Below are positions 1-64,000 of a stretch of 64,000 nucleotides of DNA, one piece after another. Source of the DNA: Candidatus Nanoarchaeia archaeon (GTDB lineage Archaea; Nanobdellota; Nanobdellia; SCGC-AAA011-G17; GW2011-AR17); assembly GCA_028706745.1 (NCBI GenBank), contig JAQTVM010000008.1:1-64000 (forward strand), in the 5' to 3' direction. Below the pieces are notes generated by a model. It saw nothing but the letters and a program-made list of their open reading frames with translations. It was not told the origin of the DNA and searched no databases. Both the position numbers and the translations under genes were made by a program. Numbering within the stretch: the first letter of the stretch is position 1; every line of letters starts with the position of its first letter.

Positions 1-92
1 ACCTCTTTCTAAGAGATGTGAAACTCGCCTTATTAGCCAGATAACGGCAAGAATAATATTACATAATGTCCGGCGGCTTTCATATTCTATTA

Positions 93-110
93 AGCTGGCT
101 AATGCCAGCT
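93..110. repeat. 7-bp hairpin, AGCTGGC-TAAT-GCCAGCT
   Basis: Perfect 7-bp inverted repeat with a TAAT loop in the AT-rich DNA before the lipoprotein gene. The core GGCTAATGCC recurs in a hairpin near 9.8 kb. I see no gene in positions 1-189; the 68-codon ORF starting at 66 overlaps the lipoprotein in another frame and looks like a shadow. Confidence 0.5.
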
Positions 111-189
111 AATATCCACGCAAAGCCCAAAGGTGGGGTAGAATTCTATAAGGAAAAGATATTTAACTTACCCGATTATTATAGGGGGT

Positions 190-588
190 ATGAAAAACAG
201 GCTTATAAGGAGTGGAATTTTAGTCCTTCTTGTATTATTTCTAATTACGGGCTGTTCAAGTTTATACAATGATTATGGGTATGAAGAATATTCTTATGAT
301 GAATCTTATGAGGAATTGAGAGATGAAAAAATGAAGGAAGATAGAGGTGCTGAAGGTTTGTGTACAGAAGTTGAAACCACAATGGATTACTGTCCGGGAA
401 CTTGTTGGGGAACTTGTACCTCAATGGAAATGAGGATGACTATGTGTCAAGAACATTGTATTGACTATAAGGGAGATTTAGATGTCTGTTTAGAACCTTG
501 CTTAGAACCAGAACTAGTAGTAGAACCTTGTTTAGAACCTTGTTTAGAACCTTGTATTAAGCAGGAATTGATTCAAGTGCCTTGTTAA
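190..588 (+). CDS. small Cys-rich repeat lipoprotein
   Basis: 132 aa. Residues 1-22 form a lipoprotein signal with a positive start, a hydrophobic run and lipobox ITGC, so the mature protein should be anchored outside the membrane through Cys22. Next comes an acidic Tyr/Glu-rich stretch, then a Cys-rich region (CPGTCWGTC and similar), ending in near-perfect tandem LEPC units whose DNA is also repetitive (tagaaccttgt). The regularly spaced Cys could bind metal or form disulfides. The start follows a GGGGGT ribosome site. No family is recognised. It sits near an integrase and may be cargo of an integrated element. Confidence 0.7.
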   Translation: MKNRLIRSGILVLLVLFLITGCSSLYNDYGYEEYSYDESYEELRDEKMKEDRGAEGLCTEVETTMDYCPGTCWGTCTSMEMRMTMCQEHCIDYKGDLDVCLEPCLEPELVVEPCLEPCLEPCIKQELIQVPC

Positions 589-609
589 TAATACTTAATA
601 CCGCCCATT

Positions 610-720
610 TTGGTTATCGCATTTGAGGAATTAATACGAAAGAAAAAGAACAAGTGGCTGTTGGCTATAATTATTTGTGTAATAATTGCTGTCCCCTTAA
701 TTAGATATGGTTTCTGGTAG
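610..720 (+). CDS. possible micro-ORF with one TM helix, non-ATG start
   Basis: In the same frame as the lipoprotein, beyond two stop codons, 36 codons can be read from a TTG: an amphipathic start, a KKKNK cluster, then a hydrophobic segment of about 18 residues ending RYGFW. It looks like a membrane micro-protein or a detached TM tail. There is no ATG and no clear ribosome site, so translation is uncertain. Confidence 0.25.
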   Translation: MVIAFEELIRKKKNKWLLAIIICVIIAVPLIRYGFW

Positions 721-738
721 ATTAGCCTATTTCTTAAT

Positions 739-885
739 TTAAATCTTGCATCCATTCACGCACTGCCATGAGCCTTTGTAATAATGCCCGCCAGAGCGAA
801 CGCTTGCAAAATGCTCTTTACCGCACACTTTGCATTTCATACGCCCTGTAGCAGCGTCCAATAGTGCCATTACCTTTTTTGTCAT
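739..885 (-). CDS. small zinc-ribbon protein
   Basis: 48 aa from the ATG at 885, preceded by a strong GGGGGTGA ribosome site; the longer 62-aa reading in the ORF track ignores that site. Cys pairs CKVC and a later C..GC in a 30-residue core suggest one zinc ribbon. Its ATG overlaps the stop of the upstream micro-ORF (ATGA), which itself overlaps the integrase stop, so the three genes look translationally coupled. Role unknown; nucleic-acid binding is plausible for an integrase-linked ribbon. Confidence 0.6.
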   Translation of the reverse strand: MTKKVMALLDAATGRMKCKVCGKEHFASVRSGGHYYKGSWQCVNGCKI

Positions 886-1031
886 TTTCTCACCCCCTTT
901 GCTTGTTTCAAAAGCAATATTCTGCATAAATTCAATCGTCCTTCTCCAAACTCCGTCAGCTCTCCTCGCCTTTTCAGCTTTAGGCAGTCCTTGTAAATCT
1001 CCATAACCAACAGGCGCTCTTTCTTGTTCAT
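882..1031 (-). CDS. 49-aa micro-ORF coupled to the integrase
   Basis: Too short for the ORF track. It begins at an ATGA overlap with the integrase stop (1028-1030) and ends in another ATGA overlap with the zinc-ribbon start. The product is basic and helix-prone, opening MNKKERLLVMEIYKDCLKLK. The end-to-end overlaps on one strand argue for real coupled translation. No family recognised. Confidence 0.5.
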   Translation of the reverse strand: MNKKERLLVMEIYKDCLKLKRRGELTEFGEGRLNLCRILLLKQAKGVRK

Positions 1032-2329
1032 GCTTCCACCCCCGAAAGGGCTTGCGCCTGCTCTGCTATGCCTTTGTCTATCTTCTTCGCCAAAAACTCC
1101 TTCACAAGCTCCTTGAATTCTGTGTCCTGAAACAGCTTGTCCATCACACCATCGGCTTCCTTGCGCTTTTCTGCGTCTTCATAAAGAACCTTAAGGCTGA
1201 GTGCTGTTCCACAGGTGCAATACTTTGCTGTGGAGGCATTAAGGGCTTTGCATTTTGGGCATACAATAGGCATAAGTATCTTTTTCTCTGTAGCTTCTTT
1301 TGCTTCTGATTCCTCAATAATTAGCCCTTTGCGCTTAAACAGCCTCTTCCTAACTTCTTCTGTGCCATAATGTAAATAGACATTTGGCATATTGCTTGTT
1401 CCTGTCCATCCTGCAAATATACGCAGCTCTCTTTCTCTCCAGCCTTCTTTCCCCAGCATATTTATCATTGAATGCCTGAATAAGTGGGGATATACTCTCT
1501 TTTTGATATTAGCCCTTTTGGCTGCAAGTCTGACAGCATGCGATATGCCTAATCCTAATAACTGCCTGCCAAATTGATTCTTGCTGATATTGATGAATAG
1601 AGGTGCTTCAGGATTACTGCGAAAGGGATGCTTGTTCAGCCATGCCTTGATGTATGGAACAGAATCCAAGAAGAAAGCAATACGCTCCCCTGTCTTGCCA
1701 TTTACCTTAATCTCAAAGCCTTGCTCTGTTTCATTTATGTCCTTTATTCTTATATTGCCGCATTCTCCTGCCCTAAGCCCTGCTTCATAAAGCATCATTA
1801 TGATGCATGAATTTCTCTCATTTGGGCAAGCTTCCACCATCTGCCTAATGTCTTCTGCTGTAAGCAGTTCGGAAGGGTTTGTTATTTTTTGGTTGTATCT
1901 CCTTGTTGTCTTCATCCACGCTGTCAATTCTTGATTTTTGCCATTATGAAACCATTTTAAAAATTGCCTGACATAAATCATCCTGAGGGTTATGGACGAG
2001 GCTTTCAGTGGTTTCTTGCCATCACTTGGAAGCTCCAATCTTGAGAAATATTTGACAAGCTCTTTTAAGGCTATATCTGGAAAGGGCTTATTCATATCCT
2101 TTGCGAAGTAAATTATGTTTTCTATGCAATTAAATATGGTAACCATGCTCTTATTCTTGCTTCGGTTTGCCAAAAGCCACTCAAAATAATCATTGAGAAC
2201 ATCTTGCTGTTCTTTCATAAGCTTCTGAATATGGTTTTTGCTTATAGCCATTATTTGCCTTTCTGCCAATTCTTTCTCATTCATCTCATTATAGCGGGTT
2301 TCTGTTTTTAGGGCATATTTGAGCTTCAT
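1028..2329 (-). CDS. tyrosine recombinase/integrase with C-terminal zinc ribbon
   Basis: 433 aa. N-terminal SAM-like core-binding domain (about 40-150), then a catalytic domain with the first Arg in EAGLRAGECGN, the HLFRH box and a C-terminal Tyr near VYLHYG; this is the R-H-x-x-R-Y layout of phage-type integrases/XerCD. About residues 350-375 add a CPKC...CTCG zinc ribbon, followed by a helical tail. It would cut and rejoin DNA by a covalent Tyr intermediate. It is longer than XerA-type enzymes, which points to an element integrase rather than the chromosome-dimer resolvase. No att repeat or tRNA target was found in the window next to it. Two micro-ORFs follow in overlap. Confidence 0.88.
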   Translation of the reverse strand: MKLKYALKTETRYNEMNEKELAERQIMAISKNHIQKLMKEQQDVLNDYFEWLLANRSKNKSMVTIFNCIENIIYFAKDMNKPFPDIALKELVKYFSRLELPSDGKKPLKASSITLRMIYVRQFLKWFHNGKNQELTAWMKTTRRYNQKITNPSELLTAEDIRQMVEACPNERNSCIIMMLYEAGLRAGECGNIRIKDINETEQGFEIKVNGKTGERIAFFLDSVPYIKAWLNKHPFRSNPEAPLFINISKNQFGRQLLGLGISHAVRLAAKRANIKKRVYPHLFRHSMINMLGKEGWRERELRIFAGWTGTSNMPNVYLHYGTEEVRKRLFKRKGLIIEESEAKEATEKKILMPIVCPKCKALNASTAKYCTCGTALSLKVLYEDAEKRKEADGVMDKLFQDTEFKELVKEFLAKKIDKGIAEQAQALSGVEA

Positions 2330-2412
2330 ATCTCCTCCTGTAGCGAGTAGTTTATATTAAGGTTAAGGGGGTTTTGGTATAAAACTGAGAAATAAAATAA
2401 GCTATTCCATAG

Positions 2413-2436
2413 GAATATATATATACAATAAAATAC
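2413..2436 (+). promoter_or_regulatory. TATA-rich promoter of the HerA-like ATPase gene
   Basis: An AT-only run with alternating TA lies about 25-35 bp before the ATG at 2450 and no GGAGG site is present, the leaderless arrangement common in this window. Confidence 0.4.
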
Positions 2437-2449
2437 ACTTAATTCAAAC

Positions 2450-4480
2450 ATGGACGCAATGCTTGGAGACAAATTCAGCTATCCGATAAAGGCTTTGGAA
2501 AAGCACTTCTTATGCCTTGGCGCAACAGGCTCGGGCAAGACAGTCCTTAGCAAGATTCTGATTGAGGAAGCTGCTTTGCAGGGAATTCCTTCAATAATTG
2601 TCGACCCGCAGGGCGACTTGGCAAGCCTTGGAATGCCCGGGGCAGACGAGAAAGTTGACAAAAAGAGGCTGGAAGAGTTCCGGAAAATTGCAAGAGTCAC
2701 AATCTTTACCCCTACGTCCTCAAAAGGAGTTTCAATCTGCATAAACCCCCTTAAGCTTCCGCAGAAAGGCATAGAGCACGAGGAGCTTGTAAGCATACTG
2801 AATCAGATTGCAGGCTCAATTGCGCAGCTAATCGGCTATGACTTGGGCAATGACAAGGGAAAAAACGCAGAGTCAGTTCTTTACCTCCTGCTTTTTGACG
2901 CATGGAAAAGGAACATTCAGCTGAAAACATTTGACGAGCTTGCAGACATGGTGCTTAACCTGCCGGAATCTGTAATCAAGGGAGGGGCGGCTTTCATCAA
3001 AAATCAGCAGGAGATGGAAACGCTTGCAAAAAAGATAAAGTTCCTGACTATCGGGGAAAAAGAGCTTATGTTCCAGATGGGCGTGCCGCTTGACATTGAC
3101 GTTCTGCTCGGAAAGAACAAGGGCAAGGCGCAGATAAGCATTATTTATCTTAATACGCTTGAATCCGCAGAGGACAAGCAGTTTTTTGTTGCTATGCTTG
3201 CAACTGAATTGTACAAGTGGATGCTTCTTCATCCTTCAAAATCTCTTCAGGCATTGTTTATGATTGATGAGGTTTCTGCCTTTATACCTGCCGGCTCTGA
3301 AAAGCCGATGGCAAAGGAGATTTTAAAACTTATTTACAAGCAGGCAAGAAAGTACGGGGTTGGCTGCATAACAGGGACCCAGAATCCCGGAGACATTGAC
3401 TACAAGGCGTTTGCGCAGTTCGGCACGTGGGCTTTGGGCAGGATGGTTACAAGGCAGGACATTGCAAAAGTGGCGACTGCATTGAAATCAGTTACAGGAA
3501 AGGATATTTCATCGGTAATCGGCGATTTGCCATCATTAAAGCCGGGCGAGTTCAGGGTTTTCTGCCCTGACCTGTTCAGCAAGATTGAGCCGCTGAAGGC
3601 AAGATGGCTTTTGACAGAGCACAGGACGCTTACTGAAGATGATGTAAGGCATATCACTCCTGAAAAAACAAGGGAGTATTTTGCGCCTTTTGCGGCTGTT
3701 AAGCACAAGAAAAAAGATGAATCCGCAAAAAAGGAAACAGGCGCCTTGCATCTGCCTTTGAAAATATCAAAACAGGAAGCTTTCAGGATTGTTGAATCAA
3801 GAAAAAAGAAGATGTTTGTTCTTTTCGGGCGCAGCAGGGAAAATGTCGAATCAGTAAGGCTTGTTGCGGCGCCGTTCTTAAGGGTGCATGCATTCAGGAC
3901 AAAGAAAGGATTGTTCAGGGACAAGACAGAGAGGTTCACAATATGGCTTGATGCCGTAAACGGCAATCTTGCTGTGATGGACTTAAAAGGCAGGATTGAA
4001 TTTTTTGACACTTCAAGATTATTGCATTTGAATGAGACTGAACTGAATGTACTGAAAGAGATAATTGAGATGAAGGAAAATGCAACGCACGCTGAAATAT
4101 CTTCAAAATTAGGGATTACGGAAACAGCAGTCAACGATGCTGCCAATTCTTTGATGAAAAAGCACCTGGCTTCATTTTCAGGAAGAAAAAAAGAAAAGGG
4201 AAGGGCTTATTTGTGGGAATCTGTTCCGATGAAAGTTCCATTGAAGCTGAAGAAGGCTGTGTCAGAGCAGATTGAAGCTGTCAATGTGAAAGAGGATTGG
4301 GAAGAGATAAAGCCATTAATCAGCGAGAAAGATGCTGCCGGCTTTTTAAGGGCCTGGCTTGGTGTCGGGATTGAGGAATCAGAGATTGTGTATTATCCCT
4401 ACTACGAGGCAAAGCTCTTCGGCAAGAAGAAGAGAAGATTATTAAAGATAAGCGCGGTTAATGGGAAAGAGATAAGCTAG
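2450..4480 (+). CDS. HerA/FtsK-like (DUF853-type) ATPase with C-terminal winged helix
   Basis: 676 aa. Walker A GATGSGKT at about 24-31; Walker B with LFMIDEVSAF at about 270; a later sensor-like GVGCITGTQNPGD region. Family members are hexameric RecA-type motors on DNA or membranes; HerA proper works with NurA in end resection, but no NurA is nearby. Residues around 520-600 look like a winged-helix module and the C-terminus has a further small mixed domain. The start gives a complete N-terminal strand before the P-loop. Its last 4 bp overlap the convergent histone-fold gene. Substrate unknown. Confidence 0.75.
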   Translation: MDAMLGDKFSYPIKALEKHFLCLGATGSGKTVLSKILIEEAALQGIPSIIVDPQGDLASLGMPGADEKVDKKRLEEFRKIARVTIFTPTSSKGVSICINPLKLPQKGIEHEELVSILNQIAGSIAQLIGYDLGNDKGKNAESVLYLLLFDAWKRNIQLKTFDELADMVLNLPESVIKGGAAFIKNQQEMETLAKKIKFLTIGEKELMFQMGVPLDIDVLLGKNKGKAQISIIYLNTLESAEDKQFFVAMLATELYKWMLLHPSKSLQALFMIDEVSAFIPAGSEKPMAKEILKLIYKQARKYGVGCITGTQNPGDIDYKAFAQFGTWALGRMVTRQDIAKVATALKSVTGKDISSVIGDLPSLKPGEFRVFCPDLFSKIEPLKARWLLTEHRTLTEDDVRHITPEKTREYFAPFAAVKHKKKDESAKKETGALHLPLKISKQEAFRIVESRKKKMFVLFGRSRENVESVRLVAAPFLRVHAFRTKKGLFRDKTERFTIWLDAVNGNLAVMDLKGRIEFFDTSRLLHLNETELNVLKEIIEMKENATHAEISSKLGITETAVNDAANSLMKKHLASFSGRKKEKGRAYLWESVPMKVPLKLKKAVSEQIEAVNVKEDWEEIKPLISEKDAAGFLRAWLGVGIEESEIVYYPYYEAKLFGKKKRRLLKISAVNGKEIS

Positions 4481-4728
4481 ACTTCCCATGATTTTTCTTT
4501 ATTTTTCTCAAGCACTGCCCTGACATCCGCTGCCTTCAGGGTTTTTCTTCCGTGCACTATCATCTCTTCTTTAAGGGCTGGCAGCATATTTTCTATATTG
4601 CGTTCAATTAATTCTTCAAAAATGCTGAGGGCTTCACTGCCTGCTCTTCTTATGCCTTCTTTTTTCATCATCAGCACAAGCCTGTTTTGCTTTATTAATG
4701 CATTATCCTTTTTCTTTATTTTTGCCAT
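4477..4728 (-). CDS. divergent archaeal histone-fold protein
   Basis: 83 aa. A Lys-rich N-terminal tail (KIKKKDN) precedes one histone fold: a short helix after KKEGIRRAG, a long central helix, and the hallmark loop-2 GRKTLKAADVRAVL, matching the HAGRKTxKAEDI signature of archaeal histones. It should dimerise and wrap or bridge DNA. The central helix is less basic than in HMfB-like histones and the lysine tail is unusual, so it may be a specialised variant. Convergent overlap with the ATPase gene. Confidence 0.72.
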   Translation of the reverse strand: MAKIKKKDNALIKQNRLVLMMKKEGIRRAGSEALSIFEELIERNIENMLPALKEEMIVHGRKTLKAADVRAVLEKNKEKSWEV

Positions 4729-4754
4729 CTTTGATTAATGTATTAATACCTTAA

Positions 4755-4886
4755 TTATTGCGAAATTTATGGCAATCCTGCAGAAAAATTGGAAAAAGGC
4801 GCTGAGACAAAGGAAGGAACACTCCATTTCGACGCACTTGCAGACAATGCAAAAGACCTTGTCGAGATTGTGAAGAGGTTGTTGTA
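4755..4886 (+). pseudogene. 3' remnant of a lost gene
   Basis: An open frame without a start codon reads YGNPAEKLEKGAETKEG... and ends ...DLVEIVKRLL before TAA (4884-4886). The residue pattern is protein-like (amphipathic helix), and the frame opens just after a TAA. It may be the tail of a gene truncated when the adjacent AT-rich helicase gene arrived. The parent family was not recognised. Confidence 0.4.
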
Positions 4887-4892
4887 ATATTT

Positions 4893-7871
4893 TTAGCAAA
4901 GCCTTTTAATATCTTCCATAACTTTGTCTATATTATTCTGAATATCTACTACCCGGTATCTTCTTATCTTCCAGTCTTCAAGCCTTAAATGGGTATCCCT
5001 TAGATTATCAGACTCAACTTTTTGGGAATGTGCTTTATCGCCGTCTATCTCAATATCATATTTGTTTTTGTTTACAAATAAGGCAAAGTCAAGCCGGTAT
5101 AACTTACTGCCTTTTACTTTTGTTTCATACTGATAATGGAATTTAATTTTGTCCTTTTCTAATCTTTTGTATAATTTATGTTCGATTGGAGAATCAAAAT
5201 TAATCTCTTTTTGTTCTTTAGGAATGCAATAATCTGCTAAACTTTTAAGAATGCCGCCTGCCTCTTGACATTTTTTTCTATCGCCTACGATTATTAAAAT
5301 ACTCCTTGCCCTTGTAATAGCGACATTTAGCAATTGTGTCGTAGTATGTACCCAATTAAGCGTCTTTTGTTGTATATTTGGTGATATTGCGGGTGAGAAG
5401 ATAATTATATCTTTTTCATCCCCCTGAAATCTATGGGCTGTCCCCACCTTAATATCCATATCTTTTAATTCTTCGGTTTTATTAATTCTGTTTGTAATCA
5501 ACTCCATCTGATTCTTAAATAATGTTACAACTCCTACGGAAACTTTATTGTCTCTTATCTCTTTAATGATATTAACTGCCTTGTTTGCTTCTTCATTGTT
5601 ACGACGGTCTTGAGTATTACCTTTCACATTAACCCAGTGAATACCTCCGGGATAAGTCTTATTAGAAATTAATCTGTTTTCGTCAGTCATAATATCTAAC
5701 TTTCTGTCATAGAAATGCTCATTAGAGAAATTAATGATATCTTTGTGAGAACGATAATGCAGATTTAACAATGTGGGGTGCCTATTTTTACTATTGATTG
5801 TTCGCTCTGAGATATCATAAAGCGAGTTTTTGCTGTATGCATAATCCAAATATAACTTCGACATTTTATTTTCTGAAGCAATTTTTTTATCCTCACTATA
5901 CTCGAGCAGTGAAATGTGCTTTAATTGCTTTGGGTCTCCAATAATTACTACTTTTTTTGCTCTATAAAACAAAGGCAGGGCAGATGCAATATCGCATTGT
6001 GAAGCTTCATCAATAATCAACAAGTCAAATAACTTCTCTTTCAAGGGCAGGCTATTTTTTGCCGACAAATTAGTTACAATCCAAACAGGAAGGAACGATA
6101 ACATCTCCTGAATATCCTGTCTTTGTGCTTCTACCAATCCTTTCCATAATGGATAATCATCAATATATTTTTCCAATTTTTCCGAGGCATCAATATATCT
6201 GGAAACATGGGCTTCGTCTCTCGCAGTTGTTTGCTTTAATTTCTTGAACCAATAATTTTCAAATATGTTTCTGGAAGCTTCTATTCTCTCCTCCCGAATT
6301 TTATTTATTTTTGAATATAGGGCATATAAAGAATCTGATTCATTCAATTTGTCTTTTAGGGAATTAATCTCTTTCCTGATAGTCTCGGCGTGTTTAAAGC
6401 ATAGAATCCATCTCATTGTTTTTTCAATATCTTCGCTGTCTAACTTGATATTCCGGTCTATATATTCTTTAAACTCATTACTTAAGAGGCTATAATATTT
6501 TTTAAAGATTGCCTGCTCTTTTCGTGGATAAAATGAGGGTAGAATCTGTTTAATTATCTTCTTAATCAGGCTATTATTTCTAAAATTATTCTTAATATCT
6601 CCCTCCAACTCAAACTGAATAATCTCCCTGAAGGAGCTATATTTGCATTGACTATACAGCTTTTCTGGGAGCTCTTCTGCTAAACTGGCAATCTCTTTCT
6701 CTAATTCTTCTATTTCTTCATTTATTCTTGACATATTTTCTATCTGTTGTTTCAAATTGCCTGTTTCTTCATTGATTTTATTTATCTTCCTGATGCTCTC
6801 TTCAAAATTAGAAGATACATTGAGAGAACTTTTATTTTGGAAGAGATTGCTAATCTGTAATTTAGCCTTTTTTCTATAATTACTTGAGCCCATCCTTACT
6901 ACTAATTCTTTAGATAATATTCCTTTAAGCTTGTCATTTACTACATTTACCGCTTGGTTATTTTTGCTTGCAAATAACACTGTTTTATTATTCCAGACAG
7001 CATTAGCAAGAATATTAAGGACTACCTGTGATTTTCCTGTTCCCGGAGGGCCGGTAATAACGCTAATATCATTTGAAAAAGCTCCTTTTACCCCTTTTTC
7101 TTGTGATTCATTCAGGTTAAAAACCTCAAGCATCTCCTTTGGTTTCTCTTTATCATTAAGCTTCTCTTTACCAAACAAAAACCCAAGCGAAGTTGTTTCT
7201 ATTTCGGGTTTAGACTTTTTTTTGAGTTCACGTAATTCATCAACTAAGCCCTTGGTAAATCCCATCTTTCCACCAAAATATAAAATCGCCTTGTTTATCA
7301 ATTGAGGAGAATTTGTTACCATCATCGGCGTTTGTTCAAGCTCTGGAGATATGGCTTTCTCATCAAGATTAAGCAATCTTACTATTTTACTTAGTTTAAT
7401 GGAAAAATCTTTTTCCTCATCTATTTCTGCGCGTATCCTGTTTATCTCTTCTATCTCATAATGGTGTTTACTTAATATATAATGATTAAACGTGGGGTTG
7501 ATATCTCCTTTAGTAAAAATAAGCTTGCCTTCTTTTTCATCAAAAGTCGGCTCTAATATTTCAACATAGAATATAGGACTGACTTTTCCATTAGAATCCA
7601 TGAAAAGTGGATAACCATAAGAGATAGGCACATCTTTATAATTCAGCTTGTAATCCTTAAAAATACTTTCAGTTTCGGGGGTTTTCTTGATTTCAATCTG
7701 CTCTTTCTTCTCTGAGAAAAATTGCTCTTTTTTGAAAATATTTGAGTAAAATTTTTTATTATTTAGCCTATAATCGAAATTAAGCGCTAATTTCTCTTCC
7801 TTTTCTAAACAAGAAATATAATAATCTAGCAGAGAATGAAATTCTTCGATTGAGTCTATATAATGGGCCAC
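4893..7871 (-). CDS. SF1 (DNA2/NAM7-like) helicase fused to a DUF559/Vsr-like nuclease
   Basis: 992 aa. N-terminal ~250 residues of unknown fold; Walker A GPPGTGKSQ at about 275; a long coiled-coil insertion inside RecA1 (about 360-600); Walker B LLIIDEASQC and motif III GDPKQL; RecA2 with AHRFQGDEKD and NVAITRARS motifs. The last ~100 residues carry a PD-(D/E)xK-type core: an early Glu, RLDFALF, and IEIDGDKAHS as in DUF559/Vsr nucleases. Helicase-nuclease fusions of this architecture are common in anti-phage islands, so defence is the leading inference. The gene is visibly more AT-rich than its neighbours and stands alone, suggesting horizontal arrival. Confidence 0.82.
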   Translation of the reverse strand: MAHYIDSIEEFHSLLDYYISCLEKEEKLALNFDYRLNNKKFYSNIFKKEQFFSEKKEQIEIKKTPETESIFKDYKLNYKDVPISYGYPLFMDSNGKVSPIFYVEILEPTFDEKEGKLIFTKGDINPTFNHYILSKHHYEIEEINRIRAEIDEEKDFSIKLSKIVRLLNLDEKAISPELEQTPMMVTNSPQLINKAILYFGGKMGFTKGLVDELRELKKKSKPEIETTSLGFLFGKEKLNDKEKPKEMLEVFNLNESQEKGVKGAFSNDISVITGPPGTGKSQVVLNILANAVWNNKTVLFASKNNQAVNVVNDKLKGILSKELVVRMGSSNYRKKAKLQISNLFQNKSSLNVSSNFEESIRKINKINEETGNLKQQIENMSRINEEIEELEKEIASLAEELPEKLYSQCKYSSFREIIQFELEGDIKNNFRNNSLIKKIIKQILPSFYPRKEQAIFKKYYSLLSNEFKEYIDRNIKLDSEDIEKTMRWILCFKHAETIRKEINSLKDKLNESDSLYALYSKINKIREERIEASRNIFENYWFKKLKQTTARDEAHVSRYIDASEKLEKYIDDYPLWKGLVEAQRQDIQEMLSFLPVWIVTNLSAKNSLPLKEKLFDLLIIDEASQCDIASALPLFYRAKKVVIIGDPKQLKHISLLEYSEDKKIASENKMSKLYLDYAYSKNSLYDISERTINSKNRHPTLLNLHYRSHKDIINFSNEHFYDRKLDIMTDENRLISNKTYPGGIHWVNVKGNTQDRRNNEEANKAVNIIKEIRDNKVSVGVVTLFKNQMELITNRINKTEELKDMDIKVGTAHRFQGDEKDIIIFSPAISPNIQQKTLNWVHTTTQLLNVAITRARSILIIVGDRKKCQEAGGILKSLADYCIPKEQKEINFDSPIEHKLYKRLEKDKIKFHYQYETKVKGSKLYRLDFALFVNKNKYDIEIDGDKAHSQKVESDNLRDTHLRLEDWKIRRYRVVDIQNNIDKVMEDIKRLC

Positions 7872-7943
7872 GTTCTAATCTGAGAATAGAGCTTGCTTTT
7901 AATACTTTCTAATAAATGTGCCATTGTCCATTTTCTTAGGGGT

Positions 7944-7981
7944 TTGGGGCTAATAATTGACTTAATGATGTAAAGCCCCAA
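7944..7981. terminator. hairpin between glycosyltransferase and helicase genes
   Basis: TTGGGGC pairs with GCCCCAA across a loop of about 24 nt in the 125-bp gap. It could end transcription of the glycosyltransferase before the helicase, or mark an island edge. Confidence 0.35.
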
Positions 7982-7996
7982 CTGCCTTTTATCGTT

Positions 7997-8632
7997 CTAC
8001 CTAATCACTTCATACTTCTTCATTGTCGGATAAAAGAAATGCTTTATCCAGAACCAGCAGACATAAGCATATCCTCTTTGCTCAAACCTTCTCATGCTGT
8101 TTATCACATAACCTTTCACAACCTTGTAATCCCCCAGCTTCTTTGCCTGCCTCAGGAATTTCCCGTCCTCTCCTATTTCAAGTGTTTCATCAAATCCGCC
8201 AACCCTGTCAAAAATATCCCTTGTGCAGAATATCAGCCCTGAGCAGGTGCCAAACGAGTGCGCTGCGCTTTTTATTCTCATTAAAGCCCTTGGAATTACC
8301 TTGTCAACATCAGGCTTTACAAGGCAGGTTCCGATGTTGGAACAGCAGATGGATATGTCTCTTAATACATTCCCTTCAGGAACAATGTCTGCGTCAAGAA
8401 AGATAAGCTTTTCGCCATTTGACATTTTTGCGCCGTGGTTTCTTGCCTTTGAAACGCTTTTCTCGGGAAGATTGAATACTTTTGTGTCCTTGAATTTTTG
8501 CGCCTCTTCAAATGTTTTGTCAGTGCATCCGTTGCAGACAACTATAATCTCGGCATCATCCGGCATTTTCTCAAGAGTTTTGCCGATATAATTTTCCTCA
8601 TTATGCGCGGGAATTATCACTGACGTTTTCAT
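7997..8632 (-). CDS. GT2 family glycosyltransferase
   Basis: 211 aa, a compact GT-A fold: SVIIPAHNEEN at the start for nucleotide-sugar binding, a VVCNGCTD strand-loop, then FLDADIVPEG as the DxD metal site, and later GGFDE plus an ED pair (EIGEDGKF). Such enzymes move a sugar from a nucleotide sugar to a lipid or protein acceptor on the cytosolic side of the membrane. The short C-terminus has one hydrophobic stretch (YVCWFWIKHFFYP) that may touch the membrane. It diverges from the HIT gene. Acceptor unknown. Confidence 0.8.
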   Translation of the reverse strand: MKTSVIIPAHNEENYIGKTLEKMPDDAEIIVVCNGCTDKTFEEAQKFKDTKVFNLPEKSVSKARNHGAKMSNGEKLIFLDADIVPEGNVLRDISICCSNIGTCLVKPDVDKVIPRALMRIKSAAHSFGTCSGLIFCTRDIFDRVGGFDETLEIGEDGKFLRQAKKLGDYKVVKGYVINSMRRFEQRGYAYVCWFWIKHFFYPTMKKYEVIR

Positions 8633-8668
8633 AAGAAAATGGAAACATTTAATAGGTATTTAATACTT

Positions 8669-9301
8669 ATGTTTGAGCATATGGTGCTTACTCCTGAGAA
8701 AATAAACGCAATAAAATCACAGCTTGCAGGGCTTTCTCCTGATGCTCAGCAGGAAAAGCTGCAGGAAATAGTTGCCACACTGGAGCCTGAAGAGCAGGAG
8801 CAATTATTTGGAAAACAGCAGTGTCCTTTCTGCTCAATGGCTGAAGGAAAAATACCTGTGAACAAGGTTTATGAAGACAGTGAATGTATTGCAATACTTG
8901 ACATTCATCCCGCAAACAAGGGGCATATGCTCCTTTTCCCGAAAAAACATTATGCAATGATGGCGCAGATGCCTGATGATGAAGCAGGGAGATTATTTGC
9001 AGCCGCCAACAAGCTGGCAAAGGCGGCTTTTGAAGCGTTAAATGCAGCAGGAAGCAATATTATTGCCGGAAATGGCGCAATTGCAGGACAGAGGGCGCCT
9101 CACGCATTGGTTAACATTATTCCCCGCTTTGAAGGAGACAAGGTTGTTGTGGGATGGAATCCTGCTGAAGTTGATGAAAAGGAGTTTGACTCAATTGCTG
9201 CAAAAATAAAGGCAAAGATTCCTGCCGAGAAGCCGAAAGAAGCGCCGAAGCCTGTAATAAAAAAGTATGATACAAATGAAGTGAAGAGAAGAGTGCCATG
9301 A
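8669..9301 (+). CDS. HIT-fold protein with degenerate histidine triad
   Basis: About 210 aa. An N-terminal helical extension (~45 aa) precedes CPFCSMAEGKIP and a HIT fold. Where HIT hydrolases have HxHxHxx, this protein has PHALVNIIPR: the first His stays, the catalytic middle His is Leu and the third is Asn. Nucleotidyl-transfer chemistry through a His intermediate should be impossible, so it may only bind nucleotides. Starts at 8639, 8669 and 8681 are possible; 8639 would be 7 bp from the divergent GT2 start, and a TTTAATA box near 8650 favours 8669 or 8681. The end overlaps the PIN gene (ATGA). Confidence 0.78.
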   Translation: MFEHMVLTPEKINAIKSQLAGLSPDAQQEKLQEIVATLEPEEQEQLFGKQQCPFCSMAEGKIPVNKVYEDSECIAILDIHPANKGHMLLFPKKHYAMMAQMPDDEAGRLFAAANKLAKAAFEALNAAGSNIIAGNGAIAGQRAPHALVNIIPRFEGDKVVVGWNPAEVDEKEFDSIAAKIKAKIPAEKPKEAPKPVIKKYDTNEVKRRVP

Positions 9302-9786
9302 AAGAGTTAATTGATAATCTATTGACAATGGACCTTGCTCACGCAAGGAACCTGGTTTTTCTTGACACAAGTTTTTTTGTTTCTTGCATGGAGCATCACG
9401 AGAGAATGGAAATGCTATTGAAAGTGCCTTTTATTGCAATGACCTCGTTCAATGCAGAGGAGTTTTTGCACATTGAAAGGAACCTGTCGCATTCAACAAG
9501 AAAGAATGCAAGGGATTTTATAAAGGCAGGGAAGATTGTGGTTGTTGCTGTTGATGCGCATCCGGGAGACTGGAAATCAGAAAGGGCTTTTGTTGAATTG
9601 GCAGACCCCGCTTTATTGATGCACGTGCATGACCCTTCTGACGCAGTGCTTATAGCGGCTGCAATCAGGACGCATTCAAATGTATTCACAAAAGACAAGC
9701 ACCACCTGTTTACAGTTGAATTGGAAGAGTTTGCTAAGCAGTATGACATAAAGGTGTACAAGGAATTGTTTGATATCAGCGTGTAG
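9298..9786 (+). CDS. PIN-domain ribonuclease-like protein
   Basis: 162 aa. PIN acidic residues are visible: FLDTSFF (first Asp), NAEEF (Glu), DPSDAVLIAAA (Asp) and FTKDKHHLF (last Asp). PIN domains cut single-stranded RNA with metal ions and serve as toxins or rRNA-processing factors. It is coupled to the HIT gene by a 4-bp overlap, and no antitoxin gene is adjacent, so a housekeeping or HIT-linked role is more likely than a toxin. The N-terminal ~18 residues add a helix. Confidence 0.72.
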   Translation: MKELIDNLLTMDLAHARNLVFLDTSFFVSCMEHHERMEMLLKVPFIAMTSFNAEEFLHIERNLSHSTRKNARDFIKAGKIVVVAVDAHPGDWKSERAFVELADPALLMHVHDPSDAVLIAAAIRTHSNVFTKDKHHLFTVELEEFAKQYDIKVYKELFDISV

Positions 9787-9793
9787 AAAGCCA
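9781..9793. repeat. left direct repeat of the YhcG cassette
   Basis: GTGTAGAAAGCCA spans the PIN stop codon; the partner GCGTAGAAAGCCA (12 of 13 identical) spans the stop of the YhcG gene at 11081-11093. Together they bracket 1.3 kb. Confidence 0.45.
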
Positions 9794-9794
9794 A

Positions 9795-9912
9795 TGGGGG
9801 CTAATGCCCCCAACGCCCCTGCAATTTTTGGTATATAATTTGGAACGCGCTGCGTTCCGAATTAAGGATTATATTCCTAATTTGAGTTATCCAAAATGCC
9901 AGGCAGCTGGCA
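9795..9912. repeat. cluster of three hairpins in a 319-bp gene-free stretch
   Basis: TGGGGGC-TAAT-GCCCCCA (9795-9812), GGAACGC-GCT-GCGTTCC with outer AATT pairing (9837-9863) and TGCCAG-gcag-CTGGCA (9897-9912). No ORF or RNA family is recognised between 9787 and 10105; the remainder is AT-rich DNA leading to the YhcG gene. Confidence 0.6.
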
Positions 9913-10105
9913 AATTAGTAAAAATTCGTTCCTAATTTGACGACGCGCCCTGCTTTTGCCTTCCGGAATAATTGGAAATTCCACGTTGTTTTGCCTTTTT
10001 TAGCTTTGTTTTTTCGGCGAACCCGGTTAATTTTTCAACAACTGCCGGAAAATTTGTGGATTTTGAGCCGAAGAGTTTATGAATAAGTTAGGATAAGCCA
10101 GCCTT

Positions 10106-11086
10106 ATGAAAAAAGAGGAATATAATGGGCTTGTAAAGGACATAGGGCTGCTGTTGGAGGAAGGAAGAAGGAAGGCATTGCAATCTGTAAATTCCATTAT
10201 TGTGCAGACTTACTGGGAAATAGGCAGAAAAATTGTGGAATTTGAACAAAGTGGAGAAGACAAAGCAAAATATGGGAGCGGGCTGCTGGAAATGCTGTCT
10301 AAGAATCTTAGACAAAAATATGGAAAGGGATTCTCTGTTGATAACCTGGAATATATGAGGCGTTTTTATACTGCTTTTAAAAATTCCGAGACACTGTCTC
10401 GGAAATTGTCATGGAGCCATTATGTCGAGATATTAGCAATAAATGACAATTTGGAAAGGGCATTTTATGAAAAGCAGTGCTTGGAAGAAAATTGGAGCGT
10501 TAGGGAATTAAAACGGCAGATAGGCTCAGGATTAATTCATAGGATTCTTGCAGGAAAAAAGCAAAATGGAATTTTACTGCTGTCTCAAAAAGGACAAGCC
10601 CTTCGAAAGCCTGAAGACATAATAAAAGATCCATATGTTTTTGAGTTTCTAAAACTGCCTCCATCTTATTCCGAGAAGCAGCTGGAAGACAAGATAATTA
10701 ATAATCTCCAGATGTTCCTTCTTGAACTGGGAAAAGGGTTCAGCTTCGTTGCAAGGCAATACAGGATGCAGATAGGCAGGAAACAATTTTATGCTGACTT
10801 GGTGTTCTATAACAAGATATTAAGGTGCTATGTCCTTATTGATCTGAAGATTAAGGGAGGATATTCCGGAGTTGGGCAGATGAATCTTTATTTGAATTAC
10901 TTCAAATCTCACGTAAATTTAAAAGAGGACAATGAGCCAATAGGAATAATTCTGCTTAAGGAAGGCAAGGGGATTGAAGTGAAGTACGCCCTCGGCGGGC
11001 TAAGCAGCAGGATATTTGCTTCCAAGTACATGCTTAATTTGCCTTCTATTGAGGATTTGAGGAAAGCGACCGGAATTAATGCGTAG
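10106..11086 (+). CDS. YhcG/DUF1016-type PD-(D/E)xK nuclease
   Basis: 326 aa. An N-terminal DUF1016 helical domain (SIIVQTYWEIGRKI, YGSGLLEMLSKNL, KLSWSHYVEIL) is followed by a C-terminal nuclease domain with FVARQYRMQIG, FYADLVFYN and YVLIDLKIKGG; these supply the catalytic Asp and a D-x-K element. Family members are mobile, defence-island nucleases widespread in bacteria. Direct repeats at its end and at the PIN gene end plus upstream hairpins suggest a transferred cassette. An unusual 9-bp palindrome interrupts the coding DNA near 10.39 kb. Confidence 0.85.
   Translation: MKKEEYNGLVKDIGLLLEEGRRKALQSVNSIIVQTYWEIGRKIVEFEQSGEDKAKYGSGLLEMLSKNLRQKYGKGFSVDNLEYMRRFYTAFKNSETLSRKLSWSHYVEILAINDNLERAFYEKQCLEENWSVRELKRQIGSGLIHRILAGKKQNGILLLSQKGQALRKPEDIIKDPYVFEFLKLPPSYSEKQLEDKIINNLQMFLLELGKGFSFVARQYRMQIGRKQFYADLVFYNKILRCYVLIDLKIKGGYSGVGQMNLYLNYFKSHVNLKEDNEPIGIILLKEGKGIEVKYALGGLSSRIFASKYMLNLPSIEDLRKATGINA
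10384..10404. repeat. coding palindrome TTCCGAGAC-act-GTCTCGGAA
   Basis: A perfect 9-bp stem within the YhcG gene, encoding part of SETLSRK. Its core CGAGAC-nnn-GTCTCG is identical to the stem found inside ftsY near 39.22 kb. Confidence 0.6.
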
Positions 11087-11099
11087 AAAGCCAGCCTCT

Positions 11100-11183
11100 G
11101 TCGCTATCGCTCCGAGCCCCACGGCTTCGCCGCAGGACTCCGGCGTGAAGTTATTTATTTTATTTTTTTAACAACAAAGAATT
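11100..11183. repeat. GC-rich palindromic tail plus dispersed repeat
   Basis: Downstream of the YhcG gene: CACGGC-ttc-GCCG hairpin, then CTCCGGCGTGAA followed by T/A runs and AACAACAAA. The second part recurs inverted at 45.14-45.17 kb. Confidence 0.5.
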
Positions 11184-11211
11184 AATTGAAATCACAGCGG
11201 AGATCTGCCTT

Positions 11212-12279
11212 TTACTCAGAATCATCCGGGGGAGAAATGCTCGGATCCAAAAGCCCGTTGCAGTAACTGCACTTCTTCAAATGGTTTGACACAGTTTCCC
11301 TTATCTTGATGTTCCTTATCTTCTTCTTCCTGTACATGTCAATAAATTCAGGGTCAAAGCTGCAGCTTCTTTCAAGCATTACCTTTATTTTCTGGTTTAT
11401 GTAATTCCACAAGTCAGAACCTTCCTTGTAGTTTCTCGGTTTTATTGCGTTGCACCTGTCCTGTATCAGCTTGTTTGTCCTTATGTTGTCAAACGCCTCG
11501 ACGCTGTCGTATTTGTATACGCCGATAATCCTTGAGCCCTTTCTCCTTGCATATGCAAACTGGCTTATGTCAGATGTCCCGTCTCCCAATACAAACATGT
11601 TCCTGTAGTCATAGAAATATGAAAGGTGTTTCACTATCCTGTTCAGGTTTGTTTTTCCGCCCTTTGCTATTGCTATTGCATTTCCTGTCTTGTTGAACGG
11701 CGTTACAATCTCGCTCATTGAATCATACATTCCTCCGTTTTTCTTTCCATTCCAGAACTCGTCAAGGCAGAACAGTTTTGTTGCGTATATCTCGTCAATC
11801 TGCCTGCTTTGCGCTATTGAACTCCCCTCTATAAGCGGCTCAAGCCCCACGCTCACAATGAAATAGCTGATATTGCACTTGTCTTTCCATTCCCTTCTCA
11901 GCTTTTTTAGGAATTCAGGCAGGCCGGGGCTTACCTGCACTTTTGCGCCGGCTGCCTTTAATCCGTCTTCTGTGAATTTTTTGAGTATTCCTTTTCTTGC
12001 GTCATGGAGCATCTGGTTTACATACCCTACCCCGTTGTGCGGCTCCCCCCATAAATCGCTTAGCTGAAAATAATCAGCAGGCTGTTTTATTGAGAGGGTT
12101 ATCTTCGCGCCTGTTTTCGGGTTTATAATCTCCTTGCCGTCATATTCTTTTTGTATCGCCTTGAAATTGTCTGCAAGGTAAGGAACCTGCTGGAACTCCT
12201 CAGTCATTGTAAGGTCATAGTCGAAAATAAGCGCAATCCTCTTCTCAAGCGGGTACTTTAAGGAGTCTTCTATTGCCAT
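11212..12279 (-). CDS. HAD-superfamily hydrolase
   Basis: 355 aa. Motif I FDYDLTMTEE (nucleophile Asp and acid/base Asp) near residue 18-27; a Ser in FIVSVG as motif II; motif IV VLGDGTSD. These give a complete HAD phosphatase. A cap is inserted after motif I, and the last ~60 residues contain CSYCNG plus an upstream Cys-containing helix, possibly a small metal site not typical of HAD enzymes. A TATA box CTTATAAAT lies about 25 bp before the start. Substrate unknown. Confidence 0.78.
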   Translation of the reverse strand: MAIEDSLKYPLEKRIALIFDYDLTMTEEFQQVPYLADNFKAIQKEYDGKEIINPKTGAKITLSIKQPADYFQLSDLWGEPHNGVGYVNQMLHDARKGILKKFTEDGLKAAGAKVQVSPGLPEFLKKLRREWKDKCNISYFIVSVGLEPLIEGSSIAQSRQIDEIYATKLFCLDEFWNGKKNGGMYDSMSEIVTPFNKTGNAIAIAKGGKTNLNRIVKHLSYFYDYRNMFVLGDGTSDISQFAYARRKGSRIIGVYKYDSVEAFDNIRTNKLIQDRCNAIKPRNYKEGSDLWNYINQKIKVMLERSCSFDPEFIDMYRKKKIRNIKIRETVSNHLKKCSYCNGLLDPSISPPDDSE

Positions 12280-12360
12280 ATTGCTTGGTATTTACTGCGG
12301 ATTTATAAGTGTTTTGGATTTTGCCATTGTAAAATGGGATTTTTGTGCTTTTACCAAAAA

Positions 12361-12371
12361 TCTTATAAGCC
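12361..12371 (+). promoter_or_regulatory. TATA box before mutS
   Basis: TCTTATAAGCC about 65 bp before the mutS ATG; it could drive the mutS-mutL pair with a leader of about 35 nt. Confidence 0.4.
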
Positions 12372-12432
12372 CTGAGAAGTTTCCATAAACGCCGCAAGAA
12401 TTGCGGATTATTCGAAAAAAGAGTGATAATAG

Positions 12433-14940
12433 ATGGAACTGCTAAACCCCGACAACCTGACGCCTGCAATGAGGCAGTATGTTGAATTCAAGCAGACGCA
12501 TCCGGGATGCATTCTGCTGTTCAGGATGGGCGACTTCTATGAAACATTCTATGAAGATGCCGTTGCTGTCTCAAAAGCGCTGGAAATAACTCTTACAAGC
12601 AGGGGAGCGGGGGAGAAAAAAGCGCCGTTGGCGGGAATTCCATACCACGCTCTTGAGCCTTATCTTGCAAAGCTGGTGAGAAAGGGGTTCAAGGTTGCAA
12701 TCTGCGAGCAGATGGAGGACCCGAAGCAGGCAAAAGGATTAGTCAAGAGAGGGGTTGTGAGGATTGTCACTCCCGGCACTGTGATGGAAGACGCAATGCT
12801 TGACACAAAAAGCAACAATTACATAATGTCATTGTCTGTAAGCAATGAGAATTACTCAGCCGCTTTCTGCGACGCTTCCACAGGGGAGTTTTTTGTCACA
12901 GAAGGAAATGTAGCCGGCTTGCAGAACGAGATTGCAAGGTTCCAGCCTGTTGAGTGCGTAATACCTTTTTCACTTGCTGTAAATTCTGACTTGATGCAGA
13001 CGCTTCAGAAAAACGGATTGTTCATAACAAAATACGATGACAGGCATTACGGAAAGCACAGCGCAATGAATTACTTGGCAACACATTTTAGAGTTTCAAG
13101 CATGCAAAGCTTTGGAATAGGCGATAACAGCGAAGCGATAAGCCCTGCAGGCGCATTAATAAGATACCTGCAGGAAACGCAGATGAATGCCCTTCCCCAT
13201 ATAAACAAGATATCAACTGCAAAAAAAGAAGAGTTCATGCAGCTTGACAATGCGACAATAAGGAACCTTGAACTGATACAGAATATCAGGGACGGCACTT
13301 CAAAGGCAACCTTGCTTTCTATAATTGACAAGACACAGACTGCAATGGGCTCAAGGCTGATGAAGAAATGGATTAAGGAGCCTTTGCTTGACGTGAAAGA
13401 AATAATAAAAAGGCAGAACTCGGTTGAGCTGCTGAAAAGCAGTTCAATGCTAAGGGAAGAGGTTATGGCTGCCCTGGCAAGGATACTTGACTTTGAAAGA
13501 ATAATAAGCAGGGTGTCTGCGGGGATTGCAATGCCAAGGGAGCTTCTTGCGCTAAAGCAGTCATTGGAAAATGTTGCAGTGCTGAAGAGAGAGCTTTTGC
13601 ATTATGTTTCAAAGATGCTCGAGGACAAGGAAGAAAATACCCTGAGGGACGTGTACAGCTTTGATGATTTTTCAGAAGTTGCTGCGCTTATTTCAAATGC
13701 AATACTCCAAGAGCCTGCCTCATTGCCAAGAGAAGGCGGCGTGATAAACCCCGAATACAGCGAGGAGCTGAAACAGCTTTGCTCAATAAAATCAAATGCA
13801 AGGGAATTCATACGGAACCTTGAGGAAGAGGAAAGAAAGAAAACAGGAATCAAGAGTCTTAAGATAGGCTTCAACAGGGTTTTCGGTTATTACATTGACA
13901 TAACAAGGGCAAACCAGCATCTTGTCCCGAAAGAATACATAAGAAAGCAGACAACTGCAAGCGGCGAAAGGTTTGTGACTGAGGATTTGAAAAAGCAGGA
14001 AGAATTAATACTGAATGCAGAGGAAAAGAGCATAGCTCTTGAGCAGCAGATATACGGCAATCTCCTTTCTATTATCTCATTGTCTGCAGTAAAAATACAG
14101 GAAGCTGCAAGAAGGGTGGCTGTTGTTGATGTTTTATGCTCATTTGCAAACGCCGCAATTGAATACAACTATTCGCGCCCAAAGGTTGACAATTCAGGAA
14201 GCATACTTCTTTCTGATTCAAGGCATCCTGTGATTGAAAGAATACAGGCAGGATTTGTCCCAAATGACATCAGCGTGAAGAAAGGGGAATTGTGTGTTAT
14301 TACAGGTCCGAACATGGCGGGGAAAAGCACTGTGATGAGGCAGCTTGCATTGAATGTTTTAATGGCGCAGACAGGAAGCTTTGTTGCCTGTTCATCCGCA
14401 AAAATAGGGATTGCTGACAGGATTTTTACAAGAGTCGGGGCTTATGATGACTTGGCTTCAGGACAATCAACTTTCATGGTTGAAATGCTTGAAACTGCGA
14501 ATATCCTGAACAATGCAACTGCTGACAGCCTGATAATACTTGATGAAATAGGAAGGGGGACTTCAACATTTGACGGCGTTGCCATTGCATGGGCAATTGC
14601 AGAGCACATATATTCAAGGATGAAGGCAAGGACAATGTTCGCTACCCATTACCACGTAATGAACAAGCTGTCAGAGCAGCTGCCTAATGTCACGAATTAC
14701 AATATTGCTGTTAAGGAAGAGAATGGAATCATTGTGTTTTTGAGGAAACTTCTTTTGGGGGGCACTGACAAGAGCTACGGGATTCACGTTGCAAAGATTG
14801 CTGGAATGCCCAATGAACTGCTTGTCAGGGCAAACGAGATACAGCAGAAGCTTGTTGAAGAAGATGAGATGCTCAGGAAGCTGAATGCAAAGACGCACGT
14901 TGAGCAGAAGAAGCTGAAAGACATGGTGGACGTGGTTTAA
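12433..14940 (+). CDS. mutS: DNA mismatch repair ATPase MutS
   Basis: 835 aa, full-length MutS1. The mismatch-reading domain opens with MRQYVEFKQTHPG and has the F-Y-E motif in MGDFYETF; connector, lever and clamp domains follow; the ATPase has Walker A GPNMAGKST at about 625 and Walker B LDEIGRGTSTFDG at about 702, ending in a dimerisation helix. It detects base mismatches and recruits MutL. mutL starts the base after the mutS stop, so the two form an operon. Bacterial-type MutS1-MutL is absent from most archaea, so acquisition from bacteria is the usual explanation. Confidence 0.97.
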   Translation: MELLNPDNLTPAMRQYVEFKQTHPGCILLFRMGDFYETFYEDAVAVSKALEITLTSRGAGEKKAPLAGIPYHALEPYLAKLVRKGFKVAICEQMEDPKQAKGLVKRGVVRIVTPGTVMEDAMLDTKSNNYIMSLSVSNENYSAAFCDASTGEFFVTEGNVAGLQNEIARFQPVECVIPFSLAVNSDLMQTLQKNGLFITKYDDRHYGKHSAMNYLATHFRVSSMQSFGIGDNSEAISPAGALIRYLQETQMNALPHINKISTAKKEEFMQLDNATIRNLELIQNIRDGTSKATLLSIIDKTQTAMGSRLMKKWIKEPLLDVKEIIKRQNSVELLKSSSMLREEVMAALARILDFERIISRVSAGIAMPRELLALKQSLENVAVLKRELLHYVSKMLEDKEENTLRDVYSFDDFSEVAALISNAILQEPASLPREGGVINPEYSEELKQLCSIKSNAREFIRNLEEEERKKTGIKSLKIGFNRVFGYYIDITRANQHLVPKEYIRKQTTASGERFVTEDLKKQEELILNAEEKSIALEQQIYGNLLSIISLSAVKIQEAARRVAVVDVLCSFANAAIEYNYSRPKVDNSGSILLSDSRHPVIERIQAGFVPNDISVKKGELCVITGPNMAGKSTVMRQLALNVLMAQTGSFVACSSAKIGIADRIFTRVGAYDDLASGQSTFMVEMLETANILNNATADSLIILDEIGRGTSTFDGVAIAWAIAEHIYSRMKARTMFATHYHVMNKLSEQLPNVTNYNIAVKEENGIIVFLRKLLLGGTDKSYGIHVAKIAGMPNELLVRANEIQQKLVEEDEMLRKLNAKTHVEQKKLKDMVDVV

Positions 14941-16770
14941 ATGCAAATACAACTGCTTACAGAAGAATTAATCAACAAGATAGCTGCAGGAGAAGTAATT
15001 GAGCGCCCCGCCTCTGTTGTTAAGGAGCTTCTGGAGAATTCAATTGATGCAGGCGCATCTTTCATTGACATTGAGATAAAAGGATACGGCAAAGAGCTGA
15101 TTAAGGTTTCAGACAACGGCTCGGGAATGTCAAGAGAGGATGCGAAGCTTGCAATTGTAAGGCACGCGACAAGCAAGATATCTTCTGTGAATGACTTATT
15201 CTCAATTGCCACTTTGGGCTTCAGGGGAGAGGCGTTGGCTTCAATAGCAGCTGTTTCAAGAACAATAATCACGACAAGGACAAAAGATTCTGTCGAGGGG
15301 TTTTCAATTGAAGTTGAAGGCGGAAAGCTTGTTTCAGAGAAAACAGCCGGCTGTCCTGAAGGGACAACAGTTGAAGTGCATAACCTGTTCTTTAACACGC
15401 CCGCAAGAATGAAATTTCTCAAGCCTGACGCAATTGAATTGAAATCAATAGCAGACATTGTGACAAGGTATGCACTGATTTACACGCACATTGCATTCAG
15501 GCTTGCGCATAACGGGCATTCGCTTCTTTCAACCGCCGCAAGCACTGACATGATAAACAACATCACTTCTGTTTATGGAAAGGATACTGCAAAGCAGATG
15601 CTTTCAATTAATTTTAAGAATACTGTTGCGCAGGTTTCAGGATATGTGTCAAAGCCTTCGACATTGAAGAACGAGAGAAATTACCAGAGCTTTTATGTCA
15701 ATGGGAGATATGTGAAGGATGAAGTGATAACGCAGGCATTATATGATGCATACCACACTTTATTGTTTGTTAACAAGCACCCTGTTGCCGTGCTAAGCAT
15801 CAATCTTAACCCTTCATTTGTTGACGTGAATGTGCATCCCACGAAAGACAGGATTAAGTTCAGCAATCCAATCAAGGTTTATGAATCTGTGTTTGAGGCT
15901 ATACGGGAGACACTTAGAAATAATTCATTGGTTACTGATTATAGTGTAAGGGAAGAAAATGTTCCGATGTCAAGGTTTGGAAGCGCGCCTTCTTACCCTG
16001 CTCATGCTCCGGCTTATTCTTCATCACAAAATATCTTGCAAACAAATGCCTTTCAGCAAAATGCATTGCAAAATTCCGAACTACAAAAGGCAGCCGTAAT
16101 TCAATCTATTCCTTTATTTCAAAGCAAGGAAGTGCAGAATACAATTGCAAATGAACTTGTTAATCCGCATGAGAAAGTAACGCTTTCTAAACTGCCTGCA
16201 ATGAGAATACTGGGGCAGATTGCAAAAACTTATTTCCTTGCAGAAGCAGATGACGGATTCCTGCTTATTGACCAGCACGTTGTGCAGGAAAGGGCATTGT
16301 ATGAGAAGTTCATGGAGCAGTTCTCTTCAAGCAATGTTGCAAAACAGCAATTGGTGACTCCTCTTGTTTTGGAGATGTCTCCTGCTGATAACGCAGTTGT
16401 AATAGGGAAGATGGCTGAATTGTCTTCATTGGGATTTGAGGTTGAGCAGTTCGGGAACAATTCGTTTCTCCTCCGCACAGTGCCTGCTGTTTTTGGAAGA
16501 GTGCAGGCAAAGGATTTGTTTTATGAGGTTTTGGAAGAAATCTCTGAAAGCAGGAAGGATTCGATAAGCGCATTAACTGAATCAATTATAACAAGAATGG
16601 CTTGCAGGGCTTCAATAAAAGGAGGGGACGAATGCTCTGTTCCTGAAATAATTGCATTATTGAAAGAATTGGACAAATGCAAGAGCCCGTGGACGTGCCC
16701 GCACGGACGTCCTATTATTATTAAATTCTCAAAAGATGAGATAGAGAAGATGTTCAGGAGAAAGGGCTAG
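14941..16770 (+). CDS. mutL: DNA mismatch repair protein MutL, endonuclease type
   Basis: 609 aa. GHKL ATPase motifs: ENSIDAGAS, DNGSGM and GFRGEALASI; then a transducer domain and a Gln/Ser/Ala-rich linker (about 330-410). The C-terminal domain has DQHVVQERALYE, the DQHAx2Ex4E nuclease motif with Ala changed to Val, and CPHGRPI near the end. So this is a nicking MutL, as in bacteria without MutH. It starts immediately after mutS. Confidence 0.96.
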   Translation: MQIQLLTEELINKIAAGEVIERPASVVKELLENSIDAGASFIDIEIKGYGKELIKVSDNGSGMSREDAKLAIVRHATSKISSVNDLFSIATLGFRGEALASIAAVSRTIITTRTKDSVEGFSIEVEGGKLVSEKTAGCPEGTTVEVHNLFFNTPARMKFLKPDAIELKSIADIVTRYALIYTHIAFRLAHNGHSLLSTAASTDMINNITSVYGKDTAKQMLSINFKNTVAQVSGYVSKPSTLKNERNYQSFYVNGRYVKDEVITQALYDAYHTLLFVNKHPVAVLSINLNPSFVDVNVHPTKDRIKFSNPIKVYESVFEAIRETLRNNSLVTDYSVREENVPMSRFGSAPSYPAHAPAYSSSQNILQTNAFQQNALQNSELQKAAVIQSIPLFQSKEVQNTIANELVNPHEKVTLSKLPAMRILGQIAKTYFLAEADDGFLLIDQHVVQERALYEKFMEQFSSSNVAKQQLVTPLVLEMSPADNAVVIGKMAELSSLGFEVEQFGNNSFLLRTVPAVFGRVQAKDLFYEVLEEISESRKDSISALTESIITRMACRASIKGGDECSVPEIIALLKELDKCKSPWTCPHGRPIIIKFSKDEIEKMFRRKG

Positions 16771-17066
16771 TCTTCATCAACCGTGAACAATCTGGAATCC
16801 TTTACATCCCACAACCCCAGCCTTGCTCCGGCATCCAGCCAGCCGTGGGCGTAATTCAAGGCTGCAAATGCATTCACAATGTCGCCTTTTTTCTCAAAAT
16901 GCGAAGCGTCTGAGATATAACGAGAAGCCATGTCCAGGAAATCTTCCCTTTCAGAAGTAAGTCCGGCTGCCTTATTTGCAATCGGCGTCTTCTTTGCCTT
17001 TTCAAAAGCCTCTTTTGAGATTTTAAAATACTTTTCAAGCTTCTCAGCAGTTATTCTGTCTTCCAT
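16767..17066 (-). CDS. DUF357 protein
   Basis: 99 aa from the ATG at 17066, chosen because TTTATATAGC lies about 28 bp upstream (the longer ORF start falls upstream of that box). It is nearly all helical, with a conserved pattern around FEKKGDIVNAFAALNYAHGWLDAGARLG, typical of the small archaeal DUF357 family. Function is unknown. Its 3' end overlaps the mutL stop convergently by 4 bp. Confidence 0.75.
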   Translation of the reverse strand: MEDRITAEKLEKYFKISKEAFEKAKKTPIANKAAGLTSEREDFLDMASRYISDASHFEKKGDIVNAFAALNYAHGWLDAGARLGLWDVKDSRLFTVDED

Positions 17067-17119
17067 GCAATTGAATAGCAATGTAAAGCTATATAAATTT
17101 AATTCATTTAGCAATTATC

Positions 17120-17788
17120 ATGCCAATCATAACAATAACAGGCTCTGACGGCTCTGGCAAGGCAACACAAACGAAAATTCTAGTCGAACGAGCAATAAAA
17201 GAGCAATATAAAGTAAAAACAATGTCTTTTCCGCAGTACGAGAAGTTCTGGGGCAAGGTGATAAAAGCATACCTTAGGGGAGATTTTGGAACTTTAGAGC
17301 AAGTCGACCCGCACGACGCATCAATGCTTTATGCAATGGACAGATTGGAGGCAAAACCACAATTATTAAGATGGCTGAGGGAAGGCAGTAATATCATCTT
17401 GGACAGGTACCTGGAATCAAACTATGCGCATCAGGCAGGAAAATACAAGGGAAAGGAAAGAGAACGGATGCTTCTTTGGCTTTATGATTTGGAAATAGAA
17501 CAAAATGAAATACCTGAATCAGACATGGTAATTTATTTAGACCTTCCTGTTGAATGGACACTGAAGGCAATTGAAAAAAGAAGCAAGGAAGATACAAACA
17601 GGAAACAGGATTTGCACGAGAGCAATGCTCAGCATCTTTTTGACACTCAGGAAACTTACAGGATGCTGGCAAACAGGGACAAGAGATGGAGAATAATTCC
17701 CTGCCTTAAGGATGACAGCACAAGATATACTGAGGAAGAAGTTGCGGAATTAGTTTGGAAATGTGTTTTTCCCATCTTAAAGAAGTAA
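17120..17788 (+). CDS. tmk: thymidylate kinase-like protein
   Basis: 222 aa. P-loop GSDGSGKATQT, the DR(Y) motif in ILDRYLESNYAHQ, an LID-like Arg segment (EKRSKEDTNRKQD) and a C-terminal DD pair match dTMP kinases of the archaeal/eukaryotic kind. It phosphorylates dTMP to dTDP for DNA synthesis. The P-loop Ala after Lys (GKAT) occurs in some members. It diverges from the DUF357 gene with starts 54 bp apart. Confidence 0.85.
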   Translation: MPIITITGSDGSGKATQTKILVERAIKEQYKVKTMSFPQYEKFWGKVIKAYLRGDFGTLEQVDPHDASMLYAMDRLEAKPQLLRWLREGSNIILDRYLESNYAHQAGKYKGKERERMLLWLYDLEIEQNEIPESDMVIYLDLPVEWTLKAIEKRSKEDTNRKQDLHESNAQHLFDTQETYRMLANRDKRWRIIPCLKDDSTRYTEEEVAELVWKCVFPILKK

Positions 17789-17881
17789 TTTTATTTTTTT
17801 TGTGCAATAACTATTTAAATGAACTGAATATTGCTCATACAGCGTAATACTTTTGAAAAGTATTAAATAATGAGGTGAAAA

Positions 17882-18697
17882 ATGGGAAAACTAAAGACTT
17901 TTTTGGGCGCGGCTTCCTTGGCTACAGCCATGGCAGGCACTTCGTGTGTTCATGACGGAAGAATAAACGGCTTTCTGCCGATAGAAGAAACTTTCTTTGT
18001 GCAGTGCCATGACAATGAGCTGGATTTTGACACAAGATGCGTTGATTTCACGCAGGGTTATCTGGCTGATGCAAAAGAGGGAGTGTATCTCTTTAATCAG
18101 GACATAACTGCCGATGTTTTTGGTGAGAGAAGAAATGTAAGCCTTGACGGCATATGCTCTTCAATACTTCTCAATAACGGCTATCTGCTTACTGCGCAGC
18201 ACTGCGTGGACATAGAATCAGATCTTCCATTCGGGGTTACTCTCCTTGGGCAGGAATTCAGCATATCAAGAAACGGGCAGAAGTATGCTCTTGAGAAAAT
18301 AGCTCTTGGCGGAGAAAGGGATGTTGCCTTGTTTAAAGTGACTGATTATGAGGGGCTTCCTTATGTGCCTTTTGCGCTTGGGAATACTGACAGCATAAAA
18401 GAAGGCAATTTTGTTTACCTCTTTGGCTTTACAGGGCTTAATGAAGTTAATGTAAGGGACGGGATTGTCGGTGTTGCAGAAGACACAAGCATGCTGGAAG
18501 AGACAGGTGACGGGCATTTTCTGATAACGAACGGCGCAGACCACGGGGATTCAGGCGGAATGGTTATTGGAATCCGCGACGGCGTGCCTGAAGTGCTTGG
18601 TGTTCTTCTTTACGGCTATCATTCGCATGCAGGCGGATGCCTTAAGATGAAAGAAATTCCGGAGAGCATAATGGGTGTTCTGAGGGATAACCAGTAA
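17882..18697 (+). CDS. secreted trypsin-like serine protease (lipoprotein)
   Basis: 271 aa. The signal region ends MAGTSC, a plausible lipobox, so it is probably tethered outside the cell. Chymotrypsin-fold triad: His in LLTAQHCVD, Asp in ERDVALFKV, Ser in DHGDSGGMV. It lacks a PDZ domain, so it is a simple S1-type protease rather than an HtrA protein. A GAGGTGA ribosome site precedes the ATG, and a TATA-like run lies upstream. Confidence 0.82.
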   Translation: MGKLKTFLGAASLATAMAGTSCVHDGRINGFLPIEETFFVQCHDNELDFDTRCVDFTQGYLADAKEGVYLFNQDITADVFGERRNVSLDGICSSILLNNGYLLTAQHCVDIESDLPFGVTLLGQEFSISRNGQKYALEKIALGGERDVALFKVTDYEGLPYVPFALGNTDSIKEGNFVYLFGFTGLNEVNVRDGIVGVAEDTSMLEETGDGHFLITNGADHGDSGGMVIGIRDGVPEVLGVLLYGYHSHAGGCLKMKEIPESIMGVLRDNQ

Positions 18698-18784
18698 TCC
18701 CTTTATTTTTATTTTTCTTTATTCAATCTTTTTTTCAATTAAATTTCACTTAAAATATCAAAAACACTTTCAGCAGAAAAGCCG

Positions 18785-19225
18785 TCACTGCACTTTCTTC
18801 ATAAGAGCCAGGTTTTCCTGCCTTAGCTTGTCTATCCTTGCATTCAGAAGCCTGTTTTCCGCATCCACCTTCTTTGCGTTCATTGCATAGCCGTGAAGTT
18901 TTGCAAGCACTTCATTGAACATGTCTGCAAGCATTGAAGTGTCCATGTCAAGCCCTGCAGGCGAAAGAATCTCAACTGAAGAGGGCATATAGTCAAAGCA
19001 GACGTCTGCAATCTTCTGTATGTGGCTTGTTTCAAATTCTATTTCAGAGAATGTAGCCCATAATTTGTTTTCGGTTTCCTTGCATTCTGCTGTATTCTCT
19101 TTTATTACCTTCAGCCCGTCCTCTGCCTTGAACTTCTCAACAACGTTTTTCATGACTTCTTCAACATGATTCTGCGGCGCGCCAATTATTTCGATTACAA
19201 CCCTTGCTTCAATCTTGCCTGCCAT
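18785..19225 (-). CDS. uncharacterised 146-aa protein with C-terminal coiled coil
   Basis: An N-terminal alpha/beta domain (ARVVIEIIGAPQNHVEEVM... up to a CFDYMPSSVEIL strand) is followed by a helix-rich C-terminus with Leu heptads (ENRLLNARIDKLRQENLALM). The architecture suggests an oligomeric soluble protein. It shares strand with the membrane protein upstream (gap 47 bp). Family not recognised. Confidence 0.55.
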   Translation of the reverse strand: MAGKIEARVVIEIIGAPQNHVEEVMKNVVEKFKAEDGLKVIKENTAECKETENKLWATFSEIEFETSHIQKIADVCFDYMPSSVEILSPAGLDMDTSMLADMFNEVLAKLHGYAMNAKKVDAENRLLNARIDKLRQENLALMKKVQ

Positions 19226-19272
19226 AAGCGTAAAAGAATAAGCAGATGGTTAATAAACCTTACGCCTTCAAA

Positions 19273-20175
19273 CTAAACAACCTTTTTGTCGGCAGGGTCG
19301 CCGTTCTCAACTCTTTTAAGAATAGTAAGCTTCATTGCAACAGCCGCCGCTATGAACGGGAGCGCGGAAAGAAATGATATGAGTATGAACGGGTTTGTTG
19401 CGCTTTTCACCCAGTCAAGGACTATGGTTGCTATGAGCTTAAGCAGAACAGGCGGCGCGTTGTTTACCATCATCTGCGGAGCCTGGCTTTCAAGCGCTTT
19501 CATTGTATCGACAACGCTGTCAGCTGACACAAGGCTGAGTATAAGAAGAAGCAAAGCGATTGTCCCAAGCCTGATTCCTGTCTTTATGCAAACCTTGTAA
19601 AGCCCGCGCTTCCAGTTGAAGCTGACTCCCGCAAATGTAAAAAATATCCCCAACGCAAATAAAACTGCAGAAGCAATCAAGAAGTAAATGCTGCTTCCGG
19701 CTGTTTCAGCGCCATAATTCCTGATTGATTCCTTGAGCTCTTGAGTCTGAGGCAGATTTAAAATGCTGTCTATGTTATTTTCAACTATATTGTCAATCAG
19801 CTTTGCCTGTGTTTCCTCAAAAGGGGCAGTGTCAATATTTCCGCAGACATCCTGGGTAAGGGCGCTCTTGAAGGCAGCCCCTGAATCGCCAATCATGTCA
19901 AGCATATTTGGAGATACGCAAAGCGCCTTAACTTGCTCTTTTGTGAGTTCAGCCCCCTGCTTTTCCATCTCATCAAGCGTGAATTCCCTTATGTCTTCCC
20001 TGTTTTCCTGCACGAATTTTTGCATTGTTGATGCAATAGTCTGGTCAATTGTATCAACATTTGCAACCATTCCGGCGGTTATCAGCGTTATAAAAAGAAG
20101 CACTATTCCCAGAAGCATAAGCACTGAGCCTGAAAAGCCTGCCGCAACTTTTAGCACTTTCATGGAGCCGTTCAT
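19273..20175 (-). CDS. membrane protein with large extracytoplasmic helical domain
   Basis: 300 aa, four predicted TM helices: near the N-terminus (GSVLMLLGIVLLFITLIT), two in the middle (IYFLIASAVLFALGI; GTIALLLLILSLV) and one near the C-terminus (LISFLSALPFIAAAVAM). Between TM1 and TM2 is a ~120-residue soluble domain with two Cys in a LCVSP...DVCG pattern that could form a disulfide. Resembles no family I can name. Confidence 0.55.
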   Translation of the reverse strand: MNGSMKVLKVAAGFSGSVLMLLGIVLLFITLITAGMVANVDTIDQTIASTMQKFVQENREDIREFTLDEMEKQGAELTKEQVKALCVSPNMLDMIGDSGAAFKSALTQDVCGNIDTAPFEETQAKLIDNIVENNIDSILNLPQTQELKESIRNYGAETAGSSIYFLIASAVLFALGIFFTFAGVSFNWKRGLYKVCIKTGIRLGTIALLLLILSLVSADSVVDTMKALESQAPQMMVNNAPPVLLKLIATIVLDWVKSATNPFILISFLSALPFIAAAVAMKLTILKRVENGDPADKKVV

Positions 20176-20229
20176 ATTAATTTAAATCAGCTGAAAAGTT
20201 AATAAAGCTTTCTGCGCATACATATCTGC

Positions 20230-20370
20230 ATGGAAAGGGCAATGCCTTGCGCAATCTGCGGCAAAAAGCTTGGAAGGTTCGCTTGCATTAAATGCGGAAG
20301 GCTTGTGTGCGGCGAATGCTTTGATTCTGCAACAGGAATATGCAAGGGTTGTATCTTAAGGTTTAAGTGA
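20230..20370 (+). CDS. 46-aa double zinc-finger micro-protein
   Basis: Missed by the ORF track. MERAMPCAICGKKLGRFACI begins a protein with CxxC pairs at C-AIC, CIKC, CGEC and CKGC: eight Cys in about 35 residues, a cross-brace two-zinc layout like B-box or HIT-type fingers. Its 3' end overlaps the convergent kinase gene by 15 bp. Likely a protein- or RNA-binding module. Confidence 0.6.
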   Translation: MERAMPCAICGKKLGRFACIKCGRLVCGECFDSATGICKGCILRFK

Positions 20371-21033
20371 AACAGATTTCAAAAGCTCTTCAAAAACATC
20401 CCTGCCGGTCTTGTATTGCTTCAGAAGCGCTATTGCCTTCTCTTTTTCAAATTTAATTCCTTTTGTTTCAAGCAATGCATATTGTTTTTTTGACATCAAG
20501 AATTGGCAGAACTGAGTTACATTTTTCGGATGAATGTCATAATGACATCTTTCAAAGTCAATCATAACCGCCTTTTTCACGCTTGAAAAAGGGGGCTTCG
20601 AACCAGGTGAGATTGCCGGCTTTTTTCCGACAATTATGTGCTTCCAGGGATTGTGCATTTCCTCTTTTGAAACATTTATTTTATCCAAAGCCCTGCACTG
20701 CATCATCACATCAAGAAGCGCCTTGCTCAATTCCTCTTTTTCTGCTGTTTCGGCAAACTCAAGTATTCTTTTGCCTTCAACAAACTCAACAAGGATAAAA
20801 TCACTGCCTTCAAGCAAAAGCTTTGGCCCTATTTTTTTCTTGTTCAGCAGTTTAAGCCATTTTGCCTCATTTGAAGCCCTGCAGATTGCATCCCTGTCAG
20901 CTCTTTCAACCTTTGCAGCAGCCTCTTTTCCTTTGTATTTCAACCTGTAAACAAAAGAGCGCTGCCCTCTTGCAAAATATTCTGCCTGATTAGCCCCGTT
21001 AAATTCAGCCCACGATGGCATTTTTAAGCCCAT
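20356..21033 (-). CDS. predicted archaeal Ser/Thr protein kinase (COG2112-like)
   Basis: 225 aa, a minimal kinase fold. A Gly-poor nucleotide loop (ARGQRSFVYRLKY) and the ATP Lys in EAAAKVER are present; the catalytic loop is NPWKHIIV instead of HxDxxxxN, and the metal motif is IDFERC in place of DFG. This altered set is the pattern of the archaeal COG2112 kinases related to RIO/Bud32. Substrates unknown. A TATA element lies upstream of the start. Confidence 0.68.
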   Translation of the reverse strand: MGLKMPSWAEFNGANQAEYFARGQRSFVYRLKYKGKEAAAKVERADRDAICRASNEAKWLKLLNKKKIGPKLLLEGSDFILVEFVEGKRILEFAETAEKEELSKALLDVMMQCRALDKINVSKEEMHNPWKHIIVGKKPAISPGSKPPFSSVKKAVMIDFERCHYDIHPKNVTQFCQFLMSKKQYALLETKGIKFEKEKAIALLKQYKTGRDVFEELLKSVSLKP

Positions 21034-21130
21034 AAGCCATAAACCCGTGAAGAAAGCTTTAAATAGTTATTTGATTTAATCTTGAGTAGCCATTATATAT
21101 AGTAAATATAGAGCAAAAGAGGGAAAAACA

Positions 21131-22903
21131 ATGAGAAAACTAACAGCATTACTTATTATATTCTGCCTTGCAGTTTCAACCGCCACAGCAGCTGAGTTCA
21201 GCGCGCAAAGCGCTTATAACTGGCTTTCCAGCCAGTCAGACTCTGAAGGCTCGTTTAATTCAAATACGGCTGACACTTCATGGGCAGTGCTTGCAATGAA
21301 CAAGGCAGGCACAATGTCCGCGCTGGCAGAAAGGTCTTTGGAATGGATTTTTTCCCAGCAGTCTGCAACATACTGCTTTCCCTCATCTCCCTGCAAGTCA
21401 AAGGACACTGCAATGGCAATGCTTGCAATGAACAAGCTTCAGAGGCTTGACAACATGACTGAGATACAGGATGCATTAAAGAAAATGCTTATCCCTTCAT
21501 CAATGTCAGGGCAGTGGCTTCTTGAGGTTTCAACAGACAAGACAGGCACATGCAAGCTTGAATGGGAAATAAACGGGCAGGCAAAGGAAAAAACAGTTGC
21601 AGTTGACAAGGGAAGATTTACAGAATGCTCAAACAGCTATTTCCTGAATCTTAAGGACTGCGTAAGCACGGCTCTTCTTAACAATCCGGGCATATCAGTG
21701 AAAGTGAACTGCGCAGGCATTGAGGGCGGAAAAATAATAACCCTGGTTTACAGGAATGCAAACAGCTTTTATGTGCTTTCAAGCGCATCAGGGGATACTG
21801 CTGATATTGTGATAAATAACGGGTGCTTTGGAGCAGGTCCGGGTGATTCATCCTGCAAGAAAGACCCTTCAATGTATGCTGCGTGGGCTGCAAAAGAGAC
21901 TTTAATGACACTTGACGTGAAAATGTACCTTATGGATGCTTACTCAGAGGAAAGCGCCGAGGACAATGCGCTTCTTTACATGGGGACAAAAGATTCAAGA
22001 TATCTTGCCGCATTAAAGCAAATACAGAAGACAGACGGAAGCTTTGACAGGAGCGTAATGAAAACAGCGCTTGCAGTTATGGCATTGAAAGAGGATTCTG
22101 CTTATTCAGAGCAGGCGACAAAGGCAATGGACTGGCTTAAGACAAAGCAAAAGGCAGACGGAAGCTTTGGAACTGTTTCTGAAACTTCCGCTGTTTTGTA
22201 TGCCGCTTTTGCAGACGGCGTTGAAGCGCCACCTTCTGATTATGTGCCGCCGGCTGCGATATGCATTGAGGATGGTTTTTGCGACTTTGATGCAGGCGAG
22301 GATTCAATAAACTGCCCGCTGGACTGCCCTGAAGAAGAGGAGGAAGATTTCGAAGACACTTTCTCAGACTGCCAGGTTAACAGCGACTGTGAAATTGATT
22401 ATGGCGAGACAAGCGAGAATTGCCCTGAGGACTGCAGCTGCGGCGACGGGAAATGCGATGATTATGAATCATCTGAGGGAACGTGCGAAGAGGATTGTGC
22501 CGCTTCAGAAGAGCCTTCCTGCGGCGATGGTGACTGCAATGGCGATGAAGATGAGGATTCCTGTCCTGATGACTGCGCTGACCAATTATCCACTGACAAT
22601 GGCGGTTCGGTAAAATGGATTATTGTTGCGCTGATTGTGCTTATAATTGTTGCAGGAGGAATATTTGCAGGAAAAAAGCTGGGGCTTATAAAATCCCCGG
22701 GCGCGGCAAAATCATCGAAGCCCGGTTATTCATTCCCAAGACCCGTGGGGATGCCTCCGATGGGTCCTTCAAAAGTGCCTCCAATGAAGCAGATGACTTC
22801 ATCCTCAAGACCTTCCGGCGGGTTTTCAAGGCCTGCTGCAAAATCAAAGGATGAAGAGCTTGACAAGTCATTGGCTGAGGCAAGAAAACTGCTCGGCAAG
22901 TAA
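21131..22903 (+). CDS. surface protein: alpha/alpha-toroid repeats, Cys/Asp-rich repeats, C-terminal TM
   Basis: 590 aa. Signal peptide to about residue 21 (TATAAEF). Two stretches resemble prenyltransferase/terpene-cyclase-like helical toroid repeats: AYNWLSSQSDSEGSF near the start and LKTKQKADGSFGTVSE near 340. About residues 380-480 are acidic with repeated CxxDxxED..CPxDC units, resembling calcium-binding dockerin/EF-like loops. Then a TM helix (WIIVALIVLIIVAGGIFAG) and a Pro/Ser-rich basic cytosolic tail. Likely envelope-anchored. The next surface gene starts 2 bp after its stop. Confidence 0.7.
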   Translation: MRKLTALLIIFCLAVSTATAAEFSAQSAYNWLSSQSDSEGSFNSNTADTSWAVLAMNKAGTMSALAERSLEWIFSQQSATYCFPSSPCKSKDTAMAMLAMNKLQRLDNMTEIQDALKKMLIPSSMSGQWLLEVSTDKTGTCKLEWEINGQAKEKTVAVDKGRFTECSNSYFLNLKDCVSTALLNNPGISVKVNCAGIEGGKIITLVYRNANSFYVLSSASGDTADIVINNGCFGAGPGDSSCKKDPSMYAAWAAKETLMTLDVKMYLMDAYSEESAEDNALLYMGTKDSRYLAALKQIQKTDGSFDRSVMKTALAVMALKEDSAYSEQATKAMDWLKTKQKADGSFGTVSETSAVLYAAFADGVEAPPSDYVPPAAICIEDGFCDFDAGEDSINCPLDCPEEEEEDFEDTFSDCQVNSDCEIDYGETSENCPEDCSCGDGKCDDYESSEGTCEEDCAASEEPSCGDGDCNGDEDEDSCPDDCADQLSTDNGGSVKWIIVALIVLIIVAGGIFAGKKLGLIKSPGAAKSSKPGYSFPRPVGMPPMGPSKVPPMKQMTSSSRPSGGFSRPAAKSKDEELDKSLAEARKLLGK

Positions 22904-22905
22904 GA

Positions 22906-24222
22906 ATGAAGAAGCTTATTTTTCTTTTTTCAGTATTTTTAGTATTGCTTATGCAGACAGCCATGGCCCAGAATATTACGCTTTCTCTTGAAGGAAGCTC
23001 GTTTATTGCAGGGCAGACTGTGATTGCAAAAGTTTCAATGGAAAGGTTTTCACTTTCAAAATTCTCGGTGATTGATTCAGCAAACTCAAGGCAGTCCATT
23101 GGTTTTTACCAGTATGATTTGGGGAATAACGAGCATATTGTTTACTTCAACCTGCCTTCTGCTTTTTCAGGAGATTATAAACTGCTTGTTTCTGACAAAA
23201 GGCTGGAGCAGGGCATATTCATGGAAGATAATGCAACTGCCTTGTTTTCTGTATCTTCCGGCGATGCTTTCACAATAACGCCTGCAGCTGTAAAAATCAG
23301 CCCGGCAAGCTCGTATTTTAAAGTTACAATGAGGCACACTTCAGGAAATCCGATTGAGGTTGCAGTTTCAGTGTCTGACACGGCGTTAAAGCCTGTAAGG
23401 AATTCATTGTCGCTTGCCGTAAATGAGCTAAAAACGCTTACTGTAAATTATGACGGGCTTAAGCTGAAAAATAATGCAGTGCTTACGCTTTCTGCAGGCG
23501 CAATAAAATACGAGATTATTGCAGTTGCTCCAAAATCTGCAAATGCGACTGCGCAAAGCAATGCAACTGCACAAAACCAAAGCACTGAAGAAACAATTTC
23601 ATTTGAGGGTCAGCTTGTAACTGTGAAGAACATAACTGTGATAAAAAATTCAGCCCCTGTGAACAGGCCGATAGCAGGCGCTCTTGAATTCAAGAACAAT
23701 GCAAAACTTGCGCTTCATGACCTTGCATTTACATCATCAGGGATTTCTCTTGCATTCAATGAAACTTCTGTTTCAGTATTGGAGCCCGGCGCTGTTTATT
23801 CCCAGTATATCTGGATAAACAAGCTGAAAGATGCTGCAGCCGGCACGTATTTTGGCACAATAACCTTAACAAGCAGGGAAGGCGCTTCATTGGCAATACC
23901 TTTGGAAATTGAGTTCACTCCTGTTGCGCAGGAGCAGCCTAACGCAACACAATCTCAGCAGAATGTGTCTGTGCCCTTGGAGAAGCCAGGCAAGGTGACT
24001 GTCGAGAAAGTGAATGCCACTTTAGGCATACCCCTTGCAAACTTCTCAGAGCTTAAGCAAAAAAGCGAGCAGGAAAAAAGAAAGAGCCTGCTTATTGCAG
24101 TTACAATCTCTGTGTTTGTCATTGCAATTGCATTCCTGTTTTACCTGAGGATAAGGCCTAAAACAGCAGTTAAAAAAATGAGCGATTATGCTGAATCATT
24201 CGAAAAGCCCAAGAAAAAGTGA
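22906..24222 (+). CDS. cell-surface protein with Ig-like repeats and C-terminal TM
   Basis: 438 aa. Signal peptide at 1-21, then beta-rich modules of the archaeal COG1470/NPCBM-like type (repeated LSLEG..., PVNRPIAGALEFKNNA), a Gln/Asn/Thr-rich spacer likely to be glycosylated, and a final TM helix (LLIAVTISVFVIAIAFLFYL) with a basic tail. It is almost certainly co-transcribed with the preceding toroid protein, and the two may form one envelope complex. Confidence 0.68.
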   Translation: MKKLIFLFSVFLVLLMQTAMAQNITLSLEGSSFIAGQTVIAKVSMERFSLSKFSVIDSANSRQSIGFYQYDLGNNEHIVYFNLPSAFSGDYKLLVSDKRLEQGIFMEDNATALFSVSSGDAFTITPAAVKISPASSYFKVTMRHTSGNPIEVAVSVSDTALKPVRNSLSLAVNELKTLTVNYDGLKLKNNAVLTLSAGAIKYEIIAVAPKSANATAQSNATAQNQSTEETISFEGQLVTVKNITVIKNSAPVNRPIAGALEFKNNAKLALHDLAFTSSGISLAFNETSVSVLEPGAVYSQYIWINKLKDAAAGTYFGTITLTSREGASLAIPLEIEFTPVAQEQPNATQSQQNVSVPLEKPGKVTVEKVNATLGIPLANFSELKQKSEQEKRKSLLIAVTISVFVIAIAFLFYLRIRPKTAVKKMSDYAESFEKPKKK

Positions 24223-24239
24223 TTCGATATAATTATATT

Positions 24240-24926
24240 CTATTTTTTTTCAGTAATGGGTTTCTTAGGCGCCTTGTGCTCTATCATCTTTGCAAACGGG
24301 CGGAACATGCCTTCAAGTGTTTGCTTTTTGGCATTTCTTACTGCAAAAACACAGAAAATAGCAACAAGAACTGCCGCTGCGCCGTCAAGCGATAAGTCAG
24401 TCATTGTGTCAAACAGGCTGTTCTGCATAAAGCCAAACTCATAAGTTACCGGTATTATGCTGCCCCAGAAGAACACAACTATATTGTCCCAAATAAATTC
24501 TATTATTTCCCATATCGCGCCTATTCCCATAGTCCAAAGGAATGTGAATATGCCCATGAATGCCAGTGAAACCTTTATTTTGCCTGAATAATTATAAGAG
24601 AATATAAGGGAAAATCCGATAAACGCAAGCACCCCTGAACTGAATGTATGCAGCAGATTGTCATACATCGGAATCCAGAAATAGGCGCCCATTGTGCCGA
24701 ACATATGCAGGGCAATCATCATTGAAATGGCAAGCTCAAACACCCAGTGGAACTCAATGTCATAAAGCTGTTCAAGCATTATTGGGGCAAGGGTTAGTAT
24801 CAGCATAAACAGGAACATTATGAAGGTTACTGTTTCGCCGTAATACAGGTAAGCAATTCCTGCAGTAATAAGGAATGCCCTGAAAAACCACGCAAGCCCA
24901 AGCCCTAATGTCTTGTAAATGCCCAT
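24240..24926 (-). CDS. integral membrane protein, YjdF/DUF2238-like
   Basis: 228 aa with six or seven TM helices. Motifs YDNLLHTFSSG, GAIWEIIEFIWDN and FDTMTDLSLDGAAA match the spacing of the YjdF/DUF2238 family, where His, Glu and Asp in TM segments are conserved. Function unknown. Cytosolic Lys-rich tail. It shares strand with the MFS gene 31 bp upstream, so the two may be one operon. Confidence 0.6.
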   Translation of the reverse strand: MGIYKTLGLGLAWFFRAFLITAGIAYLYYGETVTFIMFLFMLILTLAPIMLEQLYDIEFHWVFELAISMMIALHMFGTMGAYFWIPMYDNLLHTFSSGVLAFIGFSLIFSYNYSGKIKVSLAFMGIFTFLWTMGIGAIWEIIEFIWDNIVVFFWGSIIPVTYEFGFMQNSLFDTMTDLSLDGAAAVLVAIFCVFAVRNAKKQTLEGMFRPFAKMIEHKAPKKPITEKK

Positions 24927-24957
24927 GCTTTTTTAATGTGCAGGATAACTTATAAGC

Positions 24958-26055
24958 TTAACGATAGTGCCCTTTCCATTTCATCACAAATGGATAGAAT
25001 GCCATTGCAATTCCTGCTATGAATATAGAGCCTTTTGTGATTCCAAACACGACTGCCGCGGCAAAAACCAGTATTCCGCACAGCCTGCCGAAGTTAAGCA
25101 GGAATTCCCTTGCTATCATTAATTCGCGGATGCTGCAATGCGCATTGTCAAGGGCAATTGTTGTCTGAAACGGCCTTAATGCCGGAGAGATAAGGTAAAG
25201 CAAGCCGGTGAATGCAACCCACAAGTAAATGTTTGAGCCAAAGCTTACAAGCATTGTTGCTATTGCAAGAGCTATCGCCAATGGAAAAATAAACTCTTTT
25301 CTTTTTTTAACCTTGTCTGAAAATTTAGCCATGAATATTGATGCAACTGCTCCTGTAAGCCCAAGATAAGAGAGGTAAGCCCCCAGCTTTAGCTCCTCGC
25401 TTATGAAAAAAAGTGAAATAAGGGGTATTGCAACAAATGTTGTGTGCTCCCAGAAACCTTCAAGGAATATCAATGTTTTCACGCCTTTAATGCATTTAAG
25501 GCAGTTGGCAATTTTGTATTTTACTTTTTCTGCCTTTATCCTCAATGAAAGCAGGAGAGCAACTGCCATTACTGCTGCGCCAATCCAGAATACAGCGGGC
25601 ATTCCAAGTTTTATTGCAGTGTATCCTGCTGTTACAGGTATTATTGCAGACAATAGGCTGAATGCAAATGCGTAAAGCGCCGAGCCTGTTGCCCTTTTTT
25701 CAGGCTCAACCCCTGTAAAAAAAGCAATATTATAATTTATCCAGAAAAACAGGAATATTGGCGCATACAAGAAGGGCATAAGGAAAAGAAACTCTTTCTT
25801 GAAAAAAGAGGCGTAAACAACAAACATTGCGATGTTTGCGCCTATTCCAATTATAAAGTAAGGCCTTGGATTTATGCTTCTGAAAATTCCGATGGTTATC
25901 ACTGCGAGCGCATAAATCATCAGGTAAAAGACAATCATCTCTTCATGCGAAATTCCCATTTTTGAGAACCAAAGCAGAAGCAGGGCATTTGTAAAATAAA
26001 CAGCAATAAGATAAAATATTTGCACAGGGTAAATCCTTGAAAACATGCTTTTCAT
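24958..26055 (-). CDS. MFS-type transporter
   Basis: 365 aa with about 11-12 hydrophobic helices arranged as two halves, and a charged central loop (RIKAEKVKYKIANCLKCIKG). A GXXXD-like loop is seen in AKFSDKVKKRKE after the seventh helix, typical of major facilitator transporters. Substrate not predictable. TATA-like sequence upstream of the start. Confidence 0.72.
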   Translation of the reverse strand: MKSMFSRIYPVQIFYLIAVYFTNALLLLWFSKMGISHEEMIVFYLMIYALAVITIGIFRSINPRPYFIIGIGANIAMFVVYASFFKKEFLFLMPFLYAPIFLFFWINYNIAFFTGVEPEKRATGSALYAFAFSLLSAIIPVTAGYTAIKLGMPAVFWIGAAVMAVALLLSLRIKAEKVKYKIANCLKCIKGVKTLIFLEGFWEHTTFVAIPLISLFFISEELKLGAYLSYLGLTGAVASIFMAKFSDKVKKRKEFIFPLAIALAIATMLVSFGSNIYLWVAFTGLLYLISPALRPFQTTIALDNAHCSIRELMIAREFLLNFGRLCGILVFAAAVVFGITKGSIFIAGIAMAFYPFVMKWKGHYR

Positions 26056-26152
26056 ATGCTCTAAACTGATTTTTTAGATTATAAGCTTATTTATGCTTTA
26101 ATTTTTCAGTTATTCACAACGTTTTTATACCCTCTGGAAAGCCATTCTATTA

Positions 26153-27178
26153 ATGATACTTGATTATCCTGTATTAATCACAAGCTTCCTGATTAGCTTT
26201 ATTATAGTGCTTGCCGGAATGCCGCTTTGGATTAAAAGGGCGAATAAGGCAGGGCTTACAGGCAGGGACATGCACAAGTCAGACGGAAGGCAGGTTGCGA
26301 ACCTTGGCGGACTGGTGATTATTTTCGCATTCTTGTTTGGAACTCTTGCGTATGTTGCTGTTGACACTTTCATTATCTCGCATACAAATATTGAAACTCA
26401 TATTGAAAGAGATTTGGGAATAATGGCCGGCTTAGTTACCATACTAATACTAACAATTCTGGGATTGGCAGATGACATCCTTGGCTGGAAAATAGGGCTA
26501 AGGCAGTGGCAGAAGCCCATTCTTGCTTTGTTTGCAGCTGTTCCTTTAGCTGTTGTCAATGCAGGGCATACTACAATGGCTCTGCCTTTAATAGGCAGGA
26601 TTGACATTGGGATTATTTTCCCTCTCGTTGTAATACCTTTTGCAGTCAGCGGAGCTGCAAACGGGTTTAACATGCTTGGCGGTTATAACGGGCTGGAGGC
26701 CGGAATGGGAATCCTTATTCTTTCTGCGCTTGCTTATTTCACATGGATAAATGAATACAGCCACATTGCAGTTATGGCTTTGTGTATGGTGTTTGCGCTT
26801 TTGGCTTTTTACATATTCAACAGGTGTCCTGCAAAAGTATTTCCCGGCAATGTATTGTCTTATCCGCTTGGGGGGCTTATAGCTGTTATTGCTATTTTGG
26901 GAAATGTTGAAAGAATAGCGGTTGTTTTGTTTCTTCCATTTTTTCTCGAGTTTGTTTTGAAATTAAGAGGGCGATTCAGGAAGGAAAGTTTTGCAAGACT
27001 GCGTTATGACGGCAGTCTTGACGCACCTTACCCTAAGATATACGGGCTTGAGCATCTTGCAATAAGAATCCTGCAGCAGTTCAAGAGAAGAGTGCATGAA
27101 TATAACGTGACTCACCTGATTTTTGCATTTGAGATTCTGCTCATTATATTCGTTATTGTTATTTATAGGGCATTGTAA
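26153..27178 (+). CDS. UDP-GlcNAc/MurNAc-type polyprenyl-phosphate sugar-1-P transferase
   Basis: 341 aa, ten TM helices. Conserved loops: DMHKSDGRQVANLGG, GLADDILGW (DDxxxxK-like metal site), and ANGFNMLGGYNGLEAG (NxxNxxDG-like). These match the MraY/WecA/AglH-Alg7 family that loads the first sugar phosphate onto a lipid carrier, here for archaeal N-glycans or surface polymers rather than peptidoglycan. TATA box GTTTTTATACC lies about 28 bp before the ATG. Confidence 0.85.
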   Translation: MILDYPVLITSFLISFIIVLAGMPLWIKRANKAGLTGRDMHKSDGRQVANLGGLVIIFAFLFGTLAYVAVDTFIISHTNIETHIERDLGIMAGLVTILILTILGLADDILGWKIGLRQWQKPILALFAAVPLAVVNAGHTTMALPLIGRIDIGIIFPLVVIPFAVSGAANGFNMLGGYNGLEAGMGILILSALAYFTWINEYSHIAVMALCMVFALLAFYIFNRCPAKVFPGNVLSYPLGGLIAVIAILGNVERIAVVLFLPFFLEFVLKLRGRFRKESFARLRYDGSLDAPYPKIYGLEHLAIRILQQFKRRVHEYNVTHLIFAFEILLIIFVIVIYRAL

Positions 27179-27226
27179 GTAAATCTTTGGTTTTCCGGGA
27201 TAAAATTCAGTATTATGACACCTTTT

Positions 27227-28525
27227 TTAACGCGTCCCTTTTCTCCCCCAGTATTTTAGCGCTTCCATAAGTTCAGGGCATTTTTTTGCAGCTACTGCCA
27301 AATCAATGCCTTCCATATAAGCCTCAACAGCTTCCCTCATTGCTCTTGCCCCTGCATAGCTTCCGCCCGGATGCCCGTGAATTCCTCCGCCAATCTGAAG
27401 CATTATGTCAGTGCCGAGCTTGTCCATTACCTTATCAACAAGCAATGGGTGCAATCCGCCTGATGAAACAGGGAATACAGGTTTTGTGCCGAACCATTCT
27501 TGTGGCAGGGTATGGAGTTTCTCATTTGCTTCAATCTTCTCATCAACAATCTGGCTGTTCAAGTGCATAACCTCTTCCTTGCTTCCGACAAGCTTTCCCA
27601 CATTTGCAGTGCCTATATGCAATTGGTCAACTCCCAATAATCTTGCGCATTTTGCAACGCAGTTCATTGAAAAGCCGTGCGTTGGAACTCTTGTCATTGC
27701 TCCGTGCATCGCCCTGTGCGCGTGCAATGCTAATCCTAAATCTCCGCATATTTCCCTTACAGAAGAAACAGCTGCCCAGCCGGTTGTGATGATGTCAATC
27801 ATTGCATATTCCCCGCCCTGCTCTTTGATGAACTTGGCTCTTTTTTCCATCTCTTTCAAAGTGGGTCCTGTTATGTTAATCAAATAGCTTTTTTTCTCGC
27901 CTGTCTGCTTTTCAATCCTGTCCCTTACTTTCAGGGATTCCCTTACTCTTTTTTCAAACGGGTTAAATGCCTGATTGGAAAGATTTTCATCATCCTTCAA
28001 TAAGTCAAGCCCGCCTTCCCAAATCTGCCTTCCAACCTCAACGTGCTGGCTGGTAGTTAATCCGACTTTTGGCTTTGCAACAGAAAGCATTAACGGCCTG
28101 TCATAAACCTTGAATATGCTTCTTATGCCTTTTTTTCCGAATTTTGGTCCGGGAAATGATTTTACAATCTTTTTTGTGAATTGCATATCTTCCAATCTTA
28201 ATGCATCAACAGCCTTCATCCCAAATACATTCCCGGCGATTGAAGCAAGAATCTGGCTCATGTTTCCTTCTTCAAAATGCTCTTCTGGATATGCTATCTT
28301 AATCCATTCGCCTTTTGCCTCATACACTTTTGCAGCAACTGCCTTTACATTTTTGTAATTCATTGCAGCCATCGGGCTCCATGTGCCAACTGAGCTTTCA
28401 GCAGCTACCGCGCCCCATGCTCTTTTTGCAGAGCTCCACTTTGGAACTTTCACCCTGAAACTTGCAATTACATCATGAGAATCCGGCTTGTAATTCATGT
28501 CTATGAAATCTTCGTATCCTGCCAT
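27227..28525 (-). CDS. rbcL: RuBisCO large subunit, archaeal form III-like
   Basis: 432 aa. Catalytic residues all present: K151 in AKPKVGLT, the carbamylated Lys in LLKDDEN (177-180), HAHRAMH (268-274), loop-6 Lys in GKLVGS (311) and the SSGGLHP phosphate loop. Form III enzymes join CO2 to ribulose-1,5-bisphosphate made from nucleoside phosphates, giving two 3-phosphoglycerate. The other steps (AMP phosphorylase, R15P isomerase) are not in the window. Ribosome site AAGGAGCG and a TATA box precede it. Confidence 0.95.
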   Translation of the reverse strand: MAGYEDFIDMNYKPDSHDVIASFRVKVPKWSSAKRAWGAVAAESSVGTWSPMAAMNYKNVKAVAAKVYEAKGEWIKIAYPEEHFEEGNMSQILASIAGNVFGMKAVDALRLEDMQFTKKIVKSFPGPKFGKKGIRSIFKVYDRPLMLSVAKPKVGLTTSQHVEVGRQIWEGGLDLLKDDENLSNQAFNPFEKRVRESLKVRDRIEKQTGEKKSYLINITGPTLKEMEKRAKFIKEQGGEYAMIDIITTGWAAVSSVREICGDLGLALHAHRAMHGAMTRVPTHGFSMNCVAKCARLLGVDQLHIGTANVGKLVGSKEEVMHLNSQIVDEKIEANEKLHTLPQEWFGTKPVFPVSSGGLHPLLVDKVMDKLGTDIMLQIGGGIHGHPGGSYAGARAMREAVEAYMEGIDLAVAAKKCPELMEALKYWGRKGTR

Positions 28526-28654
28526 TATACCACGCTCCTTTTTATCTCTTTAATAATGGGTTTATAGGTTTATAAAATTGTTGTATGTTTTTTTTCAGGC
28601 ATACAACCGGAAACGCTTATATATTCCTTAAACATATCCCTGTTAGATTTAACC

Positions 28655-28723
28655 GGAGGAACAAAATGAGCAAACCTCCCGAGCGAATGCGAAGGGAGGT
28701 TACGAATGGAGGAACAAAATGAG
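28655..28723 (+). promoter_or_regulatory. duplicated ribosome site enclosing hairpin and 18-aa leader ORF
   Basis: GGAGGAACAAAATGAG occurs at 28655-28670 and 28708-28723. The first copy opens an ORF (28666-28722; MSKPPERMRREVTNGGTK) whose TGA overlaps the ATG of the aminopeptidase. Between them lies the hairpin ACCTCCC/GGGAGGT (28674-28700) with loop GAGCGAATGCGAA. Confidence 0.65.
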
Positions 28724-30092
28724 TAAACACGAAACTTCTGAAAAGGCGCTTGAGGCTTCAAAACGCAATATTGATATTCTTGTGCAGGATTACATGAATT
28801 ATCTTGATTCTGCAAGAACTCCAACAAAGGCAGTCAGGGCGGCGGCTTCTATGCTTGAAAAAAAAGGCTTTGTAAAATACAATCCCGGAATGAAATCCGG
28901 ATGCGCGGAACAAATTTATTTCATGGACAGGAACAATGTAAATATCGCGGCTGTGGCGTTTGGACAAAAGCCGGTTTCAATGGGCTTGAACATTGCAGGA
29001 GCGCATGTTGATTTCTGCACTTTAACAAACAAGGTTGTTTCTGCAATTGAAAAGTCAGATGGGGTGTATCTTGACACAAGACCTTACGGCGGGTTTTATG
29101 CGCATCAGTGGATGGACAGGCCCCTTGTTGTGATAGGGGAAACGCTTGTAAAAGTGAAAAAGGCTGAAAGGCAGCTTGCCGAGTGGCAGATTCAGGGCAA
29201 TATACCTGAGCCGACAATACACAATCCCAGAGGATATAAAGATGGGGCAAAATCATACAATGATATGTTTCCGCTTGAAAATCTTGATGTCTTTACAGGG
29301 TACAAAGATATAAAATCATTTCTCAAGGCAGTGAACAAGGCGTCATCAAGGCAGGATTTGCGCATTGCAAAAGAGGACTTTAATTCAGGATTTAACTTGT
29401 TTCACGTTGTGCCTTCTGAAAAAACATTAAAATTAGGCAATTACATAATCGGCTATGGGCACGATGACAGGGCGTGCATGTTCTCTGCATTGCAGGCAGT
29501 AACTTCAGTTAAAAACCCTGAATATACTTCAATTGCATTGGGTGTTGCAAGGGAAGAGATTGGCTCTTCAAGCGTTGGAAGCGCGAATGACATTTTTCTT
29601 GAGCAAGTAATCAGGGCATTATCAGGTATGTCTGGCTTTTCTCAAGACTTGCAGTATATATATGAGCGTTCTGTGATGCTTTCGGCAGACGTTGACATTG
29701 CATACACTCCGCAGAATGAGCATGTTTCTGACAAGAACAACTGCGCGCAGTTTGGAAAGGGCGCCGCGCTAGTGATTGCAAACGGCTCAAGCGGAAACCC
29801 GACAGGCAACATAATAATGCCTAATGACCTGGCTTACATTGAAAGGTTCCTTGACAAAAGGAATCTGGCATACCAGGTTACTGCCCTGCCTTCAAGAGTG
29901 GGAATTGGGGGCGGAGGCGGGACAATCGCGGAATACTACAGCCAGAGAGGAATACTGACAGCCGACTTGGGAGTTCCTGTGGGCAACATGCACGGAACAA
30001 CATCTAGAATTTATGCGGCTGACCTTGATTCAACAGTTGAATGTTTCAAGGCGCTGTTTGAAAGGCAGGAAGAAAGGAAGAATTGGGGTTAA
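28719..30092 (+). CDS. M18-family aminopeptidase
   Basis: 457 aa. Co-catalytic zinc ligands in order: GAHVDF, GHDDRA, the catalytic pair REEIGS, an Asp in SADVDIAY, and the final His in PVGNMHG. These match M18 aspartyl aminopeptidases, which trim acidic N-terminal residues as dodecameric tetrahedra. MHG replaces the usual MHS. It may work downstream of the proteasome in peptide recycling. Start follows the second copy of a duplicated GGAGG site. Confidence 0.85.
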   Translation: MSKHETSEKALEASKRNIDILVQDYMNYLDSARTPTKAVRAAASMLEKKGFVKYNPGMKSGCAEQIYFMDRNNVNIAAVAFGQKPVSMGLNIAGAHVDFCTLTNKVVSAIEKSDGVYLDTRPYGGFYAHQWMDRPLVVIGETLVKVKKAERQLAEWQIQGNIPEPTIHNPRGYKDGAKSYNDMFPLENLDVFTGYKDIKSFLKAVNKASSRQDLRIAKEDFNSGFNLFHVVPSEKTLKLGNYIIGYGHDDRACMFSALQAVTSVKNPEYTSIALGVAREEIGSSSVGSANDIFLEQVIRALSGMSGFSQDLQYIYERSVMLSADVDIAYTPQNEHVSDKNNCAQFGKGAALVIANGSSGNPTGNIIMPNDLAYIERFLDKRNLAYQVTALPSRVGIGGGGGTIAEYYSQRGILTADLGVPVGNMHGTTSRIYAADLDSTVECFKALFERQEERKNWG

Positions 30093-30096
30093 TTTC

Positions 30097-30909
30097 TTAT
30101 TTTCCTTTTAATACAACTGACTCTGCTTCTTTTTTTACAGGTTCAGCCCTATTGCCTATAAGGCTGCGCAGTTTTCCAGCAGGCGTTGCAAGAATGTCTG
30201 AAACAGTCACTATGCCCTTTACAAGCAGTCTTCCCATTGTTGGATTGTCAACAGAATGCAGGATAGTGATTGGATAGATTGCATACCTGTCAACAATTTC
30301 CCTGAGGCTTTTTCCGGGCGGATAATTCCAGCTCATCAGCTTTAATCCCACGCTTTCAGCATAAATCTCAGACTGCTCTGAAAATCTTGAGTTTGTGGCT
30401 ATTACTGCGCCCGTGAAATTATTTCTCAAGTCAAGGTATCTTGCATAAACATACAATGGTGTCTGCACATTAATCCACATGCCCATCTTTGAATGGTGCT
30501 TGCATTCAACAAGAAGCTTTTCACTGCCTTTTTCCGCAACAATGTCTATTTCGTGAGTTATGCCGCTTTTTCCTTCTAGGGTCTGGTTTATTTTCACTTC
30601 ATATCCCATTCTTTCAAACACTTTCCCAATAAACTGCTCAAATGAAAATCCTTCTCCGTTCCTGCCCAGCCTTGTAATTGCCCACCTTGACTCGTATCTT
30701 GATGCAGAAGGAGTGTCAAGCTTCCTGAGCTCCCTGAATGCATACCTGTAAATCTTTCTGGTGGAAATTCCGTCATAAAGCTTTGAATCTATTTTTTTAT
30801 GGATTGCATTTGCAATTTTTGCGTCTGCGCCCGCCCTTATCAGCGACTCAAGAAGCTTTTTGCTGTCAAATCTTGCCTTTTCGCCGTTTGATTTTATTAT
30901 TGTTACGAT
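30097..30909 (-). CDS. ATP-cone plus Mrr-like restriction endonuclease; no normal start codon
   Basis: The ORF track shows only the nuclease part (174 aa from 30621): EIDIVAEKG and LLVECKH supply the D...ExK core of Mrr-type nucleases. The same frame continues 96 codons upstream as an ATP-cone domain (TIIKSNGEKARFDSKKLLES...), but contains no ATG, GTG or TTG before an in-frame TAA; where a start is expected, 10 nt after AGGAG, the codon is ATC. Either a start mutation (ATG to ATC), a rare ATC/ATA start, or a sequence error. Full product would be about 270 aa. Confidence 0.68.
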   Translation of the reverse strand: MVTIIKSNGEKARFDSKKLLESLIRAGADAKIANAIHKKIDSKLYDGISTRKIYRYAFRELRKLDTPSASRYESRWAITRLGRNGEGFSFEQFIGKVFERMGYEVKINQTLEGKSGITHEIDIVAEKGSEKLLVECKHHSKMGMWINVQTPLYVYARYLDLRNNFTGAVIATNSRFSEQSEIYAESVGLKLMSWNYPPGKSLREIVDRYAIYPITILHSVDNPTMGRLLVKGIVTVSDILATPAGKLRSLIGNRAEPVKKEAESVVLKGK

Positions 30910-30988
30910 TTTTTATGCGCTCCTTTTAAGTATTATATAGCAAGAAGATTATTTTAAACTTATGGTTTTTAATATTTTTTGTAAAAAG

Positions 30989-30998
30989 CTTATAAATA
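30989..30998 (+). promoter_or_regulatory. TATA box of the DNA glycosylase gene
   Basis: CTTATAAATA centred about 25 bp before the ATG at 31019; it decides that start over the upstream 30962 ATG. Confidence 0.55.
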
Positions 30999-31018
30999 AT
31001 GGATTCTATATCCTGTTT

Positions 31019-31687
31019 ATGCAGCAGATTTATGATAATTTATTTAGTGCATACGGAAACCAGGGATGGTGGCCTCTTTCCAAAGGCTCCTTGAATACAA
31101 GGCACCATAACGGTAATCCTTGTTCTGATGCTGACAGGTTTGAGATAATCACCGGCGCTATTCTGACGCAGAATACCTCGTGGACTAATGTTGAGAAAGC
31201 AATTTATAATTTAAATAAGGCTAAGGTGCTTTCTGCAGATAAGATTGTTAAAGCTGATGTTAAGAAGATTGCTTTACTCATTAAGCCCGCAGGCTACTAC
31301 AACCAAAAGGCAGCCAGGCTGAAGATAATTGCTGATTATTTCCTGAAGAATAAGAAAGTTTTTCTGCTGGATGCGAAGGAGATGAGGAAAGAATTATTGA
31401 AAGTAAATGGCATTGGCCCTGAGACAGCAGACTCTATTGTCTTGTATGCCTTTGAAAAGCCGTCATTTGTTATTGATGCGTATACAAGAAGAATATTCTC
31501 AAGGATGAAATTGTGCAATGAGAATGATAAATACGAAGAAATCCAGAAAGCATTTGAAGATAAGATGCCTTTGGATGTTGAGCTGTTCAAGGAGTATCAC
31601 GCTTTAATCGTGGAGCATGCGAAAAGGCACTGCAAAAATAAGCCTGTATGTGAAAATTGCGTGTTGAAAAAGAAATGCGCTTACTGA
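31019..31687 (+). CDS. HhH-GPD DNA glycosylase with Fe-S cluster (EndoIII-related)
   Basis: About 223 aa. The helix-hairpin-helix reads VNGIGPETADSI and the catalytic Asp lies in FVIDAYTRR. The Lys that makes EndoIII a glycosylase/lyase (GVGxKTA) is Glu here, so it is likely a monofunctional base-excision glycosylase. C-terminal CX6CX2CX5C (CKNKPVCENCVLKKKC) should hold a 4Fe-4S cluster. Damaged-base specificity cannot be read; MagIII-like alkylation repair is one option. Confidence 0.85.
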   Translation: MQQIYDNLFSAYGNQGWWPLSKGSLNTRHHNGNPCSDADRFEIITGAILTQNTSWTNVEKAIYNLNKAKVLSADKIVKADVKKIALLIKPAGYYNQKAARLKIIADYFLKNKKVFLLDAKEMRKELLKVNGIGPETADSIVLYAFEKPSFVIDAYTRRIFSRMKLCNENDKYEEIQKAFEDKMPLDVELFKEYHALIVEHAKRHCKNKPVCENCVLKKKCAY

Positions 31688-32169
31688 ATCTCTTCCATGA
31701 CAGCTTTTGCGCCTGCAACAAGCCTTCTTTCTTTTGGCGTGAAATTAAGGATTCTTTCCTCCTTATACGCTCCGCACCCATAGAAATCATTCTTATATTT
31801 CAAAATAACCATCCCCTGCAAGCCCTGCTTTCCAACCCTTAAGTCATTGCCGTGTATCCACTCATCCATCTGCTCTTCATTCATCTCAAACACGTTTGTT
31901 GTTGCATGTATTATCTGCGAGCCTTCAATCGTGGGGCGCAAGCCTCCTTTTTCTCTCTTACAGAAATACAATCCCAGATTATTTATCCTTAATTTGCTCT
32001 GGTCAATCTCCCCGAATTTCCTTGAAATCAAATATATCTTCCCGTCGCCGCCTTCTATGAAAGCTTCTTCCATTTTATCTTCCATCCCAAAATGCTCCTT
32101 TAATTCAGCAAGAATAGCCTTTACTTCCCGCGTGTTAAGAACCTTGAATTCGTATTTCATTTTAACCAT
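31681..32169 (-). CDS. PUA/NIP7-like RNA-binding protein
   Basis: 162 aa. The N-terminal half (VKAILAELKEHFGMEDKM...) and C-terminal half (DLRVGKQGLQGMVILKYKNDFYGCGAY...TPKERRLV) resemble the two-domain NIP7/PUA proteins and the PUA tail of archaeal RNA m5C methylases. Such proteins bind rRNA or tRNA. No catalytic motif is seen. It starts right at the stop of the lipid-kinase gene, so the two are co-transcribed; convergent with the glycosylase gene (7-bp overlap). Confidence 0.55.
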   Translation of the reverse strand: MVKMKYEFKVLNTREVKAILAELKEHFGMEDKMEEAFIEGGDGKIYLISRKFGEIDQSKLRINNLGLYFCKREKGGLRPTIEGSQIIHATTNVFEMNEEQMDEWIHGNDLRVGKQGLQGMVILKYKNDFYGCGAYKEERILNFTPKERRLVAGAKAVMEEIQ

Positions 32170-33165
32170 TCAGGGAGCTGCCTTTATAATCTTTAGCGTC
32201 AGCCCGTGCTCAACGCTTATGCTGTTTGCAGAATATTTCTTTGCCTCGTTTCCCACAAAGTACTCAAGCTCGCCGTTTACCTGGTATTTTATCGGCTGCT
32301 CTGATGAAACGCTGAAATAACTGGTTTGCACATCGATATCCATTCCCGGAATTTTCTTTCCCAGGTACATCGGAACAAAATAAGGAACAAGGTCTATAAG
32401 CTCTGCAGATGTGCCCATTGCATGAAAATTTCCCGTGCTTTGCTGCGCCCTGTAAAACATCTTTGACTTGGGAAGGCCGAGGGATTTTATGCTCTGCGCC
32501 ATTATGCCAAGAAAGTCAGCATCCCATTCAACAGCGCTTCCGTTTGTGCCTGCGTAGGCGTGTATATGCTGCTTTTGGTTAAAAAGATTGTAATACCTTT
32601 CCCTCCACAGCTTTGAAGAGCCGAATATTTTTGACAGTAAAAGCCTTCCAAGGATGAATCCGACCTGCGCTGCTTTCCATTTCTTGCGCTTGTAGTATTC
32701 CTCAAGAAGCACAATCGGCGCACCAAGCCCGAACGTAAACCCGTAGCTCTCAACATTATTGCTGTCTCTTATTCTCATGAAATCAATGTCCTGGTAGAAA
32801 AGGTCCTCTTCTTTTGACTCAAGAACCCCTTTCATGTATTTCTTGCCTTTCTTAATGCCGCATTCCTTTGCAAGGATGTTTATTGTTCCTCCGGGGAGTA
32901 TGCCCAATGCAGGAAGCGGCTCTGCCTTTGGCCAGTATTTGTTCAAAAGCTTTACAATCTGGCACTGGGTTCCGTCGCCTCCGTCAGAAATTATTTGTTT
33001 TGGCTTGTGCCTGTACAGCTCAGAAACTATAAACTCAAGCTGTTCAACAGAACTTGTTGCAAAAACTTCCCCCCTGTCGCCGACAAACTTCCTCATCCTG
33101 TGGATTCTGAATTTGTCCCTCAGGTTTTTTCCCGAGTTTTTGTTTGTCAAAACAATTGCAGTCAT
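32170..33165 (-). CDS. diacylglycerol kinase-like lipid kinase
   Basis: 331 aa. The nucleotide-binding region contains IISDGGDGTQCQI (the GGDGT signature) and GILPGGTINILAKE, as in YegS/DagK lipid kinases; a beta-sandwich second domain follows. It would phosphorylate a lipid head group, in archaea perhaps a diether lipid or sphingoid-like alcohol; the true substrate is unknown. Confidence 0.78.
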   Translation of the reverse strand: MTAIVLTNKNSGKNLRDKFRIHRMRKFVGDRGEVFATSSVEQLEFIVSELYRHKPKQIISDGGDGTQCQIVKLLNKYWPKAEPLPALGILPGGTINILAKECGIKKGKKYMKGVLESKEEDLFYQDIDFMRIRDSNNVESYGFTFGLGAPIVLLEEYYKRKKWKAAQVGFILGRLLLSKIFGSSKLWRERYYNLFNQKQHIHAYAGTNGSAVEWDADFLGIMAQSIKSLGLPKSKMFYRAQQSTGNFHAMGTSAELIDLVPYFVPMYLGKKIPGMDIDVQTSYFSVSSEQPIKYQVNGELEYFVGNEAKKYSANSISVEHGLTLKIIKAAP

Positions 33166-33277
33166 ACTTGAAAAACGAAAACTTTAATGGTATATAAACC
33201 CTTTGCATTAGTTTAGCAATTATTCATTTTTTTAGTTTAGAAATGCTTAAAAACAAGCGCAACATCATTTTTCCTGC

Positions 33278-33901
33278 ATGGAATTGGACAATAATATTCC
33301 GGGATGGTTTGATATGAATCTTCTCCCTCTTTACGAAAAGAAAAGGGACAGAACAAGCATCAGCAAGCGAGACAGGAGCCTTGACGCAATTCTCCGCGGG
33401 CTTTTGAAGTGCGTGCCTTGCGAAATTTCCCGCGTGAATACCCGCTATCATTCGTGGATTGATATAGAGCAAATGATTAAGCAGGCATGTGTCGGAATTC
33501 AGGAGGACAGCTATGCGCCTTCTTTGATAATGGGCATAAAAAGCGGCGGGGCTTTCATTGCAAGGTATGCTGCAATATGCCTTGAGGTTAATGATGTTGA
33601 TTACATGGGGGTTTCACATTATTCCGGCAAGACAAGAAGCGTTGCGCGCTCCCTTACCCAAGTTAACAAGAATGCCGTTGTAACCGAGAAAAACACAATG
33701 CCTGTTGAAGGAAAGGCGATACTTCTGGTTGACGACCAGGCAGCAACCGGTTCAAGCCTGATTGCAGGAAAGGATTATCTCCTGAAAAGCGGAGCAAGCG
33801 AAGTCAGGACAATGTGTCTTTTTTCAAAGAAAAAGCCGCTTGCGGATTATTACGCAAAAAGAGGATTGGCTGTTTATTTCCCGTGGGGCAAGGATGCTTA
33901 G
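33278..33901 (+). CDS. phosphoribosyltransferase-fold protein
   Basis: 207 aa. The PRPP loop reads ILLVDDQAATGSSL and an upstream flap GIKSGGAFIARYAA fits type I PRTases. An N-terminal extension of about 70 residues is rich in charged residues. It could salvage a nucleobase, but a regulatory PRTase is possible. Second PRTase in the window (the other at 36 kb). Confidence 0.72.
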   Translation: MELDNNIPGWFDMNLLPLYEKKRDRTSISKRDRSLDAILRGLLKCVPCEISRVNTRYHSWIDIEQMIKQACVGIQEDSYAPSLIMGIKSGGAFIARYAAICLEVNDVDYMGVSHYSGKTRSVARSLTQVNKNAVVTEKNTMPVEGKAILLVDDQAATGSSLIAGKDYLLKSGASEVRTMCLFSKKKPLADYYAKRGLAVYFPWGKDA

Positions 33902-33989
33902 GGTTTTCTAGCTAAAATAAAAGAATATTGGAAAGAATAGCGCGGTCATTTGGAGCGCGCTTCCAACTATAGCGGGAGGTGGATTTGAA

Positions 33990-34017
33990 TTCGGCAGCGG
34001 CTCTTTCCACACCGCTT
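33990..34017 (-). other. T-arm intron of initiator tRNA (28 nt)
   Basis: Splits the T-stem from the T-loop (53/54). Inner helix AGCGG/CCGCT, central 4-bp helix CGGT/GCCG, bulges GGA and AAT. Cutting after the second base of each bulge joins GGTGG directly to TTCAAAT, restoring the arm exactly. The outer helix is poor, so this is a relaxed bulge-helix motif. Confidence 0.85.
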
Positions 34018-34033
34018 CCACCGACCTATGGGT

Positions 34034-34056
34034 ATCCTACAAAGCATAAGCCTTGA
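34034..34056 (-). other. anticodon-loop intron of initiator tRNA (23 nt)
   Basis: At the canonical 37/38 site. Inner helix CAAGGC/GCTTTG with loop TTAT, central helix CCCA/TAGG (three of four pairs), bulges TAT and ATA, outer helix the anticodon stem: a full bulge-helix-bulge. Confidence 0.88.
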
Positions 34057-34118
34057 TATGGGCCCATCGGGCACTCCTGACTGCCCCATCCCGCTGAGGT
34101 TTATGGTTTCGTCCTGTG

Positions 34119-34128
34119 CTTATAAATG
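34119..34128 (-). promoter_or_regulatory. TATA box of the initiator tRNA gene
   Basis: On the minus strand, CATTTATAAG about 28 bp before the tRNA 5' end, with no gene between. Confidence 0.6.
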
Positions 34129-34270
34129 TTTCTAACTGCCAAAATACCTGCTTCTCTCTCATTTTTGTGATTTTTTATTGTTATAAATCGTAATTTGTAA
34201 CTATTTACAAACTGCGAAAGCTTTTTAAATAACATTAGCCATTATTGTAGTATAAATTGGAGGTGCGTTT

Positions 34271-34675
34271 ATGGGACTTTTCTCAAAAAAGAAAGAAGTC
34301 GAAGTCAAGACAGAATTACCGCCATTAAAATTTCCAGAGCTTCCGCCTGAAGAGCATGAGCCTACACCAACAGAGACAGAAGCATTAAAACAGGCAGTCT
34401 CGCCGGTTTCATTGCCTCCTGTGTCCATGCCAAGGGAAACTTCCAGGTTTGAGCAAAACGAGGAAAAACCCCTGTTCGTCAAGGTTGAGAAGTACAGGGA
34501 AGTTATGGTAACTCTTAATGAGCTTAAGAACAAGCTAAAGGATGCAGGCGACCTGCTTGTGGAACTGAACAAGATAAAGGAGCAGGAAGAAAGGGAACTG
34601 TCTGCATGGCAGGATGACCTGAATGCAATCAAGGAAAAGTTGATTAACATTGACAGGACGCTGTTTGAACTTTAA
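34271..34675 (+). CDS. 134-aa coiled-coil protein upstream of secE-nusG
   Basis: Lys-rich N-terminus (MGLFSKKKE), a Pro/Glu-rich spacer, then about 60 residues of heptad helix (VTLNELKNKLKDAGDLLVEL). GGAGGTG ribosome site and TATA box (GCTTTTTAAATAAC) precede it. It is followed 13 bp later by another coiled-coil gene. The residue layout suggests a membrane-surface or cytoskeleton-like scaffold, but no family is recognised. Confidence 0.55.
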   Translation: MGLFSKKKEVEVKTELPPLKFPELPPEEHEPTPTETEALKQAVSPVSLPPVSMPRETSRFEQNEEKPLFVKVEKYREVMVTLNELKNKLKDAGDLLVELNKIKEQEERELSAWQDDLNAIKEKLINIDRTLFEL

Positions 34676-34688
34676 GGTGCAATAAATA

Positions 34689-35174
34689 ATGGCGATAAAA
34701 AAGAAGTCCGCGAAAAAAGAAAAGCCGGATGAGAGCATCCATGTAAGGCTTGACAATCCAATGATGATAAGGAAAGAGAACCTGTCGCTTGCGATTGACA
34801 TAATCGGGCTTCTGAAGCGCTATTATGAATACCTTGAAACAAAAAAGCAGAAAGACGATATTATGCGGCTTTTGAGGGCGGATGTTGCTGAAATCAAGAG
34901 AATAGCGAGGGAGCTTGATGTTGAGGAACTGCCTGTTTCAGCCGGAGAGCTGATGGGCATGAAGACAATTGAAAAGCACGACAAGATTGAGCTTAAGGCA
35001 AAGATGAATGCGCTGAAGTCTGAGGAAGAAAGGCGCGAGGAAAAGAGAAGGGAAGAGCTTACAGTTGTCAAGGCGCAGCTGCCTAAAGCAAAGAAAGAGC
35101 CGATAAGGCTTCAGCCTAGGGACAAGCTCGAGACAGAGCTTGAAGAGCTCAAGAACCTGATTTCAAGGATGTAG
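34689..35174 (+). CDS. 161-aa charged helical protein upstream of secE-nusG
   Basis: Begins with a Lys-rich tail (AIKKKSAKKEK), then a helical body (LSLAIDIIGLLKRYYEYLETKK) and long charged helices rich in E/R/K. Likely paired with the preceding protein through coiled coils. Operon partner by spacing (13 bp). Function unknown. Confidence 0.55.
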   Translation: MAIKKKSAKKEKPDESIHVRLDNPMMIRKENLSLAIDIIGLLKRYYEYLETKKQKDDIMRLLRADVAEIKRIARELDVEELPVSAGELMGMKTIEKHDKIELKAKMNALKSEEERREEKRREELTVVKAQLPKAKKEPIRLQPRDKLETELEELKNLISRM

Positions 35175-35243
35175 TTCTTTTTTATTTTTTATACTGGTGC
35201 CCATAGAAACGTTTATAAACCACTCTATTTTCTACTTTCCCAT

Positions 35244-35438
35244 ATGGCAGTTATTCAGGAGGCTATTATCAAGCTGAAAAGCTTCTTTGTTGAATGCGTA
35301 AGGGTTGTCCGCGTTACGAAAAAGCCAGACAAGCAAACGTTTTTGACAACAGTCAAGGTATCTGCCATGGGAATGGCAATCATAGGGGCTGTGGGCTTTT
35401 TGCTTTCGCTCATTGCCACACTGACAGGATTGATATAA
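35244..35438 (+). CDS. secE: preprotein translocase subunit SecE (Sec61 gamma)
   Basis: 64 aa with an amphipathic helix (LKSFFVECVRVVRVTKKPDK) followed by one TM helix (MGMAIIGAVGFLLSLIATL), the compact archaeal form. It clamps SecY in the translocon. TATA box GTTTATAAACC lies about 28 bp upstream, and nusG follows after 1 bp, the standard archaeal order. Confidence 0.9.
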   Translation: MAVIQEAIIKLKSFFVECVRVVRVTKKPDKQTFLTTVKVSAMGMAIIGAVGFLLSLIATLTGLI

Positions 35439-35439
35439 C

Positions 35440-35931
35440 ATGGAAGAAGAACAACCGCACTTATTCGCATTGAAGACAACTGCAAACAGGGAAGACCAGG
35501 TAGTTGATTTTATACAGGCTCATGTAAAGAAGAGAGGGCTTGATGTATATTCCATCATAAAGCCCCATAAGATGAGGGGATACATATTCATTGAGGCAAA
35601 GGACAGGTCAGCTGCAATGGAGGCTTCAAACGGCGTCCCATATGCAAAAGGGCTTCTTGACAAGGAAGTCAGGTACGAGGAAGTTGAGCCTATGCTTGAG
35701 CAGGTAAAAGTCCAGATGAATGTCCAGATTAATGACATTGTCGAGATAATCTCAGGCCCATTCAAGAGAGAGAAGGCAAAGGTCACAAGAATTGACCAGC
35801 AGAAAGAGGAAATAATTGTTGAGCTTTTGGAAGCCGCTGTCCCAATCCCGATTACTTTAAAGATGGATTCTGTTAAGGTTATCAGGCGTGAAGGCGAGAT
35901 TAACGACGAGCCGAAAGAAGACGAGGATTAA
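35440..35931 (+). CDS. nusG: transcription elongation factor Spt5/NusG
   Basis: 163 aa. NGN domain (LFALKTTANREDQVVDFI ... MRGYIFIEA) and a KOW domain near VEIISGPFKREKAKVTRID. It binds the RNA polymerase clamp with Spt4 for processivity. Acidic C-terminal tail. rplK, usually next in archaea, is not downstream here. Confidence 0.93.
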   Translation: MEEEQPHLFALKTTANREDQVVDFIQAHVKKRGLDVYSIIKPHKMRGYIFIEAKDRSAAMEASNGVPYAKGLLDKEVRYEEVEPMLEQVKVQMNVQINDIVEIISGPFKREKAKVTRIDQQKEEIIVELLEAAVPIPITLKMDSVKVIRREGEINDEPKEDED

Positions 35932-35977
35932 ACTTAGTCTGTAGCAATTAGTTCTTAGTAAGCTATTTTTAATGAAA

Positions 35978-36532
35978 TTACTTCAGCAAATCTGCAATCT
36001 CTTTTCCTTTTCCGGTTGCTATCTCATCCAAGGAAAGCCCCTCTAGCTCGTGGGGGAAAACAAGCCATTTGTCTGTCTCGTGAACATAGAAATCCGGCTT
36101 TATTTTTGTCCTGTTGTTTAATGGTTTGTAATAAACGCTTGCAACCCTGATGTCAGAAGACGTGTTTGCCCTTGATTCATTTTTCAGCTTTTCAATAAGC
36201 GCCTCGATTGTTTTTCCGCTGTCAAAAACATCGTCAATAATGAGAAGGCGGTCTGTGTTGTTTGCCCTTTTCACAATGTAATCCAGCCCATGAATCCTTA
36301 CAATTTCATCAGCTTCCTCAATCCCTGTATATCTTGAGGTTCTTGTTGCAATGTGGTCTGCTTTTATTCCTTTTGTCTTCAGAAATTCCTGCACATAGCA
36401 TCCAACAGGAGTCCCTCCTCTCCACAATGCAACCATAAAGCTTGGCTTGAAACCTGAATCATAAACCTGCTTTGCAAGCCTGTAAGAATCAAGCTGAAGC
36501 GAGTCTGCTGAGATGAAGAGCTTTTCTGCCAT
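35978..36532 (-). CDS. purine phosphoribosyltransferase
   Basis: 184 aa. PRPP motif LLIIDDVFDSGKTIE and ALWRGGTPVG match hypoxanthine/xanthine PRTases; the end has VFPHELEGLSLDE. It converts a purine base and PRPP to a nucleotide for salvage, sensible in a DPANN genome with reduced biosynthesis. Base specificity not predictable. Confidence 0.82.
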   Translation of the reverse strand: MAEKLFISADSLQLDSYRLAKQVYDSGFKPSFMVALWRGGTPVGCYVQEFLKTKGIKADHIATRTSRYTGIEEADEIVRIHGLDYIVKRANNTDRLLIIDDVFDSGKTIEALIEKLKNESRANTSSDIRVASVYYKPLNNRTKIKPDFYVHETDKWLVFPHELEGLSLDEIATGKGKEIADLLK

Positions 36533-36553
36533 AAAGAAGAAATATTATACTGA

Positions 36554-37111
36554 TTAATTAGCTTTTCTCTTATGCCACATCTCTCTTGTCATCTGCATTA
36601 CAATCTCTACCTTGCCATTGTCAATGTCAGGGCGCTCCATGACTTCCTCAAACCCTATCTTGCTGTATAGCTTTAAAGCTCCTGTGTTTTCCTTGTAAAG
36701 CCCGAGATTGATTATGTTTATTTGCTTACCAAATAATTTTGCGTTTTCATTAAACACATAATCCAAGAGAAGTTTCATTGCCTCATAGCCGTATCCGCTT
36801 CTTGTCTCGCCAATCATTATCGCGACTTCAGGGCCTTCATTGTCATATTCCTCATAGCCGTAGCGAAGGCACACATCACCTATCATCACATTGTCTGTTT
36901 TCTTGAATATGCCCCAAGTCATGTTGCCTTCTTCCTTCCTCCATTCTGCAAACAATTCTTTTACATCTTCCAAAGTGTGCGGCTCATTTCCAGTGCCTGA
37001 AAGCACGTGCTCTGCATTAAGAAGTTCCATGTATCTCTTGTAATACTTCTCCTCGTCAGGAATTCTCGCAAGGTATATTCTCTCTCCTGTGATTGTGTCC
37101 AGCGTGTCCAT
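36554..37111 (-). CDS. GNAT acetyltransferase, RimJ/RimL-like
   Basis: 185 aa. Typical opening GERIYLARIPDEE, central strands MIGDVCLRYGYE and EVAIMIGE, acetyl-CoA loop RSGYGYEAMKLLLDYVF, and NTGALKLYSKIGF near the end. Likely acetylates protein N-termini or a small amine. It lies 21 bp upstream of the PRTase on the same strand, so perhaps co-transcribed. Confidence 0.78.
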   Translation of the reverse strand: MDTLDTITGERIYLARIPDEEKYYKRYMELLNAEHVLSGTGNEPHTLEDVKELFAEWRKEEGNMTWGIFKKTDNVMIGDVCLRYGYEEYDNEGPEVAIMIGETRSGYGYEAMKLLLDYVFNENAKLFGKQINIINLGLYKENTGALKLYSKIGFEEVMERPDIDNGKVEIVMQMTREMWHKRKAN

Positions 37112-37331
37112 TTTAAAAATAATAAGCAGAGGTAGTTAAAAAGGTTTTGCAGGGGGCAGATTTGACGAGGGAAGACAAAAAGCCCTTTCGTCATTGTTGT
37201 AAATCCTTCAATTTTCATTGGATTTTTGCATGGTTTTTCTGCCGGTTCTTGAAACCTTTTCAATTTTTGTGAATATCTTCCAAAAAAACGACGGCAAGCT
37301 TTATATTACAGATGTTTGCATCTGTGCTCTG

Positions 37332-37883
37332 ATGGAAAATAATGCAAAAATAATGGTGGAAGATGTTAGAATAGAGATTCTGTGTCCGTTTCATATGCCT
37401 TTTTTGAGAGGATTTCGCTCATATGAGAAAGAGATGGTTAATTTCCTTATAGAAGATGCGCTCGACAATCAGAATCAGCGGATTTCTCTGACTTTCCTAT
37501 GGTTTTATCAAGATGAGCTTGCTGCCTATATTACACTTCTTAATGACAGGATAAACTTGGAGGGAAATTTAAAGGAATTTTTTATGGAAAAAGGGGTGCT
37601 TTATAATTCGCTTCCTGCCCTGAAGATAGGCAGGTTATGCGTTGACGACAGGTTCTTGCAGAGAGGTATGGGTGCTTTGATGATTAGGTTTGCTATTAAA
37701 ATTGCCAACCAGATTTTTGAGAGATATTCCGGGTGCAGATTTATAGTCCTGGATGCCAAGCGGAATATAAGAAAGAGCCCTGTTCTGTTTTATGAAAAAC
37801 ATGGCTTTAAAATACTTAGAGAGCGAAAAGGGGCAACGCCAATGTATTTTGACTTAGTAGACAACATTAAATTTTGTGCGTAA
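37332..37883 (+). CDS. GNAT-family acetyltransferase
   Basis: 183 aa from ATG 37332, chosen because a TATA-like CTTTATATTA is about 29 bp upstream; the track start at 37218 lies before that box. Core: LKIGRLCVDDRFLQRGMGAL (acetyl-CoA loop Q/R-x-x-G-x-G) and a final YEKHGF motif. Substrate unknown. Its end overlaps the convergent 50-aa gene by 30 bp. Confidence 0.7.
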   Translation: MENNAKIMVEDVRIEILCPFHMPFLRGFRSYEKEMVNFLIEDALDNQNQRISLTFLWFYQDELAAYITLLNDRINLEGNLKEFFMEKGVLYNSLPALKIGRLCVDDRFLQRGMGALMIRFAIKIANQIFERYSGCRFIVLDAKRNIRKSPVLFYEKHGFKILRERKGATPMYFDLVDNIKFCA

Positions 37884-38006
37884 TGCTTTTCTGATTAGGG
37901 CAATGCGCTTGGGGTCAGGATTTGTCTGTTCCTTAATCATAGCCTTGACAAATCTTCGTGCATCCTCTCCCCTTAGCGTGGGGGTTGCTGGTATTGGTTT
38001 TGCCAT
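37854..38006 (-). CDS. 50-aa small archaeal protein (antitoxin-like)
   Basis: Too short for the ORF track, which shows only an opposite-strand shadow. MAKPIPATPTLRGEDARRF starts a protein with a Pro-rich N-terminus and a helical body (VKAMIKEQTNPDPKRIALIR), a pattern I associate with small archaeal antitoxin-like proteins. TATA box CTTATAAAC lies about 25 bp upstream. No obvious toxin partner adjoins. Confidence 0.6.
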   Translation of the reverse strand: MAKPIPATPTLRGEDARRFVKAMIKEQTNPDPKRIALIRKALRTKFNVVY

Positions 38007-38097
38007 GGTTAATGTAATATCCTTACTTGTTTATAAGTTTAACGTGCTTTTTTCTGAAGAATTTTCAAGGATATTGAAAAAACAAAATATTCATTTT

Positions 38098-39543
38098 TCA
38101 AAGCCCTAAATTGTTAAGAATCTTCTCCTTGTCAAACACTTCCAGGTCCTTGTACTCCTGCCCCATGCCTAAAAACAATATTGGCTTTTTAGTAACATAA
38201 GTGACTGAAATTGCTGTCCCACCCTTCTCGTCAATGTCTGCCTTTGACAAAACAACTGCGTCTATCCCGACTGCTTCGTCAAAGCTTTGAATCTGCTCAA
38301 TGCAGTCATTGCCTGCAATCATCTCTCCGATATATATTTTCAAGTCAGGCTTTGCAACCCTAACAATCTTCTTCATCTCATCCATAAGGTTTGCATTGCT
38401 GTGCTGCCTTCCTGCTGTGTCTATAAGAACAACATCAATTCCCCTTGCCTTTGCCATCTCAACCGCATCAAAAGCAACAGCTGCGGGGTCTGCGCCATAG
38501 TCGTGTTTTACAATTGGGACATTCAATCTGTTTGCGTGCTCTTCCAATTGCTGGATTGCAGCGCTTCTCCAGGTGTCTCCTGCTGCCAATACGCACTTTA
38601 ATCCGTTCTTCTGCAGCATGTAAGCCATCTTTGCTATTGTTGTTGTCTTTCCAGAGCCGTTTGCTCCTAAGAATGAGACGATGTAAGGCTTCTTGCTTTT
38701 CGCCTCTTTCACAAAGTCAACTGCCTTGTAATTGTCAAACAGGCTTCCGATGCTTTCCCTCAGGCTTTCAATGACAGCATCTTCAACCTTTCCTCTTGTG
38801 ATTGGCTTTTCAACCAAAGCTTCTTTCAGGTCTGCCTTTATCTTTCCAATGACTTCAAAAGCAACGTTGTTTTCAAGCATTGCCAATTCCAAATCCCAGA
38901 AAAGCTCTTCGAATTTCTCTGAAGAGATTTTGGTTGTTGTAATTGCCTGTCTTAATCTTGAAAAAAAGCCTTTCGGAGCTTGCGACGAAACGTCTGGAAC
39001 TTTAGTGACAATGCCTTTCTTTTCCTCTTGTATTGCTTCTTTCTTTGGAGCTTCGTGAATAATCTCTTTCTTGGGTTCCTCTTTCTTAGGAATTTCGTGA
39101 ACAGGCACATCGTGGACAACGTCTTTTTTAGGTATTTCCTTTACAGCTTCTTTAGGCTTTTCAAAATGCTTTTCTTCTGTGAAAGGCGGCTCGATTTCCT
39201 CTTTTTTCTCCATCGAGACTTCGTCTCGGGGTGCCGAAAATCTACGATTTTCGAGCACTGTTTTCTTTGGCAATTCCTTTGGCTTCTCGACAAGGATTTC
39301 TTTTGTTTTTTCAAGAATAATCTCTTTCTTTGGCGCTTCCTTGACAACAGGCTTTTCAGGAATTACTTCTTCCAGAATCTCTTTAGGAGGCTCAGGCGCC
39401 TCTATATGCCTCACTTCCTCTTTTGTGAATATCTCCTTTGGCTCCAACTGAGGCGGAGGCGCTTCCACTGCGTCTTCATGCTCTATTGCAGAGCTTATCT
39501 TGCTTACAGCCGCCTTCAGCTTTTCCTTAAGGAACTTGAACAT
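38098..39543 (-). CDS. ftsY: signal recognition particle receptor FtsY
   Basis: 481 aa. A long charged N-terminal linker (Lys/Glu/Pro repeats such as VVKEAPKKEII) is followed by the NG GTPase: GANGSGKTTTIAKMAY (G1), DTWRSAAIQQLEEHA, DTAGRQHSN (G3) and SKADIDEKGG (G4). It docks SRP-ribosome complexes to SecYEG. Its linker contains two nested palindromes (39214-39258) encoding about 15 residues, an odd inserted element. Confidence 0.95.
   Translation of the reverse strand: MFKFLKEKLKAAVSKISSAIEHEDAVEAPPPQLEPKEIFTKEEVRHIEAPEPPKEILEEVIPEKPVVKEAPKKEIILEKTKEILVEKPKELPKKTVLENRRFSAPRDEVSMEKKEEIEPPFTEEKHFEKPKEAVKEIPKKDVVHDVPVHEIPKKEEPKKEIIHEAPKKEAIQEEKKGIVTKVPDVSSQAPKGFFSRLRQAITTTKISSEKFEELFWDLELAMLENNVAFEVIGKIKADLKEALVEKPITRGKVEDAVIESLRESIGSLFDNYKAVDFVKEAKSKKPYIVSFLGANGSGKTTTIAKMAYMLQKNGLKCVLAAGDTWRSAAIQQLEEHANRLNVPIVKHDYGADPAAVAFDAVEMAKARGIDVVLIDTAGRQHSNANLMDEMKKIVRVAKPDLKIYIGEMIAGNDCIEQIQSFDEAVGIDAVVLSKADIDEKGGTAISVTYVTKKPILFLGMGQEYKDLEVFDKEKILNNLGL
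39214..39258. repeat. double palindromic element inside ftsY
   Basis: CGAGAC-ttc-GTCTCG then GTGC-c-GAAAATC-tac-GATTTTC-ga-GCAC, in frame, encoding roughly VLENRRFSAPRDEVS, which breaks the Lys/Glu/Pro repeat pattern of the linker. Reminiscent of in-frame palindromic elements. Confidence 0.65.
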
Positions 39544-39581
39544 TATTCTATTGCTTGGAAAGAGAATATATAAAGCTTATG

Positions 39582-39722
39582 TTATCCGCGAAGCTTTCGT
39601 ATTATATCCTTCACAAATCCGCGTATGAAGTTGTATATGATGTAGACATAATAAATAACCCAGAATGCGATTACTGCCACGATGATTGCGAGCAGTATGA
39701 GGAGAACTGTCCATAAGTCCAT
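39582..39722 (-). CDS. 46-aa membrane micro-protein upstream of ftsY
   Basis: MDLWTVLLILLAIIVAVIAF opens one long TM helix (to about residue 30), followed by a basic amphipathic tail (VKDIIRKLRG). It sits 38 bp upstream of ftsY on the same strand, so it may be co-expressed. A second ATG inside is possible. Unrecognised. Confidence 0.5.
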   Translation of the reverse strand: MDLWTVLLILLAIIVAVIAFWVIYYVYIIYNFIRGFVKDIIRKLRG

Positions 39723-39881
39723 GCAATTATTAAGGAAAAGGGGTTTTTAAAGCTTTATGGGCTTCCAAAGCAAGGTTATGGCTCTTAAAAAGCCGCCTTC
39801 TCTTTATAAAGTAACTAGTAAGTAGTAACAAATAGAAAGGTTTAAATAGTCTGAAAACAGGCTAATATCGGGGGTAAAAAG

Positions 39882-40199
39882 ATGAAAACAAACAAAAATA
39901 GCTTAACTGAAAAATTGCCTGAATGGGCGATGTTTTTTGGCAGTCTTATAGTCAGCCAGCCGCCAAAAGGATGGTTTTGCGAAAAGGAAATACGCTGCAA
40001 ATCTCCTGAATATCTATTTGAGCCAGACACAACTTATGACTCAGGCAAGATAAAGTTTGTGCCTGTTGACAGAAAACCTTATTTGGGGTTTAATGTGCCT
40101 GCCGGCGAGAGGGAATATGAATCTTATCTTGTTTTTAAGAACATTGAGCCTGATGTTGAAAAGTTTGAAAGAGAATTTAATGCGAGGTGCGGGTTATGA
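39882..40199 (+). CDS. small protein A of a paralogous operon
   Basis: 105 aa. Ends in KIKFVPVDRKPYLGF...YLVFKNIEPDVEKFEREF, a module that recurs in the 142-aa gene downstream (KIRFVPF...YLVFRKRKI), so the two are paralogs. A GGGGGT ribosome site and TATA-like GGTTTAAATAG lie upstream. Its stop overlaps the next micro-ORF (ATGA). Family unknown. Confidence 0.55.
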   Translation: MKTNKNSLTEKLPEWAMFFGSLIVSQPPKGWFCEKEIRCKSPEYLFEPDTTYDSGKIKFVPVDRKPYLGFNVPAGEREYESYLVFKNIEPDVEKFEREFNARCGL

Positions 40200-40291
40200 T
40201 TACAGGAAATCTTTCTGCTGGAAAGAAGTTTACTCTTGAGGAAGAGAAGCGCCGAAATGAAGAGAATGCGCTGGCAGGGGAGTATTACTAA
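40196..40291 (+). CDS. 31-aa micro-ORF within the operon
   Basis: ATGA overlap with the upstream stop, ends 10 bp before the next gene, which has its own GGTGA site. Sequence begins MITGNLSAGKKFTLEEEKRR; charged and helical. Support is by position only. Confidence 0.4.
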   Translation: MITGNLSAGKKFTLEEEKRRNEENALAGEYY

Positions 40292-40301
40292 GGTGAAAAA
40301 A

Positions 40302-40727
40302 ATGACTTCATACAAGCTTGTTACAGGGGAAATGCCGGAGAGATATACTCCGAAAAATTTCGGGCATTCTAATCTTGCAGAACTTTTGGCGACATATTGG
40401 AATAAGCTTGTCACTACTCAGGCGCCTTCTGAAGCAGAGTGGGAATGTGTTGATGCCATAAGGGACATGACGCCTGCGCACATGTATGTTCTTGCAGAGG
40501 ATAACGGCTTTGACAGGGAAAAAATAAGGTTTGTTCCTTTTACAGAAGGGTCGCGGCTTAAGTTTAGGGCTGGAACAGACAGCGAATATATTCGAATAAT
40601 GTTTGACCAGGGAGAGAAATCAGAGAAAGATACTTGCAACCACTACCTTGTTTTCAGGAAAAGAAAAATTGTTGATGAAGAAAGAATGCAGAAAATGGAG
40701 GAAGATATAGAGAATAAATACTGGTAA
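40302..40727 (+). CDS. small protein B, paralog of protein A
   Basis: 142 aa from ATG 40302 behind AAGGTGA; the longer track start would overlap the micro-ORF. The C-terminal half aligns with protein A around KIRFVPFTEG and HYLVFRKRK; the N-terminal half (YTPKNFGHSNLAELLATYWN) is its own. Followed 1 bp later by the methyltransferase gene. Confidence 0.55.
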   Translation: MTSYKLVTGEMPERYTPKNFGHSNLAELLATYWNKLVTTQAPSEAEWECVDAIRDMTPAHMYVLAEDNGFDREKIRFVPFTEGSRLKFRAGTDSEYIRIMFDQGEKSEKDTCNHYLVFRKRKIVDEERMQKMEEDIENKYW

Positions 40728-40728
40728 A

Positions 40729-41358
40729 ATGAGACAGCTATCAGAAATACTAAACGACTACTTTGCAAGCAGGGATTTGGCTAGCGATGAGCTTAACGAA
40801 GTCCTTGCATGCAGGGAAAGAAGCATTGCAAAGGCTGCAAGCCATTCGCTTCCAAGCACTACTTCTTACGCAATGTCATTTGATGTGCAGATGGAGCTGA
40901 TGAAAAGGCATATTGAAAATGCAGAGAATATCTTAAAGAGTTCAATCAGGGGCAGGAGAGCGATAGAGCTTGGTCCCGGATGCAACCCGCTGCAAAAATG
41001 GCTTCTTGAGAGGGGGGCTTCTGAATACACAGGCGTTGAGATGCTTTACCCGCAGGTTTCAGAAAAGATGGTTTCCGGTGAAAATGCAAAAATTGTGAAA
41101 AGCGATGCATTGTCATTCCTTGTTTCGCAGCCTGATGAGTCGGCAATAGTTGCAAGCAGGGGTGTTCTTAATGATGAAGTAATGCCTTCTCCAAACTATG
41201 CGAGATTCCTTATAAGGGAGATTTACAGGGTTACTCCAAAAGGCGCTGTGACAATACATTCAATGGGCGTGTCCTCGCTTGATGAAAATCGTTTTTTCAG
41301 GGAAGCGGGATTCAAGCCGCTTGATGATAAGGATTATAATGCAGTGTGGATTAAGTGA
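40729..41358 (+). CDS. class I SAM methyltransferase
   Basis: 209 aa. Motif I is AIELGPGCNPLQKWL with an acidic partner GVEML, then SDALSFL as the post-motif Asp; motif IV region IVASRGVLNDEV. A ~70-residue N-terminal helical domain precedes. Co-transcribed with proteins A and B (gap 1 bp). Its substrate may be linked to them. Gene ends just before three 9-bp direct repeats. Confidence 0.75.
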   Translation: MRQLSEILNDYFASRDLASDELNEVLACRERSIAKAASHSLPSTTSYAMSFDVQMELMKRHIENAENILKSSIRGRRAIELGPGCNPLQKWLLERGASEYTGVEMLYPQVSEKMVSGENAKIVKSDALSFLVSQPDESAIVASRGVLNDEVMPSPNYARFLIREIYRVTPKGAVTIHSMGVSSLDENRFFREAGFKPLDDKDYNAVWIK

Positions 41359-41383
41359 CTTTTTCTTGAAAACAAGCAATATC

Positions 41384-41410
41384 TAGAATATCTAGAATAT
41401 CTTGGGATTA
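41384..41410. promoter_or_regulatory. triple 9-bp direct repeat (AATATCTAG) before the Lrp-like gene
   Basis: AATATCTAG AATATCTAG AATATCTTG in tandem, then a TATA-like GGCTTAAATAGCG. A likely operator, possibly for the Lrp-type protein itself. Confidence 0.45.
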
Positions 41411-41524
41411 GGCTTAAATAGCGTTTTTCTTCTGGTTTTCCTGAAAGGTTTGCAGGAAACAGGGAATTCCGGCGTTGCCGAATATATTGGCATCTGCCGT
41501 GAAAAAGGCTTTCCTGCGGGAGAA

Positions 41525-42010
41525 ATGAAAATGGAAATGGACAAACGGGAAATGCTCATAATCTCTGCATTAAGGCAGAACTGCAGGCAGAGCCTGACTG
41601 ACATGAGCAAGGAGACAAGAATTCCAATCTCGACAATACACGAGAGGATAAACTGCTATGACAGGACACTGATAAAGAAGCATACTGCGCTTATTGATTT
41701 TGCAAAGCTGGGCTTTAACACAAGGGCAAAAGTGCTTGTAAAGGTTGACAGGGAGCAGAGAAAGAAGCTGCAGGAATTCCTGAAAACGTGCAAAAACGTG
41801 AATACCCTGCTGAAAGTGAATAATGGGTTTGATTTTCTTGCAGACATGATCTTTCCGCACATAAAGGAGATGGAGGATTTTGTCGAGGGGCTGGAAAAGA
41901 AATTCAGGCTAATCAACAAGGAAGTGTTCTATGTCATTGACGAGCTGAAGATGGAGGAGTTTTTTGCAGACCCTTCACTTGTGCTTTTGGAGAATGAGCA
42001 GGATGCTTGA
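41525..42010 (+). CDS. Lrp/AsnC-family transcription regulator
   Basis: 161 aa from ATG 41525 (several nearby ATGs; the track start is TTG and gives an unrelated tail). An N-terminal HTH (MDKREMLIISALRQNCRQSL, SKETRIPISTIHERI) is followed by a C-terminal effector-type domain ending in an acidic helix. Three 9-bp repeats lie upstream. The peptidase-nucleotidyltransferase gene overlaps its 3' end, so the pair is coupled. Confidence 0.75.
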   Translation: MKMEMDKREMLIISALRQNCRQSLTDMSKETRIPISTIHERINCYDRTLIKKHTALIDFAKLGFNTRAKVLVKVDREQRKKLQEFLKTCKNVNTLLKVNNGFDFLADMIFPHIKEMEDFVEGLEKKFRLINKEVFYVIDELKMEEFFADPSLVLLENEQDA

Positions 42011-43109
42011 GGAAATAAGCTCTTACATTGAAGAAAGGTTTGGCATTTCTGTCAAAGAATCCCTGCTTTGCGCACATTCTGCAGGCGGATGGAATCAGTT
42101 TTCCCGGGAAGGCGGGTTTAACGCAGAAGGCGCATACCTTGTGAGAAGCAGGGAGGCGCACGTGAATTCTGATTCAGAATTTGCCTTGATAGACACTTTT
42201 CACGAATACTTCGGGCACGGGCTTTACACAGAACATTCAGTTTATGGGCGGAAACTTTATTCGCTTGAGCAGAAGCTTATGAAGGAGGAGAAAGAAGCAG
42301 GGATTTCTTCAAAGCAGGAGCTTGAGGCATTCAGGGAAAACAGCGGCACATGCAAACAAATAAGGGATTTTCAGGAAAAGACACTCGTTTCGTATGAAGG
42401 ATTTGCAATGTGGATGGAATGGTATCTTTCAATGCTTACAGGCAATACAGGAATCTACGAAAAAAAGGCATCATTAAGAAGCGGGAATGCAAAGGCATTA
42501 ACCTCCTCTTTCATTGAATTTTCAAAGCAGAATACTGACTATGCATTGCTTTATGCAAACGGCTTTCCAAAGCATTACAATATCGGAATACTTGGTGAGA
42601 TTGCAAGGAATATTTTCAGGAATGACTTAAGCTCAATTGATTTTGCGCTTGTGTATGGCTCCAGAAAGCCTTGCTCTGACATTGACTTGTTCATTGTGTC
42701 TGACAAAATACCCTGCTTTTTCACAGGATGGCTTGACGTGTATTCTGTTTCAAGGGAAAAGTTCAGCGAGCTGCTTGCAAAGCAGGACATCTCAATAACA
42801 GACGCTTTATGCTCAGGGGAATTGGTATACGGTGATAGCGCTTTTTTTCAAACTGCAAGAAACAATGCAATTGAATCTGCGATAACAAAAGAAGCTGTTG
42901 AATTCCATCTGAATCATTCAATAAAGGCAGGAGAGCTTTCTTTGAAATGCGAAAACCCAGATGAAAAAAGGAGTTCTGCAAGGTTCTCAGTGTCTTACAG
43001 GCTGAATGCGATTGAAATGGAACAGGGAAGAAAGCCGTTGACTCTTAAGGAGCTTGAGAAGAAGTATCCTGGTGAATTTAAGGCGTTTGAAAAGCCTTAT
43101 ATAGAATAA
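42003..43109 (+). CDS. HExxxH metallopeptidase-like domain fused to nucleotidyltransferase
   Basis: 368 aa. N-terminal domain: IDTFHEYFGHGLYTEHS, an HExxxH site like M49 (HELLGH) zinc peptidases, with a later Glu in YEGFAMWMEWY as possible third ligand. C-terminal domain: GSRKPCSDIDLFIVSD, the GSxxxxSDxDL motif of pol-beta minimal nucleotidyltransferases. Such a pairing is not one I know. Overlaps the Lrp-type gene by 8 bp. Confidence 0.72.
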   Translation: MLEEISSYIEERFGISVKESLLCAHSAGGWNQFSREGGFNAEGAYLVRSREAHVNSDSEFALIDTFHEYFGHGLYTEHSVYGRKLYSLEQKLMKEEKEAGISSKQELEAFRENSGTCKQIRDFQEKTLVSYEGFAMWMEWYLSMLTGNTGIYEKKASLRSGNAKALTSSFIEFSKQNTDYALLYANGFPKHYNIGILGEIARNIFRNDLSSIDFALVYGSRKPCSDIDLFIVSDKIPCFFTGWLDVYSVSREKFSELLAKQDISITDALCSGELVYGDSAFFQTARNNAIESAITKEAVEFHLNHSIKAGELSLKCENPDEKRSSARFSVSYRLNAIEMEQGRKPLTLKELEKKYPGEFKAFEKPYIE

Positions 43110-43125
43110 ATAACACTTAATACAT

Positions 43126-43284
43126 ATGGAACCCAGCCAAAGAAATGCTTTGTACCGGGGCGCTGTTGAAAGGTATGCTCATGCTCCGCCTGAAAAGCCG
43201 AGAATCAGGTTTCCGTGGGGTTTGTTGATTGGGCTTTTGATACTTATAATTGTTTATTACTTTGTAAACAAGATGCTGTTCTGA
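43126..43284 (+). CDS. 52-aa tail-anchored membrane micro-protein
   Basis: MEPSQRNALYRGAVERYAHA starts a polar head; PRIRFPWGLLIGLLILIIVY makes a single TM helix with basic flank, ending VNKMLF. The size and topology resemble Sec61-beta (SecG), but the match is weak. Lies between the fusion gene and a convergent lipoprotein gene. Confidence 0.5.
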   Translation: MEPSQRNALYRGAVERYAHAPPEKPRIRFPWGLLIGLLILIIVYYFVNKMLF

Positions 43285-43299
43285 AAAAATTCCGGAGGC

Positions 43300-43917
43300 T
43301 TACTGCTCTTCAGTCTGCCACTCGCTTTCATCAACAGGCCTGAAAGGCGCCAAAGGAGCAGGGCATACTGCTGACATTCCAATCTCTGCCGTTGCAGTTC
43401 CCACGAGAGTTCTTGGCCTGTATTCAAATGTAAATATCCTGGTTATGCCTTCTTCATCCCTGTAGAAATATCCGTTTGTAGTGCATGCAGGGCTCCAGAC
43501 AATGCATTCTATTGAGCCGCCTTCTGCATCAGGGTTTAGCTCGGTGTCTATTGCTATGCTTTCCCTGAACCCGCCCCTGTTTTCAGAGTATAGCCCTGTT
43601 CTTTCGCCGTCAGGGGACACATAGTTTATGAAAAATTCATATTCATACCCTTCAAGGCAGTTGTTGTCAATGTTCGGCTTGCAAATTAATCTTAAGTTCT
43701 CGCCGTAAGCATGCTCTCCCCTATAATCATAAGAATAGTTTCTTGCTTCCATGGTCAAGTTAATTGTTCTTATTCTTTCTGAAAATTCTGATTCAATGCT
43801 CACTTGCGGCTCGTTAAGAAGATAAGTGTCAAGGCAGTCCTGCTGTATGCATCCTGAGGAAGCAATGCCTGCTGCCAATGCCGCGCCCGTAAGAATTGAT
43901 TTGAATCTTGTTGCCAT
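43300..43917 (-). CDS. secreted lipoprotein of unknown family
   Basis: About 205 aa from ATG 43917. Signal with lipobox ASSGC, then a beta-rich extracellular domain with eight Cys (DCLDTYL, LICKPN, NCLEGYE, ECIVWSPACTTNG, AVCPAP) likely in disulfides. A GGGGGT site lies about 12 nt upstream. Not recognised. Confidence 0.6.
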   Translation of the reverse strand: MATRFKSILTGAALAAGIASSGCIQQDCLDTYLLNEPQVSIESEFSERIRTINLTMEARNYSYDYRGEHAYGENLRLICKPNIDNNCLEGYEYEFFINYVSPDGERTGLYSENRGGFRESIAIDTELNPDAEGGSIECIVWSPACTTNGYFYRDEEGITRIFTFEYRPRTLVGTATAEIGMSAVCPAPLAPFRPVDESEWQTEEQ

Positions 43918-43984
43918 TTTAGTGTAATACCCCCTATACAAAGTGATATATGGGGGGTATATAAATGTATCTAAAGAGAACTAT

Positions 43985-44584
43985 TTATCTGCTTGCGTCG
44001 CACTGCCTTTCAAGCTCCAGCTTCTTTGCAATCGCGTTTGAGCTCTGGTCAAGGTTGTATGCTTTTATAATCTCGTCAGCCAGCGCTTCCTCAATGCTCT
44101 TTTTTGTGTTGAATGATTTTGCGTATGAGCCCTGAATCATCATTTTCATTGCAAAGTCAACCCTTCTCTGGGGCGCGCACTCAACTGCCTTCGGGTACTT
44201 TGCGCCGCCGTATTCAATTGTTGTAATCTCTTCCCTTGGCGCTGCATTCTCAATCGCCTTAACAAGAACCTCCACAGGATTCTTCTTTACCCTTGACTCT
44301 ATGATTGTGAGGCATTTTTCCATAATCTTGTACTTGCCCACTGCCTTGCCGCAGCAGTGGCCTGAGCTTGTCCTGTGCTTTTTCCCTTTGTGACCGGGAA
44401 CCATTATCTTGTTCATCATTCTTTCGACAACATTGCTCTTTGTCTTCCAGAACATGATTCCGATGTTTCTTCCGCCTGTCCTTGGTATTATAACAGGATG
44501 CAGGTTTATGTAATCCTTAACTCCGGGGTCATCCACCTTGATTGCAGAAGTGTCCCACTTGTTGAACAGCATTATCTTGCTCAT
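43985..44584 (-). CDS. rps7: 30S ribosomal protein S7
   Basis: 199 aa from ATG 44584, overlapping the S12 stop (ATGA); the track start at 44614 is inside rps12. Archaeal S7 features: [13 protein letters not shown] near the N-terminus, [20 protein letters not shown] insert, NAAPREE and [14 protein letters not shown]. It nucleates the 30S head. Confidence 0.94.
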
Positions 44585-45018
44585 CTTCTCCCCTTCTCTA
44601 TCTTTCCTTTCCACAATGCATAAAGGCTCTGGTCATTGACCTTGATTACCTGCCATCTGACGCAGGGAACATCGCCCTTTGCCCTTCCCATTTTTCCGCC
44701 GATGCACTCGAGAACTATCTCGTCGTGCTCGTCGATGAACTTGATTGCGTTGTATCCCGGGACAAATGCAGTTACCTTTTTTCCGTTCTTGATTAGCTGG
44801 CACCTGACACATTTTCTCATTGCCGAGTTTGGCTGCTTTGCCTCTAATTGAACCTTCTCTAGAACTATTGCCTTTGCCTGCGAGCTTCCCCTTAACGGGT
44901 CTGCCTTTTTTCTTAACTGGAAAACTCTTCTTATGAACTTGCTGTCGCACTGCCTGCCGGCCTTTCGCCTTTTCTTAAGCTTGTTTCCGGCGTACATTCC
45001 TTTTGATTTGCTTCCCAT
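44581..45018 (-). CDS. rps12: 30S ribosomal protein S12
   Basis: 145 aa, the archaeal long form. Conserved [20 protein letters not shown] and [16 protein letters not shown]; the PNSA loop is at the decoding site. TATA box TTTATAAAT lies about 45 bp upstream, so there is a short leader. Forms an operon with rps7; genes often found upstream (rpl30e, nusA) are not there, and the divergent exosome cluster is instead. Confidence 0.95.
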
Positions 45019-45287
45019 TTATCTAAACACCTGATATTATCAGTATGAGGAGAAGCACGTTATTTATAAACGTTTCTGTTATGCGAATGTGAATGGAAAG
45101 CCCGCTTCCAGCAAGGTTTCCCTGCCTGCCTTGATTTAACAACAAAATAAAAAATGATTTCACGCCGGAGGCCAGCCTTCTTGGCGTATCCTTTTTGCTT
45201 TTTTTTATCCTCGTCCACACCACAACATTTATATACCCCCTCTCTTACTTTATCCTACGTGAGAGAAGGAAGAAGGAGATATCTTCT
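45019..45287. other. 269-bp divergent control region with dispersed repeat
   Basis: Between rps12 and the Pop5 gene. Contains the two opposing promoters, an AACAACAAA...CGCCGGAG block at 45139-45172 that is the inverse of 11137-11180, and TATA box CATTTATATACC (45226-45237) for the proteasome/exosome operon. The 66-codon ORF here looks fortuitous. Confidence 0.5.
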
Positions 45288-45629
45288 ATGACGGTTAAGG
45301 CAATGGCTCCCTCAATGAGGGAAAAGAAAAGGTACATTGCGTTCGAGGCTGCGGCTGAAAAGCCCCTGCCGAGGGATGCAGTGGTGAGAGAAATAAGGGA
45401 AAGCATGAATTCACTAATAGGCACTTTGGGCATGGCAAAGGCGGGATTAATTTTTCTTCCTGACTGGGAAAACAACAAGGGTGTTTTAAGAATAAGCCAC
45501 AAATACACTGACATTGCCAAGTCAGCGATTGCATTGGTAAAGCAGATAAACGGCACTAACGTTATAATCAAGAGCATAACTATATCAGGAATACTGAAAA
45601 AATCAAGAAATAAAATCGGAGGTCGATAA
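45288..45629 (+). CDS. rnp2: RNase P protein component Pop5 (Rnp2)
   Basis: 113 aa from ATG 45288 behind a GAAGGAGAT site; the track start is upstream of it. APSMREKKRYIAFEAA is the Pop5 signature, followed by GVLRISHKYTDIA. Pop5 with Rpp30 activates the RNase P catalytic RNA, which trims tRNA 5' ends. First gene of the proteasome/exosome operon. Confidence 0.9.
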   Translation: MTVKAMAPSMREKKRYIAFEAAAEKPLPRDAVVREIRESMNSLIGTLGMAKAGLIFLPDWENNKGVLRISHKYTDIAKSAIALVKQINGTNVIIKSITISGILKKSRNKIGGR

Positions 45630-45630
45630 T

Positions 45631-46335
45631 ATGCAAGACATGAACCATCAGGCAATGGGATACGACAGGGCGAGCACAATGTTCAGCCCGGACGGAAGAC
45701 TGCTTCAGGTAGAGTACGCAAGGGGCTCTGTAAAGCTTGGGGCAACAACAATAGGGCTTGTTTGCAAGGACGGGGTTTTATTGGTTGCAGACAAGAGAGT
45801 TACTGACAAATTAATAGTGGCAGAGTCAGTTGAAAAAATATTTCAGGTTGACGAGCATATAGGGGCTGCGGCAACAGGCTGTACAATGGACGGCAGGGTA
45901 TTAATAGAAAGGGCAAGGGTTCTTGCGCAGCAGCACATGGTCACATACGGCGTTTCAATAGACACGCTGGACTTGGTAAAGGAAATCTGCGACATCAAGC
46001 AGTTCTACACACAGTATGGGGGAGCGAGGCCATTCGGGGTTTCAATATTGTTTATTGGCGTGGATGACAGCCCGACATTATATGTTACAGACCCGATGGG
46101 TGTTTACTTTGAATACAAGGCAACCGCTGTCGGAGAGGCAGAGGATGAAATAAAGGCAATGCTCAATAAGGAGTTTAAGGAGACTATGACAATTGAGGAC
46201 GGGGTCAAGCTTGCAGTAAGCGCTTTCAAGAAAGTGCTGGGCAAGGATTTTGACTTAAGAAGGATAGATGCGGCTTACATAAAAGCCGACGAGAAAAAGT
46301 TCACAAGGGTGGACAAGCGAAAACTAAAGCTTTAA
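45631..46335 (+). CDS. psmA: proteasome alpha subunit
   Basis: 234 aa. The alpha-ring gate helix GYDRASTMFSPDGRLLQVEY is present, then GATTIGLVCKDGV and a complete Ntn fold without a catalytic N-terminal Thr. Seven subunits form each outer ring of the 20S particle and control substrate entry. Gene follows rnp2 after 1 bp. Confidence 0.97.
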   Translation: MQDMNHQAMGYDRASTMFSPDGRLLQVEYARGSVKLGATTIGLVCKDGVLLVADKRVTDKLIVAESVEKIFQVDEHIGAAATGCTMDGRVLIERARVLAQQHMVTYGVSIDTLDLVKEICDIKQFYTQYGGARPFGVSILFIGVDDSPTLYVTDPMGVYFEYKATAVGEAEDEIKAMLNKEFKETMTIEDGVKLAVSAFKKVLGKDFDLRRIDAAYIKADEKKFTRVDKRKLKL

Positions 46336-46365
46336 TGGTGTATAAAATGGCTATTTTATGCACTA

Positions 46366-46385
46366 AAGAAAGCCGAGGCTTTCTT
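46366..46385. repeat. hairpin AAGAAAGCC-ga-GGCTTTCTT between psmA and rrp4
   Basis: Perfect 9-bp stem in the 70-bp gap where many archaea carry the SBDS gene. It stands about 5 bp before the rrp4 ribosome site AAGGAG and may modulate translation or RNA processing. Confidence 0.55.
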
Positions 46386-46405
46386 GTGACAAGGAGAAAA
46401 CAAAA

Positions 46406-47101
46406 ATGGGAAAATTATTGGTTGAGGAAAAATCTATCGTTGTTCCCGGCGACTTCCTTGCGGAGGGGATGGATTATCTCCCTGCAGGCGGCGCATTCAG
46501 GGAAAGCGACAAGGTCATAAGCTCGCAGGTAGGAGTCGTTGAAATCAACGGCAGGCTTGTAAAAGTCATACCGCTTGCAGGCGCTTATGTTCCTAAGAAA
46601 GACGACGTGGTAATCGGAAGGGTTACTGATGTAAGCTATTCAAACTGGTTCGTGGATGTGGGATATGCGCTTGACGCAGTCATGTCGCTGAAAGACGGCA
46701 CCACTGAATTCATTGAGAGAGGAGCTGAATTAAGCGAATTTTACGGCATTGGCGATTTTGTTGTTGCAAGAGTGTCAAATGTCACAAAGTCAAAGATGAT
46801 TGACATCTCAATGAAAGGACCGGGCTTAAGGAAGCTTATCGGCGGAAAGATAATACAAATCTGCGCCATAAAAGTGCCAAGAGTAATCGGAAAGCAGGGC
46901 AGCATGGTCGGCATGATTAAGGATGCCACAGGGTGCCAGATTATAGTCGGGCAGAACGGAAGAATATGGGTTTCAGGAAAGAACCCCGAGGACGAATTGC
47001 TCGCAACACAGGCAATTGCGCTGATTGAGGAGAAAGCCCACATATCAGGGTTGACTGAAGTTGTGAAAGAGTTCCTTGAAAAGAACAAGGGGGCGCAGTA
47101 A
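46406..47101 (+). CDS. rrp4: exosome RNA-binding subunit Rrp4
   Basis: 231 aa. N-terminal domain (IVVPGDFLAEG), S1 domain (VVIGRVTDVSYSNWFVDVG) and KH domain (PRVIGKQGSMVGMI). Forms the exosome cap that guides RNA into the Rrp41/42 ring. Start behind AAGGAG; SBDS normally upstream is absent. Confidence 0.95.
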   Translation: MGKLLVEEKSIVVPGDFLAEGMDYLPAGGAFRESDKVISSQVGVVEINGRLVKVIPLAGAYVPKKDDVVIGRVTDVSYSNWFVDVGYALDAVMSLKDGTTEFIERGAELSEFYGIGDFVVARVSNVTKSKMIDISMKGPGLRKLIGGKIIQICAIKVPRVIGKQGSMVGMIKDATGCQIIVGQNGRIWVSGKNPEDELLATQAIALIEEKAHISGLTEVVKEFLEKNKGAQ

Positions 47102-47102
47102 A

Positions 47103-47819
47103 ATGGCTTACACAAGAACTGACAGGGCATTGAACGGGTTAAGACCGATGGAAGCAAAAGTTGGAGTAATAAAAAACGCAAGAGGCTCGGCAATGTTCAA
47201 GATAGGAAAGACAATAGCTTACGCAGCTGTTTACGGGCCAAGGGAAATGCATCCCAAGTTTATGCAGAATGTTGAAAGAGGCACATTGAGATGCAATTAC
47301 AACATGATGGCATTCTCAGGCTCAGGCAACAGGGTAAGGCCCGGACCGAACAGGAGAAGCAGGGAAATAGGGTTAGTTACCCAGAATGCCCTGGCGCCTG
47401 TTTTGGACCTGACAGAATACCCCAAGACAGTAGTTGATGTTTACATCGAGCTTCTGCAGACAGATGCAGGCACAAGGTGCGCGGGAATTTGCGCAGCCTC
47501 GCTTGCTCTTGCTGATGCAGGATTCAAGATGAAGGATTTGGTTTGCGCTGTCTCGTGCGGCATAGTGGGCGGAACGCCTGTTGTTGATTTGGATTATTCA
47601 GAGGAATCTTATGATGACCACTCTGTTGACATCCCGATTGCAATGATACCGAGGACAGGCGAGATAACGCTGATGCAGCTTGACGGAGTCCTTACAAGGG
47701 AGCAGCTTGAGAAGGCTGTGCTGCTTGCAAGGGACGGAATACAGAAGATATACGAAGTGCAGAAAGCTGCATTAAAGGCAAAGTTTGCAGACGGCAAAAT
47801 CAGCTTGGAGGGAGAGTAA
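47103..47819 (+). CDS. rrp41: exosome catalytic subunit Rrp41
   Basis: 238 aa from ATG 47103, right after the rrp4 stop; the track start is inside rrp4. RNase PH fold: ALNGLRPMEAKVGV, RPGPNRRSREIG (phosphate/RNA contact) and the catalytic Asp region VVDLDYSEESYDDHSVDIP. Phosphorolytic 3'-5' RNA decay and tailing. Confidence 0.96.
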   Translation: MAYTRTDRALNGLRPMEAKVGVIKNARGSAMFKIGKTIAYAAVYGPREMHPKFMQNVERGTLRCNYNMMAFSGSGNRVRPGPNRRSREIGLVTQNALAPVLDLTEYPKTVVDVYIELLQTDAGTRCAGICAASLALADAGFKMKDLVCAVSCGIVGGTPVVDLDYSEESYDDHSVDIPIAMIPRTGEITLMQLDGVLTREQLEKAVLLARDGIQKIYEVQKAALKAKFADGKISLEGE

Positions 47820-47820
47820 A

Positions 47821-48591
47821 ATGATTCCAAAAACGTACATACAAACGCTTGCAAAAAAGAATGCAAGGCACGACGGAAGAAGGTTTGACGAGTTCAGGCA
47901 GCCGGTTCTTGTGGAATACGCGGTTTCAGCAAAGTCAGCTGAAGGCTCTGCAAGAGTTACAATGGGAAACACCATTGTTGTTGCCGGAGTAAAGCTGGAG
48001 TTTGGGCAGCCGTATCCTGACACGCCTGACGAGGGAAGCATAATGATAAGCGCAGAAATGCTGCCATTGTCATCTCCTGAATATGAAAGCGGACCGCCGG
48101 GAATTGAAGCAATTGAGCTTGCAAGAGTGGTTGACAGGGGAATTCGCGAGTCAAAAGCCCTTGATTTCAAGAAGCTTTGCGTAAAATCAGGCGAGAAGAT
48201 GTGGACAGTAATGATTGACATCTACCCGATAAACGCATCAGGCAACTTGTTTGACGCGTCTGCGCTTGCTGCAATAGCTGCATTGAAGAATGCGCGCTTT
48301 CCAAAGGTGGAAGACGACAAGGTTGTATACAAGGAGCCGACTGACGAGCCGATGCCTTTGTCTTTCATGCCTGTAAGCTGCACAGTCCATAAGATTGGGG
48401 ACAAGTTCTTGGTTGACCCGACAAGGGACGAAGAGCTTGCAGCTGATGCAAGGCTGACTGTCGCCTTTACTGAAAAGGGCGAGGTTTGCGCAATGCAGAA
48501 AGGCGGGGAAAAGCCACTGACTCACACAGAGGTATTTGCCATGGTGGATTTGGCTGCCTTAAAGGCAGGCGAGCTAAGGAAATGTTTATAA
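47821..48591 (+). CDS. rrp42: exosome subunit Rrp42
   Basis: 256 aa from ATG 47821, next base after the rrp41 stop region. RNase PH fold opening NARHDGRRFDEFR; catalytic residues are replaced, as normal for Rrp42, which completes the hexamer and activates Rrp41. SEGSARVTMGNT is the early core strand. Confidence 0.95.
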   Translation: MIPKTYIQTLAKKNARHDGRRFDEFRQPVLVEYAVSAKSAEGSARVTMGNTIVVAGVKLEFGQPYPDTPDEGSIMISAEMLPLSSPEYESGPPGIEAIELARVVDRGIRESKALDFKKLCVKSGEKMWTVMIDIYPINASGNLFDASALAAIAALKNARFPKVEDDKVVYKEPTDEPMPLSFMPVSCTVHKIGDKFLVDPTRDEELAADARLTVAFTEKGEVCAMQKGGEKPLTHTEVFAMVDLAALKAGELRKCL

Positions 48592-48616
48592 AGGGATTGG
48601 ATTATCTCAATATAAA

Positions 48617-48853
48617 ATGATGAAGCTCACCAAGTACGAAAGGGCAAGGTTGATTGGCGCAAGGGCGCTGCAGCTTTCAATGGGCGCTCCTCTGCTTTTG
48701 AAGCTGAAGGAAGCAGATCTTGAGAAGATGCATTACAGGCCTGTGTCAATAGCAAAACACGAGCTTGCCAAGGATGCGCTTCCGATAACCATCAAGAGGC
48801 CCTTGCCTGTAAAGGTAGAGACAGAGCAGAAAGAAGCCGTTAAGACGGCTTGA
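48617..48853 (+). CDS. rpoK: RNA polymerase subunit K (Rpb6 homolog)
   Basis: 78 aa. LTKYERARLIGARALQLSMG is diagnostic, followed by PVSIAKHELAKDALPITIKR. It helps assemble the polymerase core. It sits 25 bp after rrp42, with a TATA-like GTTTATAAAGG inside the rrp42 end, so it may have its own promoter. Confidence 0.95.
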   Translation: MMKLTKYERARLIGARALQLSMGAPLLLKLKEADLEKMHYRPVSIAKHELAKDALPITIKRPLPVKVETEQKEAVKTA

Positions 48854-48907
48854 TTTTTTTATTTTTAGTTCTTTTTCTTAGAAATTTTTTTAAGATTATA
48901 TAGAAAT

Positions 48908-49861
48908 CTAATTAAGGCTTCCCTTGAATTCCTCGGTAAGCCCATATACCTTGGGTCTTCTGTTATTAACTATGAATGTGACTTGTTTTTCCGCCAAGCT
49001 GCTCAACTGCTTTCCAATGCTTCCCTCTGTGGTGTTTAATATTTCAGCCAGCTGCTTTGCAGTCCTGTTGCCTTCCATTAAAAGAATTACCATTCTCTTC
49101 TGCATCGGGCTGAAACCCTCTAGCTTCTTGTCATTAATAGGCATCAGGTTGTCAGGCAATTTGATTTCGTCAGGCCTTTGCAGGTCCAAAAGCTGATTTG
49201 CCTTTTTCTTTGTAAGAATGCTTCTTGCGGTGTCAACATTAATATTGCCCGGCTCTAAGTTTATGCACAACTGCTCGCAATTCTCCAATATCTTCCTTGG
49301 ATTGTTTCTTGCATCTTCAACTAACAAAGATACAATATCGTCGGAGAATGGATTCTTCCCCTCTGTCCTCATTTCAATCAGCTGCTTTGCCTCTTCATAT
49401 CCCATTCCTGCAAGACGTATGATTCTTCCCCCTACCCTGTTTGTAAAGCTCTCAGGATAATCCATCTTGTTTCCAATCTGCGCAATTGCAACGCTTTTCA
49501 GGACATTCCCGTCCCACAATGCCTTCATGTCCTTTACAAACGGCTCGTCGCAGTGGTGCGCTTCATCAAGCATAAGGACCTTTTTTCTTATGAAAGGCTT
49601 TCCGACGTGCTTCTTAAGGCTGAAGTCCTCGTTCATGCTTTCTGCATTAAGGTAAATTCCTTTTTGCAGGAATCCCATCTGCCTTCTGAGCCATTTTAGC
49701 AATGAAGTTTTTCCTGCTCCCGGCTCTCCGACAACAATGCACATGTCGCCTGCGGACACGTAATTAAGCAAAAGTTCCCTCTCTTTCTCATATCCTATCA
49801 ATTCAGTGCTCCACTTTACTGAAAAGGGGTTGCTGCTCCATCCGTACTTTTTATACCACAT
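48908..49861 (-). CDS. AAA ATPase with C-terminal winged helix (ExeA/TniB/ORC-like)
   Basis: 317 aa. Walker A GEPGAGKTSLLKW at about 46, Walker B VLMLDEAHHCDEP at about 98, sensor and lid helices, and a winged-helix end (NRTAKQLAEILNTTEGSIG...). Such stand-alone AAA-wHTH proteins may regulate DNA or membrane systems; function unknown. Starts with MWYKKYGWSSNPF, typical of the ExeA-like group. Confidence 0.7.
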   Translation of the reverse strand: MWYKKYGWSSNPFSVKWSTELIGYEKERELLLNYVSAGDMCIVVGEPGAGKTSLLKWLRRQMGFLQKGIYLNAESMNEDFSLKKHVGKPFIRKKVLMLDEAHHCDEPFVKDMKALWDGNVLKSVAIAQIGNKMDYPESFTNRVGGRIIRLAGMGYEEAKQLIEMRTEGKNPFSDDIVSLLVEDARNNPRKILENCEQLCINLEPGNINVDTARSILTKKKANQLLDLQRPDEIKLPDNLMPINDKKLEGFSPMQKRMVILLMEGNRTAKQLAEILNTTEGSIGKQLSSLAEKQVTFIVNNRRPKVYGLTEEFKGSLN

Positions 49862-49945
49862 ATATTCCTCTCTTTAAGCCTCTAAGATGGATAAATAACG
49901 CGGATTAATAAATATATCGTTTAGAAAAAGAAAAAATGGGACCCA

Positions 49946-49967
49946 CGGTCGGAATCACTTCCGACCG
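49946..49967. terminator. hairpin CGGTCGGAA-tcac-TTCCGACCG after the tRNA
   Basis: Perfect 9-bp stem about 12 nt beyond the 3' end of the tRNA on the minus strand. Could be a terminator or processing element, or one of the palindromic repeats. Confidence 0.5.
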
Positions 49968-50014
49968 CAGGCACCTGATGGGCCCCACGGGATTTGAACC
50001 CGCGACCACTGGCT

Positions 50015-50043
50015 GTCCTAAGCTTATGTACCAGTGCTAGCCA
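50015..50043 (-). other. anticodon-loop intron of tRNA-Ile (29 nt)
   Basis: Canonical 37/38 site. Central helix CTTA/TAGG (with one T-G), bulges TAT and ACA, inner helix GGCT/AGCT. The intron contains AGCACTGGTACATAA, a near copy of exon AGCACTGGTCTTATA. Confidence 0.83.
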
Positions 50044-50062
50044 TATAAGACCAGTGCTCTAA

Positions 50063-50082
50063 TTGCCCGAATTTTTAATTCT
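50063..50082 (-). other. D-loop intron of tRNA-Ile (20 nt)
   Basis: Inner helix GAATT/AATTC with loop AAA, central helix GCCT/GGGC, bulges GGA and AAT. Removal gives D-loop AGCCTGGTTA. The junction GG^A...AA^TT equals that of the initiator T-arm intron. Confidence 0.83.
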
Positions 50083-50140
50083 CCAGGCTGAGCTAGAGGC
50101 CCGTCTTATCGCTGATAGAAAGGAATAAGGCAGATATTTA

Positions 50141-50228
50141 AACCTTTCGAGCGCAGCGAAGAAAGGTTAGGAACGAAGTGACTAAACCTTACGCCTGGGG
50201 CGTGAGGTTAGGAACGCAGTAATTAAAT
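50141..50228. repeat. palindromic repeat cluster upstream of tRNA-Ile
   Basis: AACCTTTC/GAAAGGTT around GAGCGCAGCGAA, then AACCTTACGCC/GGCGTGAGGTT, with direct repeats GGTTAGGAACGAAGTGACTAAA-like at 50165 and 50206. The loop resembles that of the hairpin at 28674. Within 50103-50300 nothing else is recognised. Confidence 0.65.
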
Positions 50229-50300
50229 ATTTTTAGGAATTCCGCAAATCAATTCCCGCAAACCGAAACCTATTAAAGGCGCAAGAATATTACTATTTTA

Positions 50301-50762
50301 ATGGCAAAATGCGCTTATTTCGGATTAACAGGGATTATTGTTGACAGGACGCCTTCCAAGGAGTTTATTAAAAAATTTGCAGCGGAAAATTTAGCCAAAA
50401 TAGCTGCGCATTATTGTTCCAGCTCTTCAGGCGTTGCAACTGCTTTTTGGGGATTAAAATATTTAGACTATTCAAAAATAGTCTCTTTGGAAAAATGCGT
50501 TTCTTATGCCCCTGTATTCAAGAAAGAAAATGGCCTGTTTGTGCCGCAAATGCCTTTATGCAATGAAAAAGATGCAGGAAACCTAAGCAGTAATGAAAGG
50601 AGAACAGCGGCAATGAGGGAGATTTTGATGCAGGCATTAGATTTATTAGAGGGGGAAAGGGAAGGAAGGTATTTTATGCTTACAACTTTTGAAAAAGGAT
50701 GCTGTAATTTTCAGGGAGGCAAAATTATGGCAAAATTAGATGACATTGTAAAACTTATTTAA
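50301..50762 (+). CDS. uncharacterised 153-aa protein
   Basis: Alpha/beta protein opening MAKCAYFGLTGIIVDRTPSK with a CSSSSG patch and a C-terminal KGCCNFQGG loop; six Cys overall. Cytosolic by sequence. TATA-like AGAATATTACTATTTT precedes the start. No family recognised. Confidence 0.5.
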   Translation: MAKCAYFGLTGIIVDRTPSKEFIKKFAAENLAKIAAHYCSSSSGVATAFWGLKYLDYSKIVSLEKCVSYAPVFKKENGLFVPQMPLCNEKDAGNLSSNERRTAAMREILMQALDLLEGEREGRYFMLTTFEKGCCNFQGGKIMAKLDDIVKLI

Positions 50763-50839
50763 TCCTGCATTCCGGCATGACAATTTTATAATCTTAAGGC
50801 ATACATAAATTTATATATGCTTTTAGCTGTTAAATATTT

Positions 50840-51304
50840 ATGAACTGCAAGAGGTGCAACAATAACTCGGAAAAAGGGGACTTGTTCTGCAGGAAATGCG
50901 GCGAGGAGCTTCCGGCAGAGGAAACTTTCCAGTGCGAATGCGGCTCTGAAGTGAGGAACGAGGACAGGTTCTGCCACAACTGCGGCGCAATGTTTTCGGC
51001 AGGAAACTGCGGCAACTGCAGCGCGGAGCTTGTTCCAAACGCAAAATACTGCCATGAGTGCGGCACAAAGGCGGAAGAAAATGCTGGGACTTCTGAAGCG
51101 CCATCTTATCTTTCAGAGCCTGTGAATGAAGCGCCTTCTGAACCCCCTTATTCACCTGAGACCTATACTCCCGAAAAAGAGGCGCCTGCCGACATTGAGG
51201 TTTATGATGATTATGGCAATGTGAAGAAGATATCAGAATTCAAGGAAGAGCCGCCGAAGAAGCCGAAGTACAAGATGTCAGGCGACGGGTATTTTGAGCC
51301 CTGA
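50840..51304 (+). CDS. zinc-ribbon protein with acidic Pro-rich tail
   Basis: 154 aa. Three or four zinc-ribbon half-sites in series: CKRC..C RKCGEE, CECGSE..CHNCGA, CGNCSAE..CHECGT, covering about 1-75, then a disordered Pro/Glu-rich tail ending SGDGYFEP. Likely a protein-interaction adaptor. TATA box TTTATATATGC lies about 26 bp upstream. Confidence 0.7.
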   Translation: MNCKRCNNNSEKGDLFCRKCGEELPAEETFQCECGSEVRNEDRFCHNCGAMFSAGNCGNCSAELVPNAKYCHECGTKAEENAGTSEAPSYLSEPVNEAPSEPPYSPETYTPEKEAPADIEVYDDYGNVKKISEFKEEPPKKPKYKMSGDGYFEP

Positions 51305-51343
51305 AGGTAATTAGCATTCTTATCAGGGTTTAACTTATTAATC

Positions 51344-53098
51344 TTAACAGATTATTTGGGTAATATATACTTCATAATCTTTAGAAACCGCAGCACTTAT
51401 TCCTTCGCGGTCATTATTAAGTTTCATAATTTTTTCTTTAGTTTCCGGTTGTAATAATAATCCCTTAACCACGATTGCAGCTATTTCGTTGATATTTAGC
51501 CAATCATATTCGTTATTAAAGATAGAATGATATGCTTTAGTACGAAAAATATTCACTTCCATTGGCGCGAACTCATTTTCACAGATGATTTTTTCTTCTT
51601 TTGCGAGGTCTATAAGACTTATTCCTGCTAGATTCGTAGCAGAAAAATATTTATTATTGGCCATCTCCAAACTATGTGTTCTAGCTAATCTTGCCATTTT
51701 CGAACTAATGCCTAATTCGGGCAATCTTAATTTACTTCTTTCGATGTTAATTAGCCTATGTATCTCTTCGGATAAGAAGTTCTGTTCGCTATAGGTTGGG
51801 AGAGAGTATTCTTCATTAATCTTTCTTTTCCCGATTGTTTCTTGATTTATATCCTCTTGATTGCCAAATAATAACACATTAGTATTATAATAAATCTCCA
51901 TTATTTGATCTATTAATGAGTTAAGGTTTTTTACATCCCGATTATAATCCAAAACATATGAATTATAGACATCTGCATCATCACAATAATAACTATCTGG
52001 CTCTTCCGAGTCACAATTGATACAATCAGTTTCGCACATCTTTTTTTCTAATACTAGTAACCTTCCTTTTATCGTTTGTAGCTGGCTATCTAACTCCTCT
52101 ATTAGTTTGTAATTTTTTCTTACCTTCGCAGCCAATTTTTTCCCGTAATTATTTTCGTAGTAAATATTATCTCCATCCGATATTTTAACATATCCTTCAA
52201 TTTTAATATCATTATCATTGCCAATTGGAGAAATTGCTGTAGACTCAATAAAACAGATTTCCTCACCATTATCGGCTATATTTCCTTCATTACACCCTAT
52301 GCCTGCAATAGCGTGTCTAGTTTCGTCACTCATACCAAAAATGATATAAGCCGTATAATTGAGCTCTTTTAATATCCCTGCTAAAATAACAGATTTGTCT
52401 AAGCAATTACCTCTTCCTTCATAGATTGTTTCATAAGGATAGCGATTAGGGCCTTCATCATTCCAATATGGAATTGACTGAACAAATAAAGAAGCAATCT
52501 CAACAAGTTCATCATTAGAATAATTTTTTAATCCTGAAAAATCTTGAGAAATCGCTTTCACAAATTTATTGTTATACTCATCTTTAAAATAACTTTGTTC
52601 ATATTCAGAGATATTCGTGGAAAAATAACATCCTTTCTCTTTTATTTCATTTGAGTAATCATAAACATCTTCAAAAAGATTAATATTATACACAAACTTT
52701 TTGCCCATATAATTAAATTCTAAAGGGTCACTAATCCTCCCTTTTGAAAAATTGATAGTAACATATTTTTCGCAATATTCTGAACAATTTTTATTTTCGC
52801 AATAATAACTATTTCCCCATCCTCTTATCGGCTCGCCTAGACTAGTAAGATTATAGCTCTCATATTCAGTATATAACCAATTGTGGAAAGGCACATAAAA
52901 TACTTTTGAAATTTCAAAATTTCCATTAGTATAATTTAAAAGTTCTCCGGGGTCTGTTCCAGCCTCAAAAAACTCGTTTGAAGTTTCTATTAATCCTGTT
53001 AACATAAAAAAAAGAGATAAAATAATCAATCCGATGAATACGGTTATGGATACTACCTTCACCTTTGGTTTTGATTGTGGCAATTTTTCATCTTTCAT
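51344..53098 (-). CDS. membrane-anchored transglutaminase-like plus CAP-domain protein
   Basis: 584 aa. N-terminal TM (VSITVFIGLIILSLFFML), extracellular body. A transglutaminase/protease-like core has Cys in GRGNCLDKSVILAG and His in TRHAIAGIGC. About residues 450-584 form a CAP/SCP-like domain (EIHRLINIERSKLRLPELG, RLARTHSLEMANN). AT-rich and solitary, so probably transferred. Possibly an envelope-processing enzyme. Confidence 0.68.
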   Translation of the reverse strand: MKDEKLPQSKPKVKVVSITVFIGLIILSLFFMLTGLIETSNEFFEAGTDPGELLNYTNGNFEISKVFYVPFHNWLYTEYESYNLTSLGEPIRGWGNSYYCENKNCSEYCEKYVTINFSKGRISDPLEFNYMGKKFVYNINLFEDVYDYSNEIKEKGCYFSTNISEYEQSYFKDEYNNKFVKAISQDFSGLKNYSNDELVEIASLFVQSIPYWNDEGPNRYPYETIYEGRGNCLDKSVILAGILKELNYTAYIIFGMSDETRHAIAGIGCNEGNIADNGEEICFIESTAISPIGNDNDIKIEGYVKISDGDNIYYENNYGKKLAAKVRKNYKLIEELDSQLQTIKGRLLVLEKKMCETDCINCDSEEPDSYYCDDADVYNSYVLDYNRDVKNLNSLIDQIMEIYYNTNVLLFGNQEDINQETIGKRKINEEYSLPTYSEQNFLSEEIHRLINIERSKLRLPELGISSKMARLARTHSLEMANNKYFSATNLAGISLIDLAKEEKIICENEFAPMEVNIFRTKAYHSIFNNEYDWLNINEIAAIVVKGLLLQPETKEKIMKLNNDREGISAAVSKDYEVYITQIIC

Positions 53099-53200
53099 CT
53101 TATATGCCTTATTCTCCGGAAATAATAATGCTCCAACTTAACAATATTTGTATATATAATTATATATAATACAGTTTATATGCTTTCGTCTTGTAGTGCC

Positions 53201-54451
53201 TTAGGCAATTAGATAATTGGCAGTTGCTTTCTTAATCTTGACATTTGCTTTCTGCCCCAAACTAAACTTTCCTTTAGCTACAACCAATGCATACGAATCA
53301 GTTCTTCCCAGGCAGACATTATTCTCCCTTTTTCCATCAATAAGAATATTCATTTCCTTGCCAACTGCCTTTTTCTTCTCGTCTAAAGCAATCTTCCTGA
53401 ACACTTTCAGCATCCTGCTGCACCTGTCGCTCAAAACCTCGCTTCTTAATTGCTTCATTTCTCCCGCTTTTGTGAAAGGCATTGCCCAATACCTGTTTAA
53501 ATTCATTACAGAGGGCTTTATTTTCTTAATTATCTTTACTGACTCAAGAAAATCCTTTTCAGTTTCAGAGGGAAAGCCAACAATAATGTCAGTGGCTATT
53601 GCAATATCCGGAATTGCTTTTCTGAATTTTTCAACAATTAAGATGATTTCCCCTGCAGTGTAATGCCTGTTCATTTCATTAAGCACCTTGCTGCTTCCTG
53701 ACTGTATTGGAATATGCAAAAAGCGGAACATCTTTTCATTCTTAAATACCTTAATTAATTCATTAGCATATTCCTTCACAAACCCGGGATTAGCCATCCC
53801 CAGCCTTACCTTGAATTCTCCCTTTACTTCAAGCACTTTTGAAAGCAGCGAAGGCAAATCACTTCCGATGTCCATTCCATAACAGCCTGTGTCCTGCGCA
53901 GTAATCCATATTTCCCTGCAGCCTTCTTTTACAGCATTCTCAACTTCTTTCACAATGTCTTCGGCAGGATAAGAAATCAATTCACCCTTAATCGCCTTTA
54001 CAGCGCAGTAAGAGCATTGCCCCAAGCATCCGGTGCTTACCGGCAGTATCCCTATTGCCTTATTCTTCCTGATGCGCGGCAGGCAAATCTTTTTTTCTGC
54101 TTTCTTCTCAATAATCTCATTTCTTTTCCCTTTCAAAAGCTCTTCAACAGCGCCGCAAATCAATGCAATGTTATGCGTGCTTACAACTGAGGCAGAAGGA
54201 AACTCTTTTCTTATCTTTGGAAGCTGGTAAGAAGGCACGCATCCTGCAAAAATAACCTTCTCTTTTGCTTTTCTTGCGGCATTTAATCCCTTGTTAAAGC
54301 TCGGACCTTTCACATTGCATATGCTGATAATGGCAATATCCTCATTAGAATCAACAATATCGTGCCCTGCCTCTTTCAATAAGCCCGCCATTATTTCTGA
54401 CTCAGCCAAATTATTGCTGCATCCGAATGCAATAAGCTTAATCCTTGCCAT
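53201..54451 (-). CDS. tRNA t6A37 methylthiotransferase (eMtaB/CDKAL1-like)
   Basis: 416 aa. N-terminal UPF0004 domain with cluster Cys in FGCSNNLAES, SICNVKG and AGCVPSYQ; radical-SAM CLGQCSYCAVK; C-terminal TRAM domain (about 355-416, GQKANVKIKKAT). Adds a methylthio group to t6A37 of tRNAs reading ANN codons, which would include the UAU-anticodon tRNA-Ile here. Two bp from the ThiI-like gene. Confidence 0.9.
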   Translation of the reverse strand: MARIKLIAFGCSNNLAESEIMAGLLKEAGHDIVDSNEDIAIISICNVKGPSFNKGLNAARKAKEKVIFAGCVPSYQLPKIRKEFPSASVVSTHNIALICGAVEELLKGKRNEIIEKKAEKKICLPRIRKNKAIGILPVSTGCLGQCSYCAVKAIKGELISYPAEDIVKEVENAVKEGCREIWITAQDTGCYGMDIGSDLPSLLSKVLEVKGEFKVRLGMANPGFVKEYANELIKVFKNEKMFRFLHIPIQSGSSKVLNEMNRHYTAGEIILIVEKFRKAIPDIAIATDIIVGFPSETEKDFLESVKIIKKIKPSVMNLNRYWAMPFTKAGEMKQLRSEVLSDRCSRMLKVFRKIALDEKKKAVGKEMNILIDGKRENNVCLGRTDSYALVVAKGKFSLGQKANVKIKKATANYLIA

Positions 54452-54453
54452 AT

Positions 54454-55212
54454 TTACTCCATAATTAAAGGGCGCAACACAGGAACATTGTAATCTCTTT
54501 GCTTAAAAGTGCTTAATGTGTCTGAAACAACAACTGCTTCTGCGTATTTTGGGACGCTTTTTGTTATTTTCAGCCTTAAGCCGTTCATTTCCTTTTCAAG
54601 CTCTTCAGCAGGAATATTTGCCTTATTGACAAAAACAACATCGCACCCCCTTTTCATCATAAGCTTTGCCGCCTTTATCGCATTCCTGTCTTCAACAAGG
54701 ACAGCAACAATCCCTGTGATTCCTGCAGGAATTCCCCCTGCGCCTTCTATTTTTTTATTGAATATGTATGCCTTCTTGTTTACAATCTCAACGCCGATGT
54801 CAACATCCGGATTCTTCAGGCTGACTTTTGCGTTTGTCTTGTCAACCACATACGCTCCTATGTCCTTGTTCATTTCAAGAGAAGTGCCAAGCTTTTTTTC
54901 CATTCTCTGGCTTGATACCCTGAATGTGCCTTTTGTGTAATGCTTCAAGGCCTCTTCTTTTATCCTGCCAATGTCAATTTCAGTTTCAACAGCAGGGCTT
55001 ATTGACACAATGCCGTAAACATCCGCAAGGCAGCCGCAGTCATCATTGCTGTAAACAATAATCCTGCCAAATGTTCTTTTCACTTCGCTGAAAGCAGTTT
55101 TGTGCGCTTTAAGGCAGAGCTTTATGTTTCTGACAAGCATTTCCTCAAAATCTATCCTATTCCTGCCCTTAAGCGCAATCTCGCCATATCTTACAATATA
55201 TGCTTTCGTCAT
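54454..55212 (-). CDS. ThiI-like THUMP protein with degenerate PP-loop
   Basis: 252 aa. N-terminal ferredoxin-like and THUMP domains (YIVRYGEIALKGRNR...) match ThiI; then GGIPAGITGIVAVLV reaches the point where ThiI has SGGIDSP, but here reads VEDRNAIKA. The rest (ADTLSTFKQRDYN, VLRPLI) keeps shortened ThiI traits. So tRNA binding is likely but ATP-driven thiolation is not. Pair with the methylthiotransferase. Confidence 0.8.
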   Translation of the reverse strand: MTKAYIVRYGEIALKGRNRIDFEEMLVRNIKLCLKAHKTAFSEVKRTFGRIIVYSNDDCGCLADVYGIVSISPAVETEIDIGRIKEEALKHYTKGTFRVSSQRMEKKLGTSLEMNKDIGAYVVDKTNAKVSLKNPDVDIGVEIVNKKAYIFNKKIEGAGGIPAGITGIVAVLVEDRNAIKAAKLMMKRGCDVVFVNKANIPAEELEKEMNGLRLKITKSVPKYAEAVVVSDTLSTFKQRDYNVPVLRPLIME

Positions 55213-55241
55213 AGCGCTTTAAAGAACTAAGGGGGTTTAAA

Positions 55242-56207
55242 TTACTTTCTTTCAATTGCAAACTCAATCAGCTTATTAAGAAGGCTTACATAGCTCATGC
55301 CCATAAGGTTTGCTGACTTTACAAAATCAGAATCGTCTGCAATATAGCAGTTCGGGTTAAGGTCTATCACATAAACATTGTTGTCCTTGTCAACTCTGAC
55401 GTCAACAGAAGCATATCCTGCGCAGCCGATTGCCTTGTAAACGCCTTTCCCGATTCCCTCTATTTTCTTTTTCAGCTTAGGGTCAATGTTTTCAACAACC
55501 ATGGAGTCCGTGTTCTTGAATACATTGCTGTTTTTGCTCCATTTTGCCTTGTATGAAAGTATTTTTGGAAGATCTTTTTCATAAGTGCTGTAGTCTATCT
55601 CAAGAAAAGGCAGGGCTATCGGCTCCTTGTTTCCAATTAGGGGAATGTAAAATTCCCTTCCTTCAATGTATTTTTCCACAATAACAGGGCATTTGCATTC
55701 TTCAATGACTTCCTTTATTCTTTTGCGCAGTTTTTCTTCCGTGTTTACGACATTTTCAATTTCAATGCCGCTGCTTGCATGCCCTATTGTCGGCTTGATT
55801 ATCCATTGTGATTCAGATGACACTGTTATTTTTAGGTCCTCGTCGCCTGTTTCAAAAAGCTGGAAGTCGGGTGTTGGAACCCCGTTTTCAATAAGCCTTT
55901 CCTTTATCAGCAGCTTGCTTGAGCTAAGCTCCATTATTTCTGCCGTGTTGCCTGTAAACGGAATTTTTGCAGATGCAAGCATTGACGGAACAATGGGTTC
56001 ATCCCTTATGTCCTCAAATCCGTCGCAAAGATTGAATGCAACATCATATCCTTCAAGCTGAAGTGGCTTTGACTTGTCAAAAAGCACTGCTGTCGCCCCG
56101 TGCCCTGTTTTTTTTATTTCAGAAATTATAATCTTGTCAACAGGCCAGAATCTTTCTTCCACAGTTCCATTGTTAAACCTTGGCGAGCATAAAACCAATA
56201 CATTCAT
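55242..56207 (-). CDS. ATP-grasp ligase, D-Ala-D-Ala ligase-like
   Basis: 321 aa. VAFNLCDGF...VPSMLASAKIPFTG, KPTIGHASSGI, the Glu pair VIVEKYIEGREFYI and metal-binding YVIDLNPN match the Ddl branch of ATP-grasp enzymes. With no peptidoglycan expected, it probably joins other amino-acid-type substrates. It is 29 bp before ThiI-like on the same strand. Confidence 0.8.
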   Translation of the reverse strand: MNVLVLCSPRFNNGTVEERFWPVDKIIISEIKKTGHGATAVLFDKSKPLQLEGYDVAFNLCDGFEDIRDEPIVPSMLASAKIPFTGNTAEIMELSSSKLLIKERLIENGVPTPDFQLFETGDEDLKITVSSESQWIIKPTIGHASSGIEIENVVNTEEKLRKRIKEVIEECKCPVIVEKYIEGREFYIPLIGNKEPIALPFLEIDYSTYEKDLPKILSYKAKWSKNSNVFKNTDSMVVENIDPKLKKKIEGIGKGVYKAIGCAGYASVDVRVDKDNNVYVIDLNPNCYIADDSDFVKSANLMGMSYVSLLNKLIEFAIERK

Positions 56208-56372
56208 TTTTTATTTTTTCCCGTTGTCAAATTTTTTGAAATATTTTTCTTTTATTTCTATGATTTATGAGCACTTTATTCTATATAAACATTTCTTTTT
56301 TCAGAATTTTTGAAAAAGTTTTGTGTAACGCGGATATTTTTCATAATTTTCTCAAAAAGAGGAAATATTTTT
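56208..56372. other. AT-rich intergenic stretch, no feature
   Basis: 165 bp of T-rich DNA separating the ATP-grasp gene and the repeat-protein operon; no gene, RNA or repeat seen apart from possible T-run termination. Confidence 0.4.
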
Positions 56373-57023
56373 TTAAAACTGCGAAATGTCCGGCGATAAA
56401 ACAGGCGTATTGTTCATTCCGAGAATTGTTTCTATCTCCTTTTGCACTTTCATATTTCCCTCATAGCTCCCTTCAATTATGCCTTTCCTGAATTCCGCAT
56501 ACTCAATGATTCTTCTGGACAGCATTTCATCTATTGAGAGTATCTTGTTCTTCGGGTCTATCCTCAGCCATCTTCCCTTCAGCTCATCCACTTTATTGAA
56601 ATCAGAAAATTTTTTAATTAAGTTAAGCAATGACTCTAAGCTATTAAATCTGCAAACAGCAATATTCTCTCCCGTCTTAACAGAATTGCCAGTAATCGCA
56701 TAGCGCAGTGAGGGGATTATAATCGTCCTGAGCTCTTCTGCAGTTTCAGCAGGCCATCCGTCTTCCATCATTGTTTCATACATTCTTATGCGCAAATGCA
56801 GATAGCATTTGGGGAAAACCAAAGCAGCTTTCCTGCGGACAGAGTCATACTCCTCTCCAATCTCATTCTTCAGGAGTTCAGCGCCTTCCTTGTTTGCGTC
56901 CAATACCCCGAGCAAGTCAGAAAGCTCCTTCCTGTCGGGATTCTCAGCAGAGAGAATTGCTCTTGCCGCTTCATAAGCCGCCTTTGCAACGCCGTACTCG
57001 CTTATCCCTTTAAGGCTTGTCAT
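56373..57023 (-). CDS. 216-aa helical protein, third gene of operon
   Basis: Opens SLKGISEYGVAKAAYEAA, closely like the middle gene (LKGISEYGGVKAAQ), then GAELLKNEIGEEYDSV matches GAEMLRRENQEEFDKV. So the two share an N-terminal module and then differ. Starts in a 4-bp overlap with the middle gene. All helical; unknown function. Confidence 0.6.
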   Translation of the reverse strand: MTSLKGISEYGVAKAAYEAARAILSAENPDRKELSDLLGVLDANKEGAELLKNEIGEEYDSVRRKAALVFPKCYLHLRIRMYETMMEDGWPAETAEELRTIIIPSLRYAITGNSVKTGENIAVCRFNSLESLLNLIKKFSDFNKVDELKGRWLRIDPKNKILSIDEMLSRRIIEYAEFRKGIIEGSYEGNMKVQKEIETILGMNNTPVLSPDISQF

Positions 57024-57979
57024 ATTGCCTCCAGCCGCGCGCCTTCACGGACTGCGAAGTGCAAAGCAATCAGGGCATTAGAATATGTCCATAATCCTGC
57101 ATTTCCAACGCCTGCTTTATACAATTCTCCATCTCTTCCTATTCTGGATTCAATTCCCTCAATAATTCTGTCTGCATTATCCCTTTTTTCAGTAACTGCA
57201 AAATACAAAGCCATCACGGCATTAGTGTATGTCCATAATCTTGCATCATCCCTGCCTGCTTTATACAATTCTCCGTCTCTTCCGATTCTGGATTCAATTC
57301 CTGCAATAATCCTTTCCGCGTTATCTTTTTTTCCTGTGGCAGCAAAATACAAAGCCATTATGGCATTAGGGACTGTACATATTTTTGCATTTCCAACGCT
57401 TGTTTTATACAATTCCCCGTCTCTTCCGATTCTGGATTCAATTCCCGCAATAATCCTTTCAGCATTATCTTTTTTTCCCGTAGCGGCAAAATACAAAGCC
57501 ATCAGGGCAGTATCATCTGTCCATAATTCTGCATTTCCAACGCCTACTTTATACAATTCCCCGTCTCTTCCGATTCTGGATTCAATTCCCTCAATAATCC
57601 TTTCCGCGTTATCTTTTTTTCCTGTGGCGGCAAAATACAAAGCCAATAGAGCATTAGCATATGTCCATAATTCTGCATTTCCAACGCCGCATTTATACAA
57701 TTCCCCGTTTCTTCCAATCCTTGTCTCAATTGAGTCTATGATATACTCTGATTTCCTGAATCTATGGGGGTTATTTTCAGCCAATACTTCATCAGCAGCG
57801 TTCTGCACTTTGTCAAACTCTTCCTGGTTCTCCCTTCTGAGCATCTCAGCTCCTGCCTCGTGTCCTGAGATGTATGCCCTTAAGTCAGCAGCTCTTTCCA
57901 GAATCTCCTTTAATTCATCCTGCGCAGCCTTCACTCCGCCGTATTCGCTTATTCCCTTCAGGCTTTTTTCCATTTTCAC
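57020..57979 (-). CDS. protein with five 48-aa tandem repeats
   Basis: 319 aa. The N-terminal module (about 1-75) is shared with the neighbour. Then five copies of a 48-residue unit with GRDGELYK, VGNAELWT and ALMALYFAATGKKDNAERII, almost identical in sequence; the DNA repeats are 144 bp. Two helices per unit and Gly-x-LY turns suggest an alpha/alpha toroid or solenoid. ATGA overlaps on both sides. Confidence 0.7.
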   Translation of the reverse strand: MKMEKSLKGISEYGGVKAAQDELKEILERAADLRAYISGHEAGAEMLRRENQEEFDKVQNAADEVLAENNPHRFRKSEYIIDSIETRIGRNGELYKCGVGNAELWTYANALLALYFAATGKKDNAERIIEGIESRIGRDGELYKVGVGNAELWTDDTALMALYFAATGKKDNAERIIAGIESRIGRDGELYKTSVGNAKICTVPNAIMALYFAATGKKDNAERIIAGIESRIGRDGELYKAGRDDARLWTYTNAVMALYFAVTEKRDNADRIIEGIESRIGRDGELYKAGVGNAGLWTYSNALIALHFAVREGARLEAI

Positions 57980-59307
57980 GCTTTTCGCCTTTCAATCACT
58001 ATTGGCTCTGCAGCAACAAATTCAACAGGCTCAGGAGCTGCAAGCACTGCGTCTGCCTCTGCTGTCCTGCCGGCATACAGCTTCTTCACTTCTTCTGCGC
58101 CTTCCTCAAAAGCCTCTGCAGCAATCCTTGAATCCCTCTGCGCGTCAATGCACCTTGCGATTGCAGCCTGCGCCTCTGCATTTGCCTCGACATTCCTTGC
58201 CCTGAGCTTGTTCATGCCGAGTATTTTTGCAGAAGACTCGGCAAACCTTGCCATTGAGTCATACCTCATCCTTGCTCCGTCAATGTGCTTTAAAGTGGGA
58301 AGCCATGTCTGGCTTAGCTCGTCCATCTGCTCCTCAATCAGCTTCTGCTGCTCGACAACAGACTCAAGCTCCTGCCTTGAAAGCTCGAGGTTTGCATTGC
58401 AGTTCATTACTAAAAGCTGCTTCTGCGCAGTCATCTCTGAAAGCGCGTCTGCGATTATTTTCCTGCCGCTTGCGGATTCCAAGGACGGAAGAAGCTCTTT
58501 CTTGAGCTCAATTGGAAGCATGTCCTGAATCTGCAATTTTTGTGCGCTGTCAATACTGCTGTACTGCCTGAGCGCGCCAAGCAAATCTTTGTATTCAGGC
58601 AGCCCTCCCTGCGCAAATCTTGCTTCTGCCTTTTTTATGAACATTTTCTGCATCATTGAGTCTGAAACAAGCTCTTTCATTGCGTCAAACACAGAAAGGA
58701 AAACCTGCTTCCTCTCTTCCTCTGAAAGGACAGAATAATCTGACAGCTGCCCGAGAATCTTTTCATTTGCAGCAACCAGAAGCGGAACTTCCTCAGCCGC
58801 CTTTTCCAGTGATGTTATGCCTGCCTCAAGCTCTTTCTGCCTTGACTTCAGCCCTGCATAATCCTTGTATGTTTTTGAAATTATGTCAGGCAAGTCCCTG
58901 AACATCTCGTATCCCTCAAGGACAATGTCCCTTGTTGTGACAATTGATTCAAGCAGGTCAGTCCGTTCTGAAGAAGGTATTGGGACAACAATCTTGTCTT
59001 TCCATCCCTTGTGCCTTCTTCTGTCCAACATTCTCTGAATCCACGGATGCTTTTGCTTGTAATCCTGAATTGCCTTTTTTACAGCGTCTGCATAGGCGTC
59101 AATATCTGCTGCCTTGAAATCATCAATGTCTTTTTGTTTTGCCGCCTCATACAGCTTTGTGACTGCGTCAACCTGGTCAGAAGGAATTTTGTATTTTGCA
59201 ACCCTCCTTTCAAGAGCGTCAACCTGCAAGCCGTACATTGAAGAAGCAGGCACGATTGCTGTCTGCGGCGCTTTTATTTTTTCGTGATACCCTATTATCA
59301 TTGCCAT
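57976..59307 (-). CDS. 443-aa coiled-coil protein, first gene of operon
   Basis: Long Ala/Glu/Lys/Gln heptads through most of the protein, e.g. YAGLKSRQKELEAGITSLEK and ELSRQELESVVEQQKLIEEQ. No TM segment. GGGGGT ribosome site and TATA box TTTATATAGG precede the start at 59307. Resembles toxic-anion-resistance or filament scaffolds only in general shape. Unknown. Confidence 0.65.
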   Translation of the reverse strand: MAMIIGYHEKIKAPQTAIVPASSMYGLQVDALERRVAKYKIPSDQVDAVTKLYEAAKQKDIDDFKAADIDAYADAVKKAIQDYKQKHPWIQRMLDRRRHKGWKDKIVVPIPSSERTDLLESIVTTRDIVLEGYEMFRDLPDIISKTYKDYAGLKSRQKELEAGITSLEKAAEEVPLLVAANEKILGQLSDYSVLSEEERKQVFLSVFDAMKELVSDSMMQKMFIKKAEARFAQGGLPEYKDLLGALRQYSSIDSAQKLQIQDMLPIELKKELLPSLESASGRKIIADALSEMTAQKQLLVMNCNANLELSRQELESVVEQQKLIEEQMDELSQTWLPTLKHIDGARMRYDSMARFAESSAKILGMNKLRARNVEANAEAQAAIARCIDAQRDSRIAAEAFEEGAEEVKKLYAGRTAEADAVLAAPEPVEFVAAEPIVIERRKA

Positions 59308-59495
59308 ATTTTATACCCCCTGAACATGAATTTTTAGTTTATTTCAAGGTATTTCACCCCTATATAAACCTTTCGCACATTTGACTTTTAATTAGTGGTT
59401 ACAAATAAACATGAGCCAAAAAACAGGAATCCTGCAGCGCAAAGCATCTTTTCAATGCATAGCAAACTTTTTATATGCTCAAATCCATTAATTCT

Positions 59496-60011
59496 ATGAA
59501 CAAAATGAAGGGAAACATATTCTTAATTACAGGAAACGGCGCAGGAAAAACAGCTTCTGCCTTGGGAATGGCCTTGAGAGCCTGCGGGCATAAGCAATCT
59601 GTTATTATGGTGCAGTTCATGAAAGGAAGGAAGGACATAGGTGAATATAAAATACAGCCGCAATTGAAAACATTCAAGGTTTACCAGTTTGGAAGAAAGA
59701 ATTTTGTTGATCTTAAGCATCCGGAGCTTGAAGACTTGAAGCTTGCGGCAAAAGGGCTGGAGTTTATCAGGAAAATCAAGAAATGGCCTGAGGTTTTGAT
59801 TATTGACGAGCTGAACCTTGCAATATCAACAGGAATGCTCAAGGCAGAGGAAGTGATTTCTGTATTGAATAAAATCCCTGCAAAATGCTCTGTTTTCATC
59901 ACAGGAAGGTATGCGTCCCCAAAGATGATGGAATTTGCAGATTACGTGAATGAAATCCTGTTGATTAAGGCGCCCAAAGAGATGAAGACGAGAAAGGGCA
60001 TTGAGTTCTAA
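59496..60011 (+). CDS. cobA: cob(I)alamin adenosyltransferase (CobA/BtuR type)
   Basis: 171 aa from ATG 59496; TATA CTTTTTATATGC is 25 bp upstream, and the track ATG at 59475 lies within it. P-loop TGNGAGKTASALGMALRA, then VQFMKGRKDIGEY, a Walker B-like LIIDELNLAI and ITGRYASP. Makes adenosylcobalamin from salvaged corrinoid. Confidence 0.85.
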   Translation: MNKMKGNIFLITGNGAGKTASALGMALRACGHKQSVIMVQFMKGRKDIGEYKIQPQLKTFKVYQFGRKNFVDLKHPELEDLKLAAKGLEFIRKIKKWPEVLIIDELNLAISTGMLKAEEVISVLNKIPAKCSVFITGRYASPKMMEFADYVNEILLIKAPKEMKTRKGIEF

Positions 60012-60057
60012 TGAATATAAAAAGAAATTAAAAAAAGAAAAAAAACTAAAGAAGGCT

Positions 60058-60318
60058 TTATCTCCTTCTTCCCGGCTTTGCCATCTTGGCTCTTGCTGCG
60101 TTCATTGCCTTGTCGACATAATACAGCCAGCCAGACTCTCTCTTAAGTCCGCACTTGTGCATGACTTCCTGCTTGGGCTTTGCTTTCTTCTTTCCGCCGC
60201 CCCTTGCCATCTTGGCTCTTGCCAGGTTGCCTTTCTTGTCAATGAAGTAGAGGAATCCTTTCTCTCTCTTCATTCCCGGGTGTTTGCATAAAACTTCTCC
60301 CATTTTGTTTTCCTCCAT
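60058..60318 (-). CDS. 86-aa basic protein with internal duplication
   Basis: Two 32-residue units: KREKGFLYFIDKKGNLARAK and KRESGWLYYVDKAMNAARAK, each with a preceding C/H pair, joined by GGGKKK. Strongly basic, ends GRRR. Probably binds RNA or DNA. The start may be the second Met (MGEVLC). Unrecognised. Confidence 0.6.
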   Translation of the reverse strand: MEENKMGEVLCKHPGMKREKGFLYFIDKKGNLARAKMARGGGKKKAKPKQEVMHKCGLKRESGWLYYVDKAMNAARAKMAKPGRRR

Positions 60319-60488
60319 TTTTTTTGTTAAGCATTCACGGTTTCCGTGCTTGCCTCTGCCCCCGCATTATCGCCGAGGTTAATAGAATTATGGGCAAGCC
60401 TGTTTATAAACATTGTGGTTTTATCGAGGGGAGGACGAGGGGGAAAAGCCCGGCAAGGTTTATAAAGCAGTTACTTCTCTACGAGAGT

Positions 60489-61373
60489 ATGTTATACGAT
60501 TGCCACGTCCATACATTTTACAGCGGGCATTCTGAAAATTATAAAATTGCTGAATTAAAAGAGGAAGCATTAAGAAAAGGAGTTGAAATAAGCATAAGAG
60601 AGCATGCGCCGTTTCCTCAAGAATTCTTTGACACTTCAAGAAAGAATCATTATCAATTCAAGGGAGGGCTTCCTGCTGAAAAGGCATCATTGACTTCCGA
60701 GACACTTCCGCTTTTTTTTAATGAGATGGCTGAATCAAATGCATCTTTGGGGTTTGAAGTTGACATTCTTCCGGGCTTTGAAAAGAAAACAGAAAAAATA
60801 ATTTCAATGCTTGAGAAAAAGGCAGGAGAATGCGGGCTTTGCATTGACGGGATAAACGGCTCGCACCATTATTATAACGGCATTGTATGGGACTCTTCGC
60901 CTGACCTGCTTATATCTGCAATGGAAAGAGCAGGGGGATGCAGAAAATTCATTCGCTCTTATTTCGGGCAGATAAGAGATGCAATGAAAACAGGGCTTTA
61001 TGATGCAATAAGCCATCTTGAGCTTCCAATAAAATTTTCCCGCAAAGGCTCAAAGCTTGAAAAATTGATAAAAGATGCAAGGCGGGCTTATCTTGAAGAG
61101 CTTTCAAAAACTTTTTTTACAGCAAAAGAAAATAACGCTGCAATTGAATATAACACTTCAGGAATAGACAATCTTTGCAGTGCGCCTTACCTTTCAGAAT
61201 CTTCTCTTAATCTGGCATATAGCATGAATGTTCCGTTAACTATCGGTTCTGATACGCACGCAGTAAGGCACGTTGGAAGGCATTTTGATTTTGCAGTAAG
61301 GCAGTTGAAGAAACACGGAATAAAGGAACTGCATTACTTCAGGGAAAGAAAGAGAATTTCTTATAAAATCTAA
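60489..61373 (+). CDS. PHP-domain phosphatase (histidinol-phosphatase-like)
   Basis: 294 aa from ATG 60489, placed 27 bp after TATA GTTTATAAAG; the track start is upstream of that box. DCHVHTFYSGH, ISIREHAPFP, and later H/D ligands (INGSHHYYNG, GSDTHAVRH) fit a trinuclear PHP site. With no histidine genes in the window, substrate is unsure. Confidence 0.82.
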   Translation: MLYDCHVHTFYSGHSENYKIAELKEEALRKGVEISIREHAPFPQEFFDTSRKNHYQFKGGLPAEKASLTSETLPLFFNEMAESNASLGFEVDILPGFEKKTEKIISMLEKKAGECGLCIDGINGSHHYYNGIVWDSSPDLLISAMERAGGCRKFIRSYFGQIRDAMKTGLYDAISHLELPIKFSRKGSKLEKLIKDARRAYLEELSKTFFTAKENNAAIEYNTSGIDNLCSAPYLSESSLNLAYSMNVPLTIGSDTHAVRHVGRHFDFAVRQLKKHGIKELHYFRERKRISYKI

Positions 61374-61396
61374 CCACTTGCCACTTGCCATCCGCA
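61374..61396. repeat. direct repeat CCACTTGCCACTTGCCAT, copy 1
   Basis: Copy 2 at 61926-61948. Each is followed by a CGCA-rich patch and a T-run. They flank the 74-aa gene. Confidence 0.6.
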
Positions 61397-61632
61397 CGCG
61401 CAGGGCTTTTAAAGCAAAATGCCATCATTCTTATTGCGGTTGAGATGCCGGGGGCGGCTGCAGAAATCCTGCAAACCAGCGCCATTCCACAGGGGCTTAT
61501 GGGGCTCTTACAGGCGCTTGCCAAAAAAGCAGAGTGGCTTGCCCCACCTCCTTCTTCTTGGGCAGCGGCTAAGCGAAATACTTATATCCTGCCTGTTATT
61601 TATATTAATTATCAGGATTGGAGGTAATTAAA
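61397..61632. other. GC-rich non-coding stretch before the 74-aa gene
   Basis: No credible ORF (overlapping shadows only) and no RNA family that I could fold. Contains TATA-like TACTTATATCC near 61580 and the GGAGGT site of the next gene. Confidence 0.35.
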
Positions 61633-61857
61633 ATGGCAGGATTGGAAGCAAGGTTAAAAGACGCAAAGAAAGGGGATGTAATTTCCATTGAATATGAAGG
61701 CAGAAGGCATGTTGGATTTTTGACAGACTTTGGTTATGGCGTTATAACATTGTCAGGCACATACTCGCCAAAAGAAGGCAATATTTTTGGCGGAACCTAC
61801 TATGCCGTGGAAAGAATTACACAGTGCCGTATTCTCCCAAATAAGCAGAAGAAATAG
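61633..61857 (+). CDS. 74-aa beta-rich protein of unknown function
   Basis: From ATG 61633, 7 nt after GGAGGT. MAGLEARLKDAKKGDVISIE looks like a small SH3/Sm-type beta barrel (GDVISIEYEGRRHVGFLTDFG). Flanked by direct repeats. Unrecognised. Confidence 0.55.
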   Translation: MAGLEARLKDAKKGDVISIEYEGRRHVGFLTDFGYGVITLSGTYSPKEGNIFGGTYYAVERITQCRILPNKQKK

Positions 61858-61925
61858 CGGGCTTAGCAATATTACAGAAAGAAAAAGCACGAAGCTTAAG
61901 AAAGCACAAAAAGACAGACTATTAG

Positions 61926-61948
61926 CCACTTGCCACTTGCCATGCGCA
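61926..61948. repeat. direct repeat CCACTTGCCACTTGCCAT, copy 2
   Basis: Second copy, 552 bp from the first, and directly before the exonuclease promoter. Confidence 0.6.
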
Positions 61949-62008
61949 AGGCATTTCTTTTTAAATTAACTTTTACTTTTCTCTTATATGCTCAGAAGTT
62001 CCTTCATA

Positions 62009-62722
62009 ATGCTCGATAAAGTAGGGTTAAGGAAAGAAAAGTCAATCTGGAGCCAAGGCATTGAAACCTGGGACGACTTTCTCGCAAATGAAGTAAAGGG
62101 CATTTCAAATAAGAGAAAGGATGAATGCAACAGGATTATCCGCCTGGCAAAACTGAATCTTGACTATGAAAACTCCCTGCATTTCAAAGAAGTGCTGCCT
62201 CCTTCTGAGATGTGGAGAATATATCCTGAGTTCAAGGAAAAAGCAGCGTACGTTGACATAGAAACATCAGGATATTATATTACTGTTATCGGCATCTACA
62301 ATGGCTATGAAGTAAAACATTTCGTAAAAGGGTTTAACCTCAACAGGAATGCAGTGCTTAATGAATTATACAAATACAAGCTCCTTCTCACTTTCAACGG
62401 CTCTTCTTTCGACATTCCAATGATTCAAAGAGCATTAAACCATAAACTAAATATTGCGCACATTGACCTGAGGCACGTATGCGCAAGAATAGGGCTTAAG
62501 GGCGGATTAAAGTCAATCGAAAAGCAGAGAGGGATAAAAAGAGCCAATGAAGTCTGCTCAATGATTGGCAATGACGCAGTATTCTGCTGGGAGATGTACA
62601 GGCACACAGGAAGAAAGGAATACCTTGACTTATTGCTTCAGTACAATGCAGAGGATGTTCTTAACTTAAAGCCTCTGGCAGAATACTCAGTGAAAGAGCT
62701 CTGGAATAAGTTAAAAGCGTAA
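62009..62722 (+). CDS. RNase H-fold 3'-5' exonuclease (YprB/RNase_H_2-like)
   Basis: 237 aa from ATG 62009, about 24 bp after TATA CTTATATGC (the ATG at 61988 lies in that box). DEDD residues: AYVDIETSG, LTFNGSSFDIPM, and AEDVLNLKPL. An N-terminal helical domain precedes. Likely DNA or RNA 3' trimming. Confidence 0.78.
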   Translation: MLDKVGLRKEKSIWSQGIETWDDFLANEVKGISNKRKDECNRIIRLAKLNLDYENSLHFKEVLPPSEMWRIYPEFKEKAAYVDIETSGYYITVIGIYNGYEVKHFVKGFNLNRNAVLNELYKYKLLLTFNGSSFDIPMIQRALNHKLNIAHIDLRHVCARIGLKGGLKSIEKQRGIKRANEVCSMIGNDAVFCWEMYRHTGRKEYLDLLLQYNAEDVLNLKPLAEYSVKELWNKLKA

Positions 62723-62733
62723 TGCTTGACTAA

Positions 62734-63687
62734 CTAACTGAACAGCTTTTCATATCCGCCCGCTATTGCTTTTTCAAGCCCCAGATGCTTAGGTGAAAAC
62801 CTGAACGGCAGCCATTCATTGGTGTCTGTCTTAAATACCTGCCTGCCATTTGCCAAATAAACAGGCAATGGGATTCCTGATTTGTTATTTAATGATTGAA
62901 TTGCCTCTGCAAATTCCAAGGCATGCTGCCTGTCTTTATACATCACATCAGGCATGCTTCCTGCAGATGCAACCACTATCATTTTTACGCTCTTTCTGCA
63001 GGCATCATCGCTTCCGTCCCTGAAATTTCCAATGGCTGCAGAAATCGGAAGCTCAGGATGATAAGCAACATCCCCCCTGTAGCTCCCCCTGAAAACAAGC
63101 CCGTTATCGCATGCAATAGCTGCGCCATAAATCTTAGGGCTGGATTTGGCCAAGTAAACATCATACGCTGTTTTTTCAGCTTTCAAAGCCTGCGCCAAAG
63201 CGTCTGATTCAAGCAGCCATGCTTTCTCTTCTGCATTTGCTTCAGCAAAATCATTTTTGAAATATGCATTTCCAGGAACAACTACAGCAGTTCCTCCTGC
63301 TGTCGGCGCATTAATTATAACAAGGTTATCCAAATCAGCGTATTGCCTTATGGCATCCCTGCAATTGCCGCACGGGCTCCCTATTTCTTCGCCTTCTGCG
63401 CCTGCAAACGCAATCACCTGTATAGGATCATCCTTTCCATATTTTTCCAATGCAGCGGCAATAACAGCCTCTTCTCCGTGCGTGATAGTGTCTGTTATCG
63501 CCATTTCATGGTTTGAGCCAAGAACAATTTTGCCGTTTCTGGTAACAGCGCCTGTATTCACGTGATAATTTGACTGCAAAGGCGTGGCTTTGGATTTTAA
63601 GGATGCTTTTATTGCAGACGCCCACAGGGGATTAACAGAACGAATTGCTTCCTTTGTCAGGCCGTTTATGAAATTCCATTTTGGCAT
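62734..63687 (-). CDS. cdd: cytidine deaminase with tandem deaminase-fold domains
   Basis: 317 aa. First domain has zinc/catalytic THGEEAVIAAAL and SPCGNCRDAIRQY. The second half (KIYGAAIACDNGLVFRGSYR ...) repeats the fold without zinc ligands, like the two-domain E. coli Cdd. Deaminates cytidine to uridine for salvage, which fits the PRTases and RuBisCO. Confidence 0.78.
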   Translation of the reverse strand: MPKWNFINGLTKEAIRSVNPLWASAIKASLKSKATPLQSNYHVNTGAVTRNGKIVLGSNHEMAITDTITHGEEAVIAAALEKYGKDDPIQVIAFAGAEGEEIGSPCGNCRDAIRQYADLDNLVIINAPTAGGTAVVVPGNAYFKNDFAEANAEEKAWLLESDALAQALKAEKTAYDVYLAKSSPKIYGAAIACDNGLVFRGSYRGDVAYHPELPISAAIGNFRDGSDDACRKSVKMIVVASAGSMPDVMYKDRQHALEFAEAIQSLNNKSGIPLPVYLANGRQVFKTDTNEWLPFRFSPKHLGLEKAIAGGYEKLFS

Positions 63688-63829
63688 TATTTTTCCCTCG
63701 AAGCATGCTATCTCCTGCCTGTTTAAAAAGATTTTGGCATTTGAATGAAAAAACAGGTAAAAGAGCCCAAAACAGCAGAAAGCTTTTTATATTGACAGAA
63801 TATTCCGTTGTGCAAGAGGGGTGATTTGA

Positions 63830-64000
63830 ATGAATAAGACATTCATTTTTGACTACGACGACACGCTTGCGTGGTGCGAGCACGATTACTGCTATGCCAT
63901 AATTGATTTTTTGAAGTTTACAATAGACAAGCTGGGGCACAAGGCGCCGGATGTCCAGTCAATAATGGAGCTTGAGATGGGGCTTAACAAGCAGGGTGTT
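63830..64000 (+). CDS. HAD-superfamily hydrolase, cut by window end
   Basis: 57 codons visible from ATG 63830 behind GAGGGGTGA; TATA CTTTTTATATTG upstream. IFDYDDTLAWCE is HAD motif I with both Asp. The C-terminus lies outside the window. Confidence 0.7.
   Translation, partial: MNKTFIFDYDDTLAWCEHDYCYAIIDFLKFTIDKLGHKAPDVQSIMELEMGLNKQGV

What the first reader, a model, noticed from the sequence alone, without database searches (positions are those of the whole stretch)
42003..43109. HExxxH peptidase-like domain fused to a minimal nucleotidyltransferase
HEYFGHG resembles the M49 zinc site, and the C-terminal GSRKPCSDIDL is a pol-beta NTase. The fusion is coupled to an Lrp-type regulator. NTases of this size act in toxin systems (AMPylation or CCA-like tailing), so a dual enzyme toxin or sensor is conceivable. 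This is the best candidate here for an undescribed system.
Basis: partly seen in the sequence, partly recalled or inferred. Interest (0 to 1): 0.7.

Follow-up and report, generated by a model that had tools for sequence, protein, structure and literature searches.

The report
Peptidase-nucleotidyltransferase of archaeal swappable-effector cassettes
The gene encodes a two-part enzyme, a probable zinc peptidase joined to a nucleotide-transferring domain, that in most related ultra-small archaea sits beside a tiny protein with a fixed start and an interchangeable end plus a matching partner, like a toxin and its antidote, and this gene set appears undescribed.

Summary
P0001 (42003-43109, 368 aa) has an HEYFGH motif plus an invariant Glu and a complete pol-beta NTase site. 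All hold in relatives: HExxGH and E132 31/31; D226 and D245 31/31, D228 29/31. AlphaFold2 is confident (pLDDT 94.9).

The reading changes. The peptidase half is not detectably M49; its weak fold matches include zincins. The NTase half is not minimal: fold and sequence match HalB (Hailong) and kanamycin NTase. The Lrp gene is a family-wide core gene that this enzyme adjoins only in some lineages.

In 25 of 34 fetched loci the enzyme gene (c0) lies beside a small gene (c1) with a conserved ~40-aa leader and a variable C-terminus, followed by a partner gene. C-terminus and partner covary (r=0.74) independently of c0 (r=0.04), while the leader tracks c0 (r=0.71). Sampled genomes carrying the leader carry c0 or its remnant, 15/15. 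This is the signature of a polymorphic toxin-immunity system.

Best reading: c0 is the dedicated leader-directed maturase; the window copy is a derived copy without its own cassette (a paralogue has one). Toxicity, cleavage and nucleotidyl transfer are inferred. No description was found, but one key review was not readable here.

The parts
42003..43109 (+). P0001 (c0): HExxGH metallopeptidase-like domain fused to a pol-beta nucleotidyltransferase, 368 aa
   Evidence: open frame; 31 full-length relatives aligned; AlphaFold2 pLDDT 94.9; dN/dS 0.13
42003..42578 (+). N-terminal peptidase-like domain, residues 1-192
   Evidence: AlphaFold2 of this part alone pLDDT 96.2; alpha-beta-alpha-beta-beta then motif helix 61-78 and Glu helix 115-146; best but non-significant PDB fold matches include selecase, lethal factor, IrrE and an M48-like peptidase
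42201..42218 (+). HEYFGH motif (H67, E68, G71, H72): proposed zinc ligands H67 and H72, catalytic E68
   Evidence: invariant in 31/31; lies in one predicted helix
42396..42419 (+). E132-G-F-A-M-W-M-E139: proposed third zinc ligand E132 and second conserved Glu
   Evidence: E132, W137 and E139 are 31/31; lies in the long helix 115-146
42657..42737 (+). NTase active site: G219-S220, D226-x-D228, D245
   Evidence: D226 and D245 31/31, D228 29/31, S220 31/31; PF18765 Polbeta matched by 18/31 members, best E 4.3e-7
42579..43106 (+). C-terminal half, residues 193-368: NTase fold plus helical domain
   Evidence: Foldseek: HalB 9dbj E 1.1e-5, aminoglycoside NTase 6un8 E 1e-4; profile match to HalB spans NTase and helices, E 0.08
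41525..42010 (+). Lrp/AsnC-type regulator (P0002), immediately upstream, overlapping c0 by 8 nt
   Evidence: HTH_24 E 3e-5, AsnC_trans_reg E 1.8e-4; core gene of the family, 16/18 genomes; same overlap in L045, adjacent in L046

Best explanation
P0001 belongs to a family of fused metallopeptidase-nucleotidyltransferases (c0) that serve a polymorphic toxin-immunity-like system of nanoarchaeotal (DPANN) archaea. In the complete cassette, c1 is a small effector: a conserved ~40-residue leader (LEx[ML]...P...Y..xDLExLSAxALY[ST]) followed by one of several unrelated tiny C-terminal domains. The next gene makes a matching partner that presumably protects the producer. Proposed mechanism: c0 recognises the shared leader; its zinc site cleaves c1 near the leader end (around ALY/SG), freeing the effector domain; its NTase domain transfers a nucleotide to the effector or makes a small nucleotide that gates the peptidase. 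Shown: conserved active sites, linkage, module swapping, leader-enzyme co-inheritance. Inferred: zinc binding, cleavage, nucleotidyl transfer, toxicity, immunity, export. The window copy has no c1 beside it and overlaps a core Lrp gene; it is probably a derived copy acting in trans (for example on the cassette beside its paralogue on contig C26) or put to another use.
For: Active sites: HExxGH and E132 31/31, NTase Asps 31/31, 29/31 and 31/31. Linkage: c1 leader found next to c0 in 25 of 34 fetched loci. In 371 sampled genomes of the phylum the leader occurs in 15, of which 14 have c0 (30 of 371 do; hypergeometric P 2.5e-16) and the 15th has a c0 remnant beside it. Swapping: C-terminus vs partner Mantel r 0.74, 0/5000 permutations; C-terminus vs c0 r 0.04; leader vs c0 r 0.71, 0/5000; leader vs C-terminus r 0.07; module types are scattered on the c0 tree (23 changes, shuffled mean 25.8). 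Alternative c1-partner pairs with near-identical leaders and different ends stand in tandem in L057. C-terminal types carry invariant polar residues, e.g. D-H-FK-DRY-N-Y-GH. The window genome holds a c0 paralogue followed by a c1-like gene with the rare PWEK tail and a helical partner weakly related to partner family c16.
Against: No c1 C-terminal domain or partner matches a known toxin or immunity family, and none was found on bacterial plasmids. The c1 leader is not an evident Sec signal and no export gene recurs beside it. Leader-c0 correlation may reflect joint vertical inheritance rather than recognition; within the Pacearchaeota-type set it is weak (r 0.32, 382/5000). The peptidase half has no significant fold match (best E 1.1). 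Window-clade copies lack an adjacent c1. The c1-like reading of the C26 neighbour rests on gene order and a short tail, not on a leader match.
Confidence: 0.55

Rival explanations
1. Intracellular defence or abortive-infection switch: the NTase makes a nucleotide signal (as HalB in Hailong and CloB in Clover do) that holds the fused peptidase off; on infection the signal is lost, the peptidase cuts the c1 leader and releases a suicide effector, with the partner as a brake.
For: HalB is the best fold match of the NTase half (E 1.1e-5) and Clover shows an NTase whose nucleotide product restrains its effector (PMC12265719). The own-genome cassette abuts Vsr, a DNA cytosine methyltransferase and a possible restriction-enzyme gene.
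Against: Swappable toxin-partner modules independent of the enzyme are typical of intermicrobial conflict rather than of known nucleotide-signalling defence. No match to PADLOC models beyond a weak NTase hit (PDC-M05A, E 0.016). No relatives in viral contigs, phages or plasmids.
Confidence: 0.2
2. MNT-like antitoxin: the NTase domain neutralises the c1 effector by nucleotidylating it, and the peptidase removes the leader or the modified end; the partner is a second regulator.
For: Complete NTase site; MNT antitoxins of MNT-HEPN pairs and kanamycin NTase are among the weak profile matches.
Against: A separate gene already covaries with each effector type, so a universal antitoxin in c0 would be redundant.
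Confidence: 0.1
3. Peptide natural-product (RiPP-like) maturation: c1 is a precursor, c0 the leader peptidase and nucleotidylating enzyme, giving a nucleotide-peptide antibiotic as in microcin C; the partner is self-resistance.
For: Short precursor with conserved leader and variable end; leader-enzyme co-inheritance; fused NTase.
Against: C-terminal parts are 55-75 residues, often with several invariant polar residues, more like small folded domains than core peptides. No other maturation or export genes recur.
Confidence: 0.1
4. One reading: the fusion protein itself is a dual-enzyme toxin or sensor controlled by its Lrp neighbour.
For: Translational overlap with Lrp in the window and in L045, adjacency in L046, and again in reverse order in L075 and L078.
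Against: The Lrp gene is a core gene of the family, present without c0 beside it; most c0 genes have c1 and a partner, not Lrp, as neighbours.
Confidence: 0.05

Closest known systems
Polymorphic toxin systems (Zhang et al. 2012, PMC3482391)
   Same: Constant N-terminal part, interchangeable C-terminal domains, adjacent cognate partner genes, tandem alternative modules, processing peptidases.
   Different: The constant part is a ~40-aa leader rather than a trafficking domain; no known toxin, immunity or secretion family matches; the peptidase is a separate protein fused to an NTase; so far found only in DPANN archaea.
HalB of Hailong anti-phage defence (PDB 9dbh, 9dbi, 9dbj)
   Same: Pol-beta NTase with a similar C-terminal helical domain: Foldseek E about 1e-5, TM 0.5 on HalB.
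   Different: 16% identity; HalB is a separate protein working on an effector HalA (general knowledge); here the NTase is fused to a peptidase and linked to variable small proteins.
Kanamycin nucleotidyltransferase, ANT(4') (PDB 6un8, 6p01)
   Same: NTase plus helical domain (Foldseek E 1e-4).
   Different: Small-molecule resistance enzyme with no peptidase and no cassette.
M49 dipeptidyl peptidase III
   Same: Six-residue HExxGH zinc motif with a Glu on a later helix.
   Different: No sequence or fold match; the domain is 190 aa against about 700 aa (size from general knowledge).
Gluzincin or minimal zincins: selecase, IrrE, anthrax lethal factor, M48
   Same: Topology (strands, then motif helix, then Glu helix) and presence among the top weak fold matches.
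   Different: No match is significant (best E 1.1), and these known families typically have the five-residue HExxH motif (general knowledge).

Membership tests
M49 peptidases | HExxGH motif | tested here: met
   H67-E68-x-x-G71-H72 31/31
M49 peptidases | Pfam PF03571 or M49 structure match | tested here: not met
   no match among 31 members, PDB profile or the 50 listed fold matches
Zincin (MA clan) metallopeptidases, gluzincin type | HExxH-type helix with a downstream Glu ligand on another helix | tested here: met
   motif helix 61-78, E132 in helix 115-146; ligand geometry not measured
Zincin (MA clan) metallopeptidases, gluzincin type | significant fold similarity to a solved zincin | tested here: inconclusive
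   selecase, lethal factor, IrrE and an M48-like peptidase in the top list but E >= 1.1
Zincin (MA clan) metallopeptidases, gluzincin type | zinc-dependent proteolysis | not testable with these tools
   needs purified protein
Pol-beta nucleotidyltransferases | GS...[DE]h[DE]...[DE] active site | tested here: met
   G219-S220, D226, D228, D245; Polbeta PF18765 in 18/31 members; HalB fold match
Minimal nucleotidyltransferase (MNT) of MNT-HEPN | stand-alone NTase paired with a HEPN gene | tested here: not met
   fused to a peptidase, with a helical domain; no HEPN family hit in the proteins scanned from the window and relatives
Polymorphic toxin systems | constant N-terminus with variable C-terminal domains | tested here: met
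   35 distinct c1 sequences share the leader; at least six C-terminal types
Polymorphic toxin systems | adjacent cognate partner that travels with the C-terminus | tested here: met
   Mantel r 0.74, 0/5000; independent of c0
Polymorphic toxin systems | recognisable toxin and immunity domain families | tested here: not met
   no Pfam, NCBIfam, PADLOC, PHROGs or PDB match
Polymorphic toxin systems | secretion or trafficking route | tested here: inconclusive
   no recurrent export gene or evident Sec signal
Polymorphic toxin systems | toxicity relieved by the partner | not testable with these tools
   needs expression experiments
Hailong (HalA-HalB) | HalA effector gene beside the NTase | tested here: not met
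   c0 neighbours are c1 and small partners; no Pfam or PADLOC effector match among those scanned

The most novel reading that the evidence does not exclude
A new archaeal class of effector-immunity system in which one fused enzyme matures (cleaves, then nucleotidylates or gates by nucleotide) a whole set of exchangeable mini-effectors through a shared leader, used by ultra-small episymbiotic archaea against rivals or hosts.
Probability: 0.3. Interest if true: 0.88.

Novelty: new variant of a known kind. Interest (0 to 1): 0.7.

Why it matters
Classical polymorphic toxin systems are reported to be rare in archaea and most immunity superfamilies absent there (PMC3482391), while DPANN archaea are thought to live attached to other cells. 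A compact, swappable effector-partner cassette with a dedicated peptidase-NTase would give these archaea a weapon or self-recognition device of their own, supply several new small effector families, and link NTase chemistry to leader processing. The gene sets are small enough to be synthesised and tested in laboratory strains.

Tried and rejected
M49 membership: no sequence or fold support. Dedicated Lrp partnership: rejected, because Lrp is a core gene found without c0. Phage or plasmid origin: no relatives in viral contigs, phages or plasmids. Known toxin or immunity identity of c1 and partners: nothing in Pfam, NCBIfam, PADLOC, PHROGs or PDB profiles; tblastn of two C-terminal types on plasmids gave only chance-level hits. 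A first single-sequence genome-contig scan found nothing; the profile scan found 34 loci. Simple toxin-basic, partner-acidic charge pairing: not general. The papers searched describe no such system; the 2019 mBio review of archaeal polymorphic toxins (PMC6509191) is not held and could not be checked.

Full report
OBSERVATION. The frame at 42003-43109 encodes 368 aa with the HEYFGHG and GSRKPCSDIDL motifs. Its start overlaps the stop of an Lrp-like gene by 8 nt. Pfam sees only a weak pol-beta NTase in P0001 itself (E 0.003), but 18 of 31 full-length family members match PF18765, best E 4.3e-7. Among those members H67, E68, G71, H72, E77, E132, W137, E139, S220, D226 and D245 are invariant, and D228 is Asp in 29 of 31. 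dN/dS against the nearest relative is about 0.13 in each half; synonymous sites are near saturation, so this is approximate. Both sites therefore look maintained and active.

STRUCTURE. AlphaFold2 with 31 sequences gives pLDDT 94.9 and pTM 0.88. The C-terminal half matches HalB of the Hailong defence system (E 1.1e-5) and kanamycin NTase (E 1e-4), so it is an NTase plus a helical domain, not a minimal MNT. The N-terminal half alone is also confident (pLDDT 96.2): helix-strand-helix-strand-strand, then the HExxGH helix, then a long helix with E132 and E139. It has no significant PDB match; the weak list includes zincins (selecase E 1.1, anthrax lethal factor, IrrE, an M48-like peptidase) and, among the 50 listed, no M49. 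Neither Pfam nor the PDB profile gives M49. The domain is best called an unclassified zincin-like peptidase with a six-residue motif. Zinc geometry was not measured because model coordinates are not exposed.

DISTRIBUTION. A profile search found the family in 30 of 371 sampled genomes of the phylum. A scan of one genome for each of about 85,000 species found 34 loci, almost all labelled as DPANN archaea, mainly Woesearchaeota, Pacearchaeota and Nanoarchaeota; one carries a Diapherotrites label and one a 'bacterium' label, the latter the same contig as a same-family genome here. None was found in viral contigs, phages or plasmids. The window genome has a second copy (G000:C26:18663-19766, 43% identical).

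CASSETTE. Neighbours of c0 cluster into recurrent small genes. c1 has a conserved leader, in two dialects (M.SQ.LEQMLE..P..GQTRMY.TIDxYT.GTTALY and M.Q.LE.MM.YQP....TY.VVDLESLSASALYS), followed by a variable end of 55-75 aa. It adjoins c0 in 25 of 34 fetched loci; most other loci are cut by contig ends, belong to deep branches, or are the window's own clade. A leader profile run on the 371 genomes hit 15, of which 14 carry c0 (hypergeometric P 2.5e-16), and the fifteenth has a c0 remnant next to it.

MODULARITY. The next gene is a partner whose family follows the c1 end: H[DE][AT]FK.DRY[DE]N ends with c4; H[LI]N..-NIHI ends with c5 or c20; HxH...SYEAAM ends with helical c2 or c32; IHHD ends with c6; FHPDG-type ends with c15. 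One exception was seen (L073). These type names were drawn up by eye, so an objective test was made on all pairwise alignment scores. C-terminus vs partner r = 0.74 (0 of 5000 permutations), C-terminus vs c0 r = 0.04, leader vs c0 r = 0.71 (0 of 5000), leader vs C-terminus r = 0.07; the partial Mantel of C-terminus and partner given c0 is 0.75. c0 proteins with 75-80% of the self-alignment score can carry unrelated modules, and distant c0 can share one. On the c0 tree the module types need 23 changes against a shuffled mean of 25.8. L057 holds tandem alternatives with near-identical leaders. This is the pattern of polymorphic toxin-immunity exchange. The partner families c4 and c5 are weakly related to each other (hhalign E 7e-5, probability 63%).

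THE WINDOW COPY. P0001 has no c1 beside it. Its Lrp neighbour is a single-copy core gene in 16 of 18 genomes of the family. In the one congener without c0 it is followed by an unrelated gene, and in G012 and G015 c0 lies on a different contig from Lrp. On the tree the Lrp-linked clade of the window is sister to the paralogue on C26. That paralogue is followed by a 250-aa gene and a helical 175-aa gene. The 250-aa gene has no significant leader match, but ends in PWEK; among 4157 distinct frames in the fetched loci such a tail occurs in only five: three leader-bearing c1 and the two genes following c0 in L009/L077 and L011. The 175-aa gene resembles partner family c16 (E 7e-6 in a single comparison). 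The window genome thus keeps one probable cassette and one solo enzyme.

MECHANISM. Best supported: c0 is the shared processing enzyme. It must meet every effector type, and what the effectors share is the leader, which is inherited with c0. The zinc site most likely trims c1 near the leader's end. The NTase may modify the product or make a controlling nucleotide; no evidence here decides. Shown: conservation, linkage, swapping. Inferred: every biochemical step, toxicity, immunity and export. Leader-c0 correlation can also arise from shared descent, and within the Pacearchaeota-type set it is weak (r 0.32, 382/5000).

NOVELTY. No library names the peptidase domain, c1 or the partners. The papers searched describe no such system; one key review was not readable. 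It works like a polymorphic toxin system but lacks two of that class's usual marks (a known toxin domain was tested for and not found; no secretion route could be seen), so it is reported as a new variant, with a 0.3 chance of being a class of its own.

Noticed in passing
G000:C26 (L098) 10159-12733: The c0 paralogue cassette abuts a Vsr-type endonuclease, a DNA cytosine methyltransferase and a possible restriction-enzyme gene, read by eye from sequence: a restriction-modification island.
   Followed up: no
window 12433-16770: Adjacent MutS-like and MutL-like genes (by eye) in a DPANN archaeal genome, probably of bacterial origin.
   Followed up: no
window 57020-57979: Protein made of near-identical repeats of roughly 43 aa (NAERIIEGIESRIGRDGELYK...), next to a related protein at 56373-57023.
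   Followed up: no
window 39882-40727: Two neighbouring small genes share a C-terminal IxFVP...EYxxxLVF pattern, suggesting a duplicated unknown family; not seen beside the relatives in L045 and L046.
   Followed up: partly
window 43300-43941: Short lipoprotein-like gene (ASSGCIQQDC) kept downstream of c0 in the window clade (neighbour cluster c10: L001, L045, L046).
   Followed up: partly
L033 1-1206: Next to c0 of genome G029 lies a ~400-aa protein with its own HELGHA motif, another metallopeptidase candidate, possibly an effector.
   Followed up: no
L061 9952-11105: A second c0 in this genome is broken into two frames but still followed by c1 and a c2 partner.
   Followed up: partly
window 27227-28525: A RuBisCO large-subunit-like gene, by eye (form III would be common in DPANN archaea).
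   Followed up: no
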